DNA from: Rhodococcus yunnanensis NBRC 103083
GTDB lineage: Bacteria > Actinomycetota > Actinomycetes > Mycobacteriales > Mycobacteriaceae
Length of the DNA: 64,000 nucleotides
Direction: 5' to 3'
Assembly (NCBI RefSeq): GCF_001895005.1
Contig: NZ_BCXH01000003.1
Coordinates: forward strand, 62,001-126,000
The stretch's first letter is position 1, and every line of letters begins with the position of its first letter. A program made the translations under genes and the position numbers. The notes under the pieces were generated by a model. That model searched no databases and was not told where the DNA came from. It saw only the letters and a list, made by a program, of their open reading frames with translations. Of this stretch, positions 1 through 64,000 are shown piece after piece.

Positions 1-262
1 CGGTGCTCCATGCGGGGCTGAGGCTGGTGACGATGTCGATATCGGTGTAGCCGTGATCGCGTAGCGTGTGTTCGATGTCGTCGCGCATCGTCGCCATCGC
101 CGGGCAACCGGAGTACGTCGGGGTGATGGTGACGAGAACGCTGCCGTCTTCGCGGACCACGACCTCCCGCAGCACACCGAGGTCGTCGAGCGTGAGCAGA
201 GGCATCTCGGGGTCCATCACCGACGCGGCGATCTCACGGGCGGACAGTTCGAGTGTTGTCAC
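1..262 (-). CDS. paaD: PaaD, phenylacetyl-CoA epoxidase assembly subunit (3' end outside window)
   Basis: Partial: the reading frame runs off the left edge. PaaD is a SufT/MIP18-type protein needed for activity of the PaaABCE multicomponent epoxidase, probably in metal-centre assembly. Visible: an N-terminal SufT-like domain with VMDPEMPLLTLDDLG and TPTYSGCPAM, whose cysteine is the conserved one of the family. The GTG start at 262 overlaps the paaC stop by four bases (GTGA) behind GGAGGGAG, so the two are translationally coupled. Fourth gene of paaABCD; a paaE reductase would be expected just outside. The identity is well supported by order and motif. Confidence 0.9.
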   Translation of the reverse strand, partial: MTTLELSAREIAASVMDPEMPLLTLDDLGVLREVVVREDGSVLVTITPTYSGCPAMATMRDDIEHTLRDHGYTDIDIVTSLSPAWST

Positions 263-1191
263 CAGACTCCCTCCGGATGCGCACGAGCGACGACCTGCAT
301 CTCGGCTATCAGTGGGCCGAACAATTCAGTGTGGATGCCGCGCCTGCCGCCACGGCCACCGATGGTGCCGACGGACTTTCCTTCCGGCGCGTGCAATTCT
401 GCCGCGTGCAGGACCTGGGTGAGAACCGAATCGAATTCCTCGCGCACATCTCGTGGATCGACGGCGACGCCGACGCCGGCCAGCGCGATCTCCTCGTCGG
501 TGGGCACGAAGAGTTCGGCGACGTACGGCCAGATCCGGGCAACGGCATCGCTGACCCGACGCGTCGATTCGTCTGTTCCACAGCCGAGCGTCACCACCCA
601 TCGTGCCGCGTAGTCGCGGTGGTAGGTCAGTTCTTTGACGCCCTTGTCGGCGACGGCGGCGAGAACGGGGTCGCGTGAGGTTCGCAGGCGCGAGAAGATC
701 GCCAACCGCCAGGTCGAGAAGACCAGCAGGCGCACTTGAGATTTCGCGAAGTCGCCGTTGTCGAGTTCGGTCAAGCGGACGTTGCGGAACTCGGCATCGG
801 ATCGGAAGAAGGCAAGGGCGTCGTCGGACGGGACCGGTGACGTATCGGAAATGTACGGAACCACCTGGGAATCGGCTGCTGCCGCCCGCGCCAGCAGTAG
901 CCGCGCTTGACCCAGCAGGTCCAGTCCGATGTTGGCGAGCGCGACTTCTTCTTCGAGTTCCGGTGCGCGCGTGCTCCACTGGGCGAGTCGCTGCGAGCTG
1001 ATCAGCGCATCGTCGCCGAGCATGAGGCAGTATGCGGCAAGAGCGTGTCCGTCGACGTCATCGGGAACAGTGGTGTCGACGCCTGCAAGTGGGTCGTCGA
1101 AACTGGTGCCGAACGCCCACTGCCCGTCGGGAACCAGCCCGTGTGCATCCTCGTCGACCAGGCCATCGTAGGCGTTGTCGTGATCTGTCAT
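259..1191 (-). CDS. paaC: PaaC, structural subunit of phenylacetyl-CoA 1,2-epoxidase
   Basis: 310 residues from the ATG at 1191. PaaC is the ferritin-like partner of PaaA in the oxygenase that converts phenylacetyl-CoA to the ring 1,2-epoxide in the cytoplasm; it lacks the functional diiron site and has a structural role. The stretch EEEVALANIGLDLLGQARLL and the closing part with FDSVLTQVLHAAELHAP are typical of PaaC. The first 60 or so residues are a low-complexity acidic extension relative to enteric PaaC (about 250 residues), as is common in actinobacteria. An in-frame upstream extension also exists but overlaps paaB, so it is unlikely to be the start. Eight bases follow paaB. Confidence 0.93.
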   Translation of the reverse strand: MTDHDNAYDGLVDEDAHGLVPDGQWAFGTSFDDPLAGVDTTVPDDVDGHALAAYCLMLGDDALISSQRLAQWSTRAPELEEEVALANIGLDLLGQARLLLARAAAADSQVVPYISDTSPVPSDDALAFFRSDAEFRNVRLTELDNGDFAKSQVRLLVFSTWRLAIFSRLRTSRDPVLAAVADKGVKELTYHRDYAARWVVTLGCGTDESTRRVSDAVARIWPYVAELFVPTDEEIALAGVGVAVDPRDVREEFDSVLTQVLHAAELHAPEGKSVGTIGGRGGRRGIHTELFGPLIAEMQVVARAHPEGVW

Positions 1192-1199
1192 AGCAGGCC

Positions 1200-1562
1200 T
1201 CACATGTGGGGAACGTTGTCGGGGATCTCGTAGAACGTCGGGTGCCGGTACACCTTGTCGCCGCTCGGTGCGAAGAACGGATCCTTCTCCGAAGGAGACG
1301 ACGCGACGATCGAGTTGGACCGCACGACCCAGATGCTGACGCCCTCGTTGCGGCGTGTGTACACATCGCGTGCATGACGAAGAGCCATGTGGTCGTCGGC
1401 TGCGTGCAGCGACCCGACGTGCACGTGGTTGAGCCCGCGCTTGCCACGCAGGAACACCTCGTACAGCGGCCAATCCGCCTTGACCTGTGCAGCTTTCGGC
1501 TCCACGGGTACGGTGTCGACAGGCACGGCTCCGTGGCCGCCCTCGGCTGTGTATTCCGTCAT
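1200..1562 (-). CDS. paaB: PaaB, phenylacetyl-CoA epoxidase subunit
   Basis: 120 residues. Small subunit that bridges PaaAC heterodimers in the phenylacetyl-CoA epoxidase. The PaaB core is plain: [20 protein letters not shown], then [12 protein letters not shown] and SIWVV, ending in the [20 protein letters not shown] tail typical of the family. About 25 residues precede the core, longer than the roughly 95-residue enteric protein. Its ATG overlaps the paaA stop by four bases (ATGA). Confidence 0.95.
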
Positions 1563-2518
1563 GACGCGTTCCCTTCCGATGTCCGGCGAGCTGCGAACGC
1601 GGTTGCCGCGTCACGGACCCAGGCGCCGTCCTCGTGGGCTGCACGACGGTTCGCGATGCGCTCGATGTTCGAGGCCCCGTTGCCCTTGACCACCTGGATG
1701 AACTCGGCCCAGTCGGGCTCTCCGAAATCATGTGAGCCCCGCTCGTCGTTCCACTGCAGATCCGGATCGGGGAACGTCACTCCCAGTGCCTTCGCCTGCG
1801 GGATCGACATGTCGACGAAGCGTTGCCGTAATTCGTCGTTGCTGTGGCGCTTGATGCCCCACTTCATGGACTGTTCGCTGTTGGGGGACTCGTCGTCGGG
1901 CGGGCCGAACATCATCAAAGCCGGCCACCACCAACGGTTCACGGATTCCTGGACCATCTCGCGTTGCGCGTCGGTGCCGCGCATCATCGTCGCGAGCAAC
2001 TCGTATCCTTGGCGTTGGTGGAAGGACTCCTCCTTGCACACCCGGATCATCGCGCGTGCATACGGTCCGAACGAGACTCGGCACAGCGGTACCTGATTGC
2101 AGATGGCGGCGCCGTCGACGAGCCATCCGATGGTTCCGACGTCCGCATACGTCAACGTCGGGTAGTTGAAGATCGAGGAGTACTTCTGCTTGCCTTCGAT
2201 GAGCTTGTTCGTCAGGTCGGCGCGATCGGCACCGAGCGTTTCCGCAGCCGAGTACAGGTACAGCCCGTGCCCGGCCTCGTCCTGCACCTTGGCCATCAGG
2301 ATCGCCTTGCGGCGCAGCGACGGAGCGCGCGTGAGCCAGTTGCCCTCCGGCTGCATACCGATGATCTCCGAGTGTGCGTGCTGGGCGATCTGGCGAATGA
2401 GGGTCTTGCGGTAGCCGTCGGGCATCCAGTCGCGGGGTTCGACGCGTTGCTCGTGGGCGATGGTCGCGTCGAAATCTTCCTGTAGTGCGTCGACTTCCAG
2501 GGTATTTGACGTGGTCAT
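1559..2518 (-). CDS. paaA: PaaA, catalytic diiron subunit of phenylacetyl-CoA 1,2-epoxidase
   Basis: 319 residues from the ATG at 2518, chosen because AGGA lies five bases upstream; an ATG 15 bases earlier is in frame but lacks a good ribosome site and lies closer to the operator. Catalytic oxygenase subunit that epoxidises the ring of phenylacetyl-CoA using O2 and electrons from PaaE. The diiron ligands are visible as two E-x-x-H motifs, E81-H84 (DEAGH) and E164-H167 (EESFH). First gene of paaABCD, with its own promoter and PaaR-type operator upstream. Confidence 0.96.
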
Positions 2519-2534
2519 GAGTCCTACTTTCATT

Positions 2535-2585
2535 ACCGAATGATCGGTCGAAAACTAGTATGCACCGAACCGAAACCCGGCACAA
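2535..2585 (-). promoter_or_regulatory. paaA promoter with PaaR-type operator
   Basis: On the minus strand a possible -35 TTGTGC (2585-2580), a 17-base spacer and -10 CATACT (2562-2557) are followed by the palindrome ACCGATCATTCGGT (2548-2535), which would cover the transcription start. The same ACCG-N6-CGGT arms recur upstream of paaF and paaZ. The operator role is inferred from this recurrence; the promoter elements are read by eye. Confidence 0.7.
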
Positions 2586-2595
2586 GAGGGGTTCG

Positions 2596-3372
2596 TCAGC
2601 GACCAGTGAAAACAGGCTTGCGTTTCGCGAGGAACGCGTCGACGGCAGCCTTGTGATCCGCGGTCGATCCCAGCGCGGTCTGAGCCTTCGCCTCGCGGTC
2701 CAACGCGTCGAACAAACCCGCAGCCGACGCCCCGACCAGCGATTTCACCTGCAGGAATGCCTGAGTTGGTCCGGCGGCGAGCGTTCGCGCGATGGTGAGG
2801 GCGGTCTGCTGTATCTCGTCGTCGCCGACCACTCGGTGCACCAGACCCCAATCGAGAGCCTGATCCGCCGTGACTTTGTCACCGAGCAGCATGAGCCCGG
2901 TGGCTCTGCTGCTTCCCAAGGCTTCGACCAGGGCGTAGCTCAGCCCGGAGTCGCTCGCCAGACCGATGCCGGTGAACGCCGTCGCGAAGGACGTGGAGGT
3001 GCCTGCAACCCTGATGTCTCCTGCCAGCGCGATGCCGAGGCCAGCGCCCACACAGGCTCCGGGGATTGCGACGACGACCGGTGCCTCGAGAGACGCTATC
3101 GCCCGAATCAGCGGGTTGTAGTGGGTGCCGACGGTGTCCATGGCAGTCGACGGATCGGCCTCCAGCGCCGCGACGTGCTCACCGAGGTCCTGTCCGACGC
3201 AGAAGTTCTTGCCCTCGGCGGTGATCAGTACCGCCCGAACATCCTTCTGCGCAGCCGATTCGACGGCGCTTCGAAACGCCACCTTGGTTGCCACGTCCAG
3301 TGCGTTATGTGCCTGCGGACGTGCCAGAGTGATCGTCGCGAGGCCGTCGGATATCTCGAATCGTACCGTCAT
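2596..3372 (-). CDS. paaG: Enoyl-CoA hydratase/isomerase family protein, probable PaaG (ring-1,2-epoxyphenylacetyl-CoA isomerase)
   Basis: 258 residues, crotonase fold throughout. PaaG isomerises the ring epoxide to oxepin-CoA, the step between PaaABCE and PaaZ. Visible: the oxyanion-hole regions NFCVGQDLGEH (residues 56-66) and IPGACVGAGLGIALAGDI, and an aspartate in IGLASDSGLSYALV at the position used as base in PaaG. Ends FTGR, as many PaaG proteins do. Last gene of a three-gene operon; its ATG overlaps the stop of the preceding dehydrogenase gene. Distinguishing PaaG from PaaF here rests on the SDSG segment and tail. Confidence 0.82.
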   Translation of the reverse strand: MTVRFEISDGLATITLARPQAHNALDVATKVAFRSAVESAAQKDVRAVLITAEGKNFCVGQDLGEHVAALEADPSTAMDTVGTHYNPLIRAIASLEAPVVVAIPGACVGAGLGIALAGDIRVAGTSTSFATAFTGIGLASDSGLSYALVEALGSSRATGLMLLGDKVTADQALDWGLVHRVVGDDEIQQTALTIARTLAAGPTQAFLQVKSLVGASAAGLFDALDREAKAQTALGSTADHKAAVDAFLAKRKPVFTGR

Positions 3373-4241
3373 GTGCTCTCCCAGTCGTGAAATCCCTTGC
3401 CTGACTTGCGTCCCAACTCGCCCCGAGCGACCTTGTCGCGCAACAACTGCGGCGGGGTGAAACGATCACCCAGAGTCGACGCGAGATGTTCGGCGATGGC
3501 CAATCGGACATCGAGGCCGACGAGATCGGTCGATCGCAGCGGACCCATCGGGTGCTTGTAGCCGAGTTCCATTGCTCGGTCGATGGATTCGGCGTCGGCG
3601 ACGCCTTCCTCCAGCATCCGGATGGCCTCCAGGCCGAGCATGACGCCGAGACGGCTGGTTGCGAAGCCGGGGGAGTCGTTGACGAGCACCTCGGTCTTGC
3701 CCAGTAGACGGACCCAGTTCCGGACCTGCGAGGTGACGGCAGGCGAGGTGGCGGGAGCGCGCACGATCTCCACGAGAGTCGACGCAGGCACCGGGTTGAA
3801 GAAGTGCATGCCGATGAAGCGCGACGGATCGCTCAGCGCCGCACCGAGTTCGGCGATCGAGATGGAGCTGGTGTTGGACGCGATCACCGTCGACGCGGAC
3901 ACCGCTGTGTCGATCAGCGCCAGCACCTCGATCTTCAGCGACGGTATCTCCGGCACCGCTTCTACGACGAGATCGAGCCCGGCCGGCAGATCGGCGGGCC
4001 CCGCGACGGTGGACACGCGGGCGAGGATCTCAGCCGGTGGTGCAGTCAGCTTGCCGCGTTCGTGTGCTCGATCGAGGCCCGTCGACACGCGAGCGAGGGC
4101 TGCTTCCTGGTCTGCGGCTTCGGCAATGACGACGGACGAGCCGAGGGCTGCGAACACCTGCGCGATGCCTGCGCCCATTCGGCCGCCGCCGACGACGCCG
4201 ACCGTGGACGGAATGCCAATCGTTTCTCGTAGAAATGTCAC
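3369..4241 (-). CDS. paaH: 3-hydroxyacyl-CoA dehydrogenase, probable PaaH
   Basis: 290 residues from the GTG at 4241, chosen because GGAG precedes it and it overlaps the upstream hydratase stop as GTGA. NAD-dependent oxidation of 3-hydroxyadipyl-CoA to 3-oxoadipyl-CoA in phenylacetate breakdown. N-terminal Rossmann fold GVVGGGRMGAGIAQ (residues 13-26), catalytic segment IGMHFFNPVP with the active-site histidine, then the all-helical C-terminal dimerisation domain beginning NDSPGFATSRLG and ending GRKSGKGFHDW. Single-function length, not a FadB fusion. Lies between paaF and paaG. Confidence 0.87.
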   Translation of the reverse strand: MTFLRETIGIPSTVGVVGGGRMGAGIAQVFAALGSSVVIAEAADQEAALARVSTGLDRAHERGKLTAPPAEILARVSTVAGPADLPAGLDLVVEAVPEIPSLKIEVLALIDTAVSASTVIASNTSSISIAELGAALSDPSRFIGMHFFNPVPASTLVEIVRAPATSPAVTSQVRNWVRLLGKTEVLVNDSPGFATSRLGVMLGLEAIRMLEEGVADAESIDRAMELGYKHPMGPLRSTDLVGLDVRLAIAEHLASTLGDRFTPPQLLRDKVARGELGRKSGKGFHDWEST

Positions 4242-4957
4242 AGTTTCTCCAGAAATGCCGTCATGCGGCGTTGTTTGTCCTCGGTCTCGAAGAGGACGGC
4301 TTGGGCGATGTCGTCGGCCCACGGGTGCGAGCCCGGTGCGTCGAGGATCTTCTTGGTCAGCTTCAACGCGAGGGGTGCCTGGCGGGCGATGCGGTCGGCG
4401 AGAGCGTGCGCCGAGGCCAGGGGATCATCGACGACCTCCATGACGAGTCCGGTGCGCAGCGCGGTCTCCGCGTCGAGCGTGCGGCCGCCGAGAAGAACCT
4501 GCTTGGCGACGGACACCCCGACCAACTCCGGCAGCCGGTAGCTCGCGCCCGCAGCGGCCATGATTCCGAGCCCGGGCTCGGGGTTACCGAACACGGCAGT
4601 CGACGAGCCGATTCGGATATCGCACGCGTACGACAGCTCGGCACCTCCGCCGAGCGCGTATCCCTTGATGGCGGCGATGGTCGGCAACGGCAGAGCCGCG
4701 ATGCGGTCGAAGAGGTTGCGGTTGATGCCGCGCAGTGCGTCGTCACGGGTTCGCACGCGGAGCTGGTTGATGTCGGCGCCGCCGGCGAAATGCTCGCCCT
4801 TGCCGGTGAGTATCAGCAACCGAGGATCCGCTTCGACGATCCCGCACACCTGGTGCAGTTCGGCGATCATCTCCGCGTCGATGGCGTTGCGTTGCGCCTC
4901 CCGATCGAGGGTGACGACCACACGGCCGGAGAGTTCCTCTACGGCGATGGTCTTCAC
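4238..4957 (-). CDS. paaF: Enoyl-CoA hydratase, probable PaaF (2,3-dehydroadipyl-CoA hydratase)
   Basis: 239 residues from the GTG at 4957. Crotonase-family hydratase that adds water to 2,3-dehydroadipyl-CoA. Oxyanion-hole segments GEHFAGGADINQL and IKGYALGGGAELSYACDI are intact, and EPGLGIMAAAGASYRLPELVG carries the expected hydratase pattern, although the usual second catalytic glutamate is not obvious in GASYR, which leaves some doubt about the exact reaction. The start overlaps the stop of a 29-codon thiolase remnant by four bases (GTGA), so paaF is probably translated by coupling to it. Confidence 0.83.
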   Translation of the reverse strand: MKTIAVEELSGRVVVTLDREAQRNAIDAEMIAELHQVCGIVEADPRLLILTGKGEHFAGGADINQLRVRTRDDALRGINRNLFDRIAALPLPTIAAIKGYALGGGAELSYACDIRIGSSTAVFGNPEPGLGIMAAAGASYRLPELVGVSVAKQVLLGGRTLDAETALRTGLVMEVVDDPLASAHALADRIARQAPLALKLTKKILDAPGSHPWADDIAQAVLFETEDKQRRMTAFLEKL

Positions 4958-5043
4958 AGTGCCTCGATCGACATCGACACGCCCTGCCCGACGCCCACGC
5001 ACAGCGTCGCCAGTCCGCGTGACACCAGAAGAAATTCGCCCAC
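4954..5043 (-). pseudogene. C-terminal remnant of a thiolase (PaaJ/PcaF type) acting as a short upstream ORF of paaF
   Basis: 29 codons beginning GTG at 5043, six bases after AGGAG, and ending TGA within the paaF GTG start. The peptide contains SRGLATLCVGVGQGVSM, the C-terminal catalytic block of thiolases including the second active-site cysteine; the other roughly 370 residues are absent, and the sequence upstream is promoter and operator. The likely history is an internal deletion of a paaJ-like gene that kept its ribosome site and the coupling to paaF. No intact thiolase gene lies in this window. Confidence 0.78.
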
Positions 5044-5074
5044 TGTTTGCTCCTTCGCCGGGTAACCCCTTTCA

Positions 5075-5104
5075 TTAATAACCGAACATTCGGTCGTTGC
5101 GCAA
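5075..5104 (-). promoter_or_regulatory. paaF-operon promoter with PaaR-type operator in its spacer
   Basis: On the minus strand a -35-like TTGCGC (5104-5099) and a -10-like TATTAA (5080-5075) are 18 bases apart, and the palindrome ACCGAATGTTCGGT (5094-5081) fills most of the spacer. A repressor bound here would directly block RNA polymerase. The site also lies 64 bp upstream of the divergent paaR start, so it could serve autoregulation. Confidence 0.75.
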
Positions 5105-5157
5105 GCGTGAGTGCCCACCGTGCTGTGGAATTGCGTCGCGCCTGGGAAGATGAGCGC

Positions 5158-5766
5158 ATGACAACCGCACGTGCCCCACGCAGAACCGGTCTGCCTGGAC
5201 GGCCGGGATACGACCTCGACTCGTTGCTTGCCGTTGCCGTGAAGGTGTTCAACGACAAGGGTTACGACGGCACGTCGATGGAGGTGCTGGCCAAGCGTCT
5301 CGGCATCACGAAGTCCTCGATCTATCACCATGTGGCAGGTAAGTCCGAACTGCTGGAGCTGGCGCTCGCGCGCGCACTCAACGCGCTGTTCGCGGTCACC
5401 ACCGAGGAGAAGACCACCGAGGGTCGGTACATCGATCGGCTCGAATATCTGGTCCGTCGCAGCGTGGAGATCCTCGTCGCCGAGCTGCCCTACGTCACGC
5501 TGTTGCTGCGGGTGCGCGGTAACACCGACGTCGAGCGGCGAGCGCTGACCCGGCGCCGAGAGTTCGACGCGTTCGTCTCCGATCTGGTCGTCGCCGCTGC
5601 CGACGAGGGCGATCTGCGCGCCGACATCGATCCGGCGCTGGTCTCGAGGTTGCTGTTCGGCACCGTCAACTCGCTGATCGAGTGGTACCGGCCCCGAACC
5701 GGTGGTTCGGCTGTCGACCTCGCCGACGCCGTGGTGGCGCTGACCTTCGACGGTCTGCGGCGGTAG
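5158..5766 (+). CDS. paaR: TetR-family regulator, probable PaaR repressor of phenylacetate genes
   Basis: 202 residues from the ATG at 5158 preceded by GGGAAGATG; a longer in-frame version would run back through the operator. TetR N-terminal helix-turn-helix around residues 22-66 (NDKGYDGTSMEVLAKRLGI, then SSIYHHVAGKSELLE), followed by a ligand-binding domain ending WYRPRTGG. Divergent from paaF and followed by paaZ. Three matching palindromes lie at paa promoters. In related actinobacteria PaaR is a TetR repressor released by phenylacetyl-CoA; that ligand is inferred here. Confidence 0.85.
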   Translation: MTTARAPRRTGLPGRPGYDLDSLLAVAVKVFNDKGYDGTSMEVLAKRLGITKSSIYHHVAGKSELLELALARALNALFAVTTEEKTTEGRYIDRLEYLVRRSVEILVAELPYVTLLLRVRGNTDVERRALTRRREFDAFVSDLVVAAADEGDLRADIDPALVSRLLFGTVNSLIEWYRPRTGGSAVDLADAVVALTFDGLRR

Positions 5767-5777
5767 AACCGACTTCC

Positions 5778-5828
5778 TTGACATCCCGAGGCAACCGCGC
5801 GATGGTAATTACCGACCGAACGTACGGT
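5778..5828 (+). promoter_or_regulatory. paaZ promoter region with PaaR-type operator
   Basis: A perfect TTGACA (5778-5783) lies upstream of ACCGAACGTACGGT (5815-5828), which matches ACCG-NN-CG-NN-CGGT. The sequence GGTAAT (5804-5809) may be the -10, but the 20-base spacing is long, so the promoter assignment is weaker than the operator. The ribosome site GGAG and the paaZ GTG start follow within 15 bases. Confidence 0.65.
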
Positions 5829-5842
5829 GAGATGGAGATGCT

Positions 5843-7870
5843 GTGAGCAGACTGTTGGAAAGCTACGCCCAAGGACGATGGCTCGCCGCGAACGACGAGG
5901 GAACCCCGTTGCTCAGCGCGATCGACGGCAGCGAAGTCGCCCGGATCTCGTCGACCGGTCTCGACGTCGCAGGCATGATCGACTACGCCCGCACCGTCGG
6001 CGGACCAGCACTCGCCGCATCGACGTTCCACGAGCGCGCCGGGCTCCTCAAGCAACTCGGACTGACACTCATGGCGGGCAAGGACGAGTTCTACGAGGTC
6101 TCCACGCTGACCGGCGCGACGAAGCGCGATTCGGGCGTCGACATCGACGGCGGGTTCGGCACCGTGCTCAGCTACGCGAGCAAGGCCAGACGCGAACTCC
6201 CCAACGACACGGTGTATCTCGACGGCGCGATCGAACAGCTCGGCAAGAGGGGCACCTTCCTCGGCCAGCACATCTACACCTCGCGGCGCGGGGTCGCCGT
6301 TCAGATCAACGCGTTCAACTTTCCGGTGTGGGGCTTCCTCGAGAAGCTCGCTCCCGCATTCATCGCGGGCGTCCCGTCGATCGTCAAGCCGGCGAGCCAG
6401 TCTGCGTACCTCACGGAACTGGTCTTCCGCCGGATCATCGAAAGCGGCATACTCCCCGAAGGATCGGTCCAACTGCTCTGCGGCAGCGCCCGCGGCATCA
6501 TCGACCATCTCGGTGGACAGGATTCGGTGGCCTTCACCGGCTCTGCCGATACCGCGGCATCCCTGCGTTCACACCCGAACGTGACCGGAGAAGGTGTGCA
6601 CTTCACCGCCGAGGCAGATTCGCTCAATGCATCCATCCTCGGTTCCGACGTGACGCGCGAGGATCCCGAGTTCGATCTCTTCGTCAAGGGCGTCTTCACC
6701 GAGATGACGGTCAAGGCAGGCCAGAAGTGCACGGCCATCCGACGAGTGCTGGTGCCGGAGTCATCGGTGGACGACGTCGTCGAGGCCTTGACGGCTCGGC
6801 TGGAGAAGGTCGTCGTCGGAGATCCCCGCGACGAGGGTGTCACGATGGGCGCGCTCGCCAGCATCGATCAGCGCGACGAGGTTTTCAAATCCATTCGTGG
6901 ACTGACGAAGTCCGCGTCGGTCGTGTTCGGCGATCCCGACGCCGTCGACCCGCGCCCGGGCGCATTCATGGCTCCGGTGCTGCTGAAAGCGGGAGACAAG
7001 ACCGCGCCCGAACCGCACGAGATCGAAGCGTTCGGACCCGTCTCGACGGTGATCGGCTACGACGACACCGCCGATCTGCTCGCCCTCGTCGCACGGGGCA
7101 AGGGTTCGCTCGTGGCATCGCTGGTGACCAAGGATTCCGCGATCGCACGCGAGATCGTGCTCGGATCGGCGCCGTACCACGGACGCATCCTGGTATTGAA
7201 CAGCGAAGACGCCCGCGAATCCACCGGCCACGGTTCTCCGCTTCCCGTTCTGGTGCATGGTGGCCCGGGCCGCGCAGGTGGCGGCGAAGAGCTGGGTGGG
7301 ATGCGCGGGGTACTGCATCACATGCAGCGCACCGCAATTCAGGGAACACCCGATGTCCTCACCGCGGTGGGCAACACATGGGTGACGGGTTCGGCCCGGA
7401 TCACGGGCGAGAAGCACCCGTTCCGCAAGGACCTGGGCGAGCTGAAGCTCGGCGACACCATCGTCGGCGGACCCCGTCAGGTCACCAGGACAGATATCGA
7501 CCACTTCGCCGAGTTCACCGGTGACACGTTCTACGCACACACCGATCCGGAAGCGGCAGCAGCCAATCCGCTGTTCGGTGGCATCGTCGCGCACGGATAC
7601 CTCGTCGTCTCGCTCGCGGCCGGGCTGTTCGTCGACCCCGCGCCGGGCCCGGTACTCGCGAACTTCGGTGTCGACGACCTTCGATTCCTGACACCGGTCA
7701 AGGCCGAGGATTCACTGACGGTGACGCTCACCGCCAAGCTCATCACTCCCCGGCAGAGCGCCGACTACGGCGAAGTGCGCTGGGACGCAGTCGTCGTCAA
7801 CCAAGAAGGCGATCCCGTCGCCACCTACGACGTGCTGACGCTCGTCGCGAAGCCGGAGGAAGCGAAATGA
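5843..7870 (+). CDS. paaZ: PaaZ, bifunctional oxepin-CoA hydrolase / semialdehyde dehydrogenase
   Basis: 675 residues, the normal length of the two-domain enzyme. Residues 1 to about 520 form an aldehyde dehydrogenase: INAFNFPVWGFLEK, VKPASQSA, VAFTGSADTA, the general-base glutamate in HFTAEADS, and the nucleophile in KAGQKCTAIRRV. Residues about 535 to 675 form a MaoC-like (R)-hydratase with DIDHFAEFTGDTFYAH and GGIVAHGYLVVSLAAG. The hydratase opens oxepin-CoA to a semialdehyde, which the dehydrogenase oxidises with NADP. Starts at GTG after GGAG and is followed by two overlapping genes. Confidence 0.95.
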   Translation: MSRLLESYAQGRWLAANDEGTPLLSAIDGSEVARISSTGLDVAGMIDYARTVGGPALAASTFHERAGLLKQLGLTLMAGKDEFYEVSTLTGATKRDSGVDIDGGFGTVLSYASKARRELPNDTVYLDGAIEQLGKRGTFLGQHIYTSRRGVAVQINAFNFPVWGFLEKLAPAFIAGVPSIVKPASQSAYLTELVFRRIIESGILPEGSVQLLCGSARGIIDHLGGQDSVAFTGSADTAASLRSHPNVTGEGVHFTAEADSLNASILGSDVTREDPEFDLFVKGVFTEMTVKAGQKCTAIRRVLVPESSVDDVVEALTARLEKVVVGDPRDEGVTMGALASIDQRDEVFKSIRGLTKSASVVFGDPDAVDPRPGAFMAPVLLKAGDKTAPEPHEIEAFGPVSTVIGYDDTADLLALVARGKGSLVASLVTKDSAIAREIVLGSAPYHGRILVLNSEDARESTGHGSPLPVLVHGGPGRAGGGEELGGMRGVLHHMQRTAIQGTPDVLTAVGNTWVTGSARITGEKHPFRKDLGELKLGDTIVGGPRQVTRTDIDHFAEFTGDTFYAHTDPEAAAANPLFGGIVAHGYLVVSLAAGLFVDPAPGPVLANFGVDDLRFLTPVKAEDSLTVTLTAKLITPRQSADYGEVRWDAVVVNQEGDPVATYDVLTLVAKPEEAK

Positions 7871-8196
7871 CGTTCCGAGTGGCCGTGTGTTACGGCAAGC
7901 CCGATGATCAGGCGGCATTCGACGAGTACTACACCTCGGTGCATGTTCCGTTGGCCGCGGTGGTGCCAGGTCTGACCGAGTTCACCTGGGGGAAAGTCAC
8001 TTCCATGGACGGCTCCGAGCCGCCGTACTACGCAATCGCGAATCTGTACTTCGCCGACGAGGACTCGCTGAAGGCCGGTCTGTCCTCGCCCGAGATGAAG
8101 GCCGCGGGCAAGGATCTACGCAACTTCGCCACCGGCGGGGTCACGATGTTCACGCAGGAGGAAGTGCGCGTCGGGGGCAGCGTTGATCGCGCGTGA
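7867..8196 (+). CDS. EthD-family small protein in the paaZ-paaI operon
   Basis: 109 residues, ferredoxin-like EthD/Dabb fold: it opens FRVAVCYGKPDDQAAFDEYY with the SVHVPLAAVVPGL segment that carries the family histidine. EthD proteins accompany oxidative catabolic genes, but their chemistry is mostly unknown. The ATG overlaps the paaZ stop (ATGA), and its end overlaps the paaI start by 14 bases, so all three are one transcript and presumably one pathway. A role in handling a reactive ring-opened or oxepin intermediate is only a guess. Confidence 0.8.
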   Translation: MTFRVAVCYGKPDDQAAFDEYYTSVHVPLAAVVPGLTEFTWGKVTSMDGSEPPYYAIANLYFADEDSLKAGLSSPEMKAAGKDLRNFATGGVTMFTQEEVRVGGSVDRA

Positions 8197-8566
8197 GATG
8201 TTCGAACGGGATGTGGCATCGAAGAATCTCGGGATCGAATTGATCGAGTTGGCCGAGGGATACGCCAAGATGTCGATGACGATCACCGACAGCATGGTCA
8301 ACGGCCATGCGATCACGCACGGCGGTTACGTCTTCCTTCTCGCGGACACTGCCTTCGCCATGGCGTGCAACAGCGGTGCCGACGCGACCGTCGCTGCGCG
8401 CTGCGACATCAGGTTCCTGCGTCCGACCAAGGCAGGCGATGTACTCGTCGCCGAAGCAGTCGAGCGAGCTCGATTCGGCAGGAATGGGATCTACGACGTC
8501 TCGGTCGGCTGCGACGGCGCCGCGGTCGCCGAATTCCGCGGAGACAGTCGAACCATCGGTCGATAG
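8183..8566 (+). CDS. paaI: PaaI, hotdog-fold acyl-CoA thioesterase
   Basis: 127 residues from TTG at 8183, preferred because GGGGG precedes it and the family-like residues AREMFERDVASKNLGI would be lost with the ATG at 8198. Hydrolyses ring-hydroxylated phenylacetyl-CoA thioesters, freeing CoA from dead-end metabolites of the paa pathway. The hotdog motif NGHAITHGGYVFLLADTAFA contains the PaaI HGG-x-D active-site pattern, and the C-terminal half RFLRPTKAGDVLVAEA is typical. Converges on the lpd gene with only nine bases between stops. Confidence 0.92.
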   Translation: MIAREMFERDVASKNLGIELIELAEGYAKMSMTITDSMVNGHAITHGGYVFLLADTAFAMACNSGADATVAARCDIRFLRPTKAGDVLVAEAVERARFGRNGIYDVSVGCDGAAVAEFRGDSRTIGR

Positions 8567-8575
8567 CAGGACCAG

Positions 8576-9943
8576 TCACGAATGGCGATGCAGTGGACTC
8601 CCGGACAGCGCCATCATCGCCTCACCGAGAGCTTCGTTCTGGGTGGGGTGAGCGTGCACGAAGGCGCCGATCTCCGACGGTAACGCCTCCCACGCCACCG
8701 CGAGTTGCGCTTCACCTATCAGCTCACCGGCTCGATCGCCGACGATGTGAACTCCGACTATCGGGCCGTCGGTACCGGCCCTGATGACCTTGACACCCCC
8801 TGCAGTGCCGAGGATTCGGCTCTTTCCGTTCCCTCCCAGGTCGTAGACCAGCGACGTGACGGTTCCGTGTTTCTCCTCGGCGGCGTGCTCGGTGAGGCCG
8901 ACCGACGCAACCTCGGGGTGCGAATAGGTGACTCGGGGGATCGCGGCCCCGTCGATTCTGATCGGTTGCCGCCCGGCGATGAGCTCGGCGACGAAGATGC
9001 CGTGCTGAAAACCTCTGTGTGCCAGCTGATATCCAGCGACGATGTCGCCGACTGCGTATACGCCGGGAACGGTGGTGGTCAGGTTGTCGTCGACTGCCAC
9101 GAAGCCGCGGTCGGTCGCGACGCCGATCTCGCTCAATCCGAGACCCTCGGTACGAGGACCTCGGCCGGCGGCCACGAGCACGACGTCGGCGACGAGGGTG
9201 TCGCCGTTGGACAACGAGACGGTGACATCGGAATCCGACGGAGCGACCGCCTCCACCGTGGTACCGACCCGAATATCGATTCCACGCTTCTTCAGCGCGC
9301 GAGTGAGCTGCTTCGACGCCCATTCGTCCTCGCCGGGCACGATGCGATCGAGCGCTTCGACGACGGTGACCTTCGACCCGAACGAGGTCCAGATGCTGGC
9401 GAATTCGATTCCGATGACGCCACCACCGAGTACCACCACGGATTCGGGAACACGATCGAGCGTGAGGGCGGTATCGCTGGTGATCACACGATCGGCGATC
9501 TCGATGCCAGGGATAGTGCGCGAGTACGAGCCTGTCGCGAGCACGAGCGATCGTCCGGTGAGTGCTCGGCCGTCGACCTCCACCGTCTTCGGGCCCACGA
9601 GATGGCCTCGTCCGTGGACGATCTCGATCCCTGGCTGCTTCAGCAGACCCTGCAAGCCTGCGTAGAGCACGTCCACGACGCGTTGCTTGTAGGCCAGCGC
9701 CGCCGGGATGTCGACGCCGGAGAACGTTGCACCGACCCCGACGGCACCCGCGCCACGCACGGCGTCGGCGATCTCGGCGGTGTGCAGCAGAGCCTTCGTC
9801 GGAATGCAGCCGCGATGAAGGCATGTGCCGCCGAGTTTGTCCTCCTCGACGATCACCACCGACAGCCCCAGTTGCGCGGCCCTGATGGCGCAGGAGTACC
9901 CACCGGACCCGCCGCCCAGGATCACGACGTCGACCTCGCTCAT
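8576..9943 (-). CDS. lpdA: Dihydrolipoyl dehydrogenase, E3 of the 2-oxoacid dehydrogenase complex
   Basis: 455 residues from the ATG at 9943. FAD flavoprotein that reoxidises the dihydrolipoyl group on E2 with NAD. FAD site VVILGGGSGGYSCAIRAAQL at the N terminus, redox disulfide C41-C46 in GGTCLHRGCIPTK, NAD site VVVLGGGVIGIEFASIW, second FAD contact GVYAVGDIV, and the catalytic His-Glu pair in HAHPTQNEALGE. Last gene of the E1a-E1b-E2-E3 operon; its ATG overlaps the E2 stop. Confidence 0.93.
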   Translation of the reverse strand: MSEVDVVILGGGSGGYSCAIRAAQLGLSVVIVEEDKLGGTCLHRGCIPTKALLHTAEIADAVRGAGAVGVGATFSGVDIPAALAYKQRVVDVLYAGLQGLLKQPGIEIVHGRGHLVGPKTVEVDGRALTGRSLVLATGSYSRTIPGIEIADRVITSDTALTLDRVPESVVVLGGGVIGIEFASIWTSFGSKVTVVEALDRIVPGEDEWASKQLTRALKKRGIDIRVGTTVEAVAPSDSDVTVSLSNGDTLVADVVLVAAGRGPRTEGLGLSEIGVATDRGFVAVDDNLTTTVPGVYAVGDIVAGYQLAHRGFQHGIFVAELIAGRQPIRIDGAAIPRVTYSHPEVASVGLTEHAAEEKHGTVTSLVYDLGGNGKSRILGTAGGVKVIRAGTDGPIVGVHIVGDRAGELIGEAQLAVAWEALPSEIGAFVHAHPTQNEALGEAMMALSGSPLHRHS

Positions 9944-11280
9944 CGATTGCCGCCCAGAGCGAGTACCGGGTTCTCGACGTAATCGGCTACGGTGCGCAGG
10001 AATCCGCCCGCGACACCGCCGTCGCACACGCGGTGGTCGAACGTAAGAGACAGCGAAGTGACCTTGCGGACCGCGAGTGCACCGCCGACGACCCATGGCC
10101 TGTCGATGATGCGGCCGATGCCGAGGATCGCCGCCTCGGGGTGGTTGATGATCGCTGCAGACCCGTCGACTCCGAAGACTCCGTAGTTGTTGAGCGTGAA
10201 CGTTCCGCCGGTCAGCCGGGCAGGCGGCAGCGAACCGGCCCGGGCCAGTTCGGTGGTTTCGAGCAGTCGTTCCGAGAGCTCACGTAGATCTGCCTTGTTC
10301 GCCTGGGCGAGAACAGGAACCATCAGCCCGCGATCGGTCTGCGCCGCGATGCCGAGGTGAACGTCGGTGTAGCGCAGGATCTCGCCCGCTTCCGTGTCGA
10401 CCGTGCTGTTGAGTTCGGGGAACTTCGCCAGCGCCGTCATGGTGAGGCTTGCCAGTACCGCCAGCAGCGAGACTGTCACCCCGTCGAGCGATGCGTCCAG
10501 GTCGCGACGCGCCTGCAGCAGTGCCGTCGCGTCGACGTCGACCCACGTCGTCGCCTCCGGGATCTCGGATCGGCTTCGAGACATCCTGTCGCCGATGAGC
10601 TGTCGAATTCCCGTGATCGGGATTCGGGTGACTCCCACTCGTGAGGGCGCCGGCGCGGACAGTGCGCGCTCGACGTCCGCGCGGGTGACGACACCATCGA
10701 TGCCCTCGGTGGCGATGTCGTCGAGGTCGAGCCCGCCGTCCAGCGCGAGCCTGCGCACGATGGGAGACAACACCTTCGGTTGAGAGTTCTTCGACGGCGT
10801 CGATGCAACGGCAGGTGATTCGGGCACTGCAGCCCGACGACGCCTGCGCGTGGCAGGCCCGTGTCCGGTCCCGTAACCGATCAGCACATTTCCCGAACCG
10901 GCCTGATCGTCCTGGTCACTCCGCAGGCTCCGCTCCCGCTCTCCCTGGTCACTCCGCAGGCTCCGCTCCCGCTCTCCCTGGTCACTCCGCAGGCTCCGCT
11001 CCCGCTCTCCCTGTCGGTACTGCTCGTGGGCGGGGTCACTTCCGCCGTCGATGGTGATCAACGGCGTCCCGACGGCCATGGTCGTGCCCGCAGCGCCGTG
11101 CAGCTCGGCGACGACGCCTGCGAACGGACACGGCACCTCGACGGATGCTTTTGCGGTTTCCACCTCGACGACGACCTGGTCGATCGTCACGGTGTCTCCC
11201 GGTTTCACCTTCCACTCGACGATGTCGGCCTCGGTGAGTCCCTCGCCGAGGTCGGGAAGCATGAATACCTGCGCGCTCAT
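9940..11280 (-). CDS. bkdC: Dihydrolipoamide acyltransferase, E2 of a branched-chain 2-oxoacid dehydrogenase
   Basis: 446 residues. One lipoyl domain with lipoate acceptor K44 in VETAKASVEVP, a linker, a peripheral-subunit-binding domain around residues 165-205 (PIVRRLALDGGLDLDDI), and the catalytic acyltransferase domain ending in FDHRVCDGGVAGGFL with the active-site histidine and aspartate. The linker is unusual: residues 91-123 are three exact 11-residue repeats GERERSLRSDQ, highly charged and encoded by a 33-bp tandem repeat. Overlaps E1b upstream and E3 downstream by ATGA. Substrate class is inferred from the operon and the Lrp neighbour. Confidence 0.9.
   Translation of the reverse strand: MSAQVFMLPDLGEGLTEADIVEWKVKPGDTVTIDQVVVEVETAKASVEVPCPFAGVVAELHGAAGTTMAVGTPLITIDGGSDPAHEQYRQGERERSLRSDQGERERSLRSDQGERERSLRSDQDDQAGSGNVLIGYGTGHGPATRRRRRAAVPESPAVASTPSKNSQPKVLSPIVRRLALDGGLDLDDIATEGIDGVVTRADVERALSAPAPSRVGVTRIPITGIRQLIGDRMSRSRSEIPEATTWVDVDATALLQARRDLDASLDGVTVSLLAVLASLTMTALAKFPELNSTVDTEAGEILRYTDVHLGIAAQTDRGLMVPVLAQANKADLRELSERLLETTELARAGSLPPARLTGGTFTLNNYGVFGVDGSAAIINHPEAAILGIGRIIDRPWVVGGALAVRKVTSLSLTFDHRVCDGGVAGGFLRTVADYVENPVLALGGNR
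10911..11009 (-). repeat. 33-bp tandem repeat, three copies, in the E2 linker
   Basis: Three copies of a 33-bp unit start at 10911, 10944 and 10977 with essentially no differences. The period is a multiple of three, so each adds GERERSLRSDQ to E2 without breaking the frame. High identity suggests recent expansion or active homogenisation. Confidence 0.93.
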
Positions 11281-12281
11281 GCGGACACCGCCTTCGCCGG
11301 TACAGGAGTGTCGTTCCACTGCAAGCGGTCGATGGCGTCGAGCACGCGGTCCGGGCTGGGTAGATGGAAGTGCTCGAGTTTCGGTGCGGGGTAGGGGATA
11401 TCGAGCCCGCTGACGCGTAGTACCGGTGCATGCAGGTAGTGGAAGCAACGCTCCTGGATCCGCGAGGCGATCTCGGCGCCGACGCCGGCAAAGCCCTGCG
11501 CCTCCTGCACGACGACGCATCGGCCGGTCTTGCGTACCGACTGTGCCACGGTCTCCTCGTCGAACGGGTTGATCGAGCGCAGGTCGACCACCTCGACGTC
11601 TCGGCCGTCCTGGGCTGCGAATTCGGCAGCCTGCACGGCCACCGACACGGACGGGCCGTAGGCGAGCAGGGTGACGTCGGTGCCTGGACGTCGAACGACG
11701 GCGGTGCCGATGGGCTCGGTGCGGACCGGATCGATGTCGTCCTTGGAGAAGTAGAGCCGCTTCGGTTCGAGGAAGATCACCGGATCCGGGTCGGCGATGG
11801 CGTCGCGCAGCATCGAGTATGCGTCGGCGACCGTCGATGGCGAGATCACCTTCAGGCCAGGGGTGTGTGCGTAGTAGGCCTCGCTGGAATCGCAATGATG
11901 CTCCACGCCGCCGATTCCGCCCGCGTACGGAATGCGTATGACCATCGGGGCGCTGAGCGATCCCCGTGTGCGGTTCCGCAGCTTGGCGACGTGCGAGACG
12001 ATCTGCTCGAATGCCGGGTATGCGAACGCGTCGAACTGCATCTCGACGACGGGCTTGAAGCCGGACATCGCCATGCCGACGGCGAAGCCGACGATCCCGG
12101 ATTCGGCGAGCGGGGTGTCGAAGCATCGGTCTTCACCGAAGTCCCGCGTCAGACCGTCGGTGACGCGGAAGACTCCGCCGAGTGTCCCGACATCCTCGCC
12201 GAACACGACGACTTTGTCGTCGTCGGTGAGAGCGTCGCGCAGAGCGGCGTTGAGGGCCCCTGCCATGGTCAGAACTGTCAT
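11277..12281 (-). CDS. bkdB: 2-oxoacid dehydrogenase E1 component, beta subunit
   Basis: 334 residues. Beta half of the thiamine-diphosphate-dependent E1 heterotetramer that decarboxylates branched-chain 2-oxoacids from valine, leucine and isoleucine. Recognisable segments are GEDVGTLGGVFRVTDGL with the conserved thiamine-binding glutamate, TPLAESGIVGFAVGMAM, VVEMQFDAFAYPAFEQIVSH, and the C-terminal transketolase domain DVEVVDLRSINPFDEET. Overlaps E2 by four bases and is one base from E1a, so the subunits are co-translated. Confidence 0.92.
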   Translation of the reverse strand: MTVLTMAGALNAALRDALTDDDKVVVFGEDVGTLGGVFRVTDGLTRDFGEDRCFDTPLAESGIVGFAVGMAMSGFKPVVEMQFDAFAYPAFEQIVSHVAKLRNRTRGSLSAPMVIRIPYAGGIGGVEHHCDSSEAYYAHTPGLKVISPSTVADAYSMLRDAIADPDPVIFLEPKRLYFSKDDIDPVRTEPIGTAVVRRPGTDVTLLAYGPSVSVAVQAAEFAAQDGRDVEVVDLRSINPFDEETVAQSVRKTGRCVVVQEAQGFAGVGAEIASRIQERCFHYLHAPVLRVSGLDIPYPAPKLEHFHLPSPDRVLDAIDRLQWNDTPVPAKAVSA

Positions 12282-12282
12282 G

Positions 12283-13407
12283 TCAGTTGTCCTCTGTTTC
12301 GATAGCGGCAGCGATTTCGGCGGTGACCCGATCGCGTTGTTCGATCAAAGCTGCAGTGGGGGTTTCGTATACGAAACGGAAGAGATCCTGCGGGTCGACG
12401 CTCTGCTCGGCGTTCATTCCCGACCGCAGTGCTGCAGCGTCGGCGTCGGCAGCCTCGGTGATCTCGGCCCGCAGCGCATCGGTGACCACTTCGCGCGCGG
12501 CGAGGTAGGTGTCCAGGCGCGCGAGAGGATCACGCCCGAGCCACCCTTCGACCTCCGAGGCCTTGCGGTATCGAGTGGCGTCGTCGGCGTTGGTGTGTGC
12601 ATCCATTCGGTAGGTGTGTGCTTCGACGACGACGGGTCCCTTGCCCGCTCGCACGTACGCGACGGCTTCGTCCATGACGGCCATCATCGCCACCGGGTCG
12701 TTGCCGTCGACCTGCTCACTGCCGATGCCGTAGCCGACTCCCTTGTGTGCCAGCGACGGAGCTGCGCTCTGGCGGGCGAGAGGAACGCTGATGGCGAATC
12801 CGTTGTTCTGCACGAGAAAGATGACCGGCGCGCGGAAGACGGCGGCGAAGTTCAATGCCTCGTGGAAATCGCCTTCACTCGTGGCGCCGTCGCCGCAGAA
12901 TGCGAGGGCTATCGTGTTTCGGCCCTGCTTCGACTCGGCGTACGCGAACCCGGTTGCGTGCAGCAATTGTGTTGCCAGAGGGGTGCACTGGGGTGCGACG
13001 CGGTACTGCGTCGGGTCGTACCCGCAGTGCCAGTACCCGGCGAGCATGCCCAGCAGTTCGACCTGGTCGATGCCTCGCGCTGCCAGCGACATCGAGTCGC
13101 GGTACGTCGGGAACATCCAGTCCGTCTCGTCGAGGCACAGCGCCGCCGCGATCTGGCAGGCCTCCTGACCGCGAGCCGATGGATACACCGCCAGTCGTCC
13201 CTGCTTGGTCAATGCCGTTGCCTGCTGGTCGAATCGACGGCCGTGGACCATGGACCGATACATCTGCAACAGCCGCTCGTCGGACGGTTTGGCGTAGCGC
13301 GCTGCACTGTCGACGCCGGTGCCGTCGGGTGCGAGGTACTGGACCGGACGGTCGGCAGGCATGAACTGCTGATACTGCGCTGCCGGTGCACTCTCGACTG
13401 TCGTCAT
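12283..13407 (-). CDS. bkdA: 2-oxoacid dehydrogenase E1 component, alpha subunit
   Basis: 374 residues, first gene of the bkd operon. It carries the thiamine-diphosphate/Mg motif, GDGATSEGDFHEALNFAAVF through LVQNNG, and the phosphorylation-loop region YRMDAHTNADDATRYR. QGRLAVYPSARGQEA near residue 68 is typical of actinobacterial branched-chain E1a rather than pyruvate dehydrogenase. AGGAG lies eight bases before the ATG, and a TATACA box 30 bases upstream may be the -10. Divergent from an Lrp-type regulator. Confidence 0.92.
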   Translation of the reverse strand: MTTVESAPAAQYQQFMPADRPVQYLAPDGTGVDSAARYAKPSDERLLQMYRSMVHGRRFDQQATALTKQGRLAVYPSARGQEACQIAAALCLDETDWMFPTYRDSMSLAARGIDQVELLGMLAGYWHCGYDPTQYRVAPQCTPLATQLLHATGFAYAESKQGRNTIALAFCGDGATSEGDFHEALNFAAVFRAPVIFLVQNNGFAISVPLARQSAAPSLAHKGVGYGIGSEQVDGNDPVAMMAVMDEAVAYVRAGKGPVVVEAHTYRMDAHTNADDATRYRKASEVEGWLGRDPLARLDTYLAAREVVTDALRAEITEAADADAAALRSGMNAEQSVDPQDLFRFVYETPTAALIEQRDRVTAEIAAAIETEDN

Positions 13408-13508
13408 GGGGCATTCTCCTGAAATCGACTTGTATAGTGATTCTCTCCCTTGGGTGGCATTGTTTCGTCACAGATTTATGATTCGGAGACAGATGGTCGG
13501 ATTCCTCT

Positions 13509-13570
13509 GCCATATGTCAGCTAGTGTCCAACGTGGCACGCGTTCGACGAGAGAGTGGTGGACATATGGC
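13509..13570. promoter_or_regulatory. Paired inverted sites between bkdA and its Lrp-type regulator
   Basis: GCCATATGTC (13509-13518) and its exact reverse complement GACATATGGC (13561-13570) face each other with starts 52 bp apart, about five helical turns. The second covers the start codon of the regulator gene. Lrp-family octamers wrap DNA over spaced sites, so this pair is a candidate autoregulatory and bkd-controlling element. Function is inferred. Confidence 0.55.
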
Positions 13571-14051
13571 AGAGGGCCAGAGCCGGGTAGAACTGGACGA
13601 CGTCGATCGCCGGATTCTGCGCGAGCTGTCGAGTGATGGACGACTGTCGATGCGGGTGCTCGCCGATCGCGTTCATCTCTCGCGAGCACATGCGTACACA
13701 CGTGTCGAACGGCTTCGATCCACCGGCGTCATCGAGCGCTTCACCGTGCGGGTCGATCACGCCGCGTCCGGTCTGGGGACCTCGGCGTTCATTGCGCTCT
13801 CCATCCGGCAGGACTCGTGGCGGGCAGTGTCCGACGGCCTGAAATCCATGGCGTTCGTCGACCATTTCAGCTTGCTCGGTGGCGATTTCGACGTGTTGGT
13901 GCTCGTGCGAACGCCCGACAACGAAACGCTACGGCATGTCGTCCTGGAGGGGCTGCAGGCTGTCGATGGGGTTCGATCCACCCGGACCTGGCTGATCTTC
14001 GAGGAGGCGCGCGGCGGACTGGGCAGTGGCATCGCACCGGCCGAAACCTGA
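13566..14051 (+). CDS. Lrp/AsnC-family regulator, probable regulator of the bkd operon
   Basis: 161 residues from the ATG at 13566; a GTG 42 bases upstream is in frame but the shorter start fits the family. Winged helix-turn-helix LDDVDRRILRELSSDGRLSM then RAHAYTRVERLRSTGVIERF, followed by an AsnC ligand-binding (RAM) domain. Lrp-type BkdR proteins activate bkd genes in response to branched-chain amino acids in several bacteria; the divergent position supports that job here, but the ligand is not shown. Confidence 0.85.
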   Translation: MAEGQSRVELDDVDRRILRELSSDGRLSMRVLADRVHLSRAHAYTRVERLRSTGVIERFTVRVDHAASGLGTSAFIALSIRQDSWRAVSDGLKSMAFVDHFSLLGGDFDVLVLVRTPDNETLRHVVLEGLQAVDGVRSTRTWLIFEEARGGLGSGIAPAET

Positions 14052-14073
14052 CCGGCGCTGGAGGTTTCGTCGA

Positions 14074-15429
<1,356 letters not shown>

Positions 15430-15957
15430 ATGGACGTTGTACTCGACGAGCTGGATCGAGCGATTCTGGCCGCGCTGCAGGAGAACTCGCGGACGGGGGT
15501 GTTGGGGTTGTCCCGGGATCTCGGGGTCGCGCGCGCCACTGTGGCCGCGCGCCTGCACCGTCTGGAAGAGCGCGGCATCGTCATCGGATACGAGGCCCGA
15601 ATCGGTTTGACGGCTGCGGGATACGGAGTTCAAGCCTTCGTGACATTGGAAATCGCGCAAGGCGCCCTCGATGATGTCGCCGCCGTTCTGGAGGCCATAC
15701 CGGGTGTACTCGAGGCGTTCGCGACCACCGGCTCGGGCGACGTGCTGTGCCGAGTCGCCGCCGCGTCGCACGACGACCTTCAGCAAACGCTGATAGCGCT
15801 CAATCAATCCCGCACGATCGCGCGGTCGACGAGCGTGATCGTGCTCTCGGAGATCGTCGGCTTCCGCACGATGCCCCTTCTCGACGCAGGCGAGTCCCCT
15901 CGCACGCCGAAGGCCCCGGCGTACCGAGGCGGCCGAAGCACGGTCGATCCTGGGTAG
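15430..15957 (+). CDS. Lrp/AsnC-family regulator divergent from hppD
   Basis: 175 residues from the ATG at 15430; in-frame GTG codons at 15415 and 15418 are alternatives. Helix-turn-helix LDELDRAILAALQENSRTGV then ARATVAARLHRLEERGIVIGY, followed by an AsnC-type effector domain with TTGSGDVLCRVAA. The divergent arrangement with hppD suggests control of tyrosine catabolism. The C-terminal 25 residues are basic, proline-rich and probably disordered. Confidence 0.83.
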   Translation: MDVVLDELDRAILAALQENSRTGVLGLSRDLGVARATVAARLHRLEERGIVIGYEARIGLTAAGYGVQAFVTLEIAQGALDDVAAVLEAIPGVLEAFATTGSGDVLCRVAAASHDDLQQTLIALNQSRTIARSTSVIVLSEIVGFRTMPLLDAGESPRTPKAPAYRGGRSTVDPG

Positions 15958-16093
15958 GCCGGGGCCCGAGCGCTGCCGAAGAGGTCAGGGGACCGAGGGC
16001 GCCAACTGGGTCAACAGTGTTCTGCTGCACGCGATCCGGTCCGAGTATCCAGCGCCCGTGTGTCCCCGGCCGGAAGTTCGGATTCATCAGGTG

Positions 16094-16112
16094 ATTATCG
16101 CTATGTGATAAT
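16094..16112. promoter_or_regulatory. Inverted repeat upstream of the gamma carbonic anhydrase gene
   Basis: ATTATC, seven bases, GATAAT form an AT-rich 19-bp inverted repeat in otherwise GC-rich DNA, 117 bases before the GTG start. It could be an operator; no regulator gene sits beside it. The rest of the 271-bp gap (15958-16228) holds nothing else I can name. Confidence 0.4.
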
Positions 16113-16228
16113 TGGATTCCCCTGAACAAGAATGTCGTTAGTGGCATGGATCACGTTCGGCAACCCATCGGGGCCGAAAATGATCGAATTGTCGAGTACC
16201 ACCCGTATCGAGAAGAAACGAGACTCAC

Positions 16229-16783
16229 GTGACCGAAAGTTCGAACGAGTCGGCGGCGCGACACCCAGGCGTCCTTGCACTGGACGCGGGAACTCCGCGG
16301 ATCGACAGCGAGGCCTGGGTTGCATTCAACGCGACCGTCGTCGGCCGAGTGAACATCGGACCGTCCGCTGGAATCTGGTACAGCGCAGTGCTTCGCGCGG
16401 AATACGAGGACATCACCATCGGCTCGGGGTCGAACCTGCAAGACGGAGTTGTCGCGCACGTCGACCCCGGGTTCCCGTTGACTGTCGGGGAGAACGTCAG
16501 TGTCGGGCACAACGCCGTGCTGCACGGCTGCACCATCGGTGACGGATCGCTCGTCGGGATGGGCGCGGTGATCATGAACGGCGCCGTGGTCGGTGAAGGA
16601 TCGCTCATCGCGGCCGGTGCATTGATCACCGAGAACGCTCAGATTCCTCCGCGATCGCTCGTAGCAGGCGTACCGGGGAAAGTCCGGCGCGAACTCACCG
16701 ACGACGAGGTGGCACACAACGGCGCCAACGCGGCGGTCTACCGGGAGTTGGCCAAGGCGCACCGCACCGCTCGGCCTGCCTGA
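16229..16783 (+). CDS. Gamma-class carbonic anhydrase-like hexapeptide-repeat protein
   Basis: 184 residues from GTG at 16229. Left-handed beta-helix of hexapeptide repeats from about residue 30 to 150 (ATVVGRVNIG, AVLRAEYEDITIG, AVVGEGSLIAAGALI), then a C-terminal helix. The three zinc-binding histidines of the gamma-CA family are present in VVAHVD and VGHNAVLHG. Members hydrate CO2 or act as uncharacterised YrdA/PaaY-like proteins; some PaaY-type proteins are thioesterases in phenylacetate clusters, but this one is 8 kb from the paa genes. Stands alone. Confidence 0.85.
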   Translation: MTESSNESAARHPGVLALDAGTPRIDSEAWVAFNATVVGRVNIGPSAGIWYSAVLRAEYEDITIGSGSNLQDGVVAHVDPGFPLTVGENVSVGHNAVLHGCTIGDGSLVGMGAVIMNGAVVGEGSLIAAGALITENAQIPPRSLVAGVPGKVRRELTDDEVAHNGANAAVYRELAKAHRTARPA

Positions 16784-16793
16784 CCCACCGCGT

Positions 16794-16988
16794 TCAGCCC
16801 GCCAGGGCGGCTTCGGTCTCTTCGGCGGAACTGCGAACGGCGGGACCCCACATCAGACCTGCCGACACCGGCACACGGTCGAGCGGTCCCGCCACGCAGA
16901 CGGCGGCGAGCACACGCCCCTGCATCCGGACGTCCGCCCGACTCGGCGTCCCGAACCTTTTCCCGGGGTGAATCGATCCGTCGTCGCC
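16794..16988 (-). pseudogene. Possible C-terminal remnant of an IclR-family regulator
   Basis: A minus-strand frame ending at 16794 reads GRVLAAVCVAGPLDRV and then GPAVRSSAEETEAALAG, which resembles the end of IclR effector domains (GRVVAALSVxGP, followed by a closing VRxAAxEI helix). No helix-turn-helix or upstream part exists, because the frame runs into the permease gene. Reads as a truncated leftover; similarity is by eye and weak. Confidence 0.35.
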
Positions 16989-16990
16989 GA

Positions 16991-18397
16991 TCAGACCGCG
17001 GCGTTGAGCCGCGAATGATGCCGGGAGTAGGTGAAGTACAGAATTGTCGTCAGGACGAGCCACACGGCGAACAGCAACCACGTCTCCCAATGCAACGTCG
17101 AGATCAGATACAGGCACGCGAGAATCGACAGAACAGGCAGTACCGGGTACAACGGAACCCTGAACCCGCGTTCGAGATCCGGTTCCCGTCTGCGCAGAAT
17201 GATCACGCCTGCGGACACGACCGTGAACGCCACGAGGGTGCCCATGCTCACCAGATCGGCGAGAAAGTCCAGCGGCAGCAACCCGGCCATCGTTGCGACG
17301 ACGATCGCGACGATGATCGTGTTGGGGATGGGGCTCAACGTCTTCGGGCTGACGTCGGAGAAAACAGCGGGAATCATCCCGTCGCGGCTCATCGCGAACA
17401 GCACACGCGTCTGCCCGTACAACGTCACGAGAGTGACCGAGAAGATCGAGATCACCGCACCGGCGGACAACACGATCGACGGCCAATCCGCTCCGGTGAC
17501 GTTCTGCAGAATCTCCGACAATCCCGCTTCCTGGCCTTCGAACTCGGTGTACTTCTGCGCCCCGACAGCGGCGAACGTGACGATCAGATAGATCACCGTG
17601 ACGACGACGAGTGCGGTGATCAACGCAATGGGCAACGTGCGCTTGGGATTCTCCACTTCCTCGCCCGCGGTGGATACGGCGTCGAGCCCGATGAAGGTGA
17701 AGAAGATCATTCCGGAGGCGGCACCGATACCGGCCACACCGAACGGTGCGAACGGCTCGAGATTCGAGATGTCGAAACCGAAGAACGCGATGACCGCGAA
17801 CATGGCAAGCACGGTGATCTTGGTGACGACCATGATCGCGTTGACGCGTGCCGACTCACTGGTACCCCGAATGAGTAGTAGCGCACAGAGTCCGACGAGA
17901 ACGATTGCCGGAAGGTTGATTCCGAATCCGAGACCATCACCCGGAGCATGGCTGAGGACGTCGGGAATCTGGAAGCCGAACAGTCGATGCAGTAGGTCGT
18001 TGAGGTACTGACTCCACAGGACCGATACCGCTGCCGTCGAGACGCCGTACTCGAGGATCAGGCACGCGCCGACGAGCAACGCGACGAACTCACCCAGGAT
18101 CGTGTATGCGTAGGTGTACGTCGAACCGGACGCCGGAATGCTCGATGCGAGTTCGGCGTAACACAGTGCCGTCAGGCCCGCGGTGATCGCGGCGATGACG
18201 AACGAGAAGATGACGGCCGGTCCGGCCAACGGTACGGCGTTGCTGAAGATGAAGAATATTCCGGTGCCGACGGTGGAGCCGACGCCGATACACGTCAGCT
18301 GGAACGTGTTCATGCTTCGCTTCAGTTGCGTTCCGCCATGGTCCGATTCGAGCGCGGCGATATCGCCGATGGGCTTGCGCCGCAGCAGAGTGCTCAT
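16991..18397 (-). CDS. APC-family amino acid permease
   Basis: 468 residues, about twelve membrane segments. The N-terminal consensus GVGSTVGTGIFFIF followed by AGPAVIFSFVIAAI is that of the APC superfamily, and ALCYAELASSIPASGSTYTY is the family helix-3 motif. GLDAVSTAGEEVENPKRTLP is typical of the YfnA/cationic amino acid transporter branch. Imports amino acids across the cytoplasmic membrane; substrate unknown. The start at 18397 overlaps the stop of the universal stress protein gene (ATGA). Confidence 0.9.
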   Translation of the reverse strand: MSTLLRRKPIGDIAALESDHGGTQLKRSMNTFQLTCIGVGSTVGTGIFFIFSNAVPLAGPAVIFSFVIAAITAGLTALCYAELASSIPASGSTYTYAYTILGEFVALLVGACLILEYGVSTAAVSVLWSQYLNDLLHRLFGFQIPDVLSHAPGDGLGFGINLPAIVLVGLCALLLIRGTSESARVNAIMVVTKITVLAMFAVIAFFGFDISNLEPFAPFGVAGIGAASGMIFFTFIGLDAVSTAGEEVENPKRTLPIALITALVVVTVIYLIVTFAAVGAQKYTEFEGQEAGLSEILQNVTGADWPSIVLSAGAVISIFSVTLVTLYGQTRVLFAMSRDGMIPAVFSDVSPKTLSPIPNTIIVAIVVATMAGLLPLDFLADLVSMGTLVAFTVVSAGVIILRRREPDLERGFRVPLYPVLPVLSILACLYLISTLHWETWLLFAVWLVLTTILYFTYSRHHSRLNAAV

Positions 18398-19329
18398 TGA
18401 TCCTCCGAGGTGGGGCCGTGTGGGTGGATGGAACTGCCCCGCGGGACGACGAGCAGCGGCACCTGCGTGTGCCTGATGATCTTCGACGCCGAAGAACCGA
18501 GAAACACTCGTGCGATCGGCCCGAGGCGGGAGGAACCGACGACGAGTAGGTCGTCGTCGGCGAGCTCGACGGCCTTCACGGCCTGCTCCCACCCGTTGCC
18601 CACCCCGAGGGCGGTGGAGACCGGGACTTCGGGGTGGGTGTCCGAAAGCGATGTTTCGGCGTCGGACAGCAGTTTTCGGGCCTGCTCCATCCAGTGCGCA
18701 CTGACGACGTCCTCGGCGTCGTACCCGCCGAACGGGGGATACGAGGTGGATGCGCGCGGCGCGAATGCCACCAGGCGCAGCGGTAGCGACCAGTCCGCGG
18801 CGAGGGCGGCTGCGGTCGTCAGCGCGTCCTCGGATTGGGCGGTTCCGACGTATGCGCAGTTGATCCGTGCGATGGGTGAAGTCGACTCGCGAGTACCCGT
18901 AGGTGCCAGGGCAAGCGGAACGGTCGCGGAATGCAACAGCGAGTCCGTTGTGCTGCCCGGCCCGAAATGTCGGTGCGGGGCATGCTTCGATCCGAGGACG
19001 ACGATGTCGGCACCGTGCTGCTTGGCGGCTTCGTCGAGGCCGGCGCTCTCGGCTGTGTTGCTGACGTAGAAGGCGTCAGGATCACCCGTCGGGATACCTA
19101 GTTTCGCCAGTTCCGTCCGTGCCGACTCGACTGCGGCCACACCACGCTCGGAGAGCCATCGTCGGTATTCGGCGTCGATCTTGGCCATCGACGGGGACGG
19201 CCACGACTGGGGAAGCACCGTGCACGCCTGCGTCGTCGTACTACCCGAGGCCGAGAACCTGGCGGCGAGTGCAACCGCGTCGCGGCCGGCGTCGTCGGGC
19301 AGCCATCCGACGAGTGCTCTGATCCCCAT
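18394..19329 (-). CDS. Tandem-domain universal stress protein
   Basis: 311 residues with two USP folds. Each ends with an ATP-binding pattern G-2x-G-9x-G-(S/T): LGSKHAPHRHFGPGSTTDSL near residue 115 and VGSSRLGPIARVFLGSSASK near residue 270, so both domains probably bind nucleotide. It shares a transcript with the downstream permease, an arrangement seen for USPs that modulate transporters. Its Shine-Dalgarno GGAGG lies four bases before the ATG, inside the arm of a perfect 15-bp hairpin, so translation may be limited by RNA structure. Confidence 0.88.
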   Translation of the reverse strand: MGIRALVGWLPDDAGRDAVALAARFSASGSTTTQACTVLPQSWPSPSMAKIDAEYRRWLSERGVAAVESARTELAKLGIPTGDPDAFYVSNTAESAGLDEAAKQHGADIVVLGSKHAPHRHFGPGSTTDSLLHSATVPLALAPTGTRESTSPIARINCAYVGTAQSEDALTTAAALAADWSLPLRLVAFAPRASTSYPPFGGYDAEDVVSAHWMEQARKLLSDAETSLSDTHPEVPVSTALGVGNGWEQAVKAVELADDDLLVVGSSRLGPIARVFLGSSASKIIRHTQVPLLVVPRGSSIHPHGPTSEDQ

Positions 19330-19333
19330 ACAG

Positions 19334-19376
19334 CCTCCGGTCCCATACCAAGATCAGCTCAGTATGGGACCGGAGG
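19334..19376 (-). promoter_or_regulatory. Perfect 15-bp hairpin covering the usp ribosome-binding site
   Basis: On the minus strand CCTCCGGTCCCATAC (19376-19362), a 13-base loop, and GTATGGGACCGGAGG (19348-19334). The second arm ends in GGAGG, the only good Shine-Dalgarno for the usp ATG at 19329. It also lies 24 bases after the cutinase stop and could be a U-less terminator for that gene. Attenuation plus RBS masking is a plausible combined role. Confidence 0.7.
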
Positions 19377-19399
19377 GTCGATTCTGCAGAAGAAGCAAG

Positions 19400-20086
19400 C
19401 TAGTTCTTGGAGGCGAGAACCTTCGACGATGCGAAAGTCACGGCGTCGGGAATCGAGCTGTTGACCACGTAGGAGAGGTGGGCGAGAACGTTCACGCCCG
19501 CACCGCACACCGGATCTCCGTCGGTGCAGTACGTCTTGGCGCGGTCTCCGTACAGTGCGCTTTCCTGCTCGATGGTCTGCTTCCGCATACCGAGCGGGTC
19601 ACCGAATGTGACCACCGCCGCGATCCGCGGTGCCAATGCTTCCGGAACGACCTCGCCGACGCCGAAGTCGGTCGGCACGCCGAGTGCGATGGCGGTTGCC
19701 GATGCGCCCTGCGAATACCCGCCGAGTACGAACGTGGTGTCCGAGCAGCGTGCCGAGATCTCGGTGACCACGCGGGTGATGTCGGTGGCGCCGTCCGGCG
19801 CGGTCTTCTGACTCCAATTGGCGTCGTAGTCCACCGCGTAGGTGTCGACGGTCTTGCTCGGGAGCGCTGCCTTCAGCTTGGTTGCCAGCGGGTCACCGAC
19901 GATGCCGAGGCCGGGAACTTCCCCCGAGCCGCGCGCGAACACCAGCTGGACGTCGGGGCACGCTGCGGCGGTGTCCGCCGGGGCTGCTCCCGCGGCCGGC
20001 GCGGTCGAGATCAACGACGCTGCGGCAGCGACGAGGAGAGTCCCCCCGATGCCGATGCGTCGGGTGATATCGGTCGAACGTGGCAT
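19400..20086 (-). CDS. Secreted cutinase-family esterase
   Basis: 228 residues. Signal peptide: residues 1 to about 34, basic start, hydrophobic core GTLLVAAAASLIS, likely cleavage after AGA. Mature alpha/beta hydrolase of the cutinase family with nucleophile S125 in GGYSQGAS, D191 in DGDPVC and H203 in LAHLSYV. Cysteine pairs C43-C114 and C187-C194 match the conserved disulfides. Mycobacterial and rhodococcal homologues (culp) hydrolyse esters or lipids outside the cell. Monocistronic by position. Confidence 0.93.
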   Translation of the reverse strand: MPRSTDITRRIGIGGTLLVAAAASLISTAPAAGAAPADTAAACPDVQLVFARGSGEVPGLGIVGDPLATKLKAALPSKTVDTYAVDYDANWSQKTAPDGATDITRVVTEISARCSDTTFVLGGYSQGASATAIALGVPTDFGVGEVVPEALAPRIAAVVTFGDPLGMRKQTIEQESALYGDRAKTYCTDGDPVCGAGVNVLAHLSYVVNSSIPDAVTFASSKVLASKN

Positions 20087-20199
20087 GGGATTTCCTTACT
20101 GTCGGTGGAGCTGCTCGTCCACGATATGGTTCGCCGCCGACGCCGACAATTGTTATCCGGCAGGATATTCGGAACGAAATTGGTGACTGTTACCAACGA

Positions 20200-20964
20200 T
20201 CAGCGTTGTGGCCGAAGCAGTCCCGTCAATCGATGTGCCTGCGCCAACAGCAGCGTGCCGAGTTCGTGATGGCGTTCGGGTCGGAATCTGGTTTCGACGC
20301 CGGTGAGGCTGAGTGCCCACGCAGGCGCGCCGGATCGGTCGAAGACGGCGGCACCGATGCCCCAGCTGCCTTCGACGAGCAGCGCCGGGTTGACGGCGTA
20401 TCCCGTTTCCCTGGTGGAGGTGACGCGTTGGGCGATGGCCTCGGGGCTGTGCTGAGGTCCCCAGTCCGGTTGCAGGTCGGTCCTGGCCAGATACTCGTCG
20501 ATTTCCCGATCGGGTAGATGCGCGAGAATCGCCAGCCCCGCCGAGGCGACGCCGAGGGGAAGCCGAAGACCTTCGTGGAGAACATGCGATCGCAGCGGGA
20601 AACTGCCGTCCTCGCGGAGCAGGCACACGGTCTCGTCGCCGCGTCGCGTCGACAGGAACGCGCTCTCACCGCTCTCGCTCGCCAACGCGTGCACGACGCG
20701 TCGCGCATGGTCGGTGATGTCGTAACGGCTCGCGGCGGCCGAGCCGAGTAGGTACATCTCGGGTCCGAGTGCCCACCGGCCCGTCGCCGAATCTCGGTCG
20801 AGAAAGCCCTCGTCGGCCAGGGAGGTCAACAGCCGATGTGCAGTCGGACGTGCGAGGCCGGTTGCTCGGGCCAGGTCCGTCGTCGACGCTCCTGCCGGCT
20901 CTGCCGCTCCCACCGCACGCAGCAGTGCCGTCGACCGTGCGATGACATTGGGTGTGGCAGCCAT
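20200..20964 (-). CDS. IclR-family transcriptional regulator
   Basis: 254 residues: winged helix-turn-helix at residues about 8-60 (STTDLARATGLARPTAHRLL), then the IclR effector domain with LPLGVASAGLAILAHLPD and WGIGAAVFDRSGAPAWALSL. Divergent from the CoA-transferase genes, with palindromic GTTCA-containing sites in the 165-bp gap, so it very likely controls them and itself. Position resembles PcaR next to pcaIJ, but no other protocatechuate genes are in view, so I leave it unnamed. Confidence 0.88.
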   Translation of the reverse strand: MAATPNVIARSTALLRAVGAAEPAGASTTDLARATGLARPTAHRLLTSLADEGFLDRDSATGRWALGPEMYLLGSAAASRYDITDHARRVVHALASESGESAFLSTRRGDETVCLLREDGSFPLRSHVLHEGLRLPLGVASAGLAILAHLPDREIDEYLARTDLQPDWGPQHSPEAIAQRVTSTRETGYAVNPALLVEGSWGIGAAVFDRSGAPAWALSLTGVETRFRPERHHELGTLLLAQAHRLTGLLRPQR

Positions 20965-20976
20965 GGTGGCAGCCTA

Positions 20977-21112
20977 GCGTTCATCCAGTGAACGCAGGTT
21001 CGAGACCTGTTCAATGAGTGACCGGTTTACTGCCGATTCTCGCTGTCCTCTTTTCAGGATCGCCAGCTCAGCGTTCACTGGTCGCAGACATCAGCGCGTC
21101 TGCTGAGTGAAC
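20977..21112. promoter_or_regulatory. IclR-type operators in the divergent promoter region
   Basis: GCGTTCA-tccag-TGAACGC (20977-20995) is a perfect 7-5-7 inverted repeat just upstream of the IclR gene. A second GCGTTCACT (21071-21079) and an AGTGAAC (21106-21112) bracket the CoA-transferase promoter side. The shared GTTCA/TGAAC arms suggest binding by the adjacent IclR protein. Confidence 0.65.
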
Positions 21113-21129
21113 ACGTGAGGAGTTCTTCT

Positions 21130-21891
21130 GTGTCAGGAAAGGTGTACGAAACGGCGGCCGACGCCGTGGCCGACATCGGCGACGGAGCGAGCCTGGCGGT
21201 CGGCGGCTTCGGGCTGTGCGGCATCCCGGATGCGCTCATCGACGCCATCGCCGCGACGGACGCACGTGAATTGGAAGTGTTCTCCAACAACTGCGGCGTC
21301 GACGACCATGGTCTCGGAATCCTGCTGTCGATCGGCCGAATTCGGCGCGTCACGGCGTCGTACGTCGGCGAGAACAAGGAGTTCGCGCGGCAGTATCTGA
21401 GCGGCGAACTCGAGGTCGAACTGACCCCGCAGGGCACCCTCGCGGAGCGACTTCGCGCGGGCGGCACCGGAATCCCCGCCTTCTTCACCCCCGCAGGGGT
21501 CGGCAGCCCGATCGCCGACGGCGGTATGCCGTGGCGCTACAACACCGACGGCACCGTCGCACTCGAGTCACCGCCGAAGGAAACGCGCGTGTTCGGCAAC
21601 AAGCGCTACGTCCTGGAGGAATCGATCAACGCGGATTACGCGCTCGTGCACGCCGAGATCGGTGACACCGAAGGCAACCTCGTGTTCGACAAGACGGCGA
21701 TGAACTTCAACCCGCTCGCTGCGATGGCGGGCAAGATCACCATCGCCCAGGTCGAAAAGCTCGTCGAACCCGGTGAGATCGATCCCGGCAGTGTGCATCT
21801 GCCGGGCGTGTTCGTCCAGCGGATCGTCCACACCGGACCGCAGGACAAGAGAATCGAAAAGCGCACTGTCAGTGCAGGAGGTCGGGCATGA
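21130..21891 (+). CDS. scoA: 3-oxoacid CoA-transferase subunit A
   Basis: 253 residues from GTG at 21130, placed seven bases after GAGGAG; an upstream in-frame codon at 21115 lacks a ribosome site. Class I CoA-transferase alpha subunit: [17 protein letters not shown], then [17 protein letters not shown] and [16 protein letters not shown] are diagnostic. With subunit B it moves CoA from succinyl-CoA to acetoacetate or 3-oxoadipate. The substrate cannot be told from sequence; the IclR neighbour would fit PcaIJ, but missing pca genes favour the general ScoAB name. Confidence 0.9.
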
Positions 21892-22517
21892 GCTGGACAC
21901 GGGATCAGATGGCCGAGCGCACCGCCGCCGAGATGATCGACGGTGAGTATGTCAACCTCGGAATCGGTTTGCCCACACTGATTCCCGGCTACCTGAGCGC
22001 GGACATCAAGGTGGTCCTGCACTCGGAGAACGGCATCCTCGGCACCGGTCCGTACCCCACCGAGGACAAGGTCGACGCCAACCTGATCAATGCCGGAAAG
22101 GAGACCGTCACCGTCAATTCCGGTGCAGCGTACTTCGATTCGTCCCTGTCGTTCGGGATGATCCGCGGCGGTCACATCGACACCGCGGTGCTGGGCGGAA
22201 TGCAGGTCTCGCGTACCGGCGACCTCGCCAACTGGATGGTCCCGGGGAAGATGGTCAAGGGCATGGGCGGGGCGATGGATCTGGTGCACGGAGCCGGGCG
22301 CGTCATCGTCGTCATGGAGCACACCGACCGCGACGGTAATCCGAAGATCCTCGACACCTGCACCCTGCCGCTGACCGGCCAAGGCGTCGTGAACCGGATC
22401 ATCACCGATCTGGCAGTGATCGACGTCGTCGGCGACGGCACGCTTGCTCTCGTGGAACTGGCACCCGACGTCACCCGCGCGCAGGTCGAAGCATCGACAG
22501 GGGTGGCGCTGAGCTGA
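21888..22517 (+). CDS. scoB: 3-oxoacid CoA-transferase subunit B
   Basis: 209 residues, start overlapping the subunit A stop (ATGA). Class I CoA-transferase beta subunit with the catalytic glutamate in [14 protein letters not shown] (about residue 47), [18 protein letters not shown], and a C-terminal TGxALS tail. Forms the active site with subunit A through a glutamyl-CoA intermediate. Confidence 0.92.
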
Positions 22518-22529
22518 AACAGTGCTAAG

Positions 22530-22543
22530 GTTGAACCTTCAAC
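22530..22543. promoter_or_regulatory. Inverted repeat before the LigB-type dioxygenase gene
   Basis: GTTGAA-CC-TTCAAC is a perfect 14-bp inverted repeat 20 bases before the ATG at 22563, resembling sites of MarR- or HxlR-type repressors. No such regulator gene is adjacent. Confidence 0.5.
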
Positions 22544-22562
22544 TTAGGTAGAAGGATCAACC

Positions 22563-23444
22563 ATGAGCTCTGTGATGAACCCACCGGCGGCCGGTGCCGC
22601 GTTCGACGCCTTCCTGCGTGACGTGGCGCCGGCAAGCCGGTCGCAGCGACGGTGGACGCCCGCGGACGGACCGCTGCCCGCGCTGTACATCAGCCACGGC
22701 GCACCACCGGTGTTCGACGACGCCCTGTGGATCGACGAGCTGTTCACCTGGTCGCAGACCATGCCGAAGCCCACCGCGATACTGATCGTCAGTGCGCACT
22801 GGGAAGAAGCGCCGCTGAGCCTGTCTGCCGCGGCGCCTGGCACGCCGCTCGTATACGACTTCGGCGGATTCGCGCCCCGCTACTTCTCGATGACCTACCC
22901 CACGCCCGACGCGCGCGATCTGGCGGCGAAGGTTGCGGCGGTCATGCCTGCGTCCGAGCATCTGCACGAGCACACCTCGCGCGGCCTCGACCACGGCGCA
23001 TGGGTCCCGCTGAAGATCATGTACCCCTACGCCGACGTCCCGGTGCTGCAACTCAGTCTGCCGACGCACGCCCCCGATCGCCTCCTGGGGATCGGCGCCA
23101 GGCTGAAGCAACTGCGCGCCGAGGGTGTCCTCGTCATCGGATCCGGATTCATGACGCACGGGTTGCCGTACCTCTCGCGCGAGAATTTCCTGGCCAACAC
23201 CGTGCCCACGTGGTCCCGCGATTTCGATCAGTGGTCGGCCGAGGCACTGGCGCGCGGCGATGTCGATGCACTCGCAGGTTTTCGCAGTGACGCGCCGGGA
23301 ATGCCGTACGCACATCCGACGGTCGAGCACTTCACGCCGCTGTTCGTCACTCTCGGTGCCGCGGCGGATTCGGAACGACCGGTGGACACTGCCATCACGG
23401 GATTCCAGTTCGGTTTGGCGAAGAGGTCGTTCTCCGTCGTGTAG
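22563..23444 (+). CDS. LigB-type extradiol dioxygenase (4,5-DOPA dioxygenase-like)
   Basis: 293 residues. Class III extradiol ring-cleavage fold of the YgiD/DODA group. Metal-ligand candidates are the histidines in YISHGAPP, VSAHWEE and RGLDHGAW; the C-terminal part has YAHPTVEHFTPLFVTLGA with a further conserved histidine. Members cleave catechols such as DOPA or act as uncharacterised Zn/Fe enzymes. Preceded by a palindrome next to the start and followed by dhaKL after 13 bp. True substrate unknown. Confidence 0.85.
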   Translation: MSSVMNPPAAGAAFDAFLRDVAPASRSQRRWTPADGPLPALYISHGAPPVFDDALWIDELFTWSQTMPKPTAILIVSAHWEEAPLSLSAAAPGTPLVYDFGGFAPRYFSMTYPTPDARDLAAKVAAVMPASEHLHEHTSRGLDHGAWVPLKIMYPYADVPVLQLSLPTHAPDRLLGIGARLKQLRAEGVLVIGSGFMTHGLPYLSRENFLANTVPTWSRDFDQWSAEALARGDVDALAGFRSDAPGMPYAHPTVEHFTPLFVTLGAAADSERPVDTAITGFQFGLAKRSFSVV

Positions 23445-23457
23445 CTAGTGTGGGGTC

Positions 23458-25119
23458 ATGTTCGTCAACTCCTCCACCACGTTCGTCGCCGACGCACTTC
23501 GCGGTCTCGTTGCCTCCACCGGTGACATTGCGTGGCATGCGGATCCAGGATTCCTGACGCGTCGCGACCCGCTGTCTCCTGGTCGTGTGGCAGTGCTGTC
23601 CGGTGGTGGATCGGGCCACGAACCGATGCACGCCGGTTTCATCGGGAAAGGCATGTTGGCCGCGGTCTGCCCGGGCCTGGTGTTCACCTCGCCCAACGCA
23701 CTCCAGGTTCACGAAGCCTCCAAGGCAATCGGTGTGGGCGGGGGAGTGCTGCACATCGTCAAGAACTACACGGGCGACGTCATGAACTTCGGAATCGCCC
23801 GAGAACTGTTGCGAGAAGACGGCATCGAATCCGACTGCGTAGTCGTCGACGACGACGTGGCCACCGAGCGCGCCGATGGCGACGGCCCGGGCAGGCGCGG
23901 GACCGCGGCGACCGTCGTCGTGGAAAAGATCTGTGGCGCAGCCGCAGAACGCGGCGACTCACTTGCGGACGTTGCAACTCTCGGCAGGCGGGTCGCAGCG
24001 AACTCGCGAAGCATGGCTGTGGCACTACATCCCTGCACGCTCCCGGGATCCGACGAGCCGTCGTTCGACCTTCCGGAAGGTGAGATCGAACTCGGGATCG
24101 GTATACACGGCGAGCGCGGAACCTCGCGAGTACCCACGATGGCAGCCCAGGAGATCGTCGCGGCGTTGGCAGGGCCGGTGGTGGATTCGCTCGCGCTCGA
24201 ACGCGGAGAGTCGGTCATCGCATTCGTCAACGGACTCGGTGCTACGCATCCGATGGAGCTACAGCTGCTGTACGGCGAGCTCGCGGAGTTCTTGTCCGAC
24301 AAGGGTATCGAGATCGCTCGACCTCTCGTCGGATCGTTGGTGACGGCGCTGAACATGGGTGGCGCCTCCGTCACACTGGTTCGTGTCGACCGCGAGGTGC
24401 TGGAGCTGTGGGATGCGCCGACGGATGCACCGGCCTGGCCCAACACGCCGGCGACGAGTGCCGGGTATCTCGGCGCGCGACAAGGATTCGGCCCGGCCTA
24501 TACCCCGAGCGGACTCGACGACGACAGAAGCGAATTCGTGTCCGCATGGGTCGGAAATTGGGTGCAGCGGGTGCTGGACGAGGAGTCGTCGCTCACCGAT
24601 CTGGATCGGCGCGCAGGCGACGGCGATTTCGGAACCAACATGGCAGCCGCTCTGCATCAACTCGACCTCGGCAGTGTTCGCGAGAGATACTCGGCGACAA
24701 CCATCTTCGAGGCCGTCTCCGAGGCCTATCTGGGTCACGCGGGCGGGACGTCCGGGGCTCTGTTCGGGATCTGGTTCCGGCAGTTCTACCGCAACCTCGG
24801 TACCGTCGACCTGGCGTCGATCACCGCGGCCGCGCGCAGCGGACTCGACACCATCACCGAACTCGGCGGAGCACGGACCGGAGACAAGACCATGGTCGAC
24901 GCCATCGCCCCTGCCGTCGAGGCACTCGAAGCCGCGTCCGACCTGGCCGCCGGACTGCGCGCAGCAGCGCAGGCTGCACAGACCGGAGCCGAGTCGACGC
25001 AGGAACTGACTGCGAACCGAGGCCGAGCCTCCTATATCGGCGACGCAGCGCGAGGCGTCGTCGACCCGGGTGCGTTGGTGATCGCCTGGTTCTTCCAGGC
25101 GGCGTCAGACGCTCGGTGA
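23458..25119 (+). CDS. dhaK: Dihydroxyacetone kinase, fused DhaK-DhaL (ATP-dependent)
   Basis: 553 residues. The N-terminal DhaK domain (about 1-325) has LSGGGSGHEPMHAGFIG and the substrate-binding histidine in IGIHGERG. After a short linker the DhaL ATP-binding domain (about 355-553) has LDRRAGDGDFGTN, AGGTSGALFG, GARTGDKTMVDA and NRGRASYIGD, giving the Asp-bound Mg/ATP site. The fusion marks an ATP-dependent kinase rather than a PTS type. Phosphorylates dihydroxyacetone to DHAP. The stop codon lies in the first unit of a 27-bp tandem array. Confidence 0.94.
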   Translation: MFVNSSTTFVADALRGLVASTGDIAWHADPGFLTRRDPLSPGRVAVLSGGGSGHEPMHAGFIGKGMLAAVCPGLVFTSPNALQVHEASKAIGVGGGVLHIVKNYTGDVMNFGIARELLREDGIESDCVVVDDDVATERADGDGPGRRGTAATVVVEKICGAAAERGDSLADVATLGRRVAANSRSMAVALHPCTLPGSDEPSFDLPEGEIELGIGIHGERGTSRVPTMAAQEIVAALAGPVVDSLALERGESVIAFVNGLGATHPMELQLLYGELAEFLSDKGIEIARPLVGSLVTALNMGGASVTLVRVDREVLELWDAPTDAPAWPNTPATSAGYLGARQGFGPAYTPSGLDDDRSEFVSAWVGNWVQRVLDEESSLTDLDRRAGDGDFGTNMAAALHQLDLGSVRERYSATTIFEAVSEAYLGHAGGTSGALFGIWFRQFYRNLGTVDLASITAAARSGLDTITELGGARTGDKTMVDAIAPAVEALEAASDLAAGLRAAAQAAQTGAESTQELTANRGRASYIGDAARGVVDPGALVIAWFFQAASDAR

Positions 25120-25202
25120 ACCCAGGCGGCGTCAGACGCTCGGAGAACCCAGGCGGCGTCAGACGCTCGGAGAACCCAGGCGGCGTCAGACGCTCGGAGA
25201 AC
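25095..25202. repeat. 27-bp tandem array (4 copies) between convergent dhaK and fRMsr genes
   Basis: Four units at 25095, 25122, 25149 and 25176. Each contains GCGTCAGACGC, a 5-1-5 inverted repeat, so each can form a small hairpin. Unit 1 holds the dhaK stop (GGTGAACC, TGA at 25117); units 2-4 have GGAGAACC instead. Unit 4 holds the stop of the convergent gene. The array is therefore a duplicated shared gene end. Confidence 0.95.
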
Positions 25203-25674
25203 CCAGGAAGACACGCGCAACGGCTTCGAGACCGGCCTGGTCGTCGGCGTCGAACCTGCTGGGGACCGGGCTGTCGAGATCGAAGACGCCGATGAGGGTG
25301 TCGCCGTCGTACAGGGGCACCACCACCTCCGAACGCGTCGCCGCATCGCAGGCGATGTGCCCCGGGAACTCGTGGACGTCGGCGACACGCTGGGTCTCGC
25401 GTGTTGTCGCGGCGGCTCCGCACACCCCCTTGTCCAACGCGATGCGGACGCAGGCCGGCTGTCCCTGGAACGGCCCGACGACCAACTCGGTGCCGTCGAA
25501 CAGGTAGAAACCGACCCAATTGACCTCGGGCAGCGCGTGGTATACCAGCGCCGAGATATTCGCGGCGTTCGCGATGCGATCCGATTCGCCGTCGACGAGC
25601 GCTCTGGCCTGCTGGACCAGCTGCTCGTATTGCTCTGTCTTGGATCCGTCGAGTGCGGTAGCGGTGAACGACAT
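25186..25674 (-). CDS. msrC: GAF-domain free methionine-(R)-sulfoxide reductase
   Basis: 162 residues from the ATG at 25674; an upstream ATG extends the frame into the next gene. Single GAF domain of the fRMsr family: VNWVGFYLFDGTELVVGPFQ, then C75, C85 and C109 in QPACVRIALDKGVCGAAA and HIACDAATRSEVVVPL, matching the three redox cysteines of fRMsr. Reduces free Met-(R)-SO in the cytoplasm. The last residues LGSPSV are encoded by the 27-bp array. Convergent with dhaK. Confidence 0.92.
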   Translation of the reverse strand: MSFTATALDGSKTEQYEQLVQQARALVDGESDRIANAANISALVYHALPEVNWVGFYLFDGTELVVGPFQGQPACVRIALDKGVCGAAATTRETQRVADVHEFPGHIACDAATRSEVVVPLYDGDTLIGVFDLDSPVPSRFDADDQAGLEAVARVFLGSPSV

Positions 25675-25684
25675 GCGCTCGATT

Positions 25685-25909
25685 CTATTTCTTCGGCTGC
25701 TTTCGTCGACCATTGAGCCGCCCGGCTGCGAAACCGACAGCGAAGAGCACCAGCAGAATCAACCACAGCGGCGAGGTGATGTGCAGCCAGAACAGTTCGA
25801 TGGTCGTCGAATATCTGTTCTCGGCGATGAAGACTGCCGCCAGGATCACCAGAAGAATGGAGATCCAGTGCGTCTTCAGCAAACCAATGGTTCTGCTACT
25901 TCCCGACAT
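25685..25909 (-). CDS. LapA-like small membrane protein
   Basis: 74 residues with two hydrophobic helices (ISILLVILAAVFIAE and SPLWLILLVLFAVGFAAG) and a basic C-terminal tail RLNGRRKQPKK, the pattern of DUF1049/LapA-domain proteins. Role unknown in actinobacteria. Ten bases upstream of the fRMsr start and eleven after the DUF998 gene, so probably in that operon. Confidence 0.7.
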   Translation of the reverse strand: MSGSSRTIGLLKTHWISILLVILAAVFIAENRYSTTIELFWLHITSPLWLILLVLFAVGFAAGRLNGRRKQPKK

Positions 25910-25920
25910 ACATCGAGAAG

Positions 25921-26583
25921 CTACCTGCTCGGAGTGCCTTCTCGGCTCGGAAGCGCGAAGCCGAGGACCACCAGAAACAGCGACATCCCGGTCACCTGAA
26001 TGCGTTGGGCGATGCCGAGCCCGTAGGAGCCGGGCAGGTTGTCCGCGATCATCAACCATGCCGTCGCCACGGACGTGATCACCAACACCACCGTTCCGGC
26101 CGTCCGAACCAACGGCAGTATCCCGTACCGGAAAGCCGCAACGGTGAAGGCGATCATCGCGGTGAACACAGCGAATACTGCGATCGTGCTGGTGAGCGCA
26201 TGAATGTGGTGGAGTTGCGGAAACAGGCCACTCGGCTCGACCGGGCAGCTCGGATCGTTCTCGGCCACACACTCGATCGGCAGCTGCGAGTCCGCGATCG
26301 TCGCGGCGCCGAATATCCCGATCGCGATCCAGCCGACGGTCGTCAACGGGCGCCTGGCCAACACCCACAACCCGATCCCCGACGCCGCGATCAGAAGCAG
26401 TCCGGTGATCAGATCCGCGGTGCTGAAGAGGTGCTCGTACGGCTGATCGGCGGCATCGAGCTCGCTCAGAAACGAATGCGCCGGATCCAAACCGGTGTCG
26501 AGAAAGAACTCCGCCACCCACGCCGAGTACAGAACCCCTGCTACCACCAGTAACACCGTCAACACGGTGACCTTCCGTCGCAT
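25921..26583 (-). CDS. DUF998-family membrane protein
   Basis: 220 residues from the ATG at 26583; an adjacent GTG adds one residue. Six predicted membrane helices, with the DUF998 features DTGLDPAHSFLSELDA after helix 1, an extracytoplasmic loop with two cysteines (PIECVAENDPSCPVE), and HHIHALTSTIAVFAVF. Function unknown. Its upstream region is the 31-bp tandem array, so its promoter must lie in or beyond the repeats. Confidence 0.75.
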   Translation of the reverse strand: MRRKVTVLTVLLVVAGVLYSAWVAEFFLDTGLDPAHSFLSELDAADQPYEHLFSTADLITGLLLIAASGIGLWVLARRPLTTVGWIAIGIFGAATIADSQLPIECVAENDPSCPVEPSGLFPQLHHIHALTSTIAVFAVFTAMIAFTVAAFRYGILPLVRTAGTVVLVITSVATAWLMIADNLPGSYGLGIAQRIQVTGMSLFLVVLGFALPSREGTPSR

Positions 26584-26650
26584 CACCTGAGCAACTGTAA
26601 CGATCCTCGCCTGCGGGGTTCTCCCAGTCCCCGTGGGTGAGCGCGGGGGT

Positions 26651-27050
26651 GTGACCGAATGTCACCCTCGCTCACTCCGGGGTGACCGAATGTGACATTC
26701 GCTCACCCCGGGGTGACCGAATGTCGCCCTCGCTCACTGCAGGGTGACTGAATGTCGCCCTCGCTCACTGCAGGGTGACTGAATGTCGCCCTCGCGCACT
26801 GCAGGGTGACTGAATGTCGCCCTCGCTCACTGCAGGGTGACTGAATGTCACCCTCGCGCACTCCGGGGTGACCGAATGTCGCCCTCGCTCACTCTGAGTG
26901 ACTGAATGTCGCCCTCGCTCACGCCAGGGTGACCGGATGTGACATTCGCTCGCGCCGGGTGGACGAAGGAGGCCCTCGCTCACTCTGAGTGACCGGATGT
27001 GACATTCGCTCACGCCAAGGTGACCAAATGTGACATTCGCTCACCCCAGG
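26651..27050. repeat. 31-bp tandem array, 13 units, growing from the vsr 3' end
   Basis: Units of 30-31 bp begin GTGAC(C/T)GAATGT at 26651, 26682, 26713, 26744, 26775, 26806, 26837, 26868, 26898, 26929, 26959, 26989 and 27020. The middle varies between GTCGCCC, GTCACCC and GTGACATTC; some units contain the palindrome GAATGTGACATTC. Unit 11 is degenerate. The last unit overlaps the final codons and the TGA of vsr. The period has no unique spacer, so it is not CRISPR. It fills the 457-bp gap between DUF998 and vsr. Confidence 0.95.
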
Positions 27051-27463
27051 ACCCGGACCACCAGCTCGGCGGCGGCCACGGGATCCTCGTGTTCCCAGAT
27101 GCGGAGGACGGTCCACCCCTCGGCGGCTAGGAGCCGGTCGGTGTCGCGGTCACGGGCGACGTTGGCGGCCAATTTGTCCGCCCACCACTGGGCGTTGTTG
27201 CGGGGCTTGGTGGCGTGGATGGGGCAGCTGTGCCAGAAGCACCCGTCGACGTAGACGGCGACCCGGCGGCGAGGGAACACGACATCTGCCCGACGCCTCA
27301 TGCCCTTCAGCGGTGCGCGGTCGACGAAATACCGCAATCCGCGGCGGTGGAGTTCGCGTCGCAGCGCGATCTCGGGTTTGGTGTCACGCCGACGCTGCTT
27401 GCTCAGCCGCGCCGACGTTGCGGCGTCGGTCAGCGGACGGTTCACACCATCGACAGTAGCCAC
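27041..27463 (-). CDS. vsr: Very-short-patch mismatch repair endonuclease Vsr
   Basis: 140 residues from GTG at 27463. Vsr nicks 5' of the T in T:G mismatches made by deamination of 5-methylcytosine. Visible: RDTKPEIALRRELHRRGLRY, catalytic D60 in RRADVVFPRRR, the zinc/active-site block VYVDGCFWHSCPIHATKPRN, then WWADKLAANVARDRDTDRL and the WTVLRIWEHE end. It follows the methyltransferase and endonuclease genes by 63 bases on the same strand, the expected partner for a C5-cytosine methylase. The last codons lie in the tandem array. Confidence 0.95.
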   Translation of the reverse strand: MATVDGVNRPLTDAATSARLSKQRRRDTKPEIALRRELHRRGLRYFVDRAPLKGMRRRADVVFPRRRVAVYVDGCFWHSCPIHATKPRNNAQWWADKLAANVARDRDTDRLLAAEGWTVLRIWEHEDPVAAAELVVRVLG

Positions 27464-27484
27464 CGCTTGGATGTCACACCGAAG

Positions 27485-27519
27485 CTATCTGATCGTATGA
27501 ATGCACCATTCAAGCGATG
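27485..27519. repeat. Half copy of a palindromic element (full copy at 45.2 kb)
   Basis: This 35-bp stretch aligns with the right half of the 53-bp palindrome at 45228-45280; the shared 3' part is ACCATTCAAGCGATG and the upstream part TCTGA..ATGAATG. It contains TGAATG-CAC-CATTCA. It sits between vsr and the endonuclease gene, just after the latter's stop codon. Confidence 0.6.
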
Positions 27520-27526
27520 AGAACCG

Positions 27527-28354
27527 CTACCCGTCCTCACTGTCCTCCGGCTCGGACCAGGTGGGAGCAAATTTGTTCCGTCGCTCGACCTCTCCGTGGA
27601 CGACGCCGACAAAGTCGTCGAACGAGAGTGTCTGCGATTCGGTCGGGCGGCCATTACGAGGGGGCGACTCGTCGACGTCGAAGAAGCGTACTTCGCCGTC
27701 CGGGTCGTACAAGCCGATGAAGACCTTCTCGAACAGGTCGTAGCGGGTGTCCTCGGCGCCGAGGTCGACCCACATCTTGCTCGGCCCGCCGACGACGGCC
27801 CGTTTCCCGCGGCCCGATCGCTTGGACAGCGTCGTCACGTGATGGGCGAACGAGGACTTGCCGATGTCGCTTGCCTTCGAGGCGTCGCCGTCGTCGCACG
27901 TAGAGAACGGCTCGAACATGACGGCGATGAGCACGCTGTAGGGCTGACGTTGGTGCAGCACCATCGCTTCGCCGCGGAGTTCGTGGTCGTTGCGCACGAT
28001 GTTCTTGGTCCAGCGGCCGTACTTGCCCGTCCTCGGGCTGAAGTCTCGGAAGCTGTAGGTCTTGATGGAGACGCACAGGATCAGCCCGAGCGTCGGATCG
28101 AGGGCTTTGACGTCGAGGCGCTTGCGGCCCTTCGCGACGTCGACCTGCGCTTCCTGCCCGACGCCCATCGCGTCGGGCGTGATGTTCGGGTAGTGCGGCC
28201 GTAGTGCGTCGGCGACGGTCTGCGCGAGGTGGTTGGACAGGCGCTGGGCGTAGTTCTTCTTGTCGCTGCGATCGGCGTCCGGTGCAGGCTTGTCACCCGC
28301 AAGGGTCAGTGGCCGCGCCAGAGCGGGCGGGTCGGGGAACAGGTGCTCGCTCAT
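27527..28354 (-). CDS. Putative type II restriction endonuclease of the adjacent C5-methyltransferase
   Basis: 275 residues; the ATG overlaps the methyltransferase stop (ATGA). Not recognised by a named family, but position and a nuclease-like core support the call: after an N-terminal helical part, RKRLDVKALDPTLGLILC then VSIKTYSF looks like a PD-(D/E)xK core with D81, a beta strand and K98, with serine where the acidic residue is usual; E68 in GQEAQVD may replace it. The C-terminal half FIGLYDPDGEVRFFDVDE is acidic. Recognition site unknown. Could also be a nickase or a decayed enzyme. Confidence 0.65.
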   Translation of the reverse strand: MSEHLFPDPPALARPLTLAGDKPAPDADRSDKKNYAQRLSNHLAQTVADALRPHYPNITPDAMGVGQEAQVDVAKGRKRLDVKALDPTLGLILCVSIKTYSFRDFSPRTGKYGRWTKNIVRNDHELRGEAMVLHQRQPYSVLIAVMFEPFSTCDDGDASKASDIGKSSFAHHVTTLSKRSGRGKRAVVGGPSKMWVDLGAEDTRYDLFEKVFIGLYDPDGEVRFFDVDESPPRNGRPTESQTLSFDDFVGVVHGEVERRNKFAPTWSEPEDSEDG

Positions 28355-29514
28355 GCGGCACGCGGATGGGGATGGCCGCCCATCCGGTCGAGGTGGGATT
28401 CGACGTCGTCGAGGAAGCCGGGAAGGAAACGCAGGTTGCCCATTCGGGCGCGTTTGAGGAATCCGGCGGTTGCCCGGGCCGACAGCAGCTGCGAATCGTC
28501 GAGGAAATCGCTGAGGTTCTCGTAGGGCTCGTGCACCGGCCACGTCGAGCGCTGGACACGGTAGGCCGCGCCGCCGCGCCCCCACGCCGCGGTCGGCCAG
28601 GCCTGACCGGCGAGGATCGGGGTGTCCTCGGAGTCGTCGTGCACGTGTGGCCGTTCGATCTGCGACGCGACCCATGACGCCATGCGGACACTGACGGCGT
28701 TGCCGACGAGCTTCCACCGGTGGCCTGCGCGCACTCCAGGCAGTGTCAGCGCGGGTGCGGTCCAATCGGGATCGAACCCCTGCAACCGCTCGGCGCCGAC
28801 GATGCCGGGCGTGACGATCTCACCGGAGGGCAGCCGAACCGCGGGTGGGCTCGCGATGCCGAGAGACGAGCCGCCCTTGAGCGTCGGAACGGCGTTGACC
28901 GCCCATCCCAGTCCCCGTGTGCCCTCGGTCCAGTAGAAGCCGCACGGTTGCTCGCCGGGATCTCCGTCGGGCACGGGCCCTTCGTCCTGAGTGAACAGCA
29001 CCTCGCGCGGATCCTCGGTGCGAGAGGCCAGCATGATGACGCGCTGGCGACGCTGCGGCAGCCCGAACGAGCGAGCATCGACGACGCGGTATGCCCACAT
29101 GTATCCCAGATCCGACAAGGCATCGGTGATGTGACGCATCGCCGCGCCCCGACCGAGCTGAAGCATGAAGGGCACGTTCTCGATGAGCAGCCAGCGTGGT
29201 CCGTTGCGTCGCTTGACGAGCCGAAACACCTCGTCGACGAGGCCGGATCGGGCACCGGTGATGCCCGCCGTGCGACCTGCCTGCGACAGGTCCTGACACG
29301 GGAAGCCTGCTGCGACGAGCTCGGTGCCCGACGGAAGCGCGCGCAACTTGGTGACGTCGGTGTGCAACGGCACGTCCGGAAAATGTGCACCGAGCACCGC
29401 ACCCGCACCCGGGTCGATCTCGCACAGCAACTCCGTCGACCAGCCTTGCTCCGAGAGCCCCAATTCGAGCCCGCCGATCCCGGCGAACAGCCCGACCATC
29501 GATCGCGAACTCAC
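28351..29514 (-). CDS. DNA (cytosine-5) methyltransferase
   Basis: 387 residues from GTG at 29514, after AAGGG; an ATG five codons later is an alternative. All core motifs are present: I VGLFAGIGGLELGL, IV GFPCQDLSQAG with catalytic C73, VI IENVP (111-115), VIII LPQRRQRVIM, and X KLVGNAVSVRMASWVA. The target-recognition region between VIII and IX is about 90 residues with PVPDGDPGEQ and GFYWTEGTRGLG. About 100 residues follow motif X, longer than usual. Methylates cytosine C5 in an unknown target. First gene of the methyltransferase-endonuclease-vsr operon. Confidence 0.95.
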   Translation of the reverse strand: MSSRSMVGLFAGIGGLELGLSEQGWSTELLCEIDPGAGAVLGAHFPDVPLHTDVTKLRALPSGTELVAAGFPCQDLSQAGRTAGITGARSGLVDEVFRLVKRRNGPRWLLIENVPFMLQLGRGAAMRHITDALSDLGYMWAYRVVDARSFGLPQRRQRVIMLASRTEDPREVLFTQDEGPVPDGDPGEQPCGFYWTEGTRGLGWAVNAVPTLKGGSSLGIASPPAVRLPSGEIVTPGIVGAERLQGFDPDWTAPALTLPGVRAGHRWKLVGNAVSVRMASWVASQIERPHVHDDSEDTPILAGQAWPTAAWGRGGAAYRVQRSTWPVHEPYENLSDFLDDSQLLSARATAGFLKRARMGNLRFLPGFLDDVESHLDRMGGHPHPRAA

Positions 29515-29627
29515 GGGCACCCTTCTGTCGAGAACGAACCAAGAACCGAAAACTTCAGAGGGAACGTTACTCGAGAACTCCGACAGGTTCCTCCCACCAC
29601 ACCGCACGCCGCTGTAGTGCCCTCTTG

Positions 29628-29647
29628 ACCTCGAGGTATGTCGAGGT
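29628..29647. promoter_or_regulatory. Inverted repeat in the divergent region between the methyltransferase and ABC exporter genes
   Basis: ACCTCGA-ggtatg-TCGAGGT is a perfect 7-6-7 inverted repeat in the 222-bp gap, overlapping a TTGACC that could serve as a -35 toward the ABC genes. Restriction-modification systems often use such sites for control, but no controller gene is visible. Confidence 0.4.
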
Positions 29648-29736
29648 TTCAGGATGGAATTCGTCCGGCGGAAAATGGGTTGGTTCAGGGGCTGTCGGAG
29701 TGAAACCATCACTGGACGGCAAGAAGGAGAAAAGAA

Positions 29737-31533
29737 GTGTCGACGGGTGTGCTCGAATCGCAGGCGACAACGGTGGATCCGGCATCCCCGCAGAGGATCG
29801 AGCGCAGTTCGCTTGCCCGGTTCCTGCCGTTCGTGGCGCCGTACCGTTGGTACTTCATCGCCTCGATCGTCGTGTCGTTGATCGCAACGATGACCGGTCT
29901 CGTGATTCCGCTTGTCATTCAAGGCGTCATCGACGGCCCCATCACCGACGGCGATGTGGCAGGCGTCTGGTGGCCTGCCGCACTGGTTCTGCTGCTCGGC
30001 ACGATCGACGCGGCGGGCATCTGGGTTCGCCGCTACCTGGTGTCGGCGCCCTCGAGCCAGTTCGAGATCACGGCCCGCGCACACGTGTTCCAGAAGTTGC
30101 AGCGGTTGTCCGTCTCGGCGCACGAGGGATGGGACTCGGGGCAGCTGCTGTCGCGGGCCATCGCCGACCTGTCGTCGCTACGGAGGTTCGTCGCGTTCGT
30201 CGGCCCGTTCATCATCATCAACACCGTCACTCTGGTTGTGGGCCTTGGAGTTCTGTTCGTCCAGTCGTGGCAACTCGGGCTGATCATGGCGGTGACGGCG
30301 ATACCGCTGGTCATCGTCTGCACCCGATTCGAAGGGCTCTATCGCGTCGTCGCGCGTGATGCCCAGGATCAGGCGGGCGATGTCACGACCACCGTGGAGG
30401 AGTCGATTCAAGGCATCCGCGTACTGAAGGCTTTCGGCCGCAGTGCGCACCTGGGCAGGCGGTTCGTCCGCGAGGCCGCGCGGCTTCGCGGCACCGAACT
30501 CGCCAAGGTGCGCTACCTCGCGATCCTGTGGGCACTCATCGTGGGAATCCCGCCCATCGGTATCGGTTCGATGCTCGCGTTCGGAACCTATTCGATCGTG
30601 CAGGGGACCATGACGACGGGCATGCTCGTCGCGGCCATGGCCATCGTGGCGTTCCTGCTGTGGCCGATCGAGTCGTTCGGATTCCTTCTGGCCGAGCTCA
30701 ACAATGCGCGCACCGCGGCGGATCGTTACTGGGAGATCATGGACACCGCCGAGACGATCCGCGAACCCGTTGCACCCGTGCCGCTTCCGAAGAACGTACG
30801 CGGGGTACTCGAATTCCGCGGCGTCGGATTCTCGTTCCCGGACACCGATGCGTCGTCGGCACTGTTGACCGGCGTCGACTTCCGGATCGAACCAGGGGAG
30901 ACGGTCGCTCTCGTCGGTGTCACGGGTAGCGGTAAGACGGCGCTGACCAATTTGGTCCCGCGGCTGTTCGACGTCACGGAAGGCTCGGTGACGATCGACG
31001 GTATCGACGTCAGAACTCTGTCGCTGCTCGATCTGAGATCGATTGTCTCCGTTGCCTTCGAGGATCCGGTGCTGTTCTCGGCCAGTGTGCGCGAGAACAT
31101 TTCGCTCGGCAGGCCCGACGCGTCCGAGGCCGATGTCGAGGAAGCCCTGGCGATCGCACACGCCCGGGAGTTCGTCGACACGCTCCCGTGGGGCCTCGAC
31201 ACCCGGATCGGGGAGCAGGGTATGAGCCTGTCGGGTGGGCAGCGTCAGCGGCTCGCGCTGGCACGCGCGGTCCTCGGCAAGCCGAGGATTCTGGTGCTCG
31301 ACGACCCGCTGTCGGCGCTGGACGTCGGCACCGAAGCTCTGGTGCAAGAAGATCTACGACGCGTACTGACGCGGTCGACGACGTTGCTCGTCGCGCATCG
31401 ACCGTCGACGGCCGCGCTCGCGGATCGAGTGCTTCGTCTCGAGAACGGAAGAATTGTGGAACAGGGGACGCACGAACGACTGCTGGCGACCTCGGCCGAG
31501 TACCGCCACGTGATGGGATCGATCGATGGCTGA
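29737..31533 (+). CDS. ABC exporter half-transporter with degenerate nucleotide site
   Basis: 598 residues: six-helix membrane domain (about 30-330) fused to an ATPase domain (350-598). Walker A GVTGSGKT at 394-401, signature LSGGQ at 498-502, Walker B ILVLDD with D523 where the catalytic glutamate normally stands, and E442 in the Q-loop position (AFEDPVLFS) instead of glutamine; H554 is present. Such changes mark the degenerate half of heterodimeric exporters. Starts at GTG after GGAGAAAAG and overlaps the next gene by eight bases. Substrate unknown; multidrug or lipid export is usual. Confidence 0.92.
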   Translation: MSTGVLESQATTVDPASPQRIERSSLARFLPFVAPYRWYFIASIVVSLIATMTGLVIPLVIQGVIDGPITDGDVAGVWWPAALVLLLGTIDAAGIWVRRYLVSAPSSQFEITARAHVFQKLQRLSVSAHEGWDSGQLLSRAIADLSSLRRFVAFVGPFIIINTVTLVVGLGVLFVQSWQLGLIMAVTAIPLVIVCTRFEGLYRVVARDAQDQAGDVTTTVEESIQGIRVLKAFGRSAHLGRRFVREAARLRGTELAKVRYLAILWALIVGIPPIGIGSMLAFGTYSIVQGTMTTGMLVAAMAIVAFLLWPIESFGFLLAELNNARTAADRYWEIMDTAETIREPVAPVPLPKNVRGVLEFRGVGFSFPDTDASSALLTGVDFRIEPGETVALVGVTGSGKTALTNLVPRLFDVTEGSVTIDGIDVRTLSLLDLRSIVSVAFEDPVLFSASVRENISLGRPDASEADVEEALAIAHAREFVDTLPWGLDTRIGEQGMSLSGGQRQRLALARAVLGKPRILVLDDPLSALDVGTEALVQEDLRRVLTRSTTLLVAHRPSTAALADRVLRLENGRIVEQGTHERLLATSAEYRHVMGSIDG

Positions 31534-33352
31534 CAACAGCACCGAGCAGAAGAACTGGCGCGGTGTCGGCAACGAGGATTCCGACATCGACTCCGCAGGC
31601 AACCTGATCCTGGCCGGTCGATCGAGGCGTCTGTTGATGTCGCTGGTGCGGCCGTACAAGAAGCAGGCGCTACTGGCGCTCGCGATCATCGTCCTCGACA
31701 ACATCGCGTTCGTGGCCGGACCGTTGTTCATCGCGTACGCGCTCGACGACGGAATATCGGCGGCGACCAACGGTGATTGGGGTCCGCTGGCGTGGACTGT
31801 GCTGGGCTACATCGGGTTCGGTGTTCTCGGGGCGATCACCACTTATACGTTCCTGATCGTTTCGGGCAGGTTGAGCCAGGATATTCTGTTCGACCTACGC
31901 AGGCGTGTGTTCACGCACGCGCAGCAGTTGAGCTTGTCGTTCCACGAGAAGTACACCTCCGGACGGCTGATATCCCGGCTCACCAGCGACGTCGAGTCGT
32001 TGCAGACATTGCTCGAAAGCGCATTGAACGACGCGTTGTCGGCTGTGCTGTCGATCGTGACGATCGCCGTGATCCTGGTGTACCTCGATGTGCCGCTCGC
32101 GTTGATCGTTCTGGCGGGATTCGTCCCCCTTGTCCTGGTCACACGGTGGTCGCAGAGGGCGCAACGAACCGGGTACCGACGCACGCGGGTGGCCATCGCG
32201 AAGGTCGTCGTCCACTTCGTGGAATCGATGGGCGGAATTCGGGCGGTCCAGGTCTTCCGTCGTGAGAAGAGAAACGATGCGATCCTCGAACTGGAGGACA
32301 CCGAGTACCGCGATGCGACCACTGCGGCGCTGCGCGGCATGGCGAGCTACACCGGCATCGTTCGGTGGATCGGCAATGTCACGCTGGTGATCATCGTCGT
32401 GTTCGGAAGCTACCGGGTGATCAACGGCCACATGGACATCGGTGTTCTGGCGGCGTACGTGCTGTACCTGCGCCGGTTCTACGGACCGCTCGACGAACTG
32501 GCGATGGTGTTCAACGCCTACCAGTCGGCGGCTGCCGCGCTCGAGAAGATTTCGGGTGTGCTCGAGGAGGACCCGTCGGTCGAAGCGCCGGAGCATCCGG
32601 TCGCGCTGGCAACGGCGCGTGGCGTCGTCGATTTCGACGCCGTGCATTTCGCGTACAACGCCGACCGCGTGGTACTGCCCGAGTTCTCGCTGCACATTCC
32701 GGCGGGTCAGATCGTCGCGATGGTCGGCGCTACGGGTGCCGGGAAGTCCACGCTGGCAAAGCTTCTCGCGCGGTTCTACGATCCGACCGAGGGCAGTGTC
32801 AGTCTCGACGGCGTCGACTTGCGCAAAATAGGCGACGAGAACATGCGCGAGCACATCGTGATGGTGACACAGGAGTCGTTCCTGTTCTCGGGATCGATCG
32901 CGGACAACATCCGCCTCGGCCGTCCTGCGGCGACCGATGACGAGGTCGCCGCGGCAGCAGAAGCCGTCGGACTGACGGAGTTCATCGCGACGCTGCCGGA
33001 CGGCATCGACACCGATGTGCGCAAGCGCGGTGGACGGCTGAGTTCGGGGCAGCGGCAACTCGTCGCGTTCGCCAGGGTGTTCCTGGCAGCGCCTGCGGTG
33101 ATCGTGCTCGACGAGGCCACGTCCAGTCTCGACATCCCGAGTGAGCGGCTGGTGCAGCGTGCGCTGGAGACGATCCTGCGAGGCAGGACCGCGCTGATCA
33201 TCGCGCACCGACTCTCGACGGTCGGGATCGCGGACCGTGTCCTGGTGATGGAGAACGGATCGATCGTGGAGGACGGCACACCGGCCGATCTCATCGCCGG
33301 ACACGGCCAGTTCGCGGACCTGCACGAGGCGTGGGAAGACAGCCTCGTATAG
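31526..33352 (+). CDS. ABC exporter half-transporter, canonical partner
   Basis: 608 residues: membrane domain to about residue 345, then an ATPase domain with Walker A GATGAGKS, Q-loop MVTQESFLFSG, signature LSSGQ, Walker B VIVLDEATSSLD with the catalytic glutamate, and IIAHRLST with the switch histidine. Together with the preceding gene it should form a heterodimer with one fully active site. The 30-residue polar N-terminal extension is not needed for the fold. Ends 176 bp before an MMPL gene. Confidence 0.93.
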   Translation: MADNSTEQKNWRGVGNEDSDIDSAGNLILAGRSRRLLMSLVRPYKKQALLALAIIVLDNIAFVAGPLFIAYALDDGISAATNGDWGPLAWTVLGYIGFGVLGAITTYTFLIVSGRLSQDILFDLRRRVFTHAQQLSLSFHEKYTSGRLISRLTSDVESLQTLLESALNDALSAVLSIVTIAVILVYLDVPLALIVLAGFVPLVLVTRWSQRAQRTGYRRTRVAIAKVVVHFVESMGGIRAVQVFRREKRNDAILELEDTEYRDATTAALRGMASYTGIVRWIGNVTLVIIVVFGSYRVINGHMDIGVLAAYVLYLRRFYGPLDELAMVFNAYQSAAAALEKISGVLEEDPSVEAPEHPVALATARGVVDFDAVHFAYNADRVVLPEFSLHIPAGQIVAMVGATGAGKSTLAKLLARFYDPTEGSVSLDGVDLRKIGDENMREHIVMVTQESFLFSGSIADNIRLGRPAATDDEVAAAAEAVGLTEFIATLPDGIDTDVRKRGGRLSSGQRQLVAFARVFLAAPAVIVLDEATSSLDIPSERLVQRALETILRGRTALIIAHRLSTVGIADRVLVMENGSIVEDGTPADLIAGHGQFADLHEAWEDSLV

Positions 33353-33528
33353 CGGTGGCTCCCCCCGATTCTGCAGACACGACCGGCTGAGCCGCATTAC
33401 AGTGGTTTCCGTCGTATGCCACGTTTGTCGGTGCAGGCCAGGGTCTGCGCGCACGAGTCGGCGGCGGTAGTGGGCCGGGGGCCGCCGCGACGCGAGGAAC
33501 CGGCCGAGTTCTCCAGAAGCGGGGAATC

Positions 33529-35646
33529 ATGTTCGCCTTTCTCGCCCGGACGGTCATCGCCAATCCGTGGAAGGTCATCGTCGCGTGGCTCGTGCTCGCG
33601 ATCGCGGCGATCCTGCTCTCGCCCAGCCTGAGCAACTACACGACAGGTAATCAGCAGACGTTCCTGCCGAGTTCGTTCGAGTCCTCGCAGGCGCAGGCGG
33701 CGGGCAACGAGTACTTTCCGACGCTCGCCGGTGCGACCGGCAGCCTCGTCGTCACGCGTGCGGACGGGACCGCGTTGTCACCGACCGACCAGCAGACCGC
33801 GACGACGTTGGCGACGACACTGCAGAACGAGAACATTCCCGGCGTCGTCAGTGTGTCCGCGACACCGCAGTCGCTCTCGCAGGACGGCAAAGCGGTTGCG
33901 CTGCAGGTCTCGTTCGCCGGCCAACCCGGTGACGACATCGTGGACTCGGCGATCCCGATCGTCCGGGACGACGCCGAGAGTGCGTTGCAGGGAACCGGTT
34001 TGGTCAGTGGGTTGACCGGCAACGCTGCCATCGGCGTCGATACCACCGCCGCGTACGACAGGGCAGACCTGATCATCACGATCGCCACCGTCATCGTGAT
34101 CCTTGCGCTGCTCGGGCTGATCTTTCGCAGCCCCATCATCGCCGTCATACCGGTTGTGGTCATCGGCGTCGTGTTACTCGTGGTCACCGCGTTGACCGCT
34201 GATGTCGCGGCGCTGTTCGGTTTCGAGGTCAGCACCACTCTGGGGTCGATCCTCGTCGTCGTGCTCTTCGGTATCGGCACCGACTACGTGGTGTTCCTGC
34301 TGTTTCGGTATCGAGAACGTCTGCGGCACGGTGAATCACCTACCGACGCACTCCATTTCGCGGTGACCGTCGTCGGGAAGGTCGTCGCGTCGTCGGCGTT
34401 GACGGTGATCGGTGCCTTCGCCGCGCTGCTCCTCGCCAAACTGGGTTCGCTCAGCACGCTGGCGCCTGGGTTGATCATCGCGGTGGCCGTCATGTTGCTG
34501 ACCGCGCTGACGCTCGTGCCCGCGCTCTTCACCGTGCTCGGACGCCACCTGTTCTGGCCACTCGGGCCCGGACACGACAGCACGAGAACACCATTCGTCT
34601 CCATCGGCCGCGTCATCGCACGACGACCGGGTGTCGTCGCAGGTGTGGTCGGGGTGATTCTCGTCGTACTCGCAGTGTTCTCCTCCGGGTACACCTCGAC
34701 GTACAACACCCTCGACGAACTACCGGCCAGCACGTCCTCGCAGCAGGCATTCAACACGCTCAACCAATCCTTCCCGGCGGGCGCGCTGAGTCCGACGCAG
34801 ATCTACGTGACCGGCGAAGGGCCGGTGAACCAGCAGGTGCTCGGCGCCGTGGCCACCGATGTCTCGCAGGTCGACGGGGTGTCCTCGGTGGCGCCGCCGC
34901 GTATCAGTCAGGACGGTACCGCCGCCGTCATCACCGTTGTGCTACAGGATGATCCGTACTCCAACGATGCACTCGACCTCGTCGGTGGACCGGTTCGCGA
35001 CGCGGCCCACAGTGCCGCCGTTCCGGGGACCGAGGTGTTGGTGGGCGGCCAGACCTCGACATTCGTGGACGTCCGTGAACAACTGCGCGCGGACACCAGG
35101 CTCGTGTTCCCGGTCGCAGCCGTGATCATCGCGGTGATACTCGCGCTGCTGCTGACCGCGGTCCTTGCCCCGCTGAATCTACTTGTGTGCGTTGCACTCA
35201 CATTCGCTGCGACGCTCGGCGCCGTGGTACTGGTGTTCCTCCGGCTGCTCGATTACGACGGCATCGACTTCACGATCCCGATCGTGCTGTACCTGTTCGT
35301 GGTCGCCATCGGCACCGACTACAACATTCTCATCGCGTCCCGGCTGCGCGAGGAATTCCACAACGGACATCCGCCGCGCAGGGCGGCCGAGGAGGCCGTC
35401 GCGAACGACGCTCCCACGGTGGCCGCGTCGGGCGTGATTCTTGCGCTGACGTTCGCGTCGTTGATGCTGACCGGGTTGGCGAACCTCGCCGAACTGGGCT
35501 TCGGCGTCGCGATCGGCGTGGCGATAGCGGCCCTGCTGATGGCGCCGCTGCTGGTGCCGAGCCTGTCCGCGCTCGAGGGCCGGGCGTTCTGGTGGCCCAT
35601 GCGAGCGCGGGCCCCGGTACCCACCGAATCCGTGAGCGCGGAGTAA
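33529..35646 (+). CDS. MMPL-family RND transporter
   Basis: 705 residues with the MMPL layout: helix 1 (VIVAWLVLAIAAILL), a large periplasmic loop to about 175, helices 2-6, a second loop to about 525, helices 7-12. Proton-relay segments are IGTDYVVFLLFRYRERLRHG in the first half and AIGTDYNILIASRLREEFH in the second, both with the conserved GTDY. Exports lipids or drugs across the inner membrane. RBS GGGG seven bases before the ATG. Confidence 0.92.
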   Translation: MFAFLARTVIANPWKVIVAWLVLAIAAILLSPSLSNYTTGNQQTFLPSSFESSQAQAAGNEYFPTLAGATGSLVVTRADGTALSPTDQQTATTLATTLQNENIPGVVSVSATPQSLSQDGKAVALQVSFAGQPGDDIVDSAIPIVRDDAESALQGTGLVSGLTGNAAIGVDTTAAYDRADLIITIATVIVILALLGLIFRSPIIAVIPVVVIGVVLLVVTALTADVAALFGFEVSTTLGSILVVVLFGIGTDYVVFLLFRYRERLRHGESPTDALHFAVTVVGKVVASSALTVIGAFAALLLAKLGSLSTLAPGLIIAVAVMLLTALTLVPALFTVLGRHLFWPLGPGHDSTRTPFVSIGRVIARRPGVVAGVVGVILVVLAVFSSGYTSTYNTLDELPASTSSQQAFNTLNQSFPAGALSPTQIYVTGEGPVNQQVLGAVATDVSQVDGVSSVAPPRISQDGTAAVITVVLQDDPYSNDALDLVGGPVRDAAHSAAVPGTEVLVGGQTSTFVDVREQLRADTRLVFPVAAVIIAVILALLLTAVLAPLNLLVCVALTFAATLGAVVLVFLRLLDYDGIDFTIPIVLYLFVVAIGTDYNILIASRLREEFHNGHPPRRAAEEAVANDAPTVAASGVILALTFASLMLTGLANLAELGFGVAIGVAIAALLMAPLLVPSLSALEGRAFWWPMRARAPVPTESVSAE

Positions 35647-35664
35647 CCGTGCTGTGTCAGCCGC

Positions 35665-36036
35665 TCACCACGGCGCGATCGGCGGTTTGACCCACATGAT
35701 CTTCTCCTCGCCGTGCATGGGCGTCGCGGACGGGTGTGCCGGGTTGTTGCGTGCCCACAGATTCTTGACGTCGAGCAGTTCCGCCGTGATGTTCCAGGTC
35801 TCCATGGTGCTCGGTGGGGAGATGTCAGCGGCGCGGGCGAGCTTGCGCCGGACGGCGTCGCTCAGGGCGAGCAGTTCGGCGCCGTCGATGCCGCGGTCCC
35901 AGACGTAGCGAGCAAGCGCCGTCGCCTTGTCCCGGCGACTCTTCGCGGCCTGATCGGAGTGTGCGAAGTCGAAGTCGCCTGAAGTCACGGTGCCCAACAC
36001 TAGTAACAGTGAGGAGTGTGGAACAGAGGTGAACAT
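35665..36036 (-). CDS. Conserved hypothetical protein
   Basis: 123 residues from the ATG at 36036; a later GTG is possible. No recognised family. It has a helical middle (AKSRRDKATALARYVWDRG and IDGAELLALSDAVRRKLAR) and a C-terminal part rich in tryptophan and histidine ending KIMWVKPPIAPW. Codon use is like that of its neighbours, and no frame on the other strand looks better. Converges on the MMPL gene with 18 bases between stops. Confidence 0.6.
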   Translation of the reverse strand: MFTSVPHSSLLLVLGTVTSGDFDFAHSDQAAKSRRDKATALARYVWDRGIDGAELLALSDAVRRKLARAADISPPSTMETWNITAELLDVKNLWARNNPAHPSATPMHGEEKIMWVKPPIAPW

Positions 36037-36180
36037 GTAATCGCGGCCACGCCGTCGGCACCCGAAACGCGACGTTTCCACCGATTGCGACGGCCTCGAG
36101 CGGCCGGGCGCCCGAGATGCCGAGGCAGAAAAGTCACCACCGCTTGATCTGGCGGGTGCCTCGTCGCTTACCGTAGTCGA

Positions 36181-36798
36181 GTGACCACTCCAACATCGGG
36201 TGTAGAACGCGCTTCCGCCCCAGCGCCGTCGACGCAAGCCTGGCCGGCAATCCTGACGTGGCGATCGCAGGAGGCACCCCGGATGGAATCGGTCCGCGTG
36301 CAGCTCAGCGGTAACCGCATCAAGGCGGCAGGCCGGATCATCGGCGGCGCATGCTCGGAACATCCGGCGTTCAGCGCGTCGTACGACCTGGTCACCGACG
36401 AGACCGGCGTCACTCGCAGGTTGTCGCTGCGAACCTCGGTCGCCGGCGGCGAAAAGCAAGCTTCCGTCAGCCGCGACGACGAGGGCTACTGGATGATCGA
36501 GAACTCCAGCAGTCACCAGCGCTCCACCTACAACGGTGCCCTCGACGTCGATGTGGTGCTCAGCCCGTTCTTCAATACTCTTCCGATCCGCAGGCTCGGG
36601 CTCCACACCGATTCCGTGGACCTGCAGGTACCGGTCGTCTACGTCAATCTGCTCGACCTGAGCATCCAAGAAGCGAGCCTGACCTACAGCAGCGGGTCCG
36701 ACGGCATCCACGTGCTCTCGCCCGTGTCGAGCTCCTCGGTGACGGTCGACTCCGACGGCTTCGTACTCGACTACCCGGGGCTTGCCGAGCGGATCTGA
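36181..36798 (+). CDS. Putative glycolipid-binding protein (DUF1089-type)
   Basis: 205 residues from GTG at 36181. Beta-rich all through: SVRVQLSGNRIKAAGRIIGG, SASYDLVTDETGVTRRLSLR, WMIENSSSHQRS, then DVDVVLSPFFNTLPIRRLGL, which is the conserved block of the glycolipid_bind family. No signal peptide. The family name comes from a structure, not from a known role. Its last 28 bases overlap the convergent prephenate dehydrogenase gene. Confidence 0.75.
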   Translation: MTTPTSGVERASAPAPSTQAWPAILTWRSQEAPRMESVRVQLSGNRIKAAGRIIGGACSEHPAFSASYDLVTDETGVTRRLSLRTSVAGGEKQASVSRDDEGYWMIENSSSHQRSTYNGALDVDVVLSPFFNTLPIRRLGLHTDSVDLQVPVVYVNLLDLSIQEASLTYSSGSDGIHVLSPVSSSSVTVDSDGFVLDYPGLAERI

Positions 36799-37724
36799 CG
36801 GACCACGCCACCGAGCCTGCCGGCGGATCGGAACTTCTCCAGCCAGCCGTCGTCTCCTGGTTCGACCCCCGAGATGTCGAACCGCTCGTGCTCCTCGTAG
36901 AGGAGTCGCGCGCGGTGACCGGCCGTGACCAGCGTGCGCGTCGACCGCTCGTGGACGAGCTCCTCCCTGGCCCGGGTCAGCACAGCCAAGGCCTCGTCGA
37001 GTGCTTCGGTCAGCGCATCCGCATTCCCCTCGCACATCGCGCGCACGAGATCGGGCGACGACGACGCCACCCGTGTGCCGTCTCGGAACGAGCCCGCAGC
37101 AAGGCCGAGGGCGAGCGGACTGACCGCGCCGACGCCGGCGAGCGCCTCGGCCAGCAGGTGGGGTAGATGGGAGATGCGGGCAACCGCGCGATCGTGCTCG
37201 CCGCTCTCCACCGGTACGACGACGGATCCGCAGTCCAGAGCCAGTGAGGCGACCTGACGCCACACGTCCGGGTCGGCGTCGTCGTCGACACCGACGACCC
37301 ATACCGCGTCCTGGAAGAGGTCGGGGTCGGCCGAGGACCAACCGGACTGATTCGTCCCTGCCATCGGATGCCCGCCGACGTAGGTCGCCGACAGCCCGTG
37401 CCGGGCCACCGCCGCGGCGACCTCCGCCTTCACGCTGACGACGTCGGTGAGTGGATTGTTCGGTGCATGTTCGGCGATGGCGTCCAGGATCGGATCGACG
37501 GCGGGCATCGGAACACCGATGACGATGAGGGCGCCCGTTTCCGCGGCGCGGTGGAGTGCGGCGATCAGATCGGTGCCGGTGTCGTACCCGGCCTCGCGCG
37601 AGCCGGCGATGGCGTCGGCCGACCTGTTGTATCCCCAGGCGGTCCGACCAGCACGAACAGCCGCGCGGAGCACCGATCCGCCGATCAATCCCAAGCCGAG
37701 CACACACACGGGAGCAGTAGTCAC
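36771..37724 (-). CDS. tyrA: Prephenate dehydrogenase
   Basis: 317 residues from GTG at 37724. NAD-binding domain VCVLGLGLIGGSVLRAAVRA at the start, then DVVSVKAEVAAAV and the catalytic YVGGHPMAGTNQSGW with the histidine and the substrate-binding serine region, followed by the helical dimerisation domain. Oxidatively decarboxylates prephenate to 4-hydroxyphenylpyruvate in tyrosine synthesis. It has no chorismate mutase or ACT domain. Divergent from the tadA operon and overlapping the glycolipid-binding gene at the 3' end. Confidence 0.92.
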   Translation of the reverse strand: MTTAPVCVLGLGLIGGSVLRAAVRAGRTAWGYNRSADAIAGSREAGYDTGTDLIAALHRAAETGALIVIGVPMPAVDPILDAIAEHAPNNPLTDVVSVKAEVAAAVARHGLSATYVGGHPMAGTNQSGWSSADPDLFQDAVWVVGVDDDADPDVWRQVASLALDCGSVVVPVESGEHDRAVARISHLPHLLAEALAGVGAVSPLALGLAAGSFRDGTRVASSSPDLVRAMCEGNADALTEALDEALAVLTRAREELVHERSTRTLVTAGHRARLLYEEHERFDISGVEPGDDGWLEKFRSAGRLGGVVRQIRSASPG

Positions 37725-37806
37725 GTGACCAGGTTGACACACGAGTAACCGGGCCCGGGCACGGTGGACTTCATTTTGAGGGCTGACGGCGACTACCGTT
37801 GCGCGC

Positions 37807-38370
37807 ATGGCTGCACAGCGCGGGAGCAACAACTCCGCACAGGCGAAGAAGTTCGACGCTCCCGATACGAGCGCATTCGACGACCTGGAGGGTTTCGGCG
37901 TCGCGGTCGTCCACGAGGACGGCAAGTGGAAGGTGACATCGCTCTCTCCCGAGTCGCTGGGGTCTCTGTCGGCCGCGGAGACCGAACTGCGTGAGATGCG
38001 GAGCTCGGGGGCAATTTTCGGGCTGCTCGACGTCGACGACGAGTTCTTCGTGATCCTGAGGCCTGCACCGTCGGGAACCCGGTTGCTCATCTCCGACGCC
38101 ACCGCCGCGATCGACTACGACATCGCTGCCGAGGTTCTCGAGGCGTTGAACATCGAGATCCCCGATATCGATCCCGACGAGCTCGACGACATCGAACCTT
38201 GGGAGGAAGGCGATCTGTCGCTGCTGGCCGATCTGGGACTGCCTGAGCCCGTGCTGGGCATCATCGTCGCCGAGACGGATCTCTACCCCGACGAGCAGCT
38301 CGGATCCATCGCGCAACGGCTGGGGTTCCCCGACGAGCTATCGGCCGTTCTGGACAAGCTGCCTCGGTGA
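37807..38370 (+). CDS. tRNA adenosine deaminase-associated protein
   Basis: 187 residues. Actinobacterial protein always found before tadA: GFGVAVVHEDGKWKVTSLSP, then TELREMRSSGAIFGLLDVDD and FFVILRPAPSGTRLLISDAT. The C-terminal third is very acidic (IDPDELDDIEPWEEGDL). Presumed partner or regulator of TadA; no biochemical role is known to me. Its stop overlaps the tadA GTG by four bases. Confidence 0.88.
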   Translation: MAAQRGSNNSAQAKKFDAPDTSAFDDLEGFGVAVVHEDGKWKVTSLSPESLGSLSAAETELREMRSSGAIFGLLDVDDEFFVILRPAPSGTRLLISDATAAIDYDIAAEVLEALNIEIPDIDPDELDDIEPWEEGDLSLLADLGLPEPVLGIIVAETDLYPDEQLGSIAQRLGFPDELSAVLDKLPR

Positions 38371-38819
38371 CCGACGAGGACCTCGTTCGTGCGGCCCTCG
38401 CGGCGGCGGGTGAGGCGTCCGAACTCGATGTTCCGGTGGGTGCGGTGGTCTTCGACGCCGACGGCCGAGAGCTGGCACGCGCGGCGAACGCCCGCGAGGC
38501 GACCGGCGATCCGACGGCACACGCCGAGGTACTCGCACTGCGTGCCGCCGCTGGCGTCCACGGGGACGGGTGGCGTCTCGAGGGGTGCACGGTTGCGGTG
38601 ACGCTCGAGCCCTGCACGATGTGCGCGGGTGCCCTGGTGCTGGCGCGGGTGGATCGCATCGTGTTCGGGGCGTGGGAGCCCAAGACGGGTGCGGTGGGTT
38701 CACTGTGGGACGTGGTGCGCGATCGTCGGCTGACGCATCGGCCGCACGTGCGCGGCGGGGTCCTCGAAGACGAGTGCGGGGCGGTGCTGCGCGAATATTT
38801 CGGTTCGAAACGCTCATGA
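38367..38819 (+). CDS. tadA: tRNA-specific adenosine deaminase TadA
   Basis: 150 residues from GTG at 38367. Cytidine-deaminase fold with the zinc site: H and catalytic E in TAHAEVLAL, and the two cysteines in EPCTMCAGALV. Converts A34 to inosine in tRNA-Arg(ACG). GAWEPKTGAVGSLWDVV is the tRNA-binding region of TadA, which separates it from other deaminases. Confidence 0.93.
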   Translation: MTDEDLVRAALAAAGEASELDVPVGAVVFDADGRELARAANAREATGDPTAHAEVLALRAAAGVHGDGWRLEGCTVAVTLEPCTMCAGALVLARVDRIVFGAWEPKTGAVGSLWDVVRDRRLTHRPHVRGGVLEDECGAVLREYFGSKRS

Positions 38820-38828
38820 AATTCTCAT

Positions 38829-38853
38829 GTTTGGTGCCGTTACCCAGGGGTAA
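38829..38853 (+). promoter_or_regulatory. Sigma-B/F-type promoter of csbD
   Basis: GTTT (38829-38832), 15 bases, GGGTAA (38848-38853) fits the GTTT-N15-17-GGGTA pattern of stress and stationary-phase sigma factors in actinobacteria. It lies 57 bases before the csbD ATG. CsbD is a classical general-stress gene, so element and gene agree. Confidence 0.65.
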
Positions 38854-38909
38854 ACATCGAATCAGGGGCGCGGCAATTGTGCTTCGAACACACTCTCAGG
38901 AGGCATTTC

Positions 38910-39107
38910 ATGGGACTCGACGACAAGATCTCGAACAAGGCCGAGGATCTGGGCGGCAAGGCCAAGGAAGCAACCGGGGCCGCGACCGGCAACCGTGACC
39001 TCGAAGCCGAAGGCAAGGGTGATCAGGCCTCGTCCGCAGTCAAGGACGCGGGCGAGAAGATCAAGGATGCAGCTTCGACCGTCAAGGACAAGCTCACCGG
39101 ACACTGA
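38910..39107 (+). CDS. CsbD-family stress protein
   Basis: 65 residues from the ATG at 38910, six bases after a perfect AGGAGG. Highly charged, no hydrophobic core: GLDDKISNKAEDLGGKAKEA is the CsbD motif, followed by a second lysine- and alanine-rich helix ending TVKDKLTGH. Small general-stress protein, abundant in stationary phase in other bacteria; molecular role unknown. A longer reading from 38877 is unlikely given the ribosome site. Confidence 0.9.
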   Translation: MGLDDKISNKAEDLGGKAKEATGAATGNRDLEAEGKGDQASSAVKDAGEKIKDAASTVKDKLTGH

Positions 39108-39166
39108 TTTTTCTGCTCTGAACAGGCGATTTAGTCTCGCGCCGCCACTGCGGTACAGTTTTCCGC

Positions 39167-39257
39167 GGTGGCGTGTCCGAGCGGCCTAAGGAGCACGCCT
39201 CGAAAGCGTGTGACGGGTAACCCCCGTCCGAGGGTTCAAATCCCTCCGCCACCGCCA
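39167..39257 (+). tRNA. tRNA-Ser (anticodon CGA)
   Basis: Acceptor arms GGTGGCG (39167-39173) and CGCCACC (39247-39253) pair fully; the anticodon stem CACGC/GCGTG encloses loop CTCGAAA with anticodon CGA at 39201-39203. A long variable arm (GACGGGTAACCCCCGTC) marks a class II serine tRNA, and the T-loop GGTTCAAATCC is standard. CCA is encoded. A TACAGT box at 39154-39159 may be the -10. Confidence 0.97.
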
Positions 39258-39297
39258 AAGCTCCCCACCTGCTCAATGCAGGTGGGGAGCTTTTTTT
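39258..39297 (+). terminator. Rho-independent terminator of the tRNA-Ser gene
   Basis: AAGCTCCCCACCTGC, loop TCAAT, GCAGGTGGGGAGCTT, then five more T. A 15-bp perfect stem and T tract directly after the CCA make it a strong intrinsic terminator. Confidence 0.95.
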
Positions 39298-39691
39298 GCG
39301 ACGTCTGCGTCGGCCCGCTACCGGGCCGACACAACCTACAACTGGTTCCACAGCAATGCGTCCCCCTTCTGCTCATCCCTCGATTCATCAGTCATCGCGG
39401 CCCTGTCGGGGTGCGAGGATGCAGCGTGGGCGATCGGGTGCGAGGCCCCGGCTTTGGTCGAGCAGCGAACCGACACCGACCCGACTGACACAACAGCCAG
39501 GGCGGCCCTACCCGCGCGAAGGCTGCCCCGGCGCCGCTGGCTCAGACCTGCTCACCACCTGAAAGGAGTGCACCCACGCCGACAACCGCGCCCAATCCTG
39601 GCTTCACTTGTCCGTCGGTCAGATGTCCGGAGTATCCCTCGGGAAGAGCTGAGTTGGGCGTTCGCAAGTGCGCTTGTCGGCGTTGGTGCTC
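39298..39691. other. 394 bp without a supportable gene behind tRNA-Ser
   Basis: Several short open frames cross here but none has a ribosome site and protein-like composition together. One stretch (GAAAGGAG near 39561, then a cysteine-rich frame reading GFTCPSVRCPEYPSG) could be debris of a mobile element, but I cannot assign it. No copy of the tRNA 3' end that would mark an integration site was seen downstream. Confidence 0.5.
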
Positions 39692-40372
39692 TCACGTCGT
39701 CACGAACTCACCGATCGCGCTGGCGGTTGCCTTCGGGTCTTGGAGCATTGGCAGGTGTCCCGTCGTGATCTCTCGAGTCCACTGCGCGCCGAGTCGTTGA
39801 ACAAAGCGGCGCTGGCTTCCGAGCGGAAGCTCCTTGTCATCGGTCGTCAGCAAGAAACCGCGGAGACCAGACCACTCGTGTTGGCCCGTCTGGTCCATGT
39901 AGAGGCCACGGGACTCGGGGACGAATTCGGTGACGATGCGTTCCACGTCGTCGATGTGCAAGCCTCGACCCAGCCCGCGCCTTATAGCTCTGGCCGGTGG
40001 GCGTGTGCCTGCAAGACGCATCAACGTCGGCAGCACCCATCGATTCGGAGCGGGCATCGCGGATACGAAGGAATCGGTGCCGGTGGGGATCACGGCGGAG
40101 ATCGCGAGGAACGAACTCACGCGCTCTCCAAGAAGACGCGCCACTTCTGCGCCGACAACGCCGCCCGAAGAATGCGCCACGATAGCGAATCTTCCTGGTG
40201 GGGTGGCGTCTACGGCAGCTTCTACGTAGGCGTTCAAGGGAGCATCTGAGTGTGCGGAGGGCCGCGGGGCAACTGCCGATTCTGCGCCTACTCGACTGCG
40301 TACCTCGTCCCATATCCAGGTGGGAAGGCCGGCGCCGCTGAGGAACAAGATTGGGGAATGCGTGTCAGTCAT
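39692..40372 (-). CDS. Alpha/beta-hydrolase fold protein
   Basis: 226 residues from the ATG at 40372; a GTG at 40402 is possible but lies in a palindrome. Hydrolase fold with the oxyanion strand SPILFLSGAGLPTWIW, nucleophile serine in IVAHSSGGVVGAEVA (about residue 77), and a C-terminal histidine in ITTGHLPMLQDP. It has the layout of small esterase/lyase proteins of the EstA/salicylate-esterase type; substrate unknown. Divergent from a truncated regulator, with a palindrome between them. Confidence 0.85.
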   Translation of the reverse strand: MTDTHSPILFLSGAGLPTWIWDEVRSRVGAESAVAPRPSAHSDAPLNAYVEAAVDATPPGRFAIVAHSSGGVVGAEVARLLGERVSSFLAISAVIPTGTDSFVSAMPAPNRWVLPTLMRLAGTRPPARAIRRGLGRGLHIDDVERIVTEFVPESRGLYMDQTGQHEWSGLRGFLLTTDDKELPLGSQRRFVQRLGAQWTREITTGHLPMLQDPKATASAIGEFVTT

Positions 40373-40395
40373 GATTCCAATCGTCGGCCGGACGA

Positions 40396-40413
40396 GTGAC
40401 ACCTATGTGTCAC
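40396..40413. promoter_or_regulatory. Palindrome in the hydrolase/regulator divergent region
   Basis: GTGACAC-CTAT-GTGTCAC is a perfect 7-4-7 inverted repeat, ten bases before the GTG of the truncated WYL-type regulator and 24 before the hydrolase ATG. Probably the former operator of that regulator. Confidence 0.65.
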
Positions 40414-40422
40414 CATTTGCCA

Positions 40423-40593
40423 GTGAACCGAAGTGACAGGCTGTACTCCGTCCGTGAGGAGCTGCGACGGGCGGGGCGATCGGGTCGGACAGCCGAGCGC
40501 CTCGCGGAGGTGTTCGAAGTCAGCGTCCGCACCATCAAGCGGGATATCAGCGCACTCCAACAAGCGGGATTTCCAATTTGGGCGCAGCCAGGG
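40423..40593 (+). pseudogene. Truncated HTH (YafY/WYL-type) regulator
   Basis: From GTG at 40423 the frame encodes a DeoR-like helix-turn-helix, SDRLYSVREELRRAG, then RTAERLAEVFEVSVRTIKRD and ALQQAGFPIWAQPG, the exact N-terminal pattern of WYL-domain regulators. The match ends there; the WYL effector domain is absent and the frame becomes unrelated within a few codons. A deletion fused the break to the ankyrin gene. The DNA-binding half may still be made, but function is doubtful. Confidence 0.75.
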
Positions 40594-40633
40594 CATGACC
40601 GGCAACCGCAACCACTCGAGAGAGGCGAAATCG

Positions 40634-41065
40634 ATGCCAGACATCGACGAATTCGGCCGCACCGCGCTGCATTACGCCGCAGCCGAAAACAGAATAAACG
40701 ACGTGCGACAACTGCTCGCTGACGGCGCGGACGTCAACAGTCGTGACCATCAGCAGTGGACGCCCCTGATCTTCGCTGCACAGTTGGGATTCGTCGATGT
40801 TGTCACCGTCCTCCTGAACCACGGTGCCGACGTCAACGCCATCAACTCGACAGGCAGATCCGCACTCGAACGCGCCATCATGGCCCCCAAGAACGACGGG
40901 GCCAGCAACGCCATCGCTACCATCCGGGTTCTGCGCGACCGCGGTGCTGACGCCACCAGCAAGACAATCACGAGCGACTACTTCGACCCGATCAGTCCCC
41001 TGGACATTGTCCGTGACCATATCCGGAACTCAGAGGTCGCAGCAGAGTTCGCTGACCTACCGTGA
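40634..41065 (+). CDS. Ankyrin-repeat protein
   Basis: 143 residues from the ATG at 40634. Three ankyrin units: DEFGRTALHYAAAENRINDV, HQQWTPLIFAAQLGFVDVVT and NSTGRSALERAIMAPKND, with a degenerate fourth ending in SPLDIVRDHI. Predicted cytoplasmic, no other domain. Such single small ankyrin proteins in bacteria often pair with a neighbour as inhibitor or chaperone; the next frame begins at the stop (GTGA) but is broken. Confidence 0.82.
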   Translation: MPDIDEFGRTALHYAAAENRINDVRQLLADGADVNSRDHQQWTPLIFAAQLGFVDVVTVLLNHGADVNAINSTGRSALERAIMAPKNDGASNAIATIRVLRDRGADATSKTITSDYFDPISPLDIVRDHIRNSEVAAEFADLP

Positions 41066-41380
41066 GCAACTACCCAGATGTCGACGCCGAACTGGCCGAG
41101 ATCAGATCCAAGGCACACAAGATTGCGCGTTCGATCGACCCGTGGAAGGTATGGGTCGTTCCGATGACCAGACGGTTACCGTTACTACCGACTCAAATCA
41201 ACCCGGCGGCAATGAGTGTCCCTTCGCGCGAGAGCCTCTGTTTTCCTTCTACTTCGCAGGAGAAGCAACGCGCGGCAACGTCTGCAATTGGGCAGCCAAG
41301 CAGTTCCTCGAACCGCTCTGGGTCGTGAATGGTCAGGACGTTGTCGTTGCGTTTGGCACATTCCGTCCTCTCCCCGCGTC
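41062..41380 (+). pseudogene. Broken reading frame coupled to the ankyrin gene
   Basis: GTG at 41062 overlaps the ankyrin stop. The frame opens protein-like (VDAELAEIRSKAHKIARS, then IDPWKVWVV) and then turns into low-quality sequence, while another frame from about 41150 becomes protein-like (TTDSNQPGGNECPFAREPLF, then FYFAGEATRGNVCNWAAKQF and VVNGQDVVVAFGTF). A single indel near 41155 would join them. No family recognised. The 3' end is unclear because the MFS gene follows on the other strand. Confidence 0.5.
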
Positions 41381-41451
41381 ACGCTCCGTTCGACGACCGC
41401 GCCAGCTCGTGTCTATGTGCCCTTCTGCCACATGCACCGCGACCCGAGCCA

Positions 41452-42885
41452 TCAGGCAGCGACCTCCTCCGGCTGAGTTCGCTGTCGAACCGACAGAAGC
41501 AGCCCGATCAGAAGGGCTAGACCGGCGGCGACAGCGGGAACGACCAACGCTCGCTGATAGTCGTGGGGTTGGGCAACGTCATGATCGCTTCCAACGAGAA
41601 GGATGGTCGCCGCTGATACCCCCAGAGCGGCACCGAATTGAAAGCCCGTGTACACGATTCCGCCGGCGACGCCGTGCTTGTTCTCGTCGACACCCTCCAC
41701 GGCCGCGGCTGTAAGAGGACCGTAGATGAACGCGAACGCCACCCCCAGCAAGAGCAGCGATGGCAGCAGGTCGAGAAACCCCGAATCCGAGTCGAGTCGG
41801 AGCGTGAGAACGAACCCGACTGTGACTGCGGCCAGCCCGGTCACGACCACGGTGACGTTGCCGAATCGTTCGACTAATTTCGGTGTCAGGAACGGGGCGA
41901 TGACCAACTCGATTCCCATCGCGGTGAACGCGAACCCTGTCTGGAGGGGTGTCCAATCGAGCAATTCTTGAAGGTAGAGCGTCAGCACGAACTGCCACGC
42001 AAAGAACGCACCGATGAACAGTAGTCCGATCGAGCTCGCCCACGGCAGCAGGCCTGTCGTCAGGACCCCGGTCGGAATCAGGGGGTTGGATGCTCGTTTC
42101 TCGATGACCACAAAAGTGACTGTCAAGACGGTCGCCAGACCGAAAGCTATCGGTCCCAAAGGGTTTGTGACGCTTTCGCCGAGTGTGACGATCCCGAAGA
42201 CCAGGCTGACCATCGCAGCGGTGAGTGTCAGGCCACCTGCAATATCCAACTGCCTGTGTTCATGTGCCGCTTCCGCCGACCTCGGCTGATCGGGGTTGAT
42301 GGACGCCCAGCCTGCGACGAAGAATGCGACGCCGAACAGCGCTGGTGCGAAGAACACCAAGCGCCAGTCCAAGGACGTGAGGAGACCTCCTGCCACCACA
42401 CCGAGAAGAAACCCCGATGCGCCGATCGCTCCGTAAATCGCGAGGGCTTTGTTGCGGAGAGCACCCTCAGAGAATGTGGTCGTCAACAGACTGAACCCGG
42501 CGGGAGTCATGAAACCGGCAGTGGCGCCGGTGATGAAGCGGACCACAATCAACACCCACGAGTCCTGCGCGATGCCCCCGAGCGCCGAGAATGCTGCGAA
42601 GACGACGAGAGCTGTCAAGAAGATGCGTCGCCGTCCGAGTACGTCGGCCGCGCGTCCCCCAAGGATCATGAATCCGGCGTACGCAAGCACGTAGGTGCTG
42701 ATCACCCAGTGCGCGGAGCCTGTGTCGAGGCCTATGTCGGCGGCAATGCTGGGAACTGCGACGTTGAGCATTGCGATGTCGATGCCTTCGAGGAACAGGG
42801 CACCGGTCACGACAGCAAGGACTGCCCACGCCCGTCGCGGTCGGGATAGCTTGTCGCTGACGACGGTAGCTTCGGATTCGGTCAC
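41452..42885 (-). CDS. MFS drug exporter (DHA2-like)
   Basis: 477 residues, 12-14 membrane helices. Helix 1 FLEGIDIAMLNVAVPSIA and the motif-A loop GRAADVLGRRRIFLT are typical; GAIGASGFLLGVVAGGLLTS is the antiporter motif C of drug exporters. Proton-driven efflux at the inner membrane; substrate unknown. Divergent from an HxlR regulator with a palindrome between, a common repressor-exporter pair. Confidence 0.9.
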   Translation of the reverse strand: MTESEATVVSDKLSRPRRAWAVLAVVTGALFLEGIDIAMLNVAVPSIAADIGLDTGSAHWVISTYVLAYAGFMILGGRAADVLGRRRIFLTALVVFAAFSALGGIAQDSWVLIVVRFITGATAGFMTPAGFSLLTTTFSEGALRNKALAIYGAIGASGFLLGVVAGGLLTSLDWRLVFFAPALFGVAFFVAGWASINPDQPRSAEAAHEHRQLDIAGGLTLTAAMVSLVFGIVTLGESVTNPLGPIAFGLATVLTVTFVVIEKRASNPLIPTGVLTTGLLPWASSIGLLFIGAFFAWQFVLTLYLQELLDWTPLQTGFAFTAMGIELVIAPFLTPKLVERFGNVTVVVTGLAAVTVGFVLTLRLDSDSGFLDLLPSLLLLGVAFAFIYGPLTAAAVEGVDENKHGVAGGIVYTGFQFGAALGVSAATILLVGSDHDVAQPHDYQRALVVPAVAAGLALLIGLLLSVRQRTQPEEVAA

Positions 42886-42915
42886 AGCAGTCTCCTCAGT
42901 GACGAAACATGTCTT

Positions 42916-42932
42916 GGTTACTTCTTGTAACC
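42916..42932. promoter_or_regulatory. Operator-like palindrome between MFS and HxlR genes
   Basis: GGTTAC-TTCTT-GTAACC is a perfect 6-5-6 inverted repeat, 31 bases before the MFS start and 28 before the HxlR start. HxlR-type repressors bind such sites; probably controls both genes. Confidence 0.65.
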
Positions 42933-42959
42933 GTGTTCAGGGTGGGTCATCATGAACAG

Positions 42960-43421
42960 ATGGCACAAGAAGGCACTTCGGAGTCAGTCGGTTACACCGC
43001 AGGAAGTGACCAGGTCACAGATGAATGCTGTCGAGATGGGCGCGAGGCATTCCAGTGGGATACGCGTGAAGACTGCGAAGTGCGCCAAATCCTCGATCGA
43101 GTCGCTGACAAGTGGTCTCTTCTCGTCATAGCCCTCCTCGCCGAACGCACGTTGCGATTCGGCGAACTGGGCCGTGAGATCGACGGGATCAGCACGAGGA
43201 TGTTGACTGTCACACTCCGCAACCTCGAGCGTGATGGGCTGATCGACCGCCGCGTGTATCCGGAGATCCCACCTCGCGTGGAATATCGGTTGACCGACCT
43301 CGGCCGCACGCTGCTGGGAACCATTCAGGCTCTCGTCGGCTGGACCGAGAAGCATCAGGTCCAGATCGCCCGCGCGCGTCAGTCTTTCGACAACGCGGCG
43401 ACCGCATCACAGCTCATCTGA
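42960..43421 (+). CDS. HxlR-family transcriptional regulator
   Basis: 153 residues from the ATG at 42960. Winged helix of the HxlR type: VRQILDRVADKWSLLVIALL, then RTLRFGELGREIDGISTRML and LERDGLIDRRVYPEIPPRVE. Cysteines lie just before the domain (DECCRDG, REDCEV); the one in REDCEV is in the place used for redox or electrophile sensing by HypR/YodB-like members, so thiol sensing is possible but unproven. About 40 residues precede the domain, longer than most family members. Confidence 0.88.
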   Translation: MAQEGTSESVGYTAGSDQVTDECCRDGREAFQWDTREDCEVRQILDRVADKWSLLVIALLAERTLRFGELGREIDGISTRMLTVTLRNLERDGLIDRRVYPEIPPRVEYRLTDLGRTLLGTIQALVGWTEKHQVQIARARQSFDNAATASQLI

Positions 43422-43458
43422 CCTCGTTCGTGGTCATGCAACGACAACTTTCCGGCCG

Positions 43459-43743
43459 GTGTCCGACTTGCAGACCCCGGAGGATGTTCACATCGCCTCG
43501 GCGACCCACATCTACGACGTCAGCGATGTCGAGTAGCTACAACTGTGCACGCGACTCAGTGCGTCGGGCATGTCGATCGCCACGCCGCGGCGCTTCGCCG
43601 AACTCGTGAGGACCGGCCCGGGAAATGAACGCCAACGTCCAAGCCTGCTGCAAGAACATGAAGGCGTGGTTCGCGCCGATATTGCTGCGCTGCAGGAGAA
43701 TCTGACGACTATTCAAGAAAATCTGACGACTATTCAAGAATAG
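43459..43743 (+). pseudogene. Decayed MerR-family regulator with an internal stop
   Basis: One frame reads ATHIYDVSDVE, stop TAG (43534), then LQLCTRLSASGMSIATPRRF and AELVRTGPGNERQRPSLLQE, which is the middle of a MerR protein where the stop replaces the usual tryptophan (TGG). The N-terminal helix-turn-helix is degraded. The coiled-coil end carries a 21-bp tandem duplication (43696-43737) giving ENLTTIQ twice before the final TAG. Confidence 0.75.
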
Positions 43744-43816
43744 GTGGCGGCAGACAGGTGAGGACCTCCGGTACTGGTGTGGTCACCACAACTGCACCGA
43801 CAGTCAAGAGGCCCTC

Positions 43817-44002
43817 ATGTCCCACGCTAATGCCTTCCTCACCCCGAAGGGGCGAGCGAAACTGCAAGAGTCGATCGTCGACCACGGCTGGTCCATCCGC
43901 CGCGCCGCCGAACGCTCCCGAGTTTCGCCGACCACGGCCAAGAAATGGGCCGACCGATACCGCACCGGCGGGCAGGCAGCGATGGCCGACCGCTCGGGGT
44001 GG
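43817..44002 (+). mobile_element. 5' fragment of an IS481-type transposase gene
   Basis: The first 60 or so codons encode FLTPKGRAKLQESIVDHGWS, then IRRAAERSRVSPTTAKKWAD and RYRTGGQAAMADRSG, the N-terminal helix-turn-helix of IS481/IS3-like transposases. After ADRSG the similarity ends and the frame runs into the next gene; the DDE domain is missing. No terminal inverted repeats could be assigned. A relic of insertion and deletion. Confidence 0.75.
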
Positions 44003-44036
44003 GGATTTCTGTTTCGGGGAGGTACCGTCCGGACCA

Positions 44037-44486
44037 GTGAACCTCCGACTGAGAGATCCGGCTGACTTACCCGAGTGCGTGGCGGCGTTGCGGGAAGTCC
44101 ACGACGCGGACGGCTACCCGAATGTGTGGCCGAACGACGCAGAGGATTGGTTACAACCGCCAGGAACGGCGCACGCAATCGTGGCGGAATTCGACGGGCG
44201 GATCGTCGGTCATGCTGTGGTGGTCGAACGCGACCACGTGCGGTGGGTGTCGAGGTTGTTCGTCCTGCCCGGCGCCCGCGGACTGCGGGTCGGCGAGGCA
44301 CTGCTCGCCGAGGCTCGACGCATAGGCGCGAACATGCTCGACGTCGTCGAACAGTCCGATGCTGCCATTGCACTGTATGAACGCACTGGTTGGACGCTGG
44401 TGTACGCAAGGCAGGCAGACTGGGTCATGGCCGACGGTTCCCGCCCGATCGAGCGGATCTATGCATGGGATCCCGCCGATAATTAG
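44037..44486 (+). CDS. GNAT-family N-acetyltransferase
   Basis: 149 residues from GTG at 44037; upstream codons belong to the transposase relic. GNAT fold with the acetyl-CoA loop RLFVLPGARGLRVGEALLAE (about residues 78-97) and the end AIALYERTGWTLVYA. Substrate unknown. The promoter region was probably changed by the truncation upstream, so expression is uncertain. Fourteen bases separate it from the next gene. Confidence 0.85.
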   Translation: MNLRLRDPADLPECVAALREVHDADGYPNVWPNDAEDWLQPPGTAHAIVAEFDGRIVGHAVVVERDHVRWVSRLFVLPGARGLRVGEALLAEARRIGANMLDVVEQSDAAIALYERTGWTLVYARQADWVMADGSRPIERIYAWDPADN

Positions 44487-44500
44487 GATACCCTGCCCTC

Positions 44501-45220
44501 ATGAGCAAAGGTGTTGATGGCATCATCATGAAGGCGTGGCGGGCGGAGAACTACACCCTGACCGTCACATCTACCGAACCCGTCACCGACAAGTACGTCC
44601 GCATCGGATTCACCGGCGACGGCTTGCTGGCTGAACATCCGGTGCACCCGACGCAGTGGATACGGCTGTGGTTCGACGACGGCACGGGCCGCGAGCGTCA
44701 ACGCGGCTATTCGCTCGTCCACCAGGACCCGGCGGACGATACTTTCGCCATCGAATTCGCACTCCACTATGGGCCTGCGTCGAAGTGGGCGGAGAATGCC
44801 AAGCCCGGCGATGTCATCGAGGCCAGTCTGATGGCCAAGGGCGTCGGCTCGTCCAATTTCGCCATCCCCGAACCGACGCCGTCCGAGCTGCTGATCTTCG
44901 GTGACACGGCTTCGCTTCCGGCGATCAACTCGATTCTGGACGCCATCGGGGGCACTCCGGCGAAGGTGTGGCTCGAGTGGCAGTACGAGTCCGACAGGAC
45001 GCTGCCGGTGCATGCCGGTGCCGCAACGGAGGTGACGTGGCTGCAGCGCGTCGACGACGGTCGCCTCATGCGGGAGCAGGCCGAGAAGCTCACTCCCGCA
45101 TCCGGGGCCTTCGCGTGGGTCGCGTGCGACGGGCGAACCACGCGCGCGATTGTCAAAACCCTCAGGGCAACTCACGGTTTGGACAAGGGGTCGATCAAAT
45201 CCCAGGCGTACTGGAAGTGA
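44501..45220 (+). CDS. Siderophore-interacting protein (ferric-siderophore reductase)
   Basis: 239 residues. SIP family: FAD-binding barrel with WIRLWFDDGTGRERQRGYSL (the R-x-Y-S flavin motif) and FALHYGPASKWAENAKPGDV, then an NAD(P)-binding half with LLIFGDTASLPAINSIL and AWVACDGRTTRAIVKTLRAT. Reduces ferric siderophores in the cytoplasm to release iron. A 53-bp palindrome follows the stop and may end the transcript. Confidence 0.92.
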   Translation: MSKGVDGIIMKAWRAENYTLTVTSTEPVTDKYVRIGFTGDGLLAEHPVHPTQWIRLWFDDGTGRERQRGYSLVHQDPADDTFAIEFALHYGPASKWAENAKPGDVIEASLMAKGVGSSNFAIPEPTPSELLIFGDTASLPAINSILDAIGGTPAKVWLEWQYESDRTLPVHAGAATEVTWLQRVDDGRLMREQAEKLTPASGAFAWVACDGRTTRAIVKTLRATHGLDKGSIKSQAYWK

Positions 45221-45227
45221 TCCCTAC

Positions 45228-45280
45228 CGCTTGAATGGTTCATTCATGTTGTCTGACAACATGAATGAACCATTCAAGCG
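45228..45280. repeat. 53-bp perfect palindrome (26-bp arms), repeat family member
   Basis: Arms CGCTTGAATGGTTCATTC.. and its exact complement are joined by one T. It lies eight bases after the siderophore-interacting protein stop, in the place of a terminator, but has no T tract. A diverged half copy is at 27485-27519, also right behind a stop codon, so it behaves like a mobile REP-type element used at gene ends. Confidence 0.85.
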
Positions 45281-45337
45281 ATGCAATCGGAAAATCGGGT
45301 GGCGTCGAGGCTCGCAGAGAGCTACTCTGCCTAGAGT

Positions 45338-45366
45338 GGCTAGGAAATAGCCTACTAACCCTAGCC
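45338..45366. promoter_or_regulatory. Operator-like repeats before the TetR/FBP operon
   Basis: GGCTAGG (45338-45344) and CCTAGCC (45360-45366) form an outer inverted repeat, with TAGG-aaatag-CCTA nested at 45341-45354. They lie 11 bases before the TetR ATG. Likely autoregulation. Confidence 0.5.
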
Positions 45367-45376
45367 AGGAGAAGAG

Positions 45377-45955
45377 ATGGCACGCGCCGGGCTGAATGTC
45401 GCCCGCCTGACCGAGGCGGCGGCAGACATGGCCGACGAGATCGGCTTCGAGAACGTGACCGTGCTGGCGCTTGCCCGCTCGTTCGGCGTCAAGGATGCGA
45501 GTCTGTATTCGCACATCAAGAACCTGCGGGATCTTCGGCAGAAGGTTGCCGTTGCGTCACTGTCCGAACTCGCCGACCGGGTTTCCGACGCGTTGGCCGG
45601 GCGTGCGGGCAAGGATGCGCTCGTGGCGTTCGCGGGCGCGTACCGCGACTATGCACGCGAGCACCCTGGCCGGTACCGGTCGACGCAGTTCGAGCTCGAC
45701 GTCGACGCCGAGGCGCTGACTGCGGGTCGACGCCACTCGGCGATGTCGCGAGCGATTCTGCGCGCGTACGGGCTCACCGAACCCGACGAAACCGATGCAG
45801 TTCGATTGCTGGGCAGCACGTTTCACGGGTTCATCGCATTGGAGGCGTCCGGAGGGTTCGGGCACAGCAGTCCACCGCGGGAGACGGAGGAATCCTGGGT
45901 GCGCGTGCTCGATGTGCTGCACCATGCCCTCACGAACTGGCCTGGCACGAGCTGA
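45377..45955 (+). CDS. TetR-family regulator with WHG effector domain
   Basis: 192 residues. Helix-turn-helix at about 20-50: IGFENVTVLALARSFGVKDA, then SLYSHIKNLRDLR. The C-terminal half (YRDYAREHPGRYRSTQFELD, then LGSTFHGFIALEASGGFG) is the TetR_C_13/WHG type. RBS AGGAGAAGAG precedes the ATG. Eleven bases separate it from the FBP gene; it probably represses that operon. Confidence 0.88.
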   Translation: MARAGLNVARLTEAAADMADEIGFENVTVLALARSFGVKDASLYSHIKNLRDLRQKVAVASLSELADRVSDALAGRAGKDALVAFAGAYRDYAREHPGRYRSTQFELDVDAEALTAGRRHSAMSRAILRAYGLTEPDETDAVRLLGSTFHGFIALEASGGFGHSSPPRETEESWVRVLDVLHHALTNWPGTS

Positions 45956-45966
45956 GGAGAAGAAGA

Positions 45967-46455
45967 ATGGAACCGATAACGGAGAACGAGATCAGAGCGT
46001 CGTTCGTCAACTGCTCCAAGGGGGATGCGAAGCGACTGAACGTTCCGCGCACCCTTGCCGACACGTCGTGGGACGAACTGGATTTCCTTGGATGGACCGA
46101 CCCGTCGTACGCGGGCAGGGCATACCTCGTGGTGCCGCGACCGGACGGCCCTGTCGGAATCGCGGTGCGGTACGAGACCGGCGGATCGGATCGCGCCCAG
46201 ATGTGTACGATCTGCATGACGATGCATTCACGCGGGAACGTGTCGCTGATGACGGCGCGCAAGGTCGGTGAATCCGGACGGAAGGGCAACACCGTCGGCA
46301 CGTACATGTGCACCGATCTCGCGTGCCCGCTCTACGCGCGCGGGAAGAAGACGCCTGCGCTCGGGAACCGCTACCGGGAGAGTCTCACGCCGGACGAGCG
46401 CGTCGAGCGACTGCAGAAGAATGTCGACGCGTTCGTCGACCGGCTCTACACCTGA
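45967..46455 (+). CDS. FBP-domain zinc-finger protein (EF-G-binding-like)
   Basis: 162 residues. C-terminal treble-clef zinc finger of the FBP/FusB type: CTICMTMHS (C at about 79 and 82) and MCTDLACPLYARGK supply four cysteines. The N-terminal half is helical (ENEIRASFVNCSKGDAKRLN). In FusB the finger binds elongation factor G and frees stalled ribosomes; actinobacterial members are uncharacterised. Co-transcribed with the TetR gene, so it could be an inducible ribosome-protection factor; that is inference. Confidence 0.82.
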   Translation: MEPITENEIRASFVNCSKGDAKRLNVPRTLADTSWDELDFLGWTDPSYAGRAYLVVPRPDGPVGIAVRYETGGSDRAQMCTICMTMHSRGNVSLMTARKVGESGRKGNTVGTYMCTDLACPLYARGKKTPALGNRYRESLTPDERVERLQKNVDAFVDRLYT

Positions 46456-46477
46456 TCGTCGCTGCGTCTTTCGAGGA

Positions 46478-47002
46478 TCAGCAGCTTCCGCCACCTGCAG
46501 CGTCGAGTCCTCGCAGAATGGTCTGCTGGTCCTCGGTGGACAGGGTCGGCCAACTTGCATTCGCCTGCATCTGGGCGGCCATCCCGGCGACCGACTCCTG
46601 ACGCGTCGCTGCTCCCGACGCTGCCAAGGCATCGATGACGGCAACGAACCGGTTGCAGGTCTCGGCGTAGAGTTCCTCGCCGTGCGGCATGTCCGCCCCC
46701 GGCTCCGGTAGACCGAGTTCTGCTCCTGGCTCGGTCGGCAGCTCGGGAACCACCAACGGCGGAGTCCGCGCTGCCGCCGATTCGGCCGTGTTCGACGCGG
46801 AGGCAGGCTCGGGAGGCCGGGCCGCGGTGGCCACCGACTGCGGCGTCGCCGGTGCCGGTGCCGCGGTGGGTGCAGTTGTCGCCGCGGACACGGCGGCCTC
46901 GGGCGTCTGCTGCGATGTCTCGCCTGCGGTGTTCGACGAGTCCGTGCCGCATCCGCCGAGGACCAGTACGGCGAACGCTGCTGCCAAGACGATCCGCTTC
47001 AT
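46478..47002 (-). CDS. Hypothetical lipoprotein
   Basis: 174 residues from the ATG at 47002. Lipoprotein signal VLAAAFAVLVLGGCGTD with the lipobox cysteine at residue 18. A long Ala/Pro/Thr-rich stretch (about 30-100) follows, then a helical C-terminal domain with ETCNRFVAVIDALAASGA and LSTEDQQTILRGLDAAGGG, ending in a cysteine that may pair with the one in ETCNRF. Found in mycolic-acid bacteria; function unknown. Confidence 0.7.
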   Translation of the reverse strand: MKRIVLAAAFAVLVLGGCGTDSSNTAGETSQQTPEAAVSAATTAPTAAPAPATPQSVATAARPPEPASASNTAESAAARTPPLVVPELPTEPGAELGLPEPGADMPHGEELYAETCNRFVAVIDALAASGAATRQESVAGMAAQMQANASWPTLSTEDQQTILRGLDAAGGGSC

Positions 47003-47031
47003 GCGCCCTGTGTACCAGAGTGGGCGCCGGC

Positions 47032-47949
47032 TCAGTCGAGAGTTGCCGCATGTTCGGCGATCGTGTTCACGGTCGTCGACCAGGCAATGGACTCCGGATC
47101 GACGAAGTCGCCGTGCCCGACGCCCGGCAGAATGGTCAACTCGGCTTGGTCGCCTGCAGCTCGTGCCGCCTCGACGTACGCCGTGCTCTGGTTGACCGAC
47201 ACCGTCTTGTCGGCGTCCCCATGAATCGCGCTCACCTCGGTGCCGATCGGCAGATGGTCGATCGGTGACGCGATGCGATACCTGTCGGGAACCGCGTCGG
47301 GCATTCCACCGAGAAAGGCGGGTACGAGCTTGTCGCCGCCGATGTTCGCGGCACGGGCCATGTCGAACACGCCTGCCATGATGGTTGCGCTGCGCGGCAC
47401 GATCTTCGGCTGAGCGCCCGGTGCGGACGCGGGCAGTGTGTGACGCCCGGCCAGCCATGCGGCGAGCTGGCCGCCGGCGGAATGCCCGGCGACGTGTACT
47501 CGGTCGAGGTCGAGGCGGCCTCCCGCGGCCTCCTGGACGGTCGTCGCCACTGCTTCGGTGGCGTTGTCGACGTCGGCGAGCGTGTCGATCCAGTTCCCTG
47601 TACCCCGCCGATATTCGATGTTCCACACCGCGATTCCGCGGTCCGCTACCGTCTGCGAGAGGCGGGCGAAATACGTCATGTCGTACTTCTGCTGCCATCC
47701 GCCGCCGTGGATCATCACCACGACCGGAATCGAATCGACCCCGTTGTCCGGTAGATAGAGGTCGCCGACGTTGTCACTGTTCGGGCCGTACTTCAGCCGG
47801 AGCGGTGATTCCGACGGTGCCGGGACCAACGCCGGTATCGATGCAGGCGACGACGTCGCGGACGGGGGAGCGCCGGTGTGCGTCGGCGCGGAACAGCCGG
47901 TGAGTAGAGCGACGGTGATCAGGGTGATCAAGGCCTGCCGCAGCGTCAC
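47032..47949 (-). CDS. Lipoprotein esterase (alpha/beta hydrolase)
   Basis: 305 residues from GTG at 47949, which overlaps the upstream stop as GTGA; an ATG at 47967 would give a worse signal peptide. Signal LRQALITLITVALLTGCSAP with lipobox cysteine about residue 18. Hydrolase of the BD-FAE/HSL type: oxyanion motif VVMIHGGGWQQKYDM, nucleophile in VAGHSAGGQLAAWLAG, acid in IHGDADKTV, histidine in GVGHGDFVDP. Acts on small esters at the cell surface. Confidence 0.88.
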   Translation of the reverse strand: MTLRQALITLITVALLTGCSAPTHTGAPPSATSSPASIPALVPAPSESPLRLKYGPNSDNVGDLYLPDNGVDSIPVVVMIHGGGWQQKYDMTYFARLSQTVADRGIAVWNIEYRRGTGNWIDTLADVDNATEAVATTVQEAAGGRLDLDRVHVAGHSAGGQLAAWLAGRHTLPASAPGAQPKIVPRSATIMAGVFDMARAANIGGDKLVPAFLGGMPDAVPDRYRIASPIDHLPIGTEVSAIHGDADKTVSVNQSTAYVEAARAAGDQAELTILPGVGHGDFVDPESIAWSTTVNTIAEHAATLD

Positions 47950-48956
47950 CGATCGCCGCCTGTCCATGCGAGTAATCGATCGACGGGCCAGGTGTTGATC
48001 ACTCGCTCGGCGGGCACGCCGCGGTCCTCGGCCCGAACACATCCGTAGCCCTGCCAGTCCAGCTGACCGGGTGCATGGGCGTCGGTGTCGATGGAGAACA
48101 GGCATCCACGCTCGAGCGCGATGTCGATGAGCCGTTCGGGTGGGTCCTGCCGTTCGGGGCGCGCGTTGATCTCGACGGCCGTGCCGTACTGCATGCAGCC
48201 TTCGAATACGACGTCGGCGTCGAACGTCGACTCGGGACGTGTGCCGCGTCCACCCTCGACGAGTCGGCCGGTGCAGTGGCCGAGGACGTCGACGTGGGGG
48301 TTGGCGATGGCGTTCACCATCCTCCGAGTCATGGTGTCCGAATCGGCGCGAAGGTGCGAATGAACGCTCGCGACAACGACATCCAGCTCCGCCAGCAAGC
48401 CTTCGTCCTGATCGAGGCTGCCGTCGTCGAGGATGTCGACCTCGATGCCCGTCAGAATCCGGAAGGGTGCGAGCTGCTCGTTGAGTTCGGCGACGACGTC
48501 GAGTTGGCTACGCAACCGGCTCGCGGTCAACCCGTTGGCGACGGTGAGCCGAGGGGAGTGGTCGGTGAGCGCGCAGTACTCGTGCCCGAGATTCTTGGCC
48601 GCCCGCATCATCTCGTCGATGGGACTGCCGCCGTCGGACCAGTTGGAGTGCGTGTGCAGGTCGCCTTTGAGAGCAGCGCGCAGTTCGTTCTCACCGATCG
48701 GCTGGGCCTCGGCTCGCTTCTCGGCGAGGTACTCGGGGACATCGCCTGCCGTCGCCTGCCGAATGATCAGAGACGTCTTCGCCCCGATGCCGGGAAGCGC
48801 CGCCCACGAATCCGTCCGTGCTCGCTCTGCACGTGCTGTGGCGCCGAGTGATTCGACGACGTCGGCGGCGCGTCTGTATGCCTTCACCCGATGTGTGTCG
48901 GCACGGGAACGCTCGAGCCAGTATGCGATCTCGCGGAGGGCTTCGATCGGGTCCAT
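47946..48956 (-). CDS. PHP-domain phosphoesterase (PolX-like)
   Basis: 336 residues. An N-terminal helix-hairpin-helix part (WAALPGIGAKTSLIIRQA) is followed by a PHP domain with metal ligands in GDLHTHSNWSDGG, YCALTDHSPRL, GIEVDILDDG, VVASVHSHLR, HVDVLGHCTGR, and SIDTDAHAPGQ. This matches the C-terminal region of PolX; the polymerase domain is missing. Probably a Mg/Mn- or Fe-dependent phosphatase or nuclease in DNA or nucleotide metabolism. Confidence 0.88.
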   Translation of the reverse strand: MDPIEALREIAYWLERSRADTHRVKAYRRAADVVESLGATARAERARTDSWAALPGIGAKTSLIIRQATAGDVPEYLAEKRAEAQPIGENELRAALKGDLHTHSNWSDGGSPIDEMMRAAKNLGHEYCALTDHSPRLTVANGLTASRLRSQLDVVAELNEQLAPFRILTGIEVDILDDGSLDQDEGLLAELDVVVASVHSHLRADSDTMTRRMVNAIANPHVDVLGHCTGRLVEGGRGTRPESTFDADVVFEGCMQYGTAVEINARPERQDPPERLIDIALERGCLFSIDTDAHAPGQLDWQGYGCVRAEDRGVPAERVINTWPVDRLLAWTGGDR

Positions 48957-48960
48957 GTTT

Positions 48961-49443
48961 CTATTGTCCAGGAACGGGCTTCGGGTCGACCATTCCGGTG
49001 TTGGGCTGCCAGTCGTACACCACGTAGGTGCGTAGGAGGATGTCCTGCAATGATCGTCGGCGTCTGTCCACCGCCACCCACAGCAGCCCGAAACCGAACA
49101 GGACACACAGGAATGCGCGCAGCGCGGCCACCGGCCACCTGAGCAGTCCGTGCCGCGGCGTGACCAGCCGAACTCCCATCGTGATCGCACCGACCGTGCG
49201 TCCCGTCGTTGCCCAGCACAGCGTGAGATAACCGATCGAGATCGACACGAATGCCGTGATCGACAGAAATATCGCCGGGGACCGGAAGGTGAACGACTGT
49301 GGATCGAACAGCAGCTGCACGAAGATCGAACCGATGTAGACCGAACCCATCAGCAGCCCGACCACTCCGAGATCGATCACCGCAGCCGCTCCGCGAGTGA
49401 CGATTCCTGCGGTGCGCATGTCCTCGACGCGCGGGTGGATCAT
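48961..49443 (-). CDS. RDD-family membrane protein
   Basis: 160 residues, four hydrophobic helices. RDD signature: GIVTRGAAAVIDLGVVGLLM with the arginine and aspartate, then LTLCWATTGRTVGAITMGVR and RWPVAALRAFLCVLFGFGLL. The tail RRRSLQDILLRTYVVYDW is typical. Function unknown; some RDD proteins are Na/H antiporters. The ATG overlaps the stop of the VDLD-repeat gene, so the two proteins are co-made. Confidence 0.85.
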   Translation of the reverse strand: MIHPRVEDMRTAGIVTRGAAAVIDLGVVGLLMGSVYIGSIFVQLLFDPQSFTFRSPAIFLSITAFVSISIGYLTLCWATTGRTVGAITMGVRLVTPRHGLLRWPVAALRAFLCVLFGFGLLWVAVDRRRRSLQDILLRTYVVYDWQPNTGMVDPKPVPGQ

Positions 49444-50135
49444 GTGCTCGCCTGGTTCGCCGGCCCGGCATCGCGGCCGACCTCGCGGCCGAACAGCCTG
49501 CCGACGAACTGCGAGACAGCGGCGTCGGCCTGCATTCCCTGGCTGCGGACACCCCGGACCGCCTCCGCGGACAGCGATCCCGTCGACTCGCGGATGATGT
49601 CCGGTAGGTCGACGCCGTCGATGACGAAATTGGCCAGCGCGATCAAGTCGACTCGTGCAATTGCACCGTCGAGGTCGACTCGCGCGACGGCTCTGTCGAG
49701 GTCGACTCGCGCAACGGCTCTGTCGAGGTCCACGCGCGCGACCTGACGGTCGAGGTCGACGGTGTCGACGACGGCGTCGAGGTCGACGCGTCGGACTGCT
49801 GCATCCAGATCGACTCGTGCGACGGCCTTGTCGAGGTCGACTCCTTCGATGATGGAGTCGATGTCGACGTTCTCGCGGATCAGACGCGTCAGGTCGATCT
49901 CGTCGAGCGCTGCCGCCACGATCTTGACGATGGTCGCCCGCAACACGGCATCGGCCAACAGGGTGGCTGCGGCGATCGCGCGCTCGCCGCGACCGGACAC
50001 GGTCCGAACGGTGTCTCCGATCATCGGCAGCCGAGTGAGTCCGCGAACGGCACCGCGAACGACGCTGCGTGCGGCACCTGTCGCGGTCACCGCGGTTCCC
50101 ACGGCCAGCGGCACGAGATGTACTTCGTTCGACAC
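49440..50135 (-). CDS. Protein with eight nine-residue VDLDxAVAR repeats
   Basis: 231 residues. N-terminal region 1-90 is helical and basic (TGAARSVVRGAVRGLTRLPM). Residues about 99-170 are eight units of nine residues with consensus VDLD-x-A-V-A-R (KAVAR, AAVRR, AVVDT, RQVAR, RAVAR twice, GAIAR, then ALANF). The pattern predicts a regular solenoid or amphipathic surface with acidic and basic rows. No signal peptide. Widely seen next to RDD genes in actinobacteria as far as I recall; function unknown. Confidence 0.8.
   Translation of the reverse strand: MSNEVHLVPLAVGTAVTATGAARSVVRGAVRGLTRLPMIGDTVRTVSGRGERAIAAATLLADAVLRATIVKIVAAALDEIDLTRLIRENVDIDSIIEGVDLDKAVARVDLDAAVRRVDLDAVVDTVDLDRQVARVDLDRAVARVDLDRAVARVDLDGAIARVDLIALANFVIDGVDLPDIIRESTGSLSAEAVRGVRSQGMQADAAVSQFVGRLFGREVGRDAGPANQAST
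49626..49841 (-). repeat. 27-bp coding repeats, eight units
   Basis: The VDLD units are 27 bp each. Those in the middle are near-identical in DNA as well as protein (gtcgaggtcgactcgcgc), which points to slippage or gene conversion within the gene; outer units have diverged. Confidence 0.85.
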
Positions 50136-50296
50136 CGTTGCTCACCGCCTCTCCGAGTCAGTAGATCATCCCAGTTCACGGGCGGGTGCGGGAACATTCT
50201 CACGCTGTAGCCACAGCCTATTCGGACAAATCTCTCAGGAAGTTGACAGGTCGAGAAACCCCATCGGGGTTGAAGGTGCAACTAGCATTGGCCGCT

Positions 50297-50989
50297 ATGA
50301 CAAAGAAATGGTGGATCGTAGGGGCAGTGGTCGTCGTGATCGTGGCACTCGGCCTGACGGTGGGTCCGTGGGCGTACGGAAAGTTCTTCGCCGAGGACGA
50401 CGCACCCGCGGCGACGGTGTCGACGTCCGGTGCTGTGGCAGCGACGACGGACGACCTCGACGGAACCTGGACCATCGTCCCCGGCGACGCGTCGAACACG
50501 ACTGCGGCCGGATACACCGTCGAGGAGGTCCTGAACGGAGCCGATGTCACCGTCGTCGGATCGACGACCGAGGTCAGTGGTGATGTGACCATCGCCGACA
50601 ACTCGTTGACCGCGGGTGAGGTGACGGTCCAGACCGGATCGATCACCACCGACAGTGACCGGCGGGACAGCCAGTTCCGCGGCAACATCTTCGACACCGC
50701 CACTCATCCGACCGCGACGTTCACGTTCGATTCGCCCGTCGATCTGTCCTCGATCCCGAAGGACGGCACGACCACGACGGTCACCGTCGACGGAACGCTG
50801 ACGTTGAAGGATCAGGCCAAGAAGGTCTCCGTCGAGATGGAGGTGCTGCAGTCCGGTGACGCGCTCATCGCGTCGGGAAGCATTCCGACGACGTGGACCG
50901 ACTACGGAATCGAGCCACCGTCACTGGGATTCGTCACCGTCGAAGGTTCGGGATCGGTCGACTTCCTGATCAACCTGAACTCGAACTAG
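50297..50989 (+). CDS. YceI-family protein, membrane anchored
   Basis: 230 residues from the ATG at 50297. An N-terminal helix WWIVGAVVVVIVALGLTVGP anchors it, then the YceI beta-barrel from about residue 52 (DLDGTWTIVPGDASNTTAAG to the end), with ATFTFDSPVDLSS and DGTLTLKDQAKKVSVEMEVL. YceI proteins bind isoprenoid-like lipids outside the cytoplasm. The last 20 bases overlap the convergent desaturase gene. Confidence 0.88.
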   Translation: MTKKWWIVGAVVVVIVALGLTVGPWAYGKFFAEDDAPAATVSTSGAVAATTDDLDGTWTIVPGDASNTTAAGYTVEEVLNGADVTVVGSTTEVSGDVTIADNSLTAGEVTVQTGSITTDSDRRDSQFRGNIFDTATHPTATFTFDSPVDLSSIPKDGTTTTVTVDGTLTLKDQAKKVSVEMEVLQSGDALIASGSIPTTWTDYGIEPPSLGFVTVEGSGSVDFLINLNSN

Positions 50990-51878
50990 TTCGGATCGTT
51001 TTCGGCTCGCTCGGCGTCCACCCCGGCGGGCCGAGAACGAACCCCAATCGTTCACGCCACGACCGCGATGCCGCTACATCCCTTGCGATGGAGCGGTATT
51101 CGTGTGTCTGGAGTGTCCAGATGTTGTACGTGTCCACCGGCTTGGTCAAACCGTAGTGCGGCCGGGCGAGTTCGTCGGCGTAACTTCCGAAGAGGCGATC
51201 CCAGACGATGAAGATTCCGCCGTAGTTCTTGTCCAGGTATTCGGGGTCGCGGCCGTGGTGAACGCGATGGTGCGATGGAGTGTTGAACACGAATTCGATC
51301 GGACGCGGGAGCTTGTCGATGCGTTCGGTGTGTACCCAGAATTGGTAGACCAGATTGACCCCGAAGCCGGCGAACACCATCCACGGCGGAATTCCCAACA
51401 GGGGCAACGGAAGCCACATGACCACCTCGCCGCTGTTGTTCCATTTCTGGCGAAGTGCGGTACTGAAATTGAAGTACTCGCTGGAATGGTGAGCTTGGTG
51501 TGTCGCCCAGATGACCCGTGTTCGGTGGGCGATCCGATGGTAGGTGTAGAACAGCACGTCGACCCCGACGATCAGAATCACCCAGGTGTACCAGGCATCG
51601 GCAGGCAGGTGCCATGGCGCGACGTAGGCGTACAGCGCCGCGTAGCCGAAGAGGGCGAGCGTCTTCCATACCGTGGTCGTCGCGATGGAGACCAAGCCCA
51701 TTCCCACGCTGGCACGGGCGTCGGCGCCCTGATAGCTGCCGCGTTCACCCTCTTCGAGTTTGGCTGCGGCGAACCATTCGATGGCCAGAAGGGCGACGAA
51801 CGCGGGAATGGCGAGCGCCACGGGGTCGCGAAGAGGCTCGGGCAGTGAGTTCCAGGCAGAACCGACCCACTCGAACAT
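50970..51878 (-). CDS. Sterol desaturase/fatty-acid hydroxylase-type membrane diiron enzyme
   Basis: 302 residues, four or five membrane helices. Histidine boxes are present: HRIAH (about 114-118), HQAHH (about 127-131) and HRVHH (about 204-208), plus further histidines in TERIDKLPRP-adjacent loops and HYGLTKP. Membrane oxygenase that hydroxylates or desaturates lipid chains; substrate unknown. A TetR-like palindrome lies 15 bases upstream of the start. Confidence 0.9.
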   Translation of the reverse strand: MFEWVGSAWNSLPEPLRDPVALAIPAFVALLAIEWFAAAKLEEGERGSYQGADARASVGMGLVSIATTTVWKTLALFGYAALYAYVAPWHLPADAWYTWVILIVGVDVLFYTYHRIAHRTRVIWATHQAHHSSEYFNFSTALRQKWNNSGEVVMWLPLPLLGIPPWMVFAGFGVNLVYQFWVHTERIDKLPRPIEFVFNTPSHHRVHHGRDPEYLDKNYGGIFIVWDRLFGSYADELARPHYGLTKPVDTYNIWTLQTHEYRSIARDVAASRSWRERLGFVLGPPGWTPSEPKTIRTSSSSG

Positions 51879-51892
51879 CCGACCGCTCCTTT

Positions 51893-51921
51893 GCGTGACA
51901 CTTTCATGCTCAGTGTAACGC
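51893..51921. promoter_or_regulatory. Operator-like inverted repeat before the desaturase gene
   Basis: GCGTGACACT, nine bases, AGTGTAACGC: a 10-9-10 inverted repeat with one mismatch, starting 15 bases from the desaturase ATG. It looks like a TetR-type operator. The TetR gene 0.7 kb away has a different site, so the binder is unknown. Confidence 0.5.
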
Positions 51922-51988
51922 AGAGGATGTGACAGTGGCCATAGCTGGGTACGCGTGGGTGCGACGAGAGATCAGGAGATTGGCCTAT

Positions 51989-52009
51989 TTCCTATTCGAA
52001 TGGTAGGAA
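51989..52009. promoter_or_regulatory. Inverted repeat upstream of the Rrf2 gene
   Basis: TTCCTA, nine bases, TAGGAA, 28 bases before the GTG start. AT-rich and symmetric, as Rrf2 operators are; likely autoregulation. Confidence 0.6.
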
Positions 52010-52037
52010 TTAGGGACGGCCACCGAAGGAGAACGCA

Positions 52038-52493
52038 GTGCACATTACCGCCAAGGCGGACTATGCCGTGCGTACTCTTCTCGAACTCGCGGCGTCGCAC
52101 GGTGCACCGGGCAAGGCCGAGGCGCTTGCATCCGCGCAGAACATCCCGCACAAGTTCCTGGAATCGGTGTTGTCGGATCTGAGGCGCGCCGACCTGGTGC
52201 GCAGTCGACGCGGCCCCGATGGCGGATATTGGCTGGCACGACCCTCGGCCGAGATATCGATCGCGGATGTGGTCAGAGCCGTCGAGGGCCCGTTGGCTTC
52301 GGTTCGCGGCCAGCGCCCCGAGGATGTCGATTATCCGGGGCCTGCGCAACCACTGCGGTTGGTCTGGCTCGCGGTGCGCGCCAACATGCGAGCGGTGTTG
52401 GAGGAGGTGACGTTGGCGGACATCGTCGACGAGCATCTTCCGTCCGTCATCATGGATCTGACGGCCGACCCGGCGGCCTGGGCGCGGCGCTGA
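52038..52493 (+). CDS. Rrf2-family regulator without cysteines
   Basis: 151 residues from GTG at 52038 after GAAGGAGAA. Rrf2 winged helix: ITAKADYAVRTLLELAASHG, then QNIPHKFLESVLSDLRRADL and RRGPDGGYWLARPSAEISIA. Iron-sulfur Rrf2 proteins (IscR, NsrR, RsrR) have three cysteines after the wing; this protein has none, so it cannot bind a cluster by cysteine and probably senses a small molecule, as CymR-like members do. Target beyond itself is unknown. Confidence 0.87.
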   Translation: MHITAKADYAVRTLLELAASHGAPGKAEALASAQNIPHKFLESVLSDLRRADLVRSRRGPDGGYWLARPSAEISIADVVRAVEGPLASVRGQRPEDVDYPGPAQPLRLVWLAVRANMRAVLEEVTLADIVDEHLPSVIMDLTADPAAWARR

Positions 52494-52565
52494 CGGGCGG
52501 ACGCTCGCATTCGGCAGTGTGGTACACCGCACACTCACCCGGTGATGTGAGCGATCGTACAACGA

Positions 52566-52597
52566 TGCAGACCTGTGCAACATTGCAGAACTCTGCA
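52566..52597. promoter_or_regulatory. Two tandem operator sites before the TetR-MMPL operon
   Basis: TGCAGA-AC-TCTGCA (52584-52597) is a perfect 6-2-6 inverted repeat; TGCAGA-CC-TGTGCA (52566-52579) is an imperfect second copy 18 bp upstream. They end 20 bases before the TetR ATG. Two adjacent TetR dimers could bind. Confidence 0.65.
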
Positions 52598-52617
52598 CAT
52601 TCCGTAGGTTGGAGGGC

Positions 52618-53235
52618 ATGCCCGAACAGCCCGGTTTGCGAGACCTGAAGAAGGCCGCAACGCGCGACGCTCTCGGGCTCGCCGCCGTGCGTCTGGCGAA
52701 GGTTCGGGGTCTGCATGCGGTGACAGCCGATGCAATTGCTGCCGAGGCAGGAGTGTCCACCCGGACATTCCACAATTACTTCGCCAACAAGGAAGAAGCA
52801 ATCCTTCAGCACCTCGAGTCGTCTGCACTCGTATGGTTCGACATTCTCCGTGCACGTCCCGCAGGCGAGCCGATCTGGACTTCCCTACGTCACGTGGCCA
52901 TCTCGGTCGTGACCGATCCCCAGCGGGACCTCGCCGAGACGTTCGCCGTGGCTCGACTCGTCGAGGCGCACCCGAACGTCGTGGCCCGCAAGCTCGAACT
53001 CCACCAGTCGATCAGCCGGGTGCTCGGCGAAGCGATAGCCGAACGTACCGGCACGGACCTCGACCGCGACATGTATCCCAACCTGCTGCAGATGGCAGTA
53101 GGAGGAGCAGTCGCGGCCGCACTCAACGTCTGGATCAACAACCCCACAGGAGCAACGCCGGAACAGCTCGTCGAGGACGCATTCGATCAACTGCAGGCCG
53201 GCATCCCGGACCCGCGCGAACCGAAAACAAACTGA
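52618..53235 (+). CDS. TetR-family regulator of an MMPL transporter
   Basis: 205 residues from the ATG at 52618, after GGAGGG. Helix-turn-helix about residues 25-60: VRGLHAVTADAIAAEAGVST, then RTFHNYFANKEEAILQHLES. The C-terminal domain resembles that of MftR/AcrR-like repressors (MAVGGAVAAALNVWINNP). Eleven bases before the MMPL start; the pair is a typical repressor-efflux unit. Confidence 0.88.
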   Translation: MPEQPGLRDLKKAATRDALGLAAVRLAKVRGLHAVTADAIAAEAGVSTRTFHNYFANKEEAILQHLESSALVWFDILRARPAGEPIWTSLRHVAISVVTDPQRDLAETFAVARLVEAHPNVVARKLELHQSISRVLGEAIAERTGTDLDRDMYPNLLQMAVGGAVAAALNVWINNPTGATPEQLVEDAFDQLQAGIPDPREPKTN

Positions 53236-53246
53236 GGAGCCGACCA

Positions 53247-55565
53247 GTGGCCACCTATCTGTATCGAATCGGGAAGTTCGCCTACCGGCGAAAAGGCATC
53301 GTCATCGCACTGTGGCTCGCACTTCTGGTGCTCGCAGGCGTCGGCGCAACCACGCTGTCCGGCCCGACGGCCAACTCGTTCAGCATTCCGGGCACGCCGG
53401 CTCAGTCGGCACTCGACCTGCAGAGCGAGCGATTCAGCAACACCAAGGATCCGTTCAGCGCAGTCGAGGCCGACTACGTGTTCGCCGCACCGGACGGGCA
53501 GAGCCTCGACACGCCCGCGTACACCGCGGCCATCGATGCCACCATCGCCGAGATCGACAAGATCGGTGACGTCGATCCATCGGTCAAACCAGGTGGCCAG
53601 CAGCCGCTCGCCAACCCGGTCGCAGGCAACACCGCGATCGTCGATCAGTACAACGAGGTGGCGGAGAAGGACGGCACCGCGCCGGACGTCGCAGCAGCCA
53701 ATGCGGCAGCGCTGTCGCCGCTCAGCCCCAACGGCAACGTCGGCACACTGACCGTCCCGATCACGGCCGAACTCGCCGATGTCACCGACACACTGCGCAC
53801 CGATCTCGACGAGGCCGCGCAGCCCGCCCGAGATGCAGGTCTGACCGTCGAACTCGGCGGAAGCGTCGCACAGTCGGCTGCTCCTCCGGGCGGCACGTCC
53901 GAGCTCGTCGGTCTGGCCGTCGCAGCGATCGTGCTTCTCATCATGTTCGGCTCCGCGGCTGCAGCCAGCCTGCCGCTCATCACCGCTATCGTCGGCATCG
54001 GCATCAGCAGCCTTGCCATCACCACGGCGTCCGGTTTCGCCGACCTGTCGTCGTTCACCCCGATCCTCGCGGTGATGATCGGGCTTGCCGTCGCGATCGA
54101 CTACTCCCTGTTCATCCTGGCTCGATACCGCCACGAACTCACGCTCACCGACGACCGGGAAGAGGCCGTCGGGCGTTCGGTCGGCACGGCAGGCTCGGCC
54201 GTCGTGTTCGCCGGCGCAACGGTGTTGATCGCACTCCTCGCGCTGCGCGTGGTCGGCATTCCGTTCCTGTCTCAGATGGGTATGGCAGCGGCCTTCGCCG
54301 TGTTCATCGCAGTCCTGATCGCGTTGACATTCCTGCCGGCGATGCTCGGCCTCTATCGGGGCAAGGCCTTCGCGGGCAAGATCAAGTTCGTCAACACGAC
54401 CGACCCGGAAGACCCGGACGCGAAGCCGACGAACGGGCTGCGATGGGCACGGTTCCTCGTCAAACGCCCGTTGCTCGGACTGATCGGCGGCGTTGTACTC
54501 CTCGGCGTCATCGCAGGCCCCACGACAGGGCTGTCACTGGCGTTGCCGTCCATCGCAACCTCCGACCCGTCGACGTCGGTGCGCAAAGCCTACGACCTGG
54601 AGGAGAAAGGATTCGGGCCGGGTAAGGCAGGACCTCTGCTGACCATCGTCGACGCGTCGGGCGTGGCGGACGCCGACCGTACTGCGGCCTTCCAGCAGGT
54701 CGTCGACGCGATCTACGAAGAGGACGACGTCACCAATGCGCAGGTCGTCGCGATCAACGAGGCAGGCGATACCGCTCAGATTCTCGTGACCCCGTCGAGC
54801 GGACCGAACAGTCAGGAGACCAAGGATCTCGTCGCCAATCTGCGTGCCGCGGAATCCGGCGTCGAGGAGAGCACCGGTGCCTCGTACGGCGTGACCGGGC
54901 AGACAGCGCTCGAGCTCGACGTCTCGGAGCGACTGCAGAACGCGCTCGTGCCGTATCTGGCCGTCGTCGTCGGACTCGCGTTCGTGCTGCTGATGGTGGT
55001 GTTCCGCTCGATTCTCGTGCCGTTGACCGCAACGATCGGCTTCTTGCTCAGTGTCCTGGCGACATTCGGCGCAACCGTGTTCATCTTCCAAGAAGGTGGC
55101 CTCGGACTGATCAGCAACCCGCAGCCCATCGTGAGCTTCATGCCGATCTTCCTGATCGGTGTCGTGTTCGGTCTCGCGATGGACTACCAGGTGTTCCTCG
55201 TGTCGAGAATGCGCGAGGAGTACGTGCACGGCACTCCCGCCAAGGACGCCGTCGTCAACGGATTCAAGTACGGCGCACGTGTGGTCACCTCGGCCGCGGT
55301 CATCATGATCTCCGTCTTCGCGGCGTTCATGGCCGAACCGGACTCGTTCATCAAGTCGATCGGCTTCGCGCTCGCCGCGGCCGTGTTCTTCGACGCGTTC
55401 GTCGTGCGCATGGTCGTCATCCCGTCGGTGATGGCGTTGCTGGGTGACAAGGCATGGTGGTTGCCGAAGTGGCTCGACAAGATCCTGCCGAACGTCGACA
55501 TCGAAGGCGCCAAGCTCGCGAAGGTGCTACCGAAGCGTGACGAAGAGGAGCCCGTGCCTGCGTAA
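53247..55565 (+). CDS. MMPL-family RND transporter
   Basis: 772 residues from GTG at 53247, seven bases after GAGGAG; the frame is open far upstream but that part overlaps the TetR gene. Twelve helices with two periplasmic loops. Proton-relay segments AVAIDYSLFILARYRHELTL and LAMDYQVFLVSRMREEYVHG are both complete. Drug or lipid export, probably induced through the upstream TetR. Confidence 0.92.
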   Translation: MATYLYRIGKFAYRRKGIVIALWLALLVLAGVGATTLSGPTANSFSIPGTPAQSALDLQSERFSNTKDPFSAVEADYVFAAPDGQSLDTPAYTAAIDATIAEIDKIGDVDPSVKPGGQQPLANPVAGNTAIVDQYNEVAEKDGTAPDVAAANAAALSPLSPNGNVGTLTVPITAELADVTDTLRTDLDEAAQPARDAGLTVELGGSVAQSAAPPGGTSELVGLAVAAIVLLIMFGSAAAASLPLITAIVGIGISSLAITTASGFADLSSFTPILAVMIGLAVAIDYSLFILARYRHELTLTDDREEAVGRSVGTAGSAVVFAGATVLIALLALRVVGIPFLSQMGMAAAFAVFIAVLIALTFLPAMLGLYRGKAFAGKIKFVNTTDPEDPDAKPTNGLRWARFLVKRPLLGLIGGVVLLGVIAGPTTGLSLALPSIATSDPSTSVRKAYDLEEKGFGPGKAGPLLTIVDASGVADADRTAAFQQVVDAIYEEDDVTNAQVVAINEAGDTAQILVTPSSGPNSQETKDLVANLRAAESGVEESTGASYGVTGQTALELDVSERLQNALVPYLAVVVGLAFVLLMVVFRSILVPLTATIGFLLSVLATFGATVFIFQEGGLGLISNPQPIVSFMPIFLIGVVFGLAMDYQVFLVSRMREEYVHGTPAKDAVVNGFKYGARVVTSAAVIMISVFAAFMAEPDSFIKSIGFALAAAVFFDAFVVRMVVIPSVMALLGDKAWWLPKWLDKILPNVDIEGAKLAKVLPKRDEEEPVPA

Positions 55566-55649
55566 AGCGCATGGTGGCCGAGGATTTCCGTGTTCACTCG
55601 AAAAAATATGGAGACTGTTGGACGTGCACACGAGTAATCTTCGGCCATC

Positions 55650-57376
55650 ATGCTGATTCCGCTACTGAAGACCTATCTGGCTCCGTACAAGCGCGCGATA
55701 ACCGGGTTGATCGCACTGCAATTCGTGGCGACGGCGGCCGCGCTGTATCTGCCGAGTCTCAACGCCGACATCATCGACAACGGTGTGACGCGCGGAGACA
55801 CGAGCTACATACTGAGTACCGGTGGCTGGATGCTGTTGGTCTCACTGGTGCAGATCGTCTGCTCGGTGTCGGCGGTTCTCATCGGCGCCAAAGCGGCAAT
55901 GGGCGCAGGCCGCGATCTGCGCAAGGCGATTCTGCATCGCGTCGGGACGTTCTCGGCGCGTGAGGTCGGCCAGTTCGGTGCGCCGTCGCTGATCACACGC
56001 AACACCAACGACGTGCAGCAGGTGCAGCTGCTGATCGTCATGGGATTCACGATCGTCGTCATGGCGCCGATCATGTGTATCGGCGGCGTGATCATGGCGC
56101 TGCGCGAGGATCTCGGCCTGTCGTGGATCCTGCTCATCGCAGTACCGGGACTCGCGATCTCGATGGGCCTCATCGTTGTTCGCATGGTCCCCGGATTCCG
56201 ATCCATGCAGGTCAGGATCGATGCCGTCAATCGGGTTCTGCGCGAGCAGATCACCGGCATTCGCGTCGTGCGGGCGTTCGTGCGTGAGCGCTTCGAGATC
56301 GAGCGATTCGGTGTGGCCAACGATTCGCTGACGGAAGCGGCGTTGCGCGTCGGCCGGCTCATGGCGCTGATGTTTCCGACCGTCATGCTCATCAGCAACG
56401 TGACCAGCGTGGCCGTCATCTGGTTCGGTGGTCATGCGATCAACGACGGCACGATGGAAATCGGGGCGCTGACCGCGCTTCTCAGTTACATCATGTTGAT
56501 CCTGATGTCGGTCATGATGGCGTCGTTCATCGCGATGATGGTCCCGCGGGCTTCGGTCTGTGCCGACCGCATCAGTCAGGTGCTGGCCACCGAGTCCTCG
56601 GTGGTACTGCCGGTCGATCCGAAACCGTTTGCGACGACGCCCGGTGTCGTCGAGCTTCGCGACGCCGAATTCTCGTTCCCCGGAGCCGAGTTCCCGGTGC
56701 TGTGCGGGGTGAACTTCCGCGCCGAACCGGGCAAGGTCACCGCCATCATCGGCGGAACCGGTTCCGGTAAGTCCACGCTGATCAATCTGATTCCCCGCCT
56801 CATCGACGTCACCGCAGGCCAGGTGCTCGTCGGTGGGACCGACATCCGTGAGCTCGACATCGACGCGCTCCGCCGCGCGATCGGCCTCATTCCCCAGAAG
56901 CCGTATCTGTTCTCCGGCACCATCGCCAGCAACCTGCGGTACGGCAAGTCCGATGCGACCGACGACGAGCTGTGGGACGCACTGGAGATCGCACAGGGTG
57001 CGGATTTCGTGCGCAAGATGCCCGACGGCCTGGAGACCGCCGTCGCCCAGGGCGGTACGACGGTATCGGGTGGCCAACGCCAACGGCTCGCTATCGCCCG
57101 TGCACTGGTCAGACGCCCGAGTGTCTATCTCTTCGACGACTCGTTCTCCGCCCTCGACCTGACCACCGATGCCAATCTCCGTGCCGCATTGAAGCCGGTC
57201 ATGAAGGATGCCTGCATGATCGTTGTCGCGCAACGTGTATCGACCATCGTCGATGCCGACCAGATACTCGTACTCGACGACGGCAGCCCCGTCGGCCTCG
57301 GTACACACGCCGAGTTGATCGCGACGTGCCCGACGTACGCCGAGATCGTCGACTCCCAGCACGCGGTGGCAGCGTC

Positions 57377-57380
<4 letters not shown>
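55650..57380 (+). CDS. ABC exporter half-transporter, degenerate partner
   Basis: 576 residues, six-helix membrane domain then ATPase domain. Walker A GGTGSGKS, Q-loop LIPQKPYLFSG, signature VSGGQ, but Walker B reads VYLFDDSFSALD (aspartate in place of the catalytic glutamate), and the switch histidine is replaced by glutamine in VVAQRVSTI. So its own catalytic site is inactive; it should pair with the next protein. Stop overlaps the partner GTG (GTGA). Confidence 0.92.
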
Positions 57381-61327
<3,947 letters not shown>

Positions 61328-61351
61328 CCCTTCCGCCGGCACAACACGTGC

Positions 61352-62842
61352 CTACACGGTAGCTGTCACGGCCGCGTCCTTGTCCGACGGCCGGTACGCA
61401 CTGGTGGTGTAGTCGTCGTAGTCCACCGATTTCAGCTGTCCCACGTATTGAGTCGCGAATCCGGGAAACATCGTGGCGTTGAAACCGTCCTCGGTGAGGT
61501 ACCAGCTCGAACATCCCGAGTTCCACGTCGTCTTCTGCAGACGACGCTGGATGTTCTCGTTGTACGCACGCTGGCGATCCGCACGGACGTCGAGAACGAC
61601 GTCGTGAGCCAATGCATGCGAGATGGCGTCGACGAGGTAGTCGATCTGCGCTTCCATGTACACGAGCGCGGAACTGTGTCCCGGGCCGGAGTTGGGACCG
61701 AACGTGAAGTACATGTTCGGGTAGCCGGAGACCGAGATGGACTTGTACGCCTTCGCGCCCGTGCTCCATTCGTCGGCGAGGACGCGGCCGCCACGTCCGG
61801 TGATCGGCACCGGCGTTCCCGTCTTGGAGACGTCGAACCCGGTGGCGAACACGATGACGTCGGCGTGGTGTTCGATGCCCTCGACTGTCCGAATTCCCCT
61901 GGGCGCCAGCCTCGCGATCGGCCACGTCACGAGCGTGCAGTTGTCCTTCTGCAAGGCGGGGTAGTAGTCGCTCGTCATCAGCAGGCGTTTGCAGCCGGCC
62001 CTGAAGCCAGGGGTCAGTTGGCGTCGTAGCCATGGGTCCTTGACCTGACGCCTGAGATGCAGCTTTCCGACGGCTTCCACGACGCGGGTCAGAGGTGAGT
62101 TCCACACGACGCCGAGCGCGACGGATTCGTGTCCCCAGAACCAGGCCTGGCGGGCGAGGGTCTGAGTCTGTGGAAAGCGGCGATAGATGTCCTTCGTTCT
62201 CTGACGCGTCGCGAAGTTGGTGCGGGGCAGCGCCCAACCCGGTGTCCGTTGGAAGACCTTGACCGACTTGGCCACTTTCACCAACTCGGGCACGATCTGT
62301 ACCCCCGACGCTCCGGTGCCGATGACGGCGACCTTCTTGTCGGTGAAGTCGTAGTCGTGATCCCAACGCGCGCTGTGGATCTTGTGGCCCTCGTAGGTCT
62401 CCAGCCCGCGGATCGCCGGGAAGCTCACGTTGGCCAGGGGTCCCGACGCCATGACCACGGCCCGCGCGTGGACGGGCGGCTGGTTATCGAACGTGATCTC
62501 CCACAACGACGTCTGCTCGTTCCAGACCACGCCGTCGACGTTGTGGCCGAAGCGGAAGAACGGGCGCAGGCCGAAGTCGTCCACCATGCGCTCGATGTAC
62601 CGGAGTATCTCCGCACTGCCCGAGTACGTGTGCGACCAGTCGGGATTGGGCGCGAAACTGTAGGAGTACAAGCGGGACGGGATATCGCACGCGGCACCGG
62701 GGTAGGTGTTGTCGCGCCACGTTCCCCCCGGTTCCGTACCGCGCTCGAAGAGAGCGAAATCATGAATTTGCTTCTGTTTCAGTCGTATTGCAGCGCCGAT
62801 TCCCGCGAAGCCGCCGCCGATGATTGCGACATCGAGTGTCAT
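61352..62842 (-). CDS. Flavin-containing Baeyer-Villiger-type monooxygenase
   Basis: 496 residues from the ATG at 62842. FAD site VAIIGGGFAGIGAAIRLKQK at residues 5-24, then GGTWRDNTYPGAACDIPSRL, NADP site VAVIGTGASGVQIVPELVKV, and the fingerprint YEGHKIHSARWD, a variant of FxGxxxHxxxW with tyrosine first. Oxidises ketones to esters or acts on lipids, like MymA-type proteins of mycobacteria. A gene for a diiron protein overlaps its start and an SDR gene precedes that. Confidence 0.9.
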   Translation of the reverse strand: MTLDVAIIGGGFAGIGAAIRLKQKQIHDFALFERGTEPGGTWRDNTYPGAACDIPSRLYSYSFAPNPDWSHTYSGSAEILRYIERMVDDFGLRPFFRFGHNVDGVVWNEQTSLWEITFDNQPPVHARAVVMASGPLANVSFPAIRGLETYEGHKIHSARWDHDYDFTDKKVAVIGTGASGVQIVPELVKVAKSVKVFQRTPGWALPRTNFATRQRTKDIYRRFPQTQTLARQAWFWGHESVALGVVWNSPLTRVVEAVGKLHLRRQVKDPWLRRQLTPGFRAGCKRLLMTSDYYPALQKDNCTLVTWPIARLAPRGIRTVEGIEHHADVIVFATGFDVSKTGTPVPITGRGGRVLADEWSTGAKAYKSISVSGYPNMYFTFGPNSGPGHSSALVYMEAQIDYLVDAISHALAHDVVLDVRADRQRAYNENIQRRLQKTTWNSGCSSWYLTEDGFNATMFPGFATQYVGQLKSVDYDDYTTSAYRPSDKDAAVTATV

Positions 62843-63759
62843 GCGACTGGCTCGTAGGTGAGTTCCTTGGACCACGTGGGCTGTGGGCGGAGGAGCCGCT
62901 TGGGGTACTTGGCGGTGATCTTGACGAGCGAGTCGGCGAACTTGTGGTACGGGTGCGCGCGGTTGATGACGACTCCGGAGTGCCAGCTGATGAAGCGGTA
63001 CATCGGCAGACGCTTCGGGAATTCGCTTCTCTCGCCGACCTTCTTGAACCGTCGCATCGCGGTGTAGAGACGCTCTTCGTCGACTCCCATCGCGACGATG
63101 TTGTCGCGCATCTTGTTCAGCAACGGAATGTAGCGCAGGGTCCCGATGATCAGCGACGGATTGAGCCACGCACCGACGGTCTCGACGAGGATCTTGCGCA
63201 TCGTGGCATGCCCGAGGAGTTCGATGACCTGAAAATCGACTGCGAGATGGCGTGATTCGTCGGAGTTGATGCGCTTGAACACCTCCTGGCACACCGGGTC
63301 GTCGATCTCGTCGACGATGAACTTGACCAGCGCGCCGTCGAGTGCGACCTCGAGCATCGGGATGACAGTGCCGAGTACCGCGAGCGACGTCTGGTCCGAG
63401 TACTTGTCGAGCCAGTCGATGACGAGTTTGACGTTGACGTTCGGCTGTGGGATCTCGTCACCGTCGAGCATGCCCCACCGGCGCATCAGCGCGAGTTCGG
63501 CGTTGGCGTGCTTCTGCTCCTCTGCGTGGAAATAGGTGTAGATTTCCGCGAGCGTGTCGGTCGGTGCTTTTTTCGCCATCGCGGCGAAACCGCGGGCCCC
63601 GACGTTCTCGATCCACATCAGGTCCGACATGAACGGCTTGAGCTTGGCCCACAACTCGGGCCCGATCGTCTCGGCTCCCGGTGCATCCCAATCGATGTCG
63701 GCCAGTGCCCACTGCTTGTCCTTGATCTTGACGAGCATCTCGTCGAAGTCGAATGCCAT
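62839..63759 (-). CDS. Ferritin-like diiron protein in the monooxygenase operon
   Basis: 306 residues. Helical, with a full set of carboxylate-bridged diiron ligands: E51 (WIENVGARGF), E81-x-x-H84 (AEEQKH), E137 (MLEVAL) and E168-x-x-H171 (SDESRH). The C-terminal third is basic (FPKRLPMYRFISWHSG). The family is found beside Baeyer-Villiger and SDR genes in mycolic-acid bacteria; no reaction is known to me. Its stop overlaps the monooxygenase ATG, and AGGAG inside the SDR 3' end is its ribosome site. Confidence 0.82.
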   Translation of the reverse strand: MAFDFDEMLVKIKDKQWALADIDWDAPGAETIGPELWAKLKPFMSDLMWIENVGARGFAAMAKKAPTDTLAEIYTYFHAEEQKHANAELALMRRWGMLDGDEIPQPNVNVKLVIDWLDKYSDQTSLAVLGTVIPMLEVALDGALVKFIVDEIDDPVCQEVFKRINSDESRHLAVDFQVIELLGHATMRKILVETVGAWLNPSLIIGTLRYIPLLNKMRDNIVAMGVDEERLYTAMRRFKKVGERSEFPKRLPMYRFISWHSGVVINRAHPYHKFADSLVKITAKYPKRLLRPQPTWSKELTYEPVA

Positions 63760-63760
63760 G

Positions 63761-64000
63761 TCAGACTCCTGTCAGTTCGTGTGTTTCCTGGGGTGCGAGG
63801 CGGCCCAGCAGCCCGAGGGTGCGGGTATAGAGGGCGGGTGCGATGCGTTTGAGACGCCAGATGACCTTGGCGTCGATCTGCGGGACGACGTAGAGCCGGC
63901 CGCGGTCGTACTTGTTCAGCGTGTCGGCGGCGACCCTCTCCGGTGTGAATCCGGTGATGCGCATGAGGGTGTCGGCGATCGTGGTGGCCGACGCAGTGAT
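63761..64000 (-). CDS. Short-chain dehydrogenase/reductase, C-terminal part (5' end outside window)
   Basis: About 79 residues up to the stop at 63761; the frame runs off the right edge. The visible part (FTPERVAADTLNKYDRGRLY, then VVPQIDAKVIWRLKRIAPAL) is the C-terminal extension of SDR enzymes that accompany Baeyer-Villiger monooxygenases in rhodococci and mycobacteria. The catalytic Ser-Tyr-Lys part is not in view, so the call rests on this tail and on gene order. Confidence 0.7.
   Translation of the reverse strand: MTASATTIADTLMRITGFTPERVAADTLNKYDRGRLYVVPQIDAKVIWRLKRIAPALYTRTLGLLGRLAPQETHELTGV

Follow-up and report, generated by a model that had tools for sequence, protein, structure and literature searches.

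The window, a 64,000-nt stretch of the genome of the soil actinomycete Rhodococcus yunnanensis NBRC 103083, carries a phenylacetate (paa) operon in which a 29-codon open reading frame (ORF) lies between the divergent regulator gene paaR and paaF. The features of the locus, in window coordinates, are as follows.

4238 to 4957, minus strand: paaF, enoyl-CoA hydratase family (Pfam ECH_1, E value 6.9e-44).
4954 to 5043, minus strand: hollowed paaJ mini-ORF, 29 codons, MGEFLLVSRGLATLCVGVGQGVSMSIEAL, with a GTG start and a TGA stop (read from the sequence; residues 9 to 28 match TIGR02430).
4954 to 4957, minus strand: GTGA overlap of the mini-ORF stop and the paaF start (read from the sequence).
4954 to 5019, minus strand: thiolase C-terminal part, ∼21 codons plus stop (60 to 62 of 70 nt identical to the intact genes at loci L022, L014, and L018).
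4958 to 4965, minus strand: GAGGCACT, directly before the paaF start, containing a weak Shine-Dalgarno (SD) sequence, GAGG (sequence and SD pairing).
5020 to 5043, minus strand: thiolase N-terminal part, codons 1 to 8 (16 of 21 nt identical to the start of the intact L022 gene).
5050 to 5056, minus strand: SD sequence GAAGGAG serving the mini-ORF and taken over from paaJ (a similar site stands in the same place before the intact paaJ of relatives).
5074 to 5104, minus strand: promoter-like elements, −35 TTGCGC (5099 to 5104) and −10 TATTAAT (5074 to 5080) with an 18-nt spacer, conserved in relatives.
5081 to 5094, no strand assigned: putative PaaR-type operator, the palindrome ACCGAATGTTCGGT, within the promoter spacer and conserved.
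5158 to 5766, plus strand: paaR, divergent TetR-family regulator (Pfam TetR_N, E value 1.2e-13).

The sequence agrees with the initial annotation on the extent and start codon of the short ORF, on its ribosome site and overlap with paaF, and on the promoter and PaaR-type site directly upstream, where TTGCGC, ACCGAATGTTCGGT, and TATTAAT were found. The ORF has the parts of a coupled upstream ORF: its own SD sequence (GAAGGAG) stands 6 nt from its GTG start codon, and its stop overlaps the downstream start. GTGA or ATGA overlaps are also present in the intact genes of the same genus and in the 31- and 12-codon forms described below, and the palindrome is conserved 5′ of paaJ, a mini-ORF, or paaF in many relatives. 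A second operator-like palindrome, ACCGAACGTACGGT, is located at 5815 to 5828, just 5′ of paaZ, and is probably another PaaR site.

The short ORF is the remnant of a paaJ-type 3-oxoadipyl-CoA thiolase gene after an internal in-frame deletion. Its peptide reads MGEFLLVS-RGLATLCVGVGQGVSMSIEAL, and in a profile search residues 9 to 28 matched positions 380 to 399 of the 400-position model TIGR02430 (pcaF) with an E value of 3e-4. The intact genes typically start with MGEVFLV[A/S]GARTP and end with SRGLATLCVGVGQGVSMLIEAP; codons 1 to approximately 7 or 8 of the mini-ORF are the thiolase's own N terminus, fused in frame to the last ∼21 codons. None of 20,000 shuffles equaled the start-side match, and nucleotide alignment placed the best junction ∼20 to 24 bases into the mini-ORF for most relatives (17 to 31 over all), with the two thiolase ends together accounting for 77 to 79 of its 90 bases. 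The missing middle amounts to 1,089 nt (363 codons), in frame, relative to five of the six intact genes in the comparison; relative to the sixth, L003, which is 21 nt longer, it amounts to 1,110 nt (370 codons). The initial annotation had described a thiolase reduced to its last 29 codons; the thiolase origin and the deletion stand, but both ends of the gene survive, the N-terminal ∼7 to 8 codons together with the C terminus. Descent from the PaaJ/PcaF family is supported by the C-terminal match, the N-terminal match to intact relatives, and the shared position. The remnant scores 19.9 bits over 20 residues against the curated TIGR02430 cutoff of 597 for full-length members, a cutoff that an intact relative also falls under (508 bits, TIGR02430 being its best match). 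The catalytic cysteine region, NRLCASG in relatives, is absent from the 29-residue peptide; with the catalytic body gone, the mini-ORF cannot encode an enzyme.

In the published Rhodococcus/Nocardia operon order, paaJFHGABCDEK (PMC2653477), paaF directly follows paaJ, as it does here, except that paaJ is cut to 29 codons. Among the 37 genomes of the genus that were sampled, this paaF was present in 21, and 17 of these have the thiolase upstream of it: 16 in full and one (G008) split over two contigs with both parts seen. The 16 full genes, of about 392 to 399 codons, lie between paaR and paaF and end in the same GTGA. Because relatives hold a full paaJ and the peptide matches thiolases, neither of the two situations that would have told against the initial annotation, namely, an unrelated peptide or relatives with the same short ORF and no thiolase version, applies. 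With paaJ hollowed out, paaF leads the enzyme genes of the operon.

The initial annotation had also reasoned that a thiolase elsewhere must perform the last paa step, and a candidate able in principle to do so was located. No PaaJ was found in this genome, where the other thiolases reach at most 45% identity, and one of them, at G000:C2:233734, appears to be an orthologue of PcaF. It adjoins two CoA-transferase genes; its R. jostii orthologue (82% identical) stands directly behind an IclR-type gene, and its orthologue in genome G006 adjoins a pcaL-like gene, so that it qualifies as an orthologue beside beta-ketoadipate genes, the neighbors being named by reading their sequences rather than by profile search. 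An IclR-type gene just ahead of pcaF is the expected pcaR-pcaF arrangement. The PcaF assignment rests on orthology and neighbors because the protein scores below the TIGR02430 cutoff (399.5 of 597 bits), while it exceeds that of PRK06205 (694 of 551). Orthologues are present in G006 and KRD197 (G026), both of which have also lost paaJ. On the basis of orthology, PcaF, which belongs to the beta-ketoadipate pathway, could take over the lost 3-oxoadipyl-CoA cleavage.

A single genome shows the 29-codon form; comparable reductions occupy the same place in related paa operons. A 12-codon form, MRGV[V/I]PVT[D/G]EAP, occurs in three genomes of the same genus, G006, KRD197, and EPR-157 (loci L100, L101, and L170). 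A form of 21 to 24 codons, with start-side as well as C-terminal thiolase sequence, is found in R. marinonascens and G442 (L107 and L219); in R. marinonascens the GTGA has changed to GTGC and the ORF continues for a few more codons, up to the next TGA. A 31-codon form is shared by 8 genomes around Prescottella, R. zopfii, and R. tukisamuensis. Nocardia brevicatena (L128) retains a longer remnant with an internal in-frame loss of ∼95 codons, which takes in the region where intact relatives have NRLCASG. In every reduced form, the start of the thiolase is retained in frame with its end. The other mini-ORFs match the thiolase start at 15/24, 26/33, and 43/72 nt, in each case better than shuffles do (P of 1e-4 or less).

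To place these losses, a tree of 61 operons was built from PaaF, PaaG, PaaA, and PaaZ by a quick search that left many forks open. On this tree the distribution of full and lost thiolases needs 7 to 8 changes, and the 12-, 21- to 24-, and 31-codon forms each make up one starred clade. A single origin for all mini-ORFs was rejected on their separate places in the tree and their differing junctions, although the 29- and 12-codon forms may share one. We estimate from these comparisons that paaJ was reduced separately 4 to 5 times, with 4 the safer figure because, in a more careful tree of the nearer group, a shared origin for the 29- and 12-codon forms could not be rejected (p-AU 0.093). The order-wide result of 8/397 is not a frequency, since few candidates were scored per genome in that search. 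If the frame were free, the chance that all of the 4 to 5 reductions would be in frame is (1/3)^4 to (1/3)^5, or 0.012 to 0.004.

The 31-codon form, represented by 8 genomes, indicates which parts of a remnant are kept. Its ORF measures 96 nt in 8/8, and the SD sequence and start codon are unchanged in 8/8, with 0 substitutions in these 10 nt versus 0.72 per nt in the body as counted on the tree; ten random sites of the body were equally unchanged in 0.3% of draws (P = 0.003). The absence of stop codons is weak evidence by itself, being expected by chance in GC-rich sequence with a P value of 0.33.

The ribosome site of paaF varies with what precedes it. In the window, the predicted SD pairing energy is −8.8 kcal/mol for the mini-ORF versus −5.2 for paaF (GAGG), a difference predicted to leave paaF with weak independent initiation. 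In a comparison of 63 loci, the best SD sequence for paaF has a median pairing energy of −5.2 kcal/mol behind an intact thiolase, −7.0 behind mini-ORFs, and −9.0 at loci with no ORF ending on paaF (P = 3e-7, with kinship not corrected for). The erythropolis group exemplifies this alternative outcome: an AAGGAG site like that of paaJ stands immediately before the paaF GTG. In 11 of the 13 forms examined, the start of paaF was also predicted to be less accessible than that of the mini-ORF. Two thiolase-less Gordonia loci (L111 and L123) have a paaF without a strong SD sequence that starts a few bases past a −10-like element, and its mRNA may be leaderless there.

The explanation that we consider likely is that the hollowed cistron has been retained to load ribosomes onto paaF. 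A ribosome would load at the old, strong paaJ site, translate the 29 codons, stop inside the GTGA, and restart on paaF, whose own weak ribosome site lies within the former end of paaJ. Had a deletion interrupted this handover, paaF, which now leads the enzyme genes, would have been deprived of ribosomes, so that the reductions that persist would be those that are in frame or that give paaF a strong SD sequence of its own, as the comparative pattern suggests. Most likely, the frame is kept because ribosomes must still cross the remnant to reach paaF. The initial annotation had proposed that the leader may set paaF translation; the strongest evidence for such a role is the recurrence of in-frame hollowing in related operons, which that annotation had not seen.

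That the remnant is instead neutral debris, in frame by luck and without a role, with ribosomes entering paaF at its own GAGG, seems unlikely to us. The retained tail does keep this weak site, from which paaF may initiate without coupling, and the exact 29-codon form has been seen once. Against this reading stand 4 to 5 reductions, every one of them in frame and with its start retained, an SD sequence and start codon frozen in 8 genomes beside a drifting body, and the strong paaF sites at loci where no ORF ends there. We give considerably less credence to a leader peptide or micropeptide whose amino acid sequence matters through ribosome stalling, sensing, or binding. A short ORF with a good ribosome site immediately behind a regulated promoter would suit such a function, but the four mini-ORF forms differ in peptide, and in the 31-codon form pN/pS is 0.89, versus 0.29 for paaF of the same genomes. 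The leader RNA was predicted to fold no better than its shuffles (z = 0.09); on this result and the lack of peptide conservation between forms, an RNA attenuator or attenuator-type leader peptide was rejected. An assembly or sequencing artefact, which the presence of the 29-codon form in one assembly might suggest, is hardly credible given that the locus lies inside a 416-kb contig and that comparable reductions occur in unrelated assemblies, including the single-contig G006 and G442.

Termination-reinitiation at NTGA overlaps is known, including cases of short ORFs that merely deliver the ribosome to the next gene (PMC12548453; PMC6728339). The mini-ORF resembles these systems in its −4 spacing, the weak downstream SD sequence, and an upstream ORF with a strong one; it differs in that the ribosome would be delivered by a metabolic gene that deletion has hollowed, several times at one locus. 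It likewise differs from PaaJ/PcaF thiolases, to which both of its ends are homologous, in having lost the catalytic body. Mycobacterial MIRU elements, mentioned in PMC12548453 as short repeats that may take advantage of coupling, are a comparable case of sequence change tolerated within an operon as long as coupling is kept, but MIRUs are insertions, whereas here the body of a gene is lost. The paaJ and thiolase passages of a 2026 pathway survey (PMC13186573) do not mention a hollowed paaJ, and no description of the hollowing was found in the literature searched, most subscription journals lying outside the search. The coupling mechanism is already known; a recurrent origin of this kind, by gene hollowing, was not found described.

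The reductions serve as natural replicates of the loss of a coupled gene, in which selection would have retained the SD sequence, start, frame, and stop-start overlap but neither the protein nor its peptide. They offer an origin for short upstream ORFs without a conserved peptide and suggest that, when a pathway gene is lost, an ORF needed by the operon can stay behind, which annotation may overlook or label a pseudogene. A broader rule, to which we assign an even chance of holding, is that, once the head gene of an operon with stop-start coupling is no longer needed, a loss would persist only if it is in frame and leaves the start and stop of that gene in place or if it passes the ribosome site of that gene to the next one, and that short ribosome-loading ORFs would arise repeatedly in this way.

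Several tandem repeats were also observed in this genome. Approximately 13 copies of a 31-bp unit, GTGACCGAATGTCGCCCTCGCTCACTCCAGG, with 81% matches occupy window positions 26651 to 27050, and further arrays with 27-bp units lie at 25095 to 25207 and 49647 to 49869. Three perfect 33-bp copies at 10911 to 11013, encoding the linker repeat QGERERSLRSD, are located in a dihydrolipoyl acyltransferase-like gene on the minus strand. Outside the window, five in-frame 30-bp copies (NSPGA[P/S]LAPV) are present near the N terminus of a pcaG-like gene (L087, positions 8500 to 8650).
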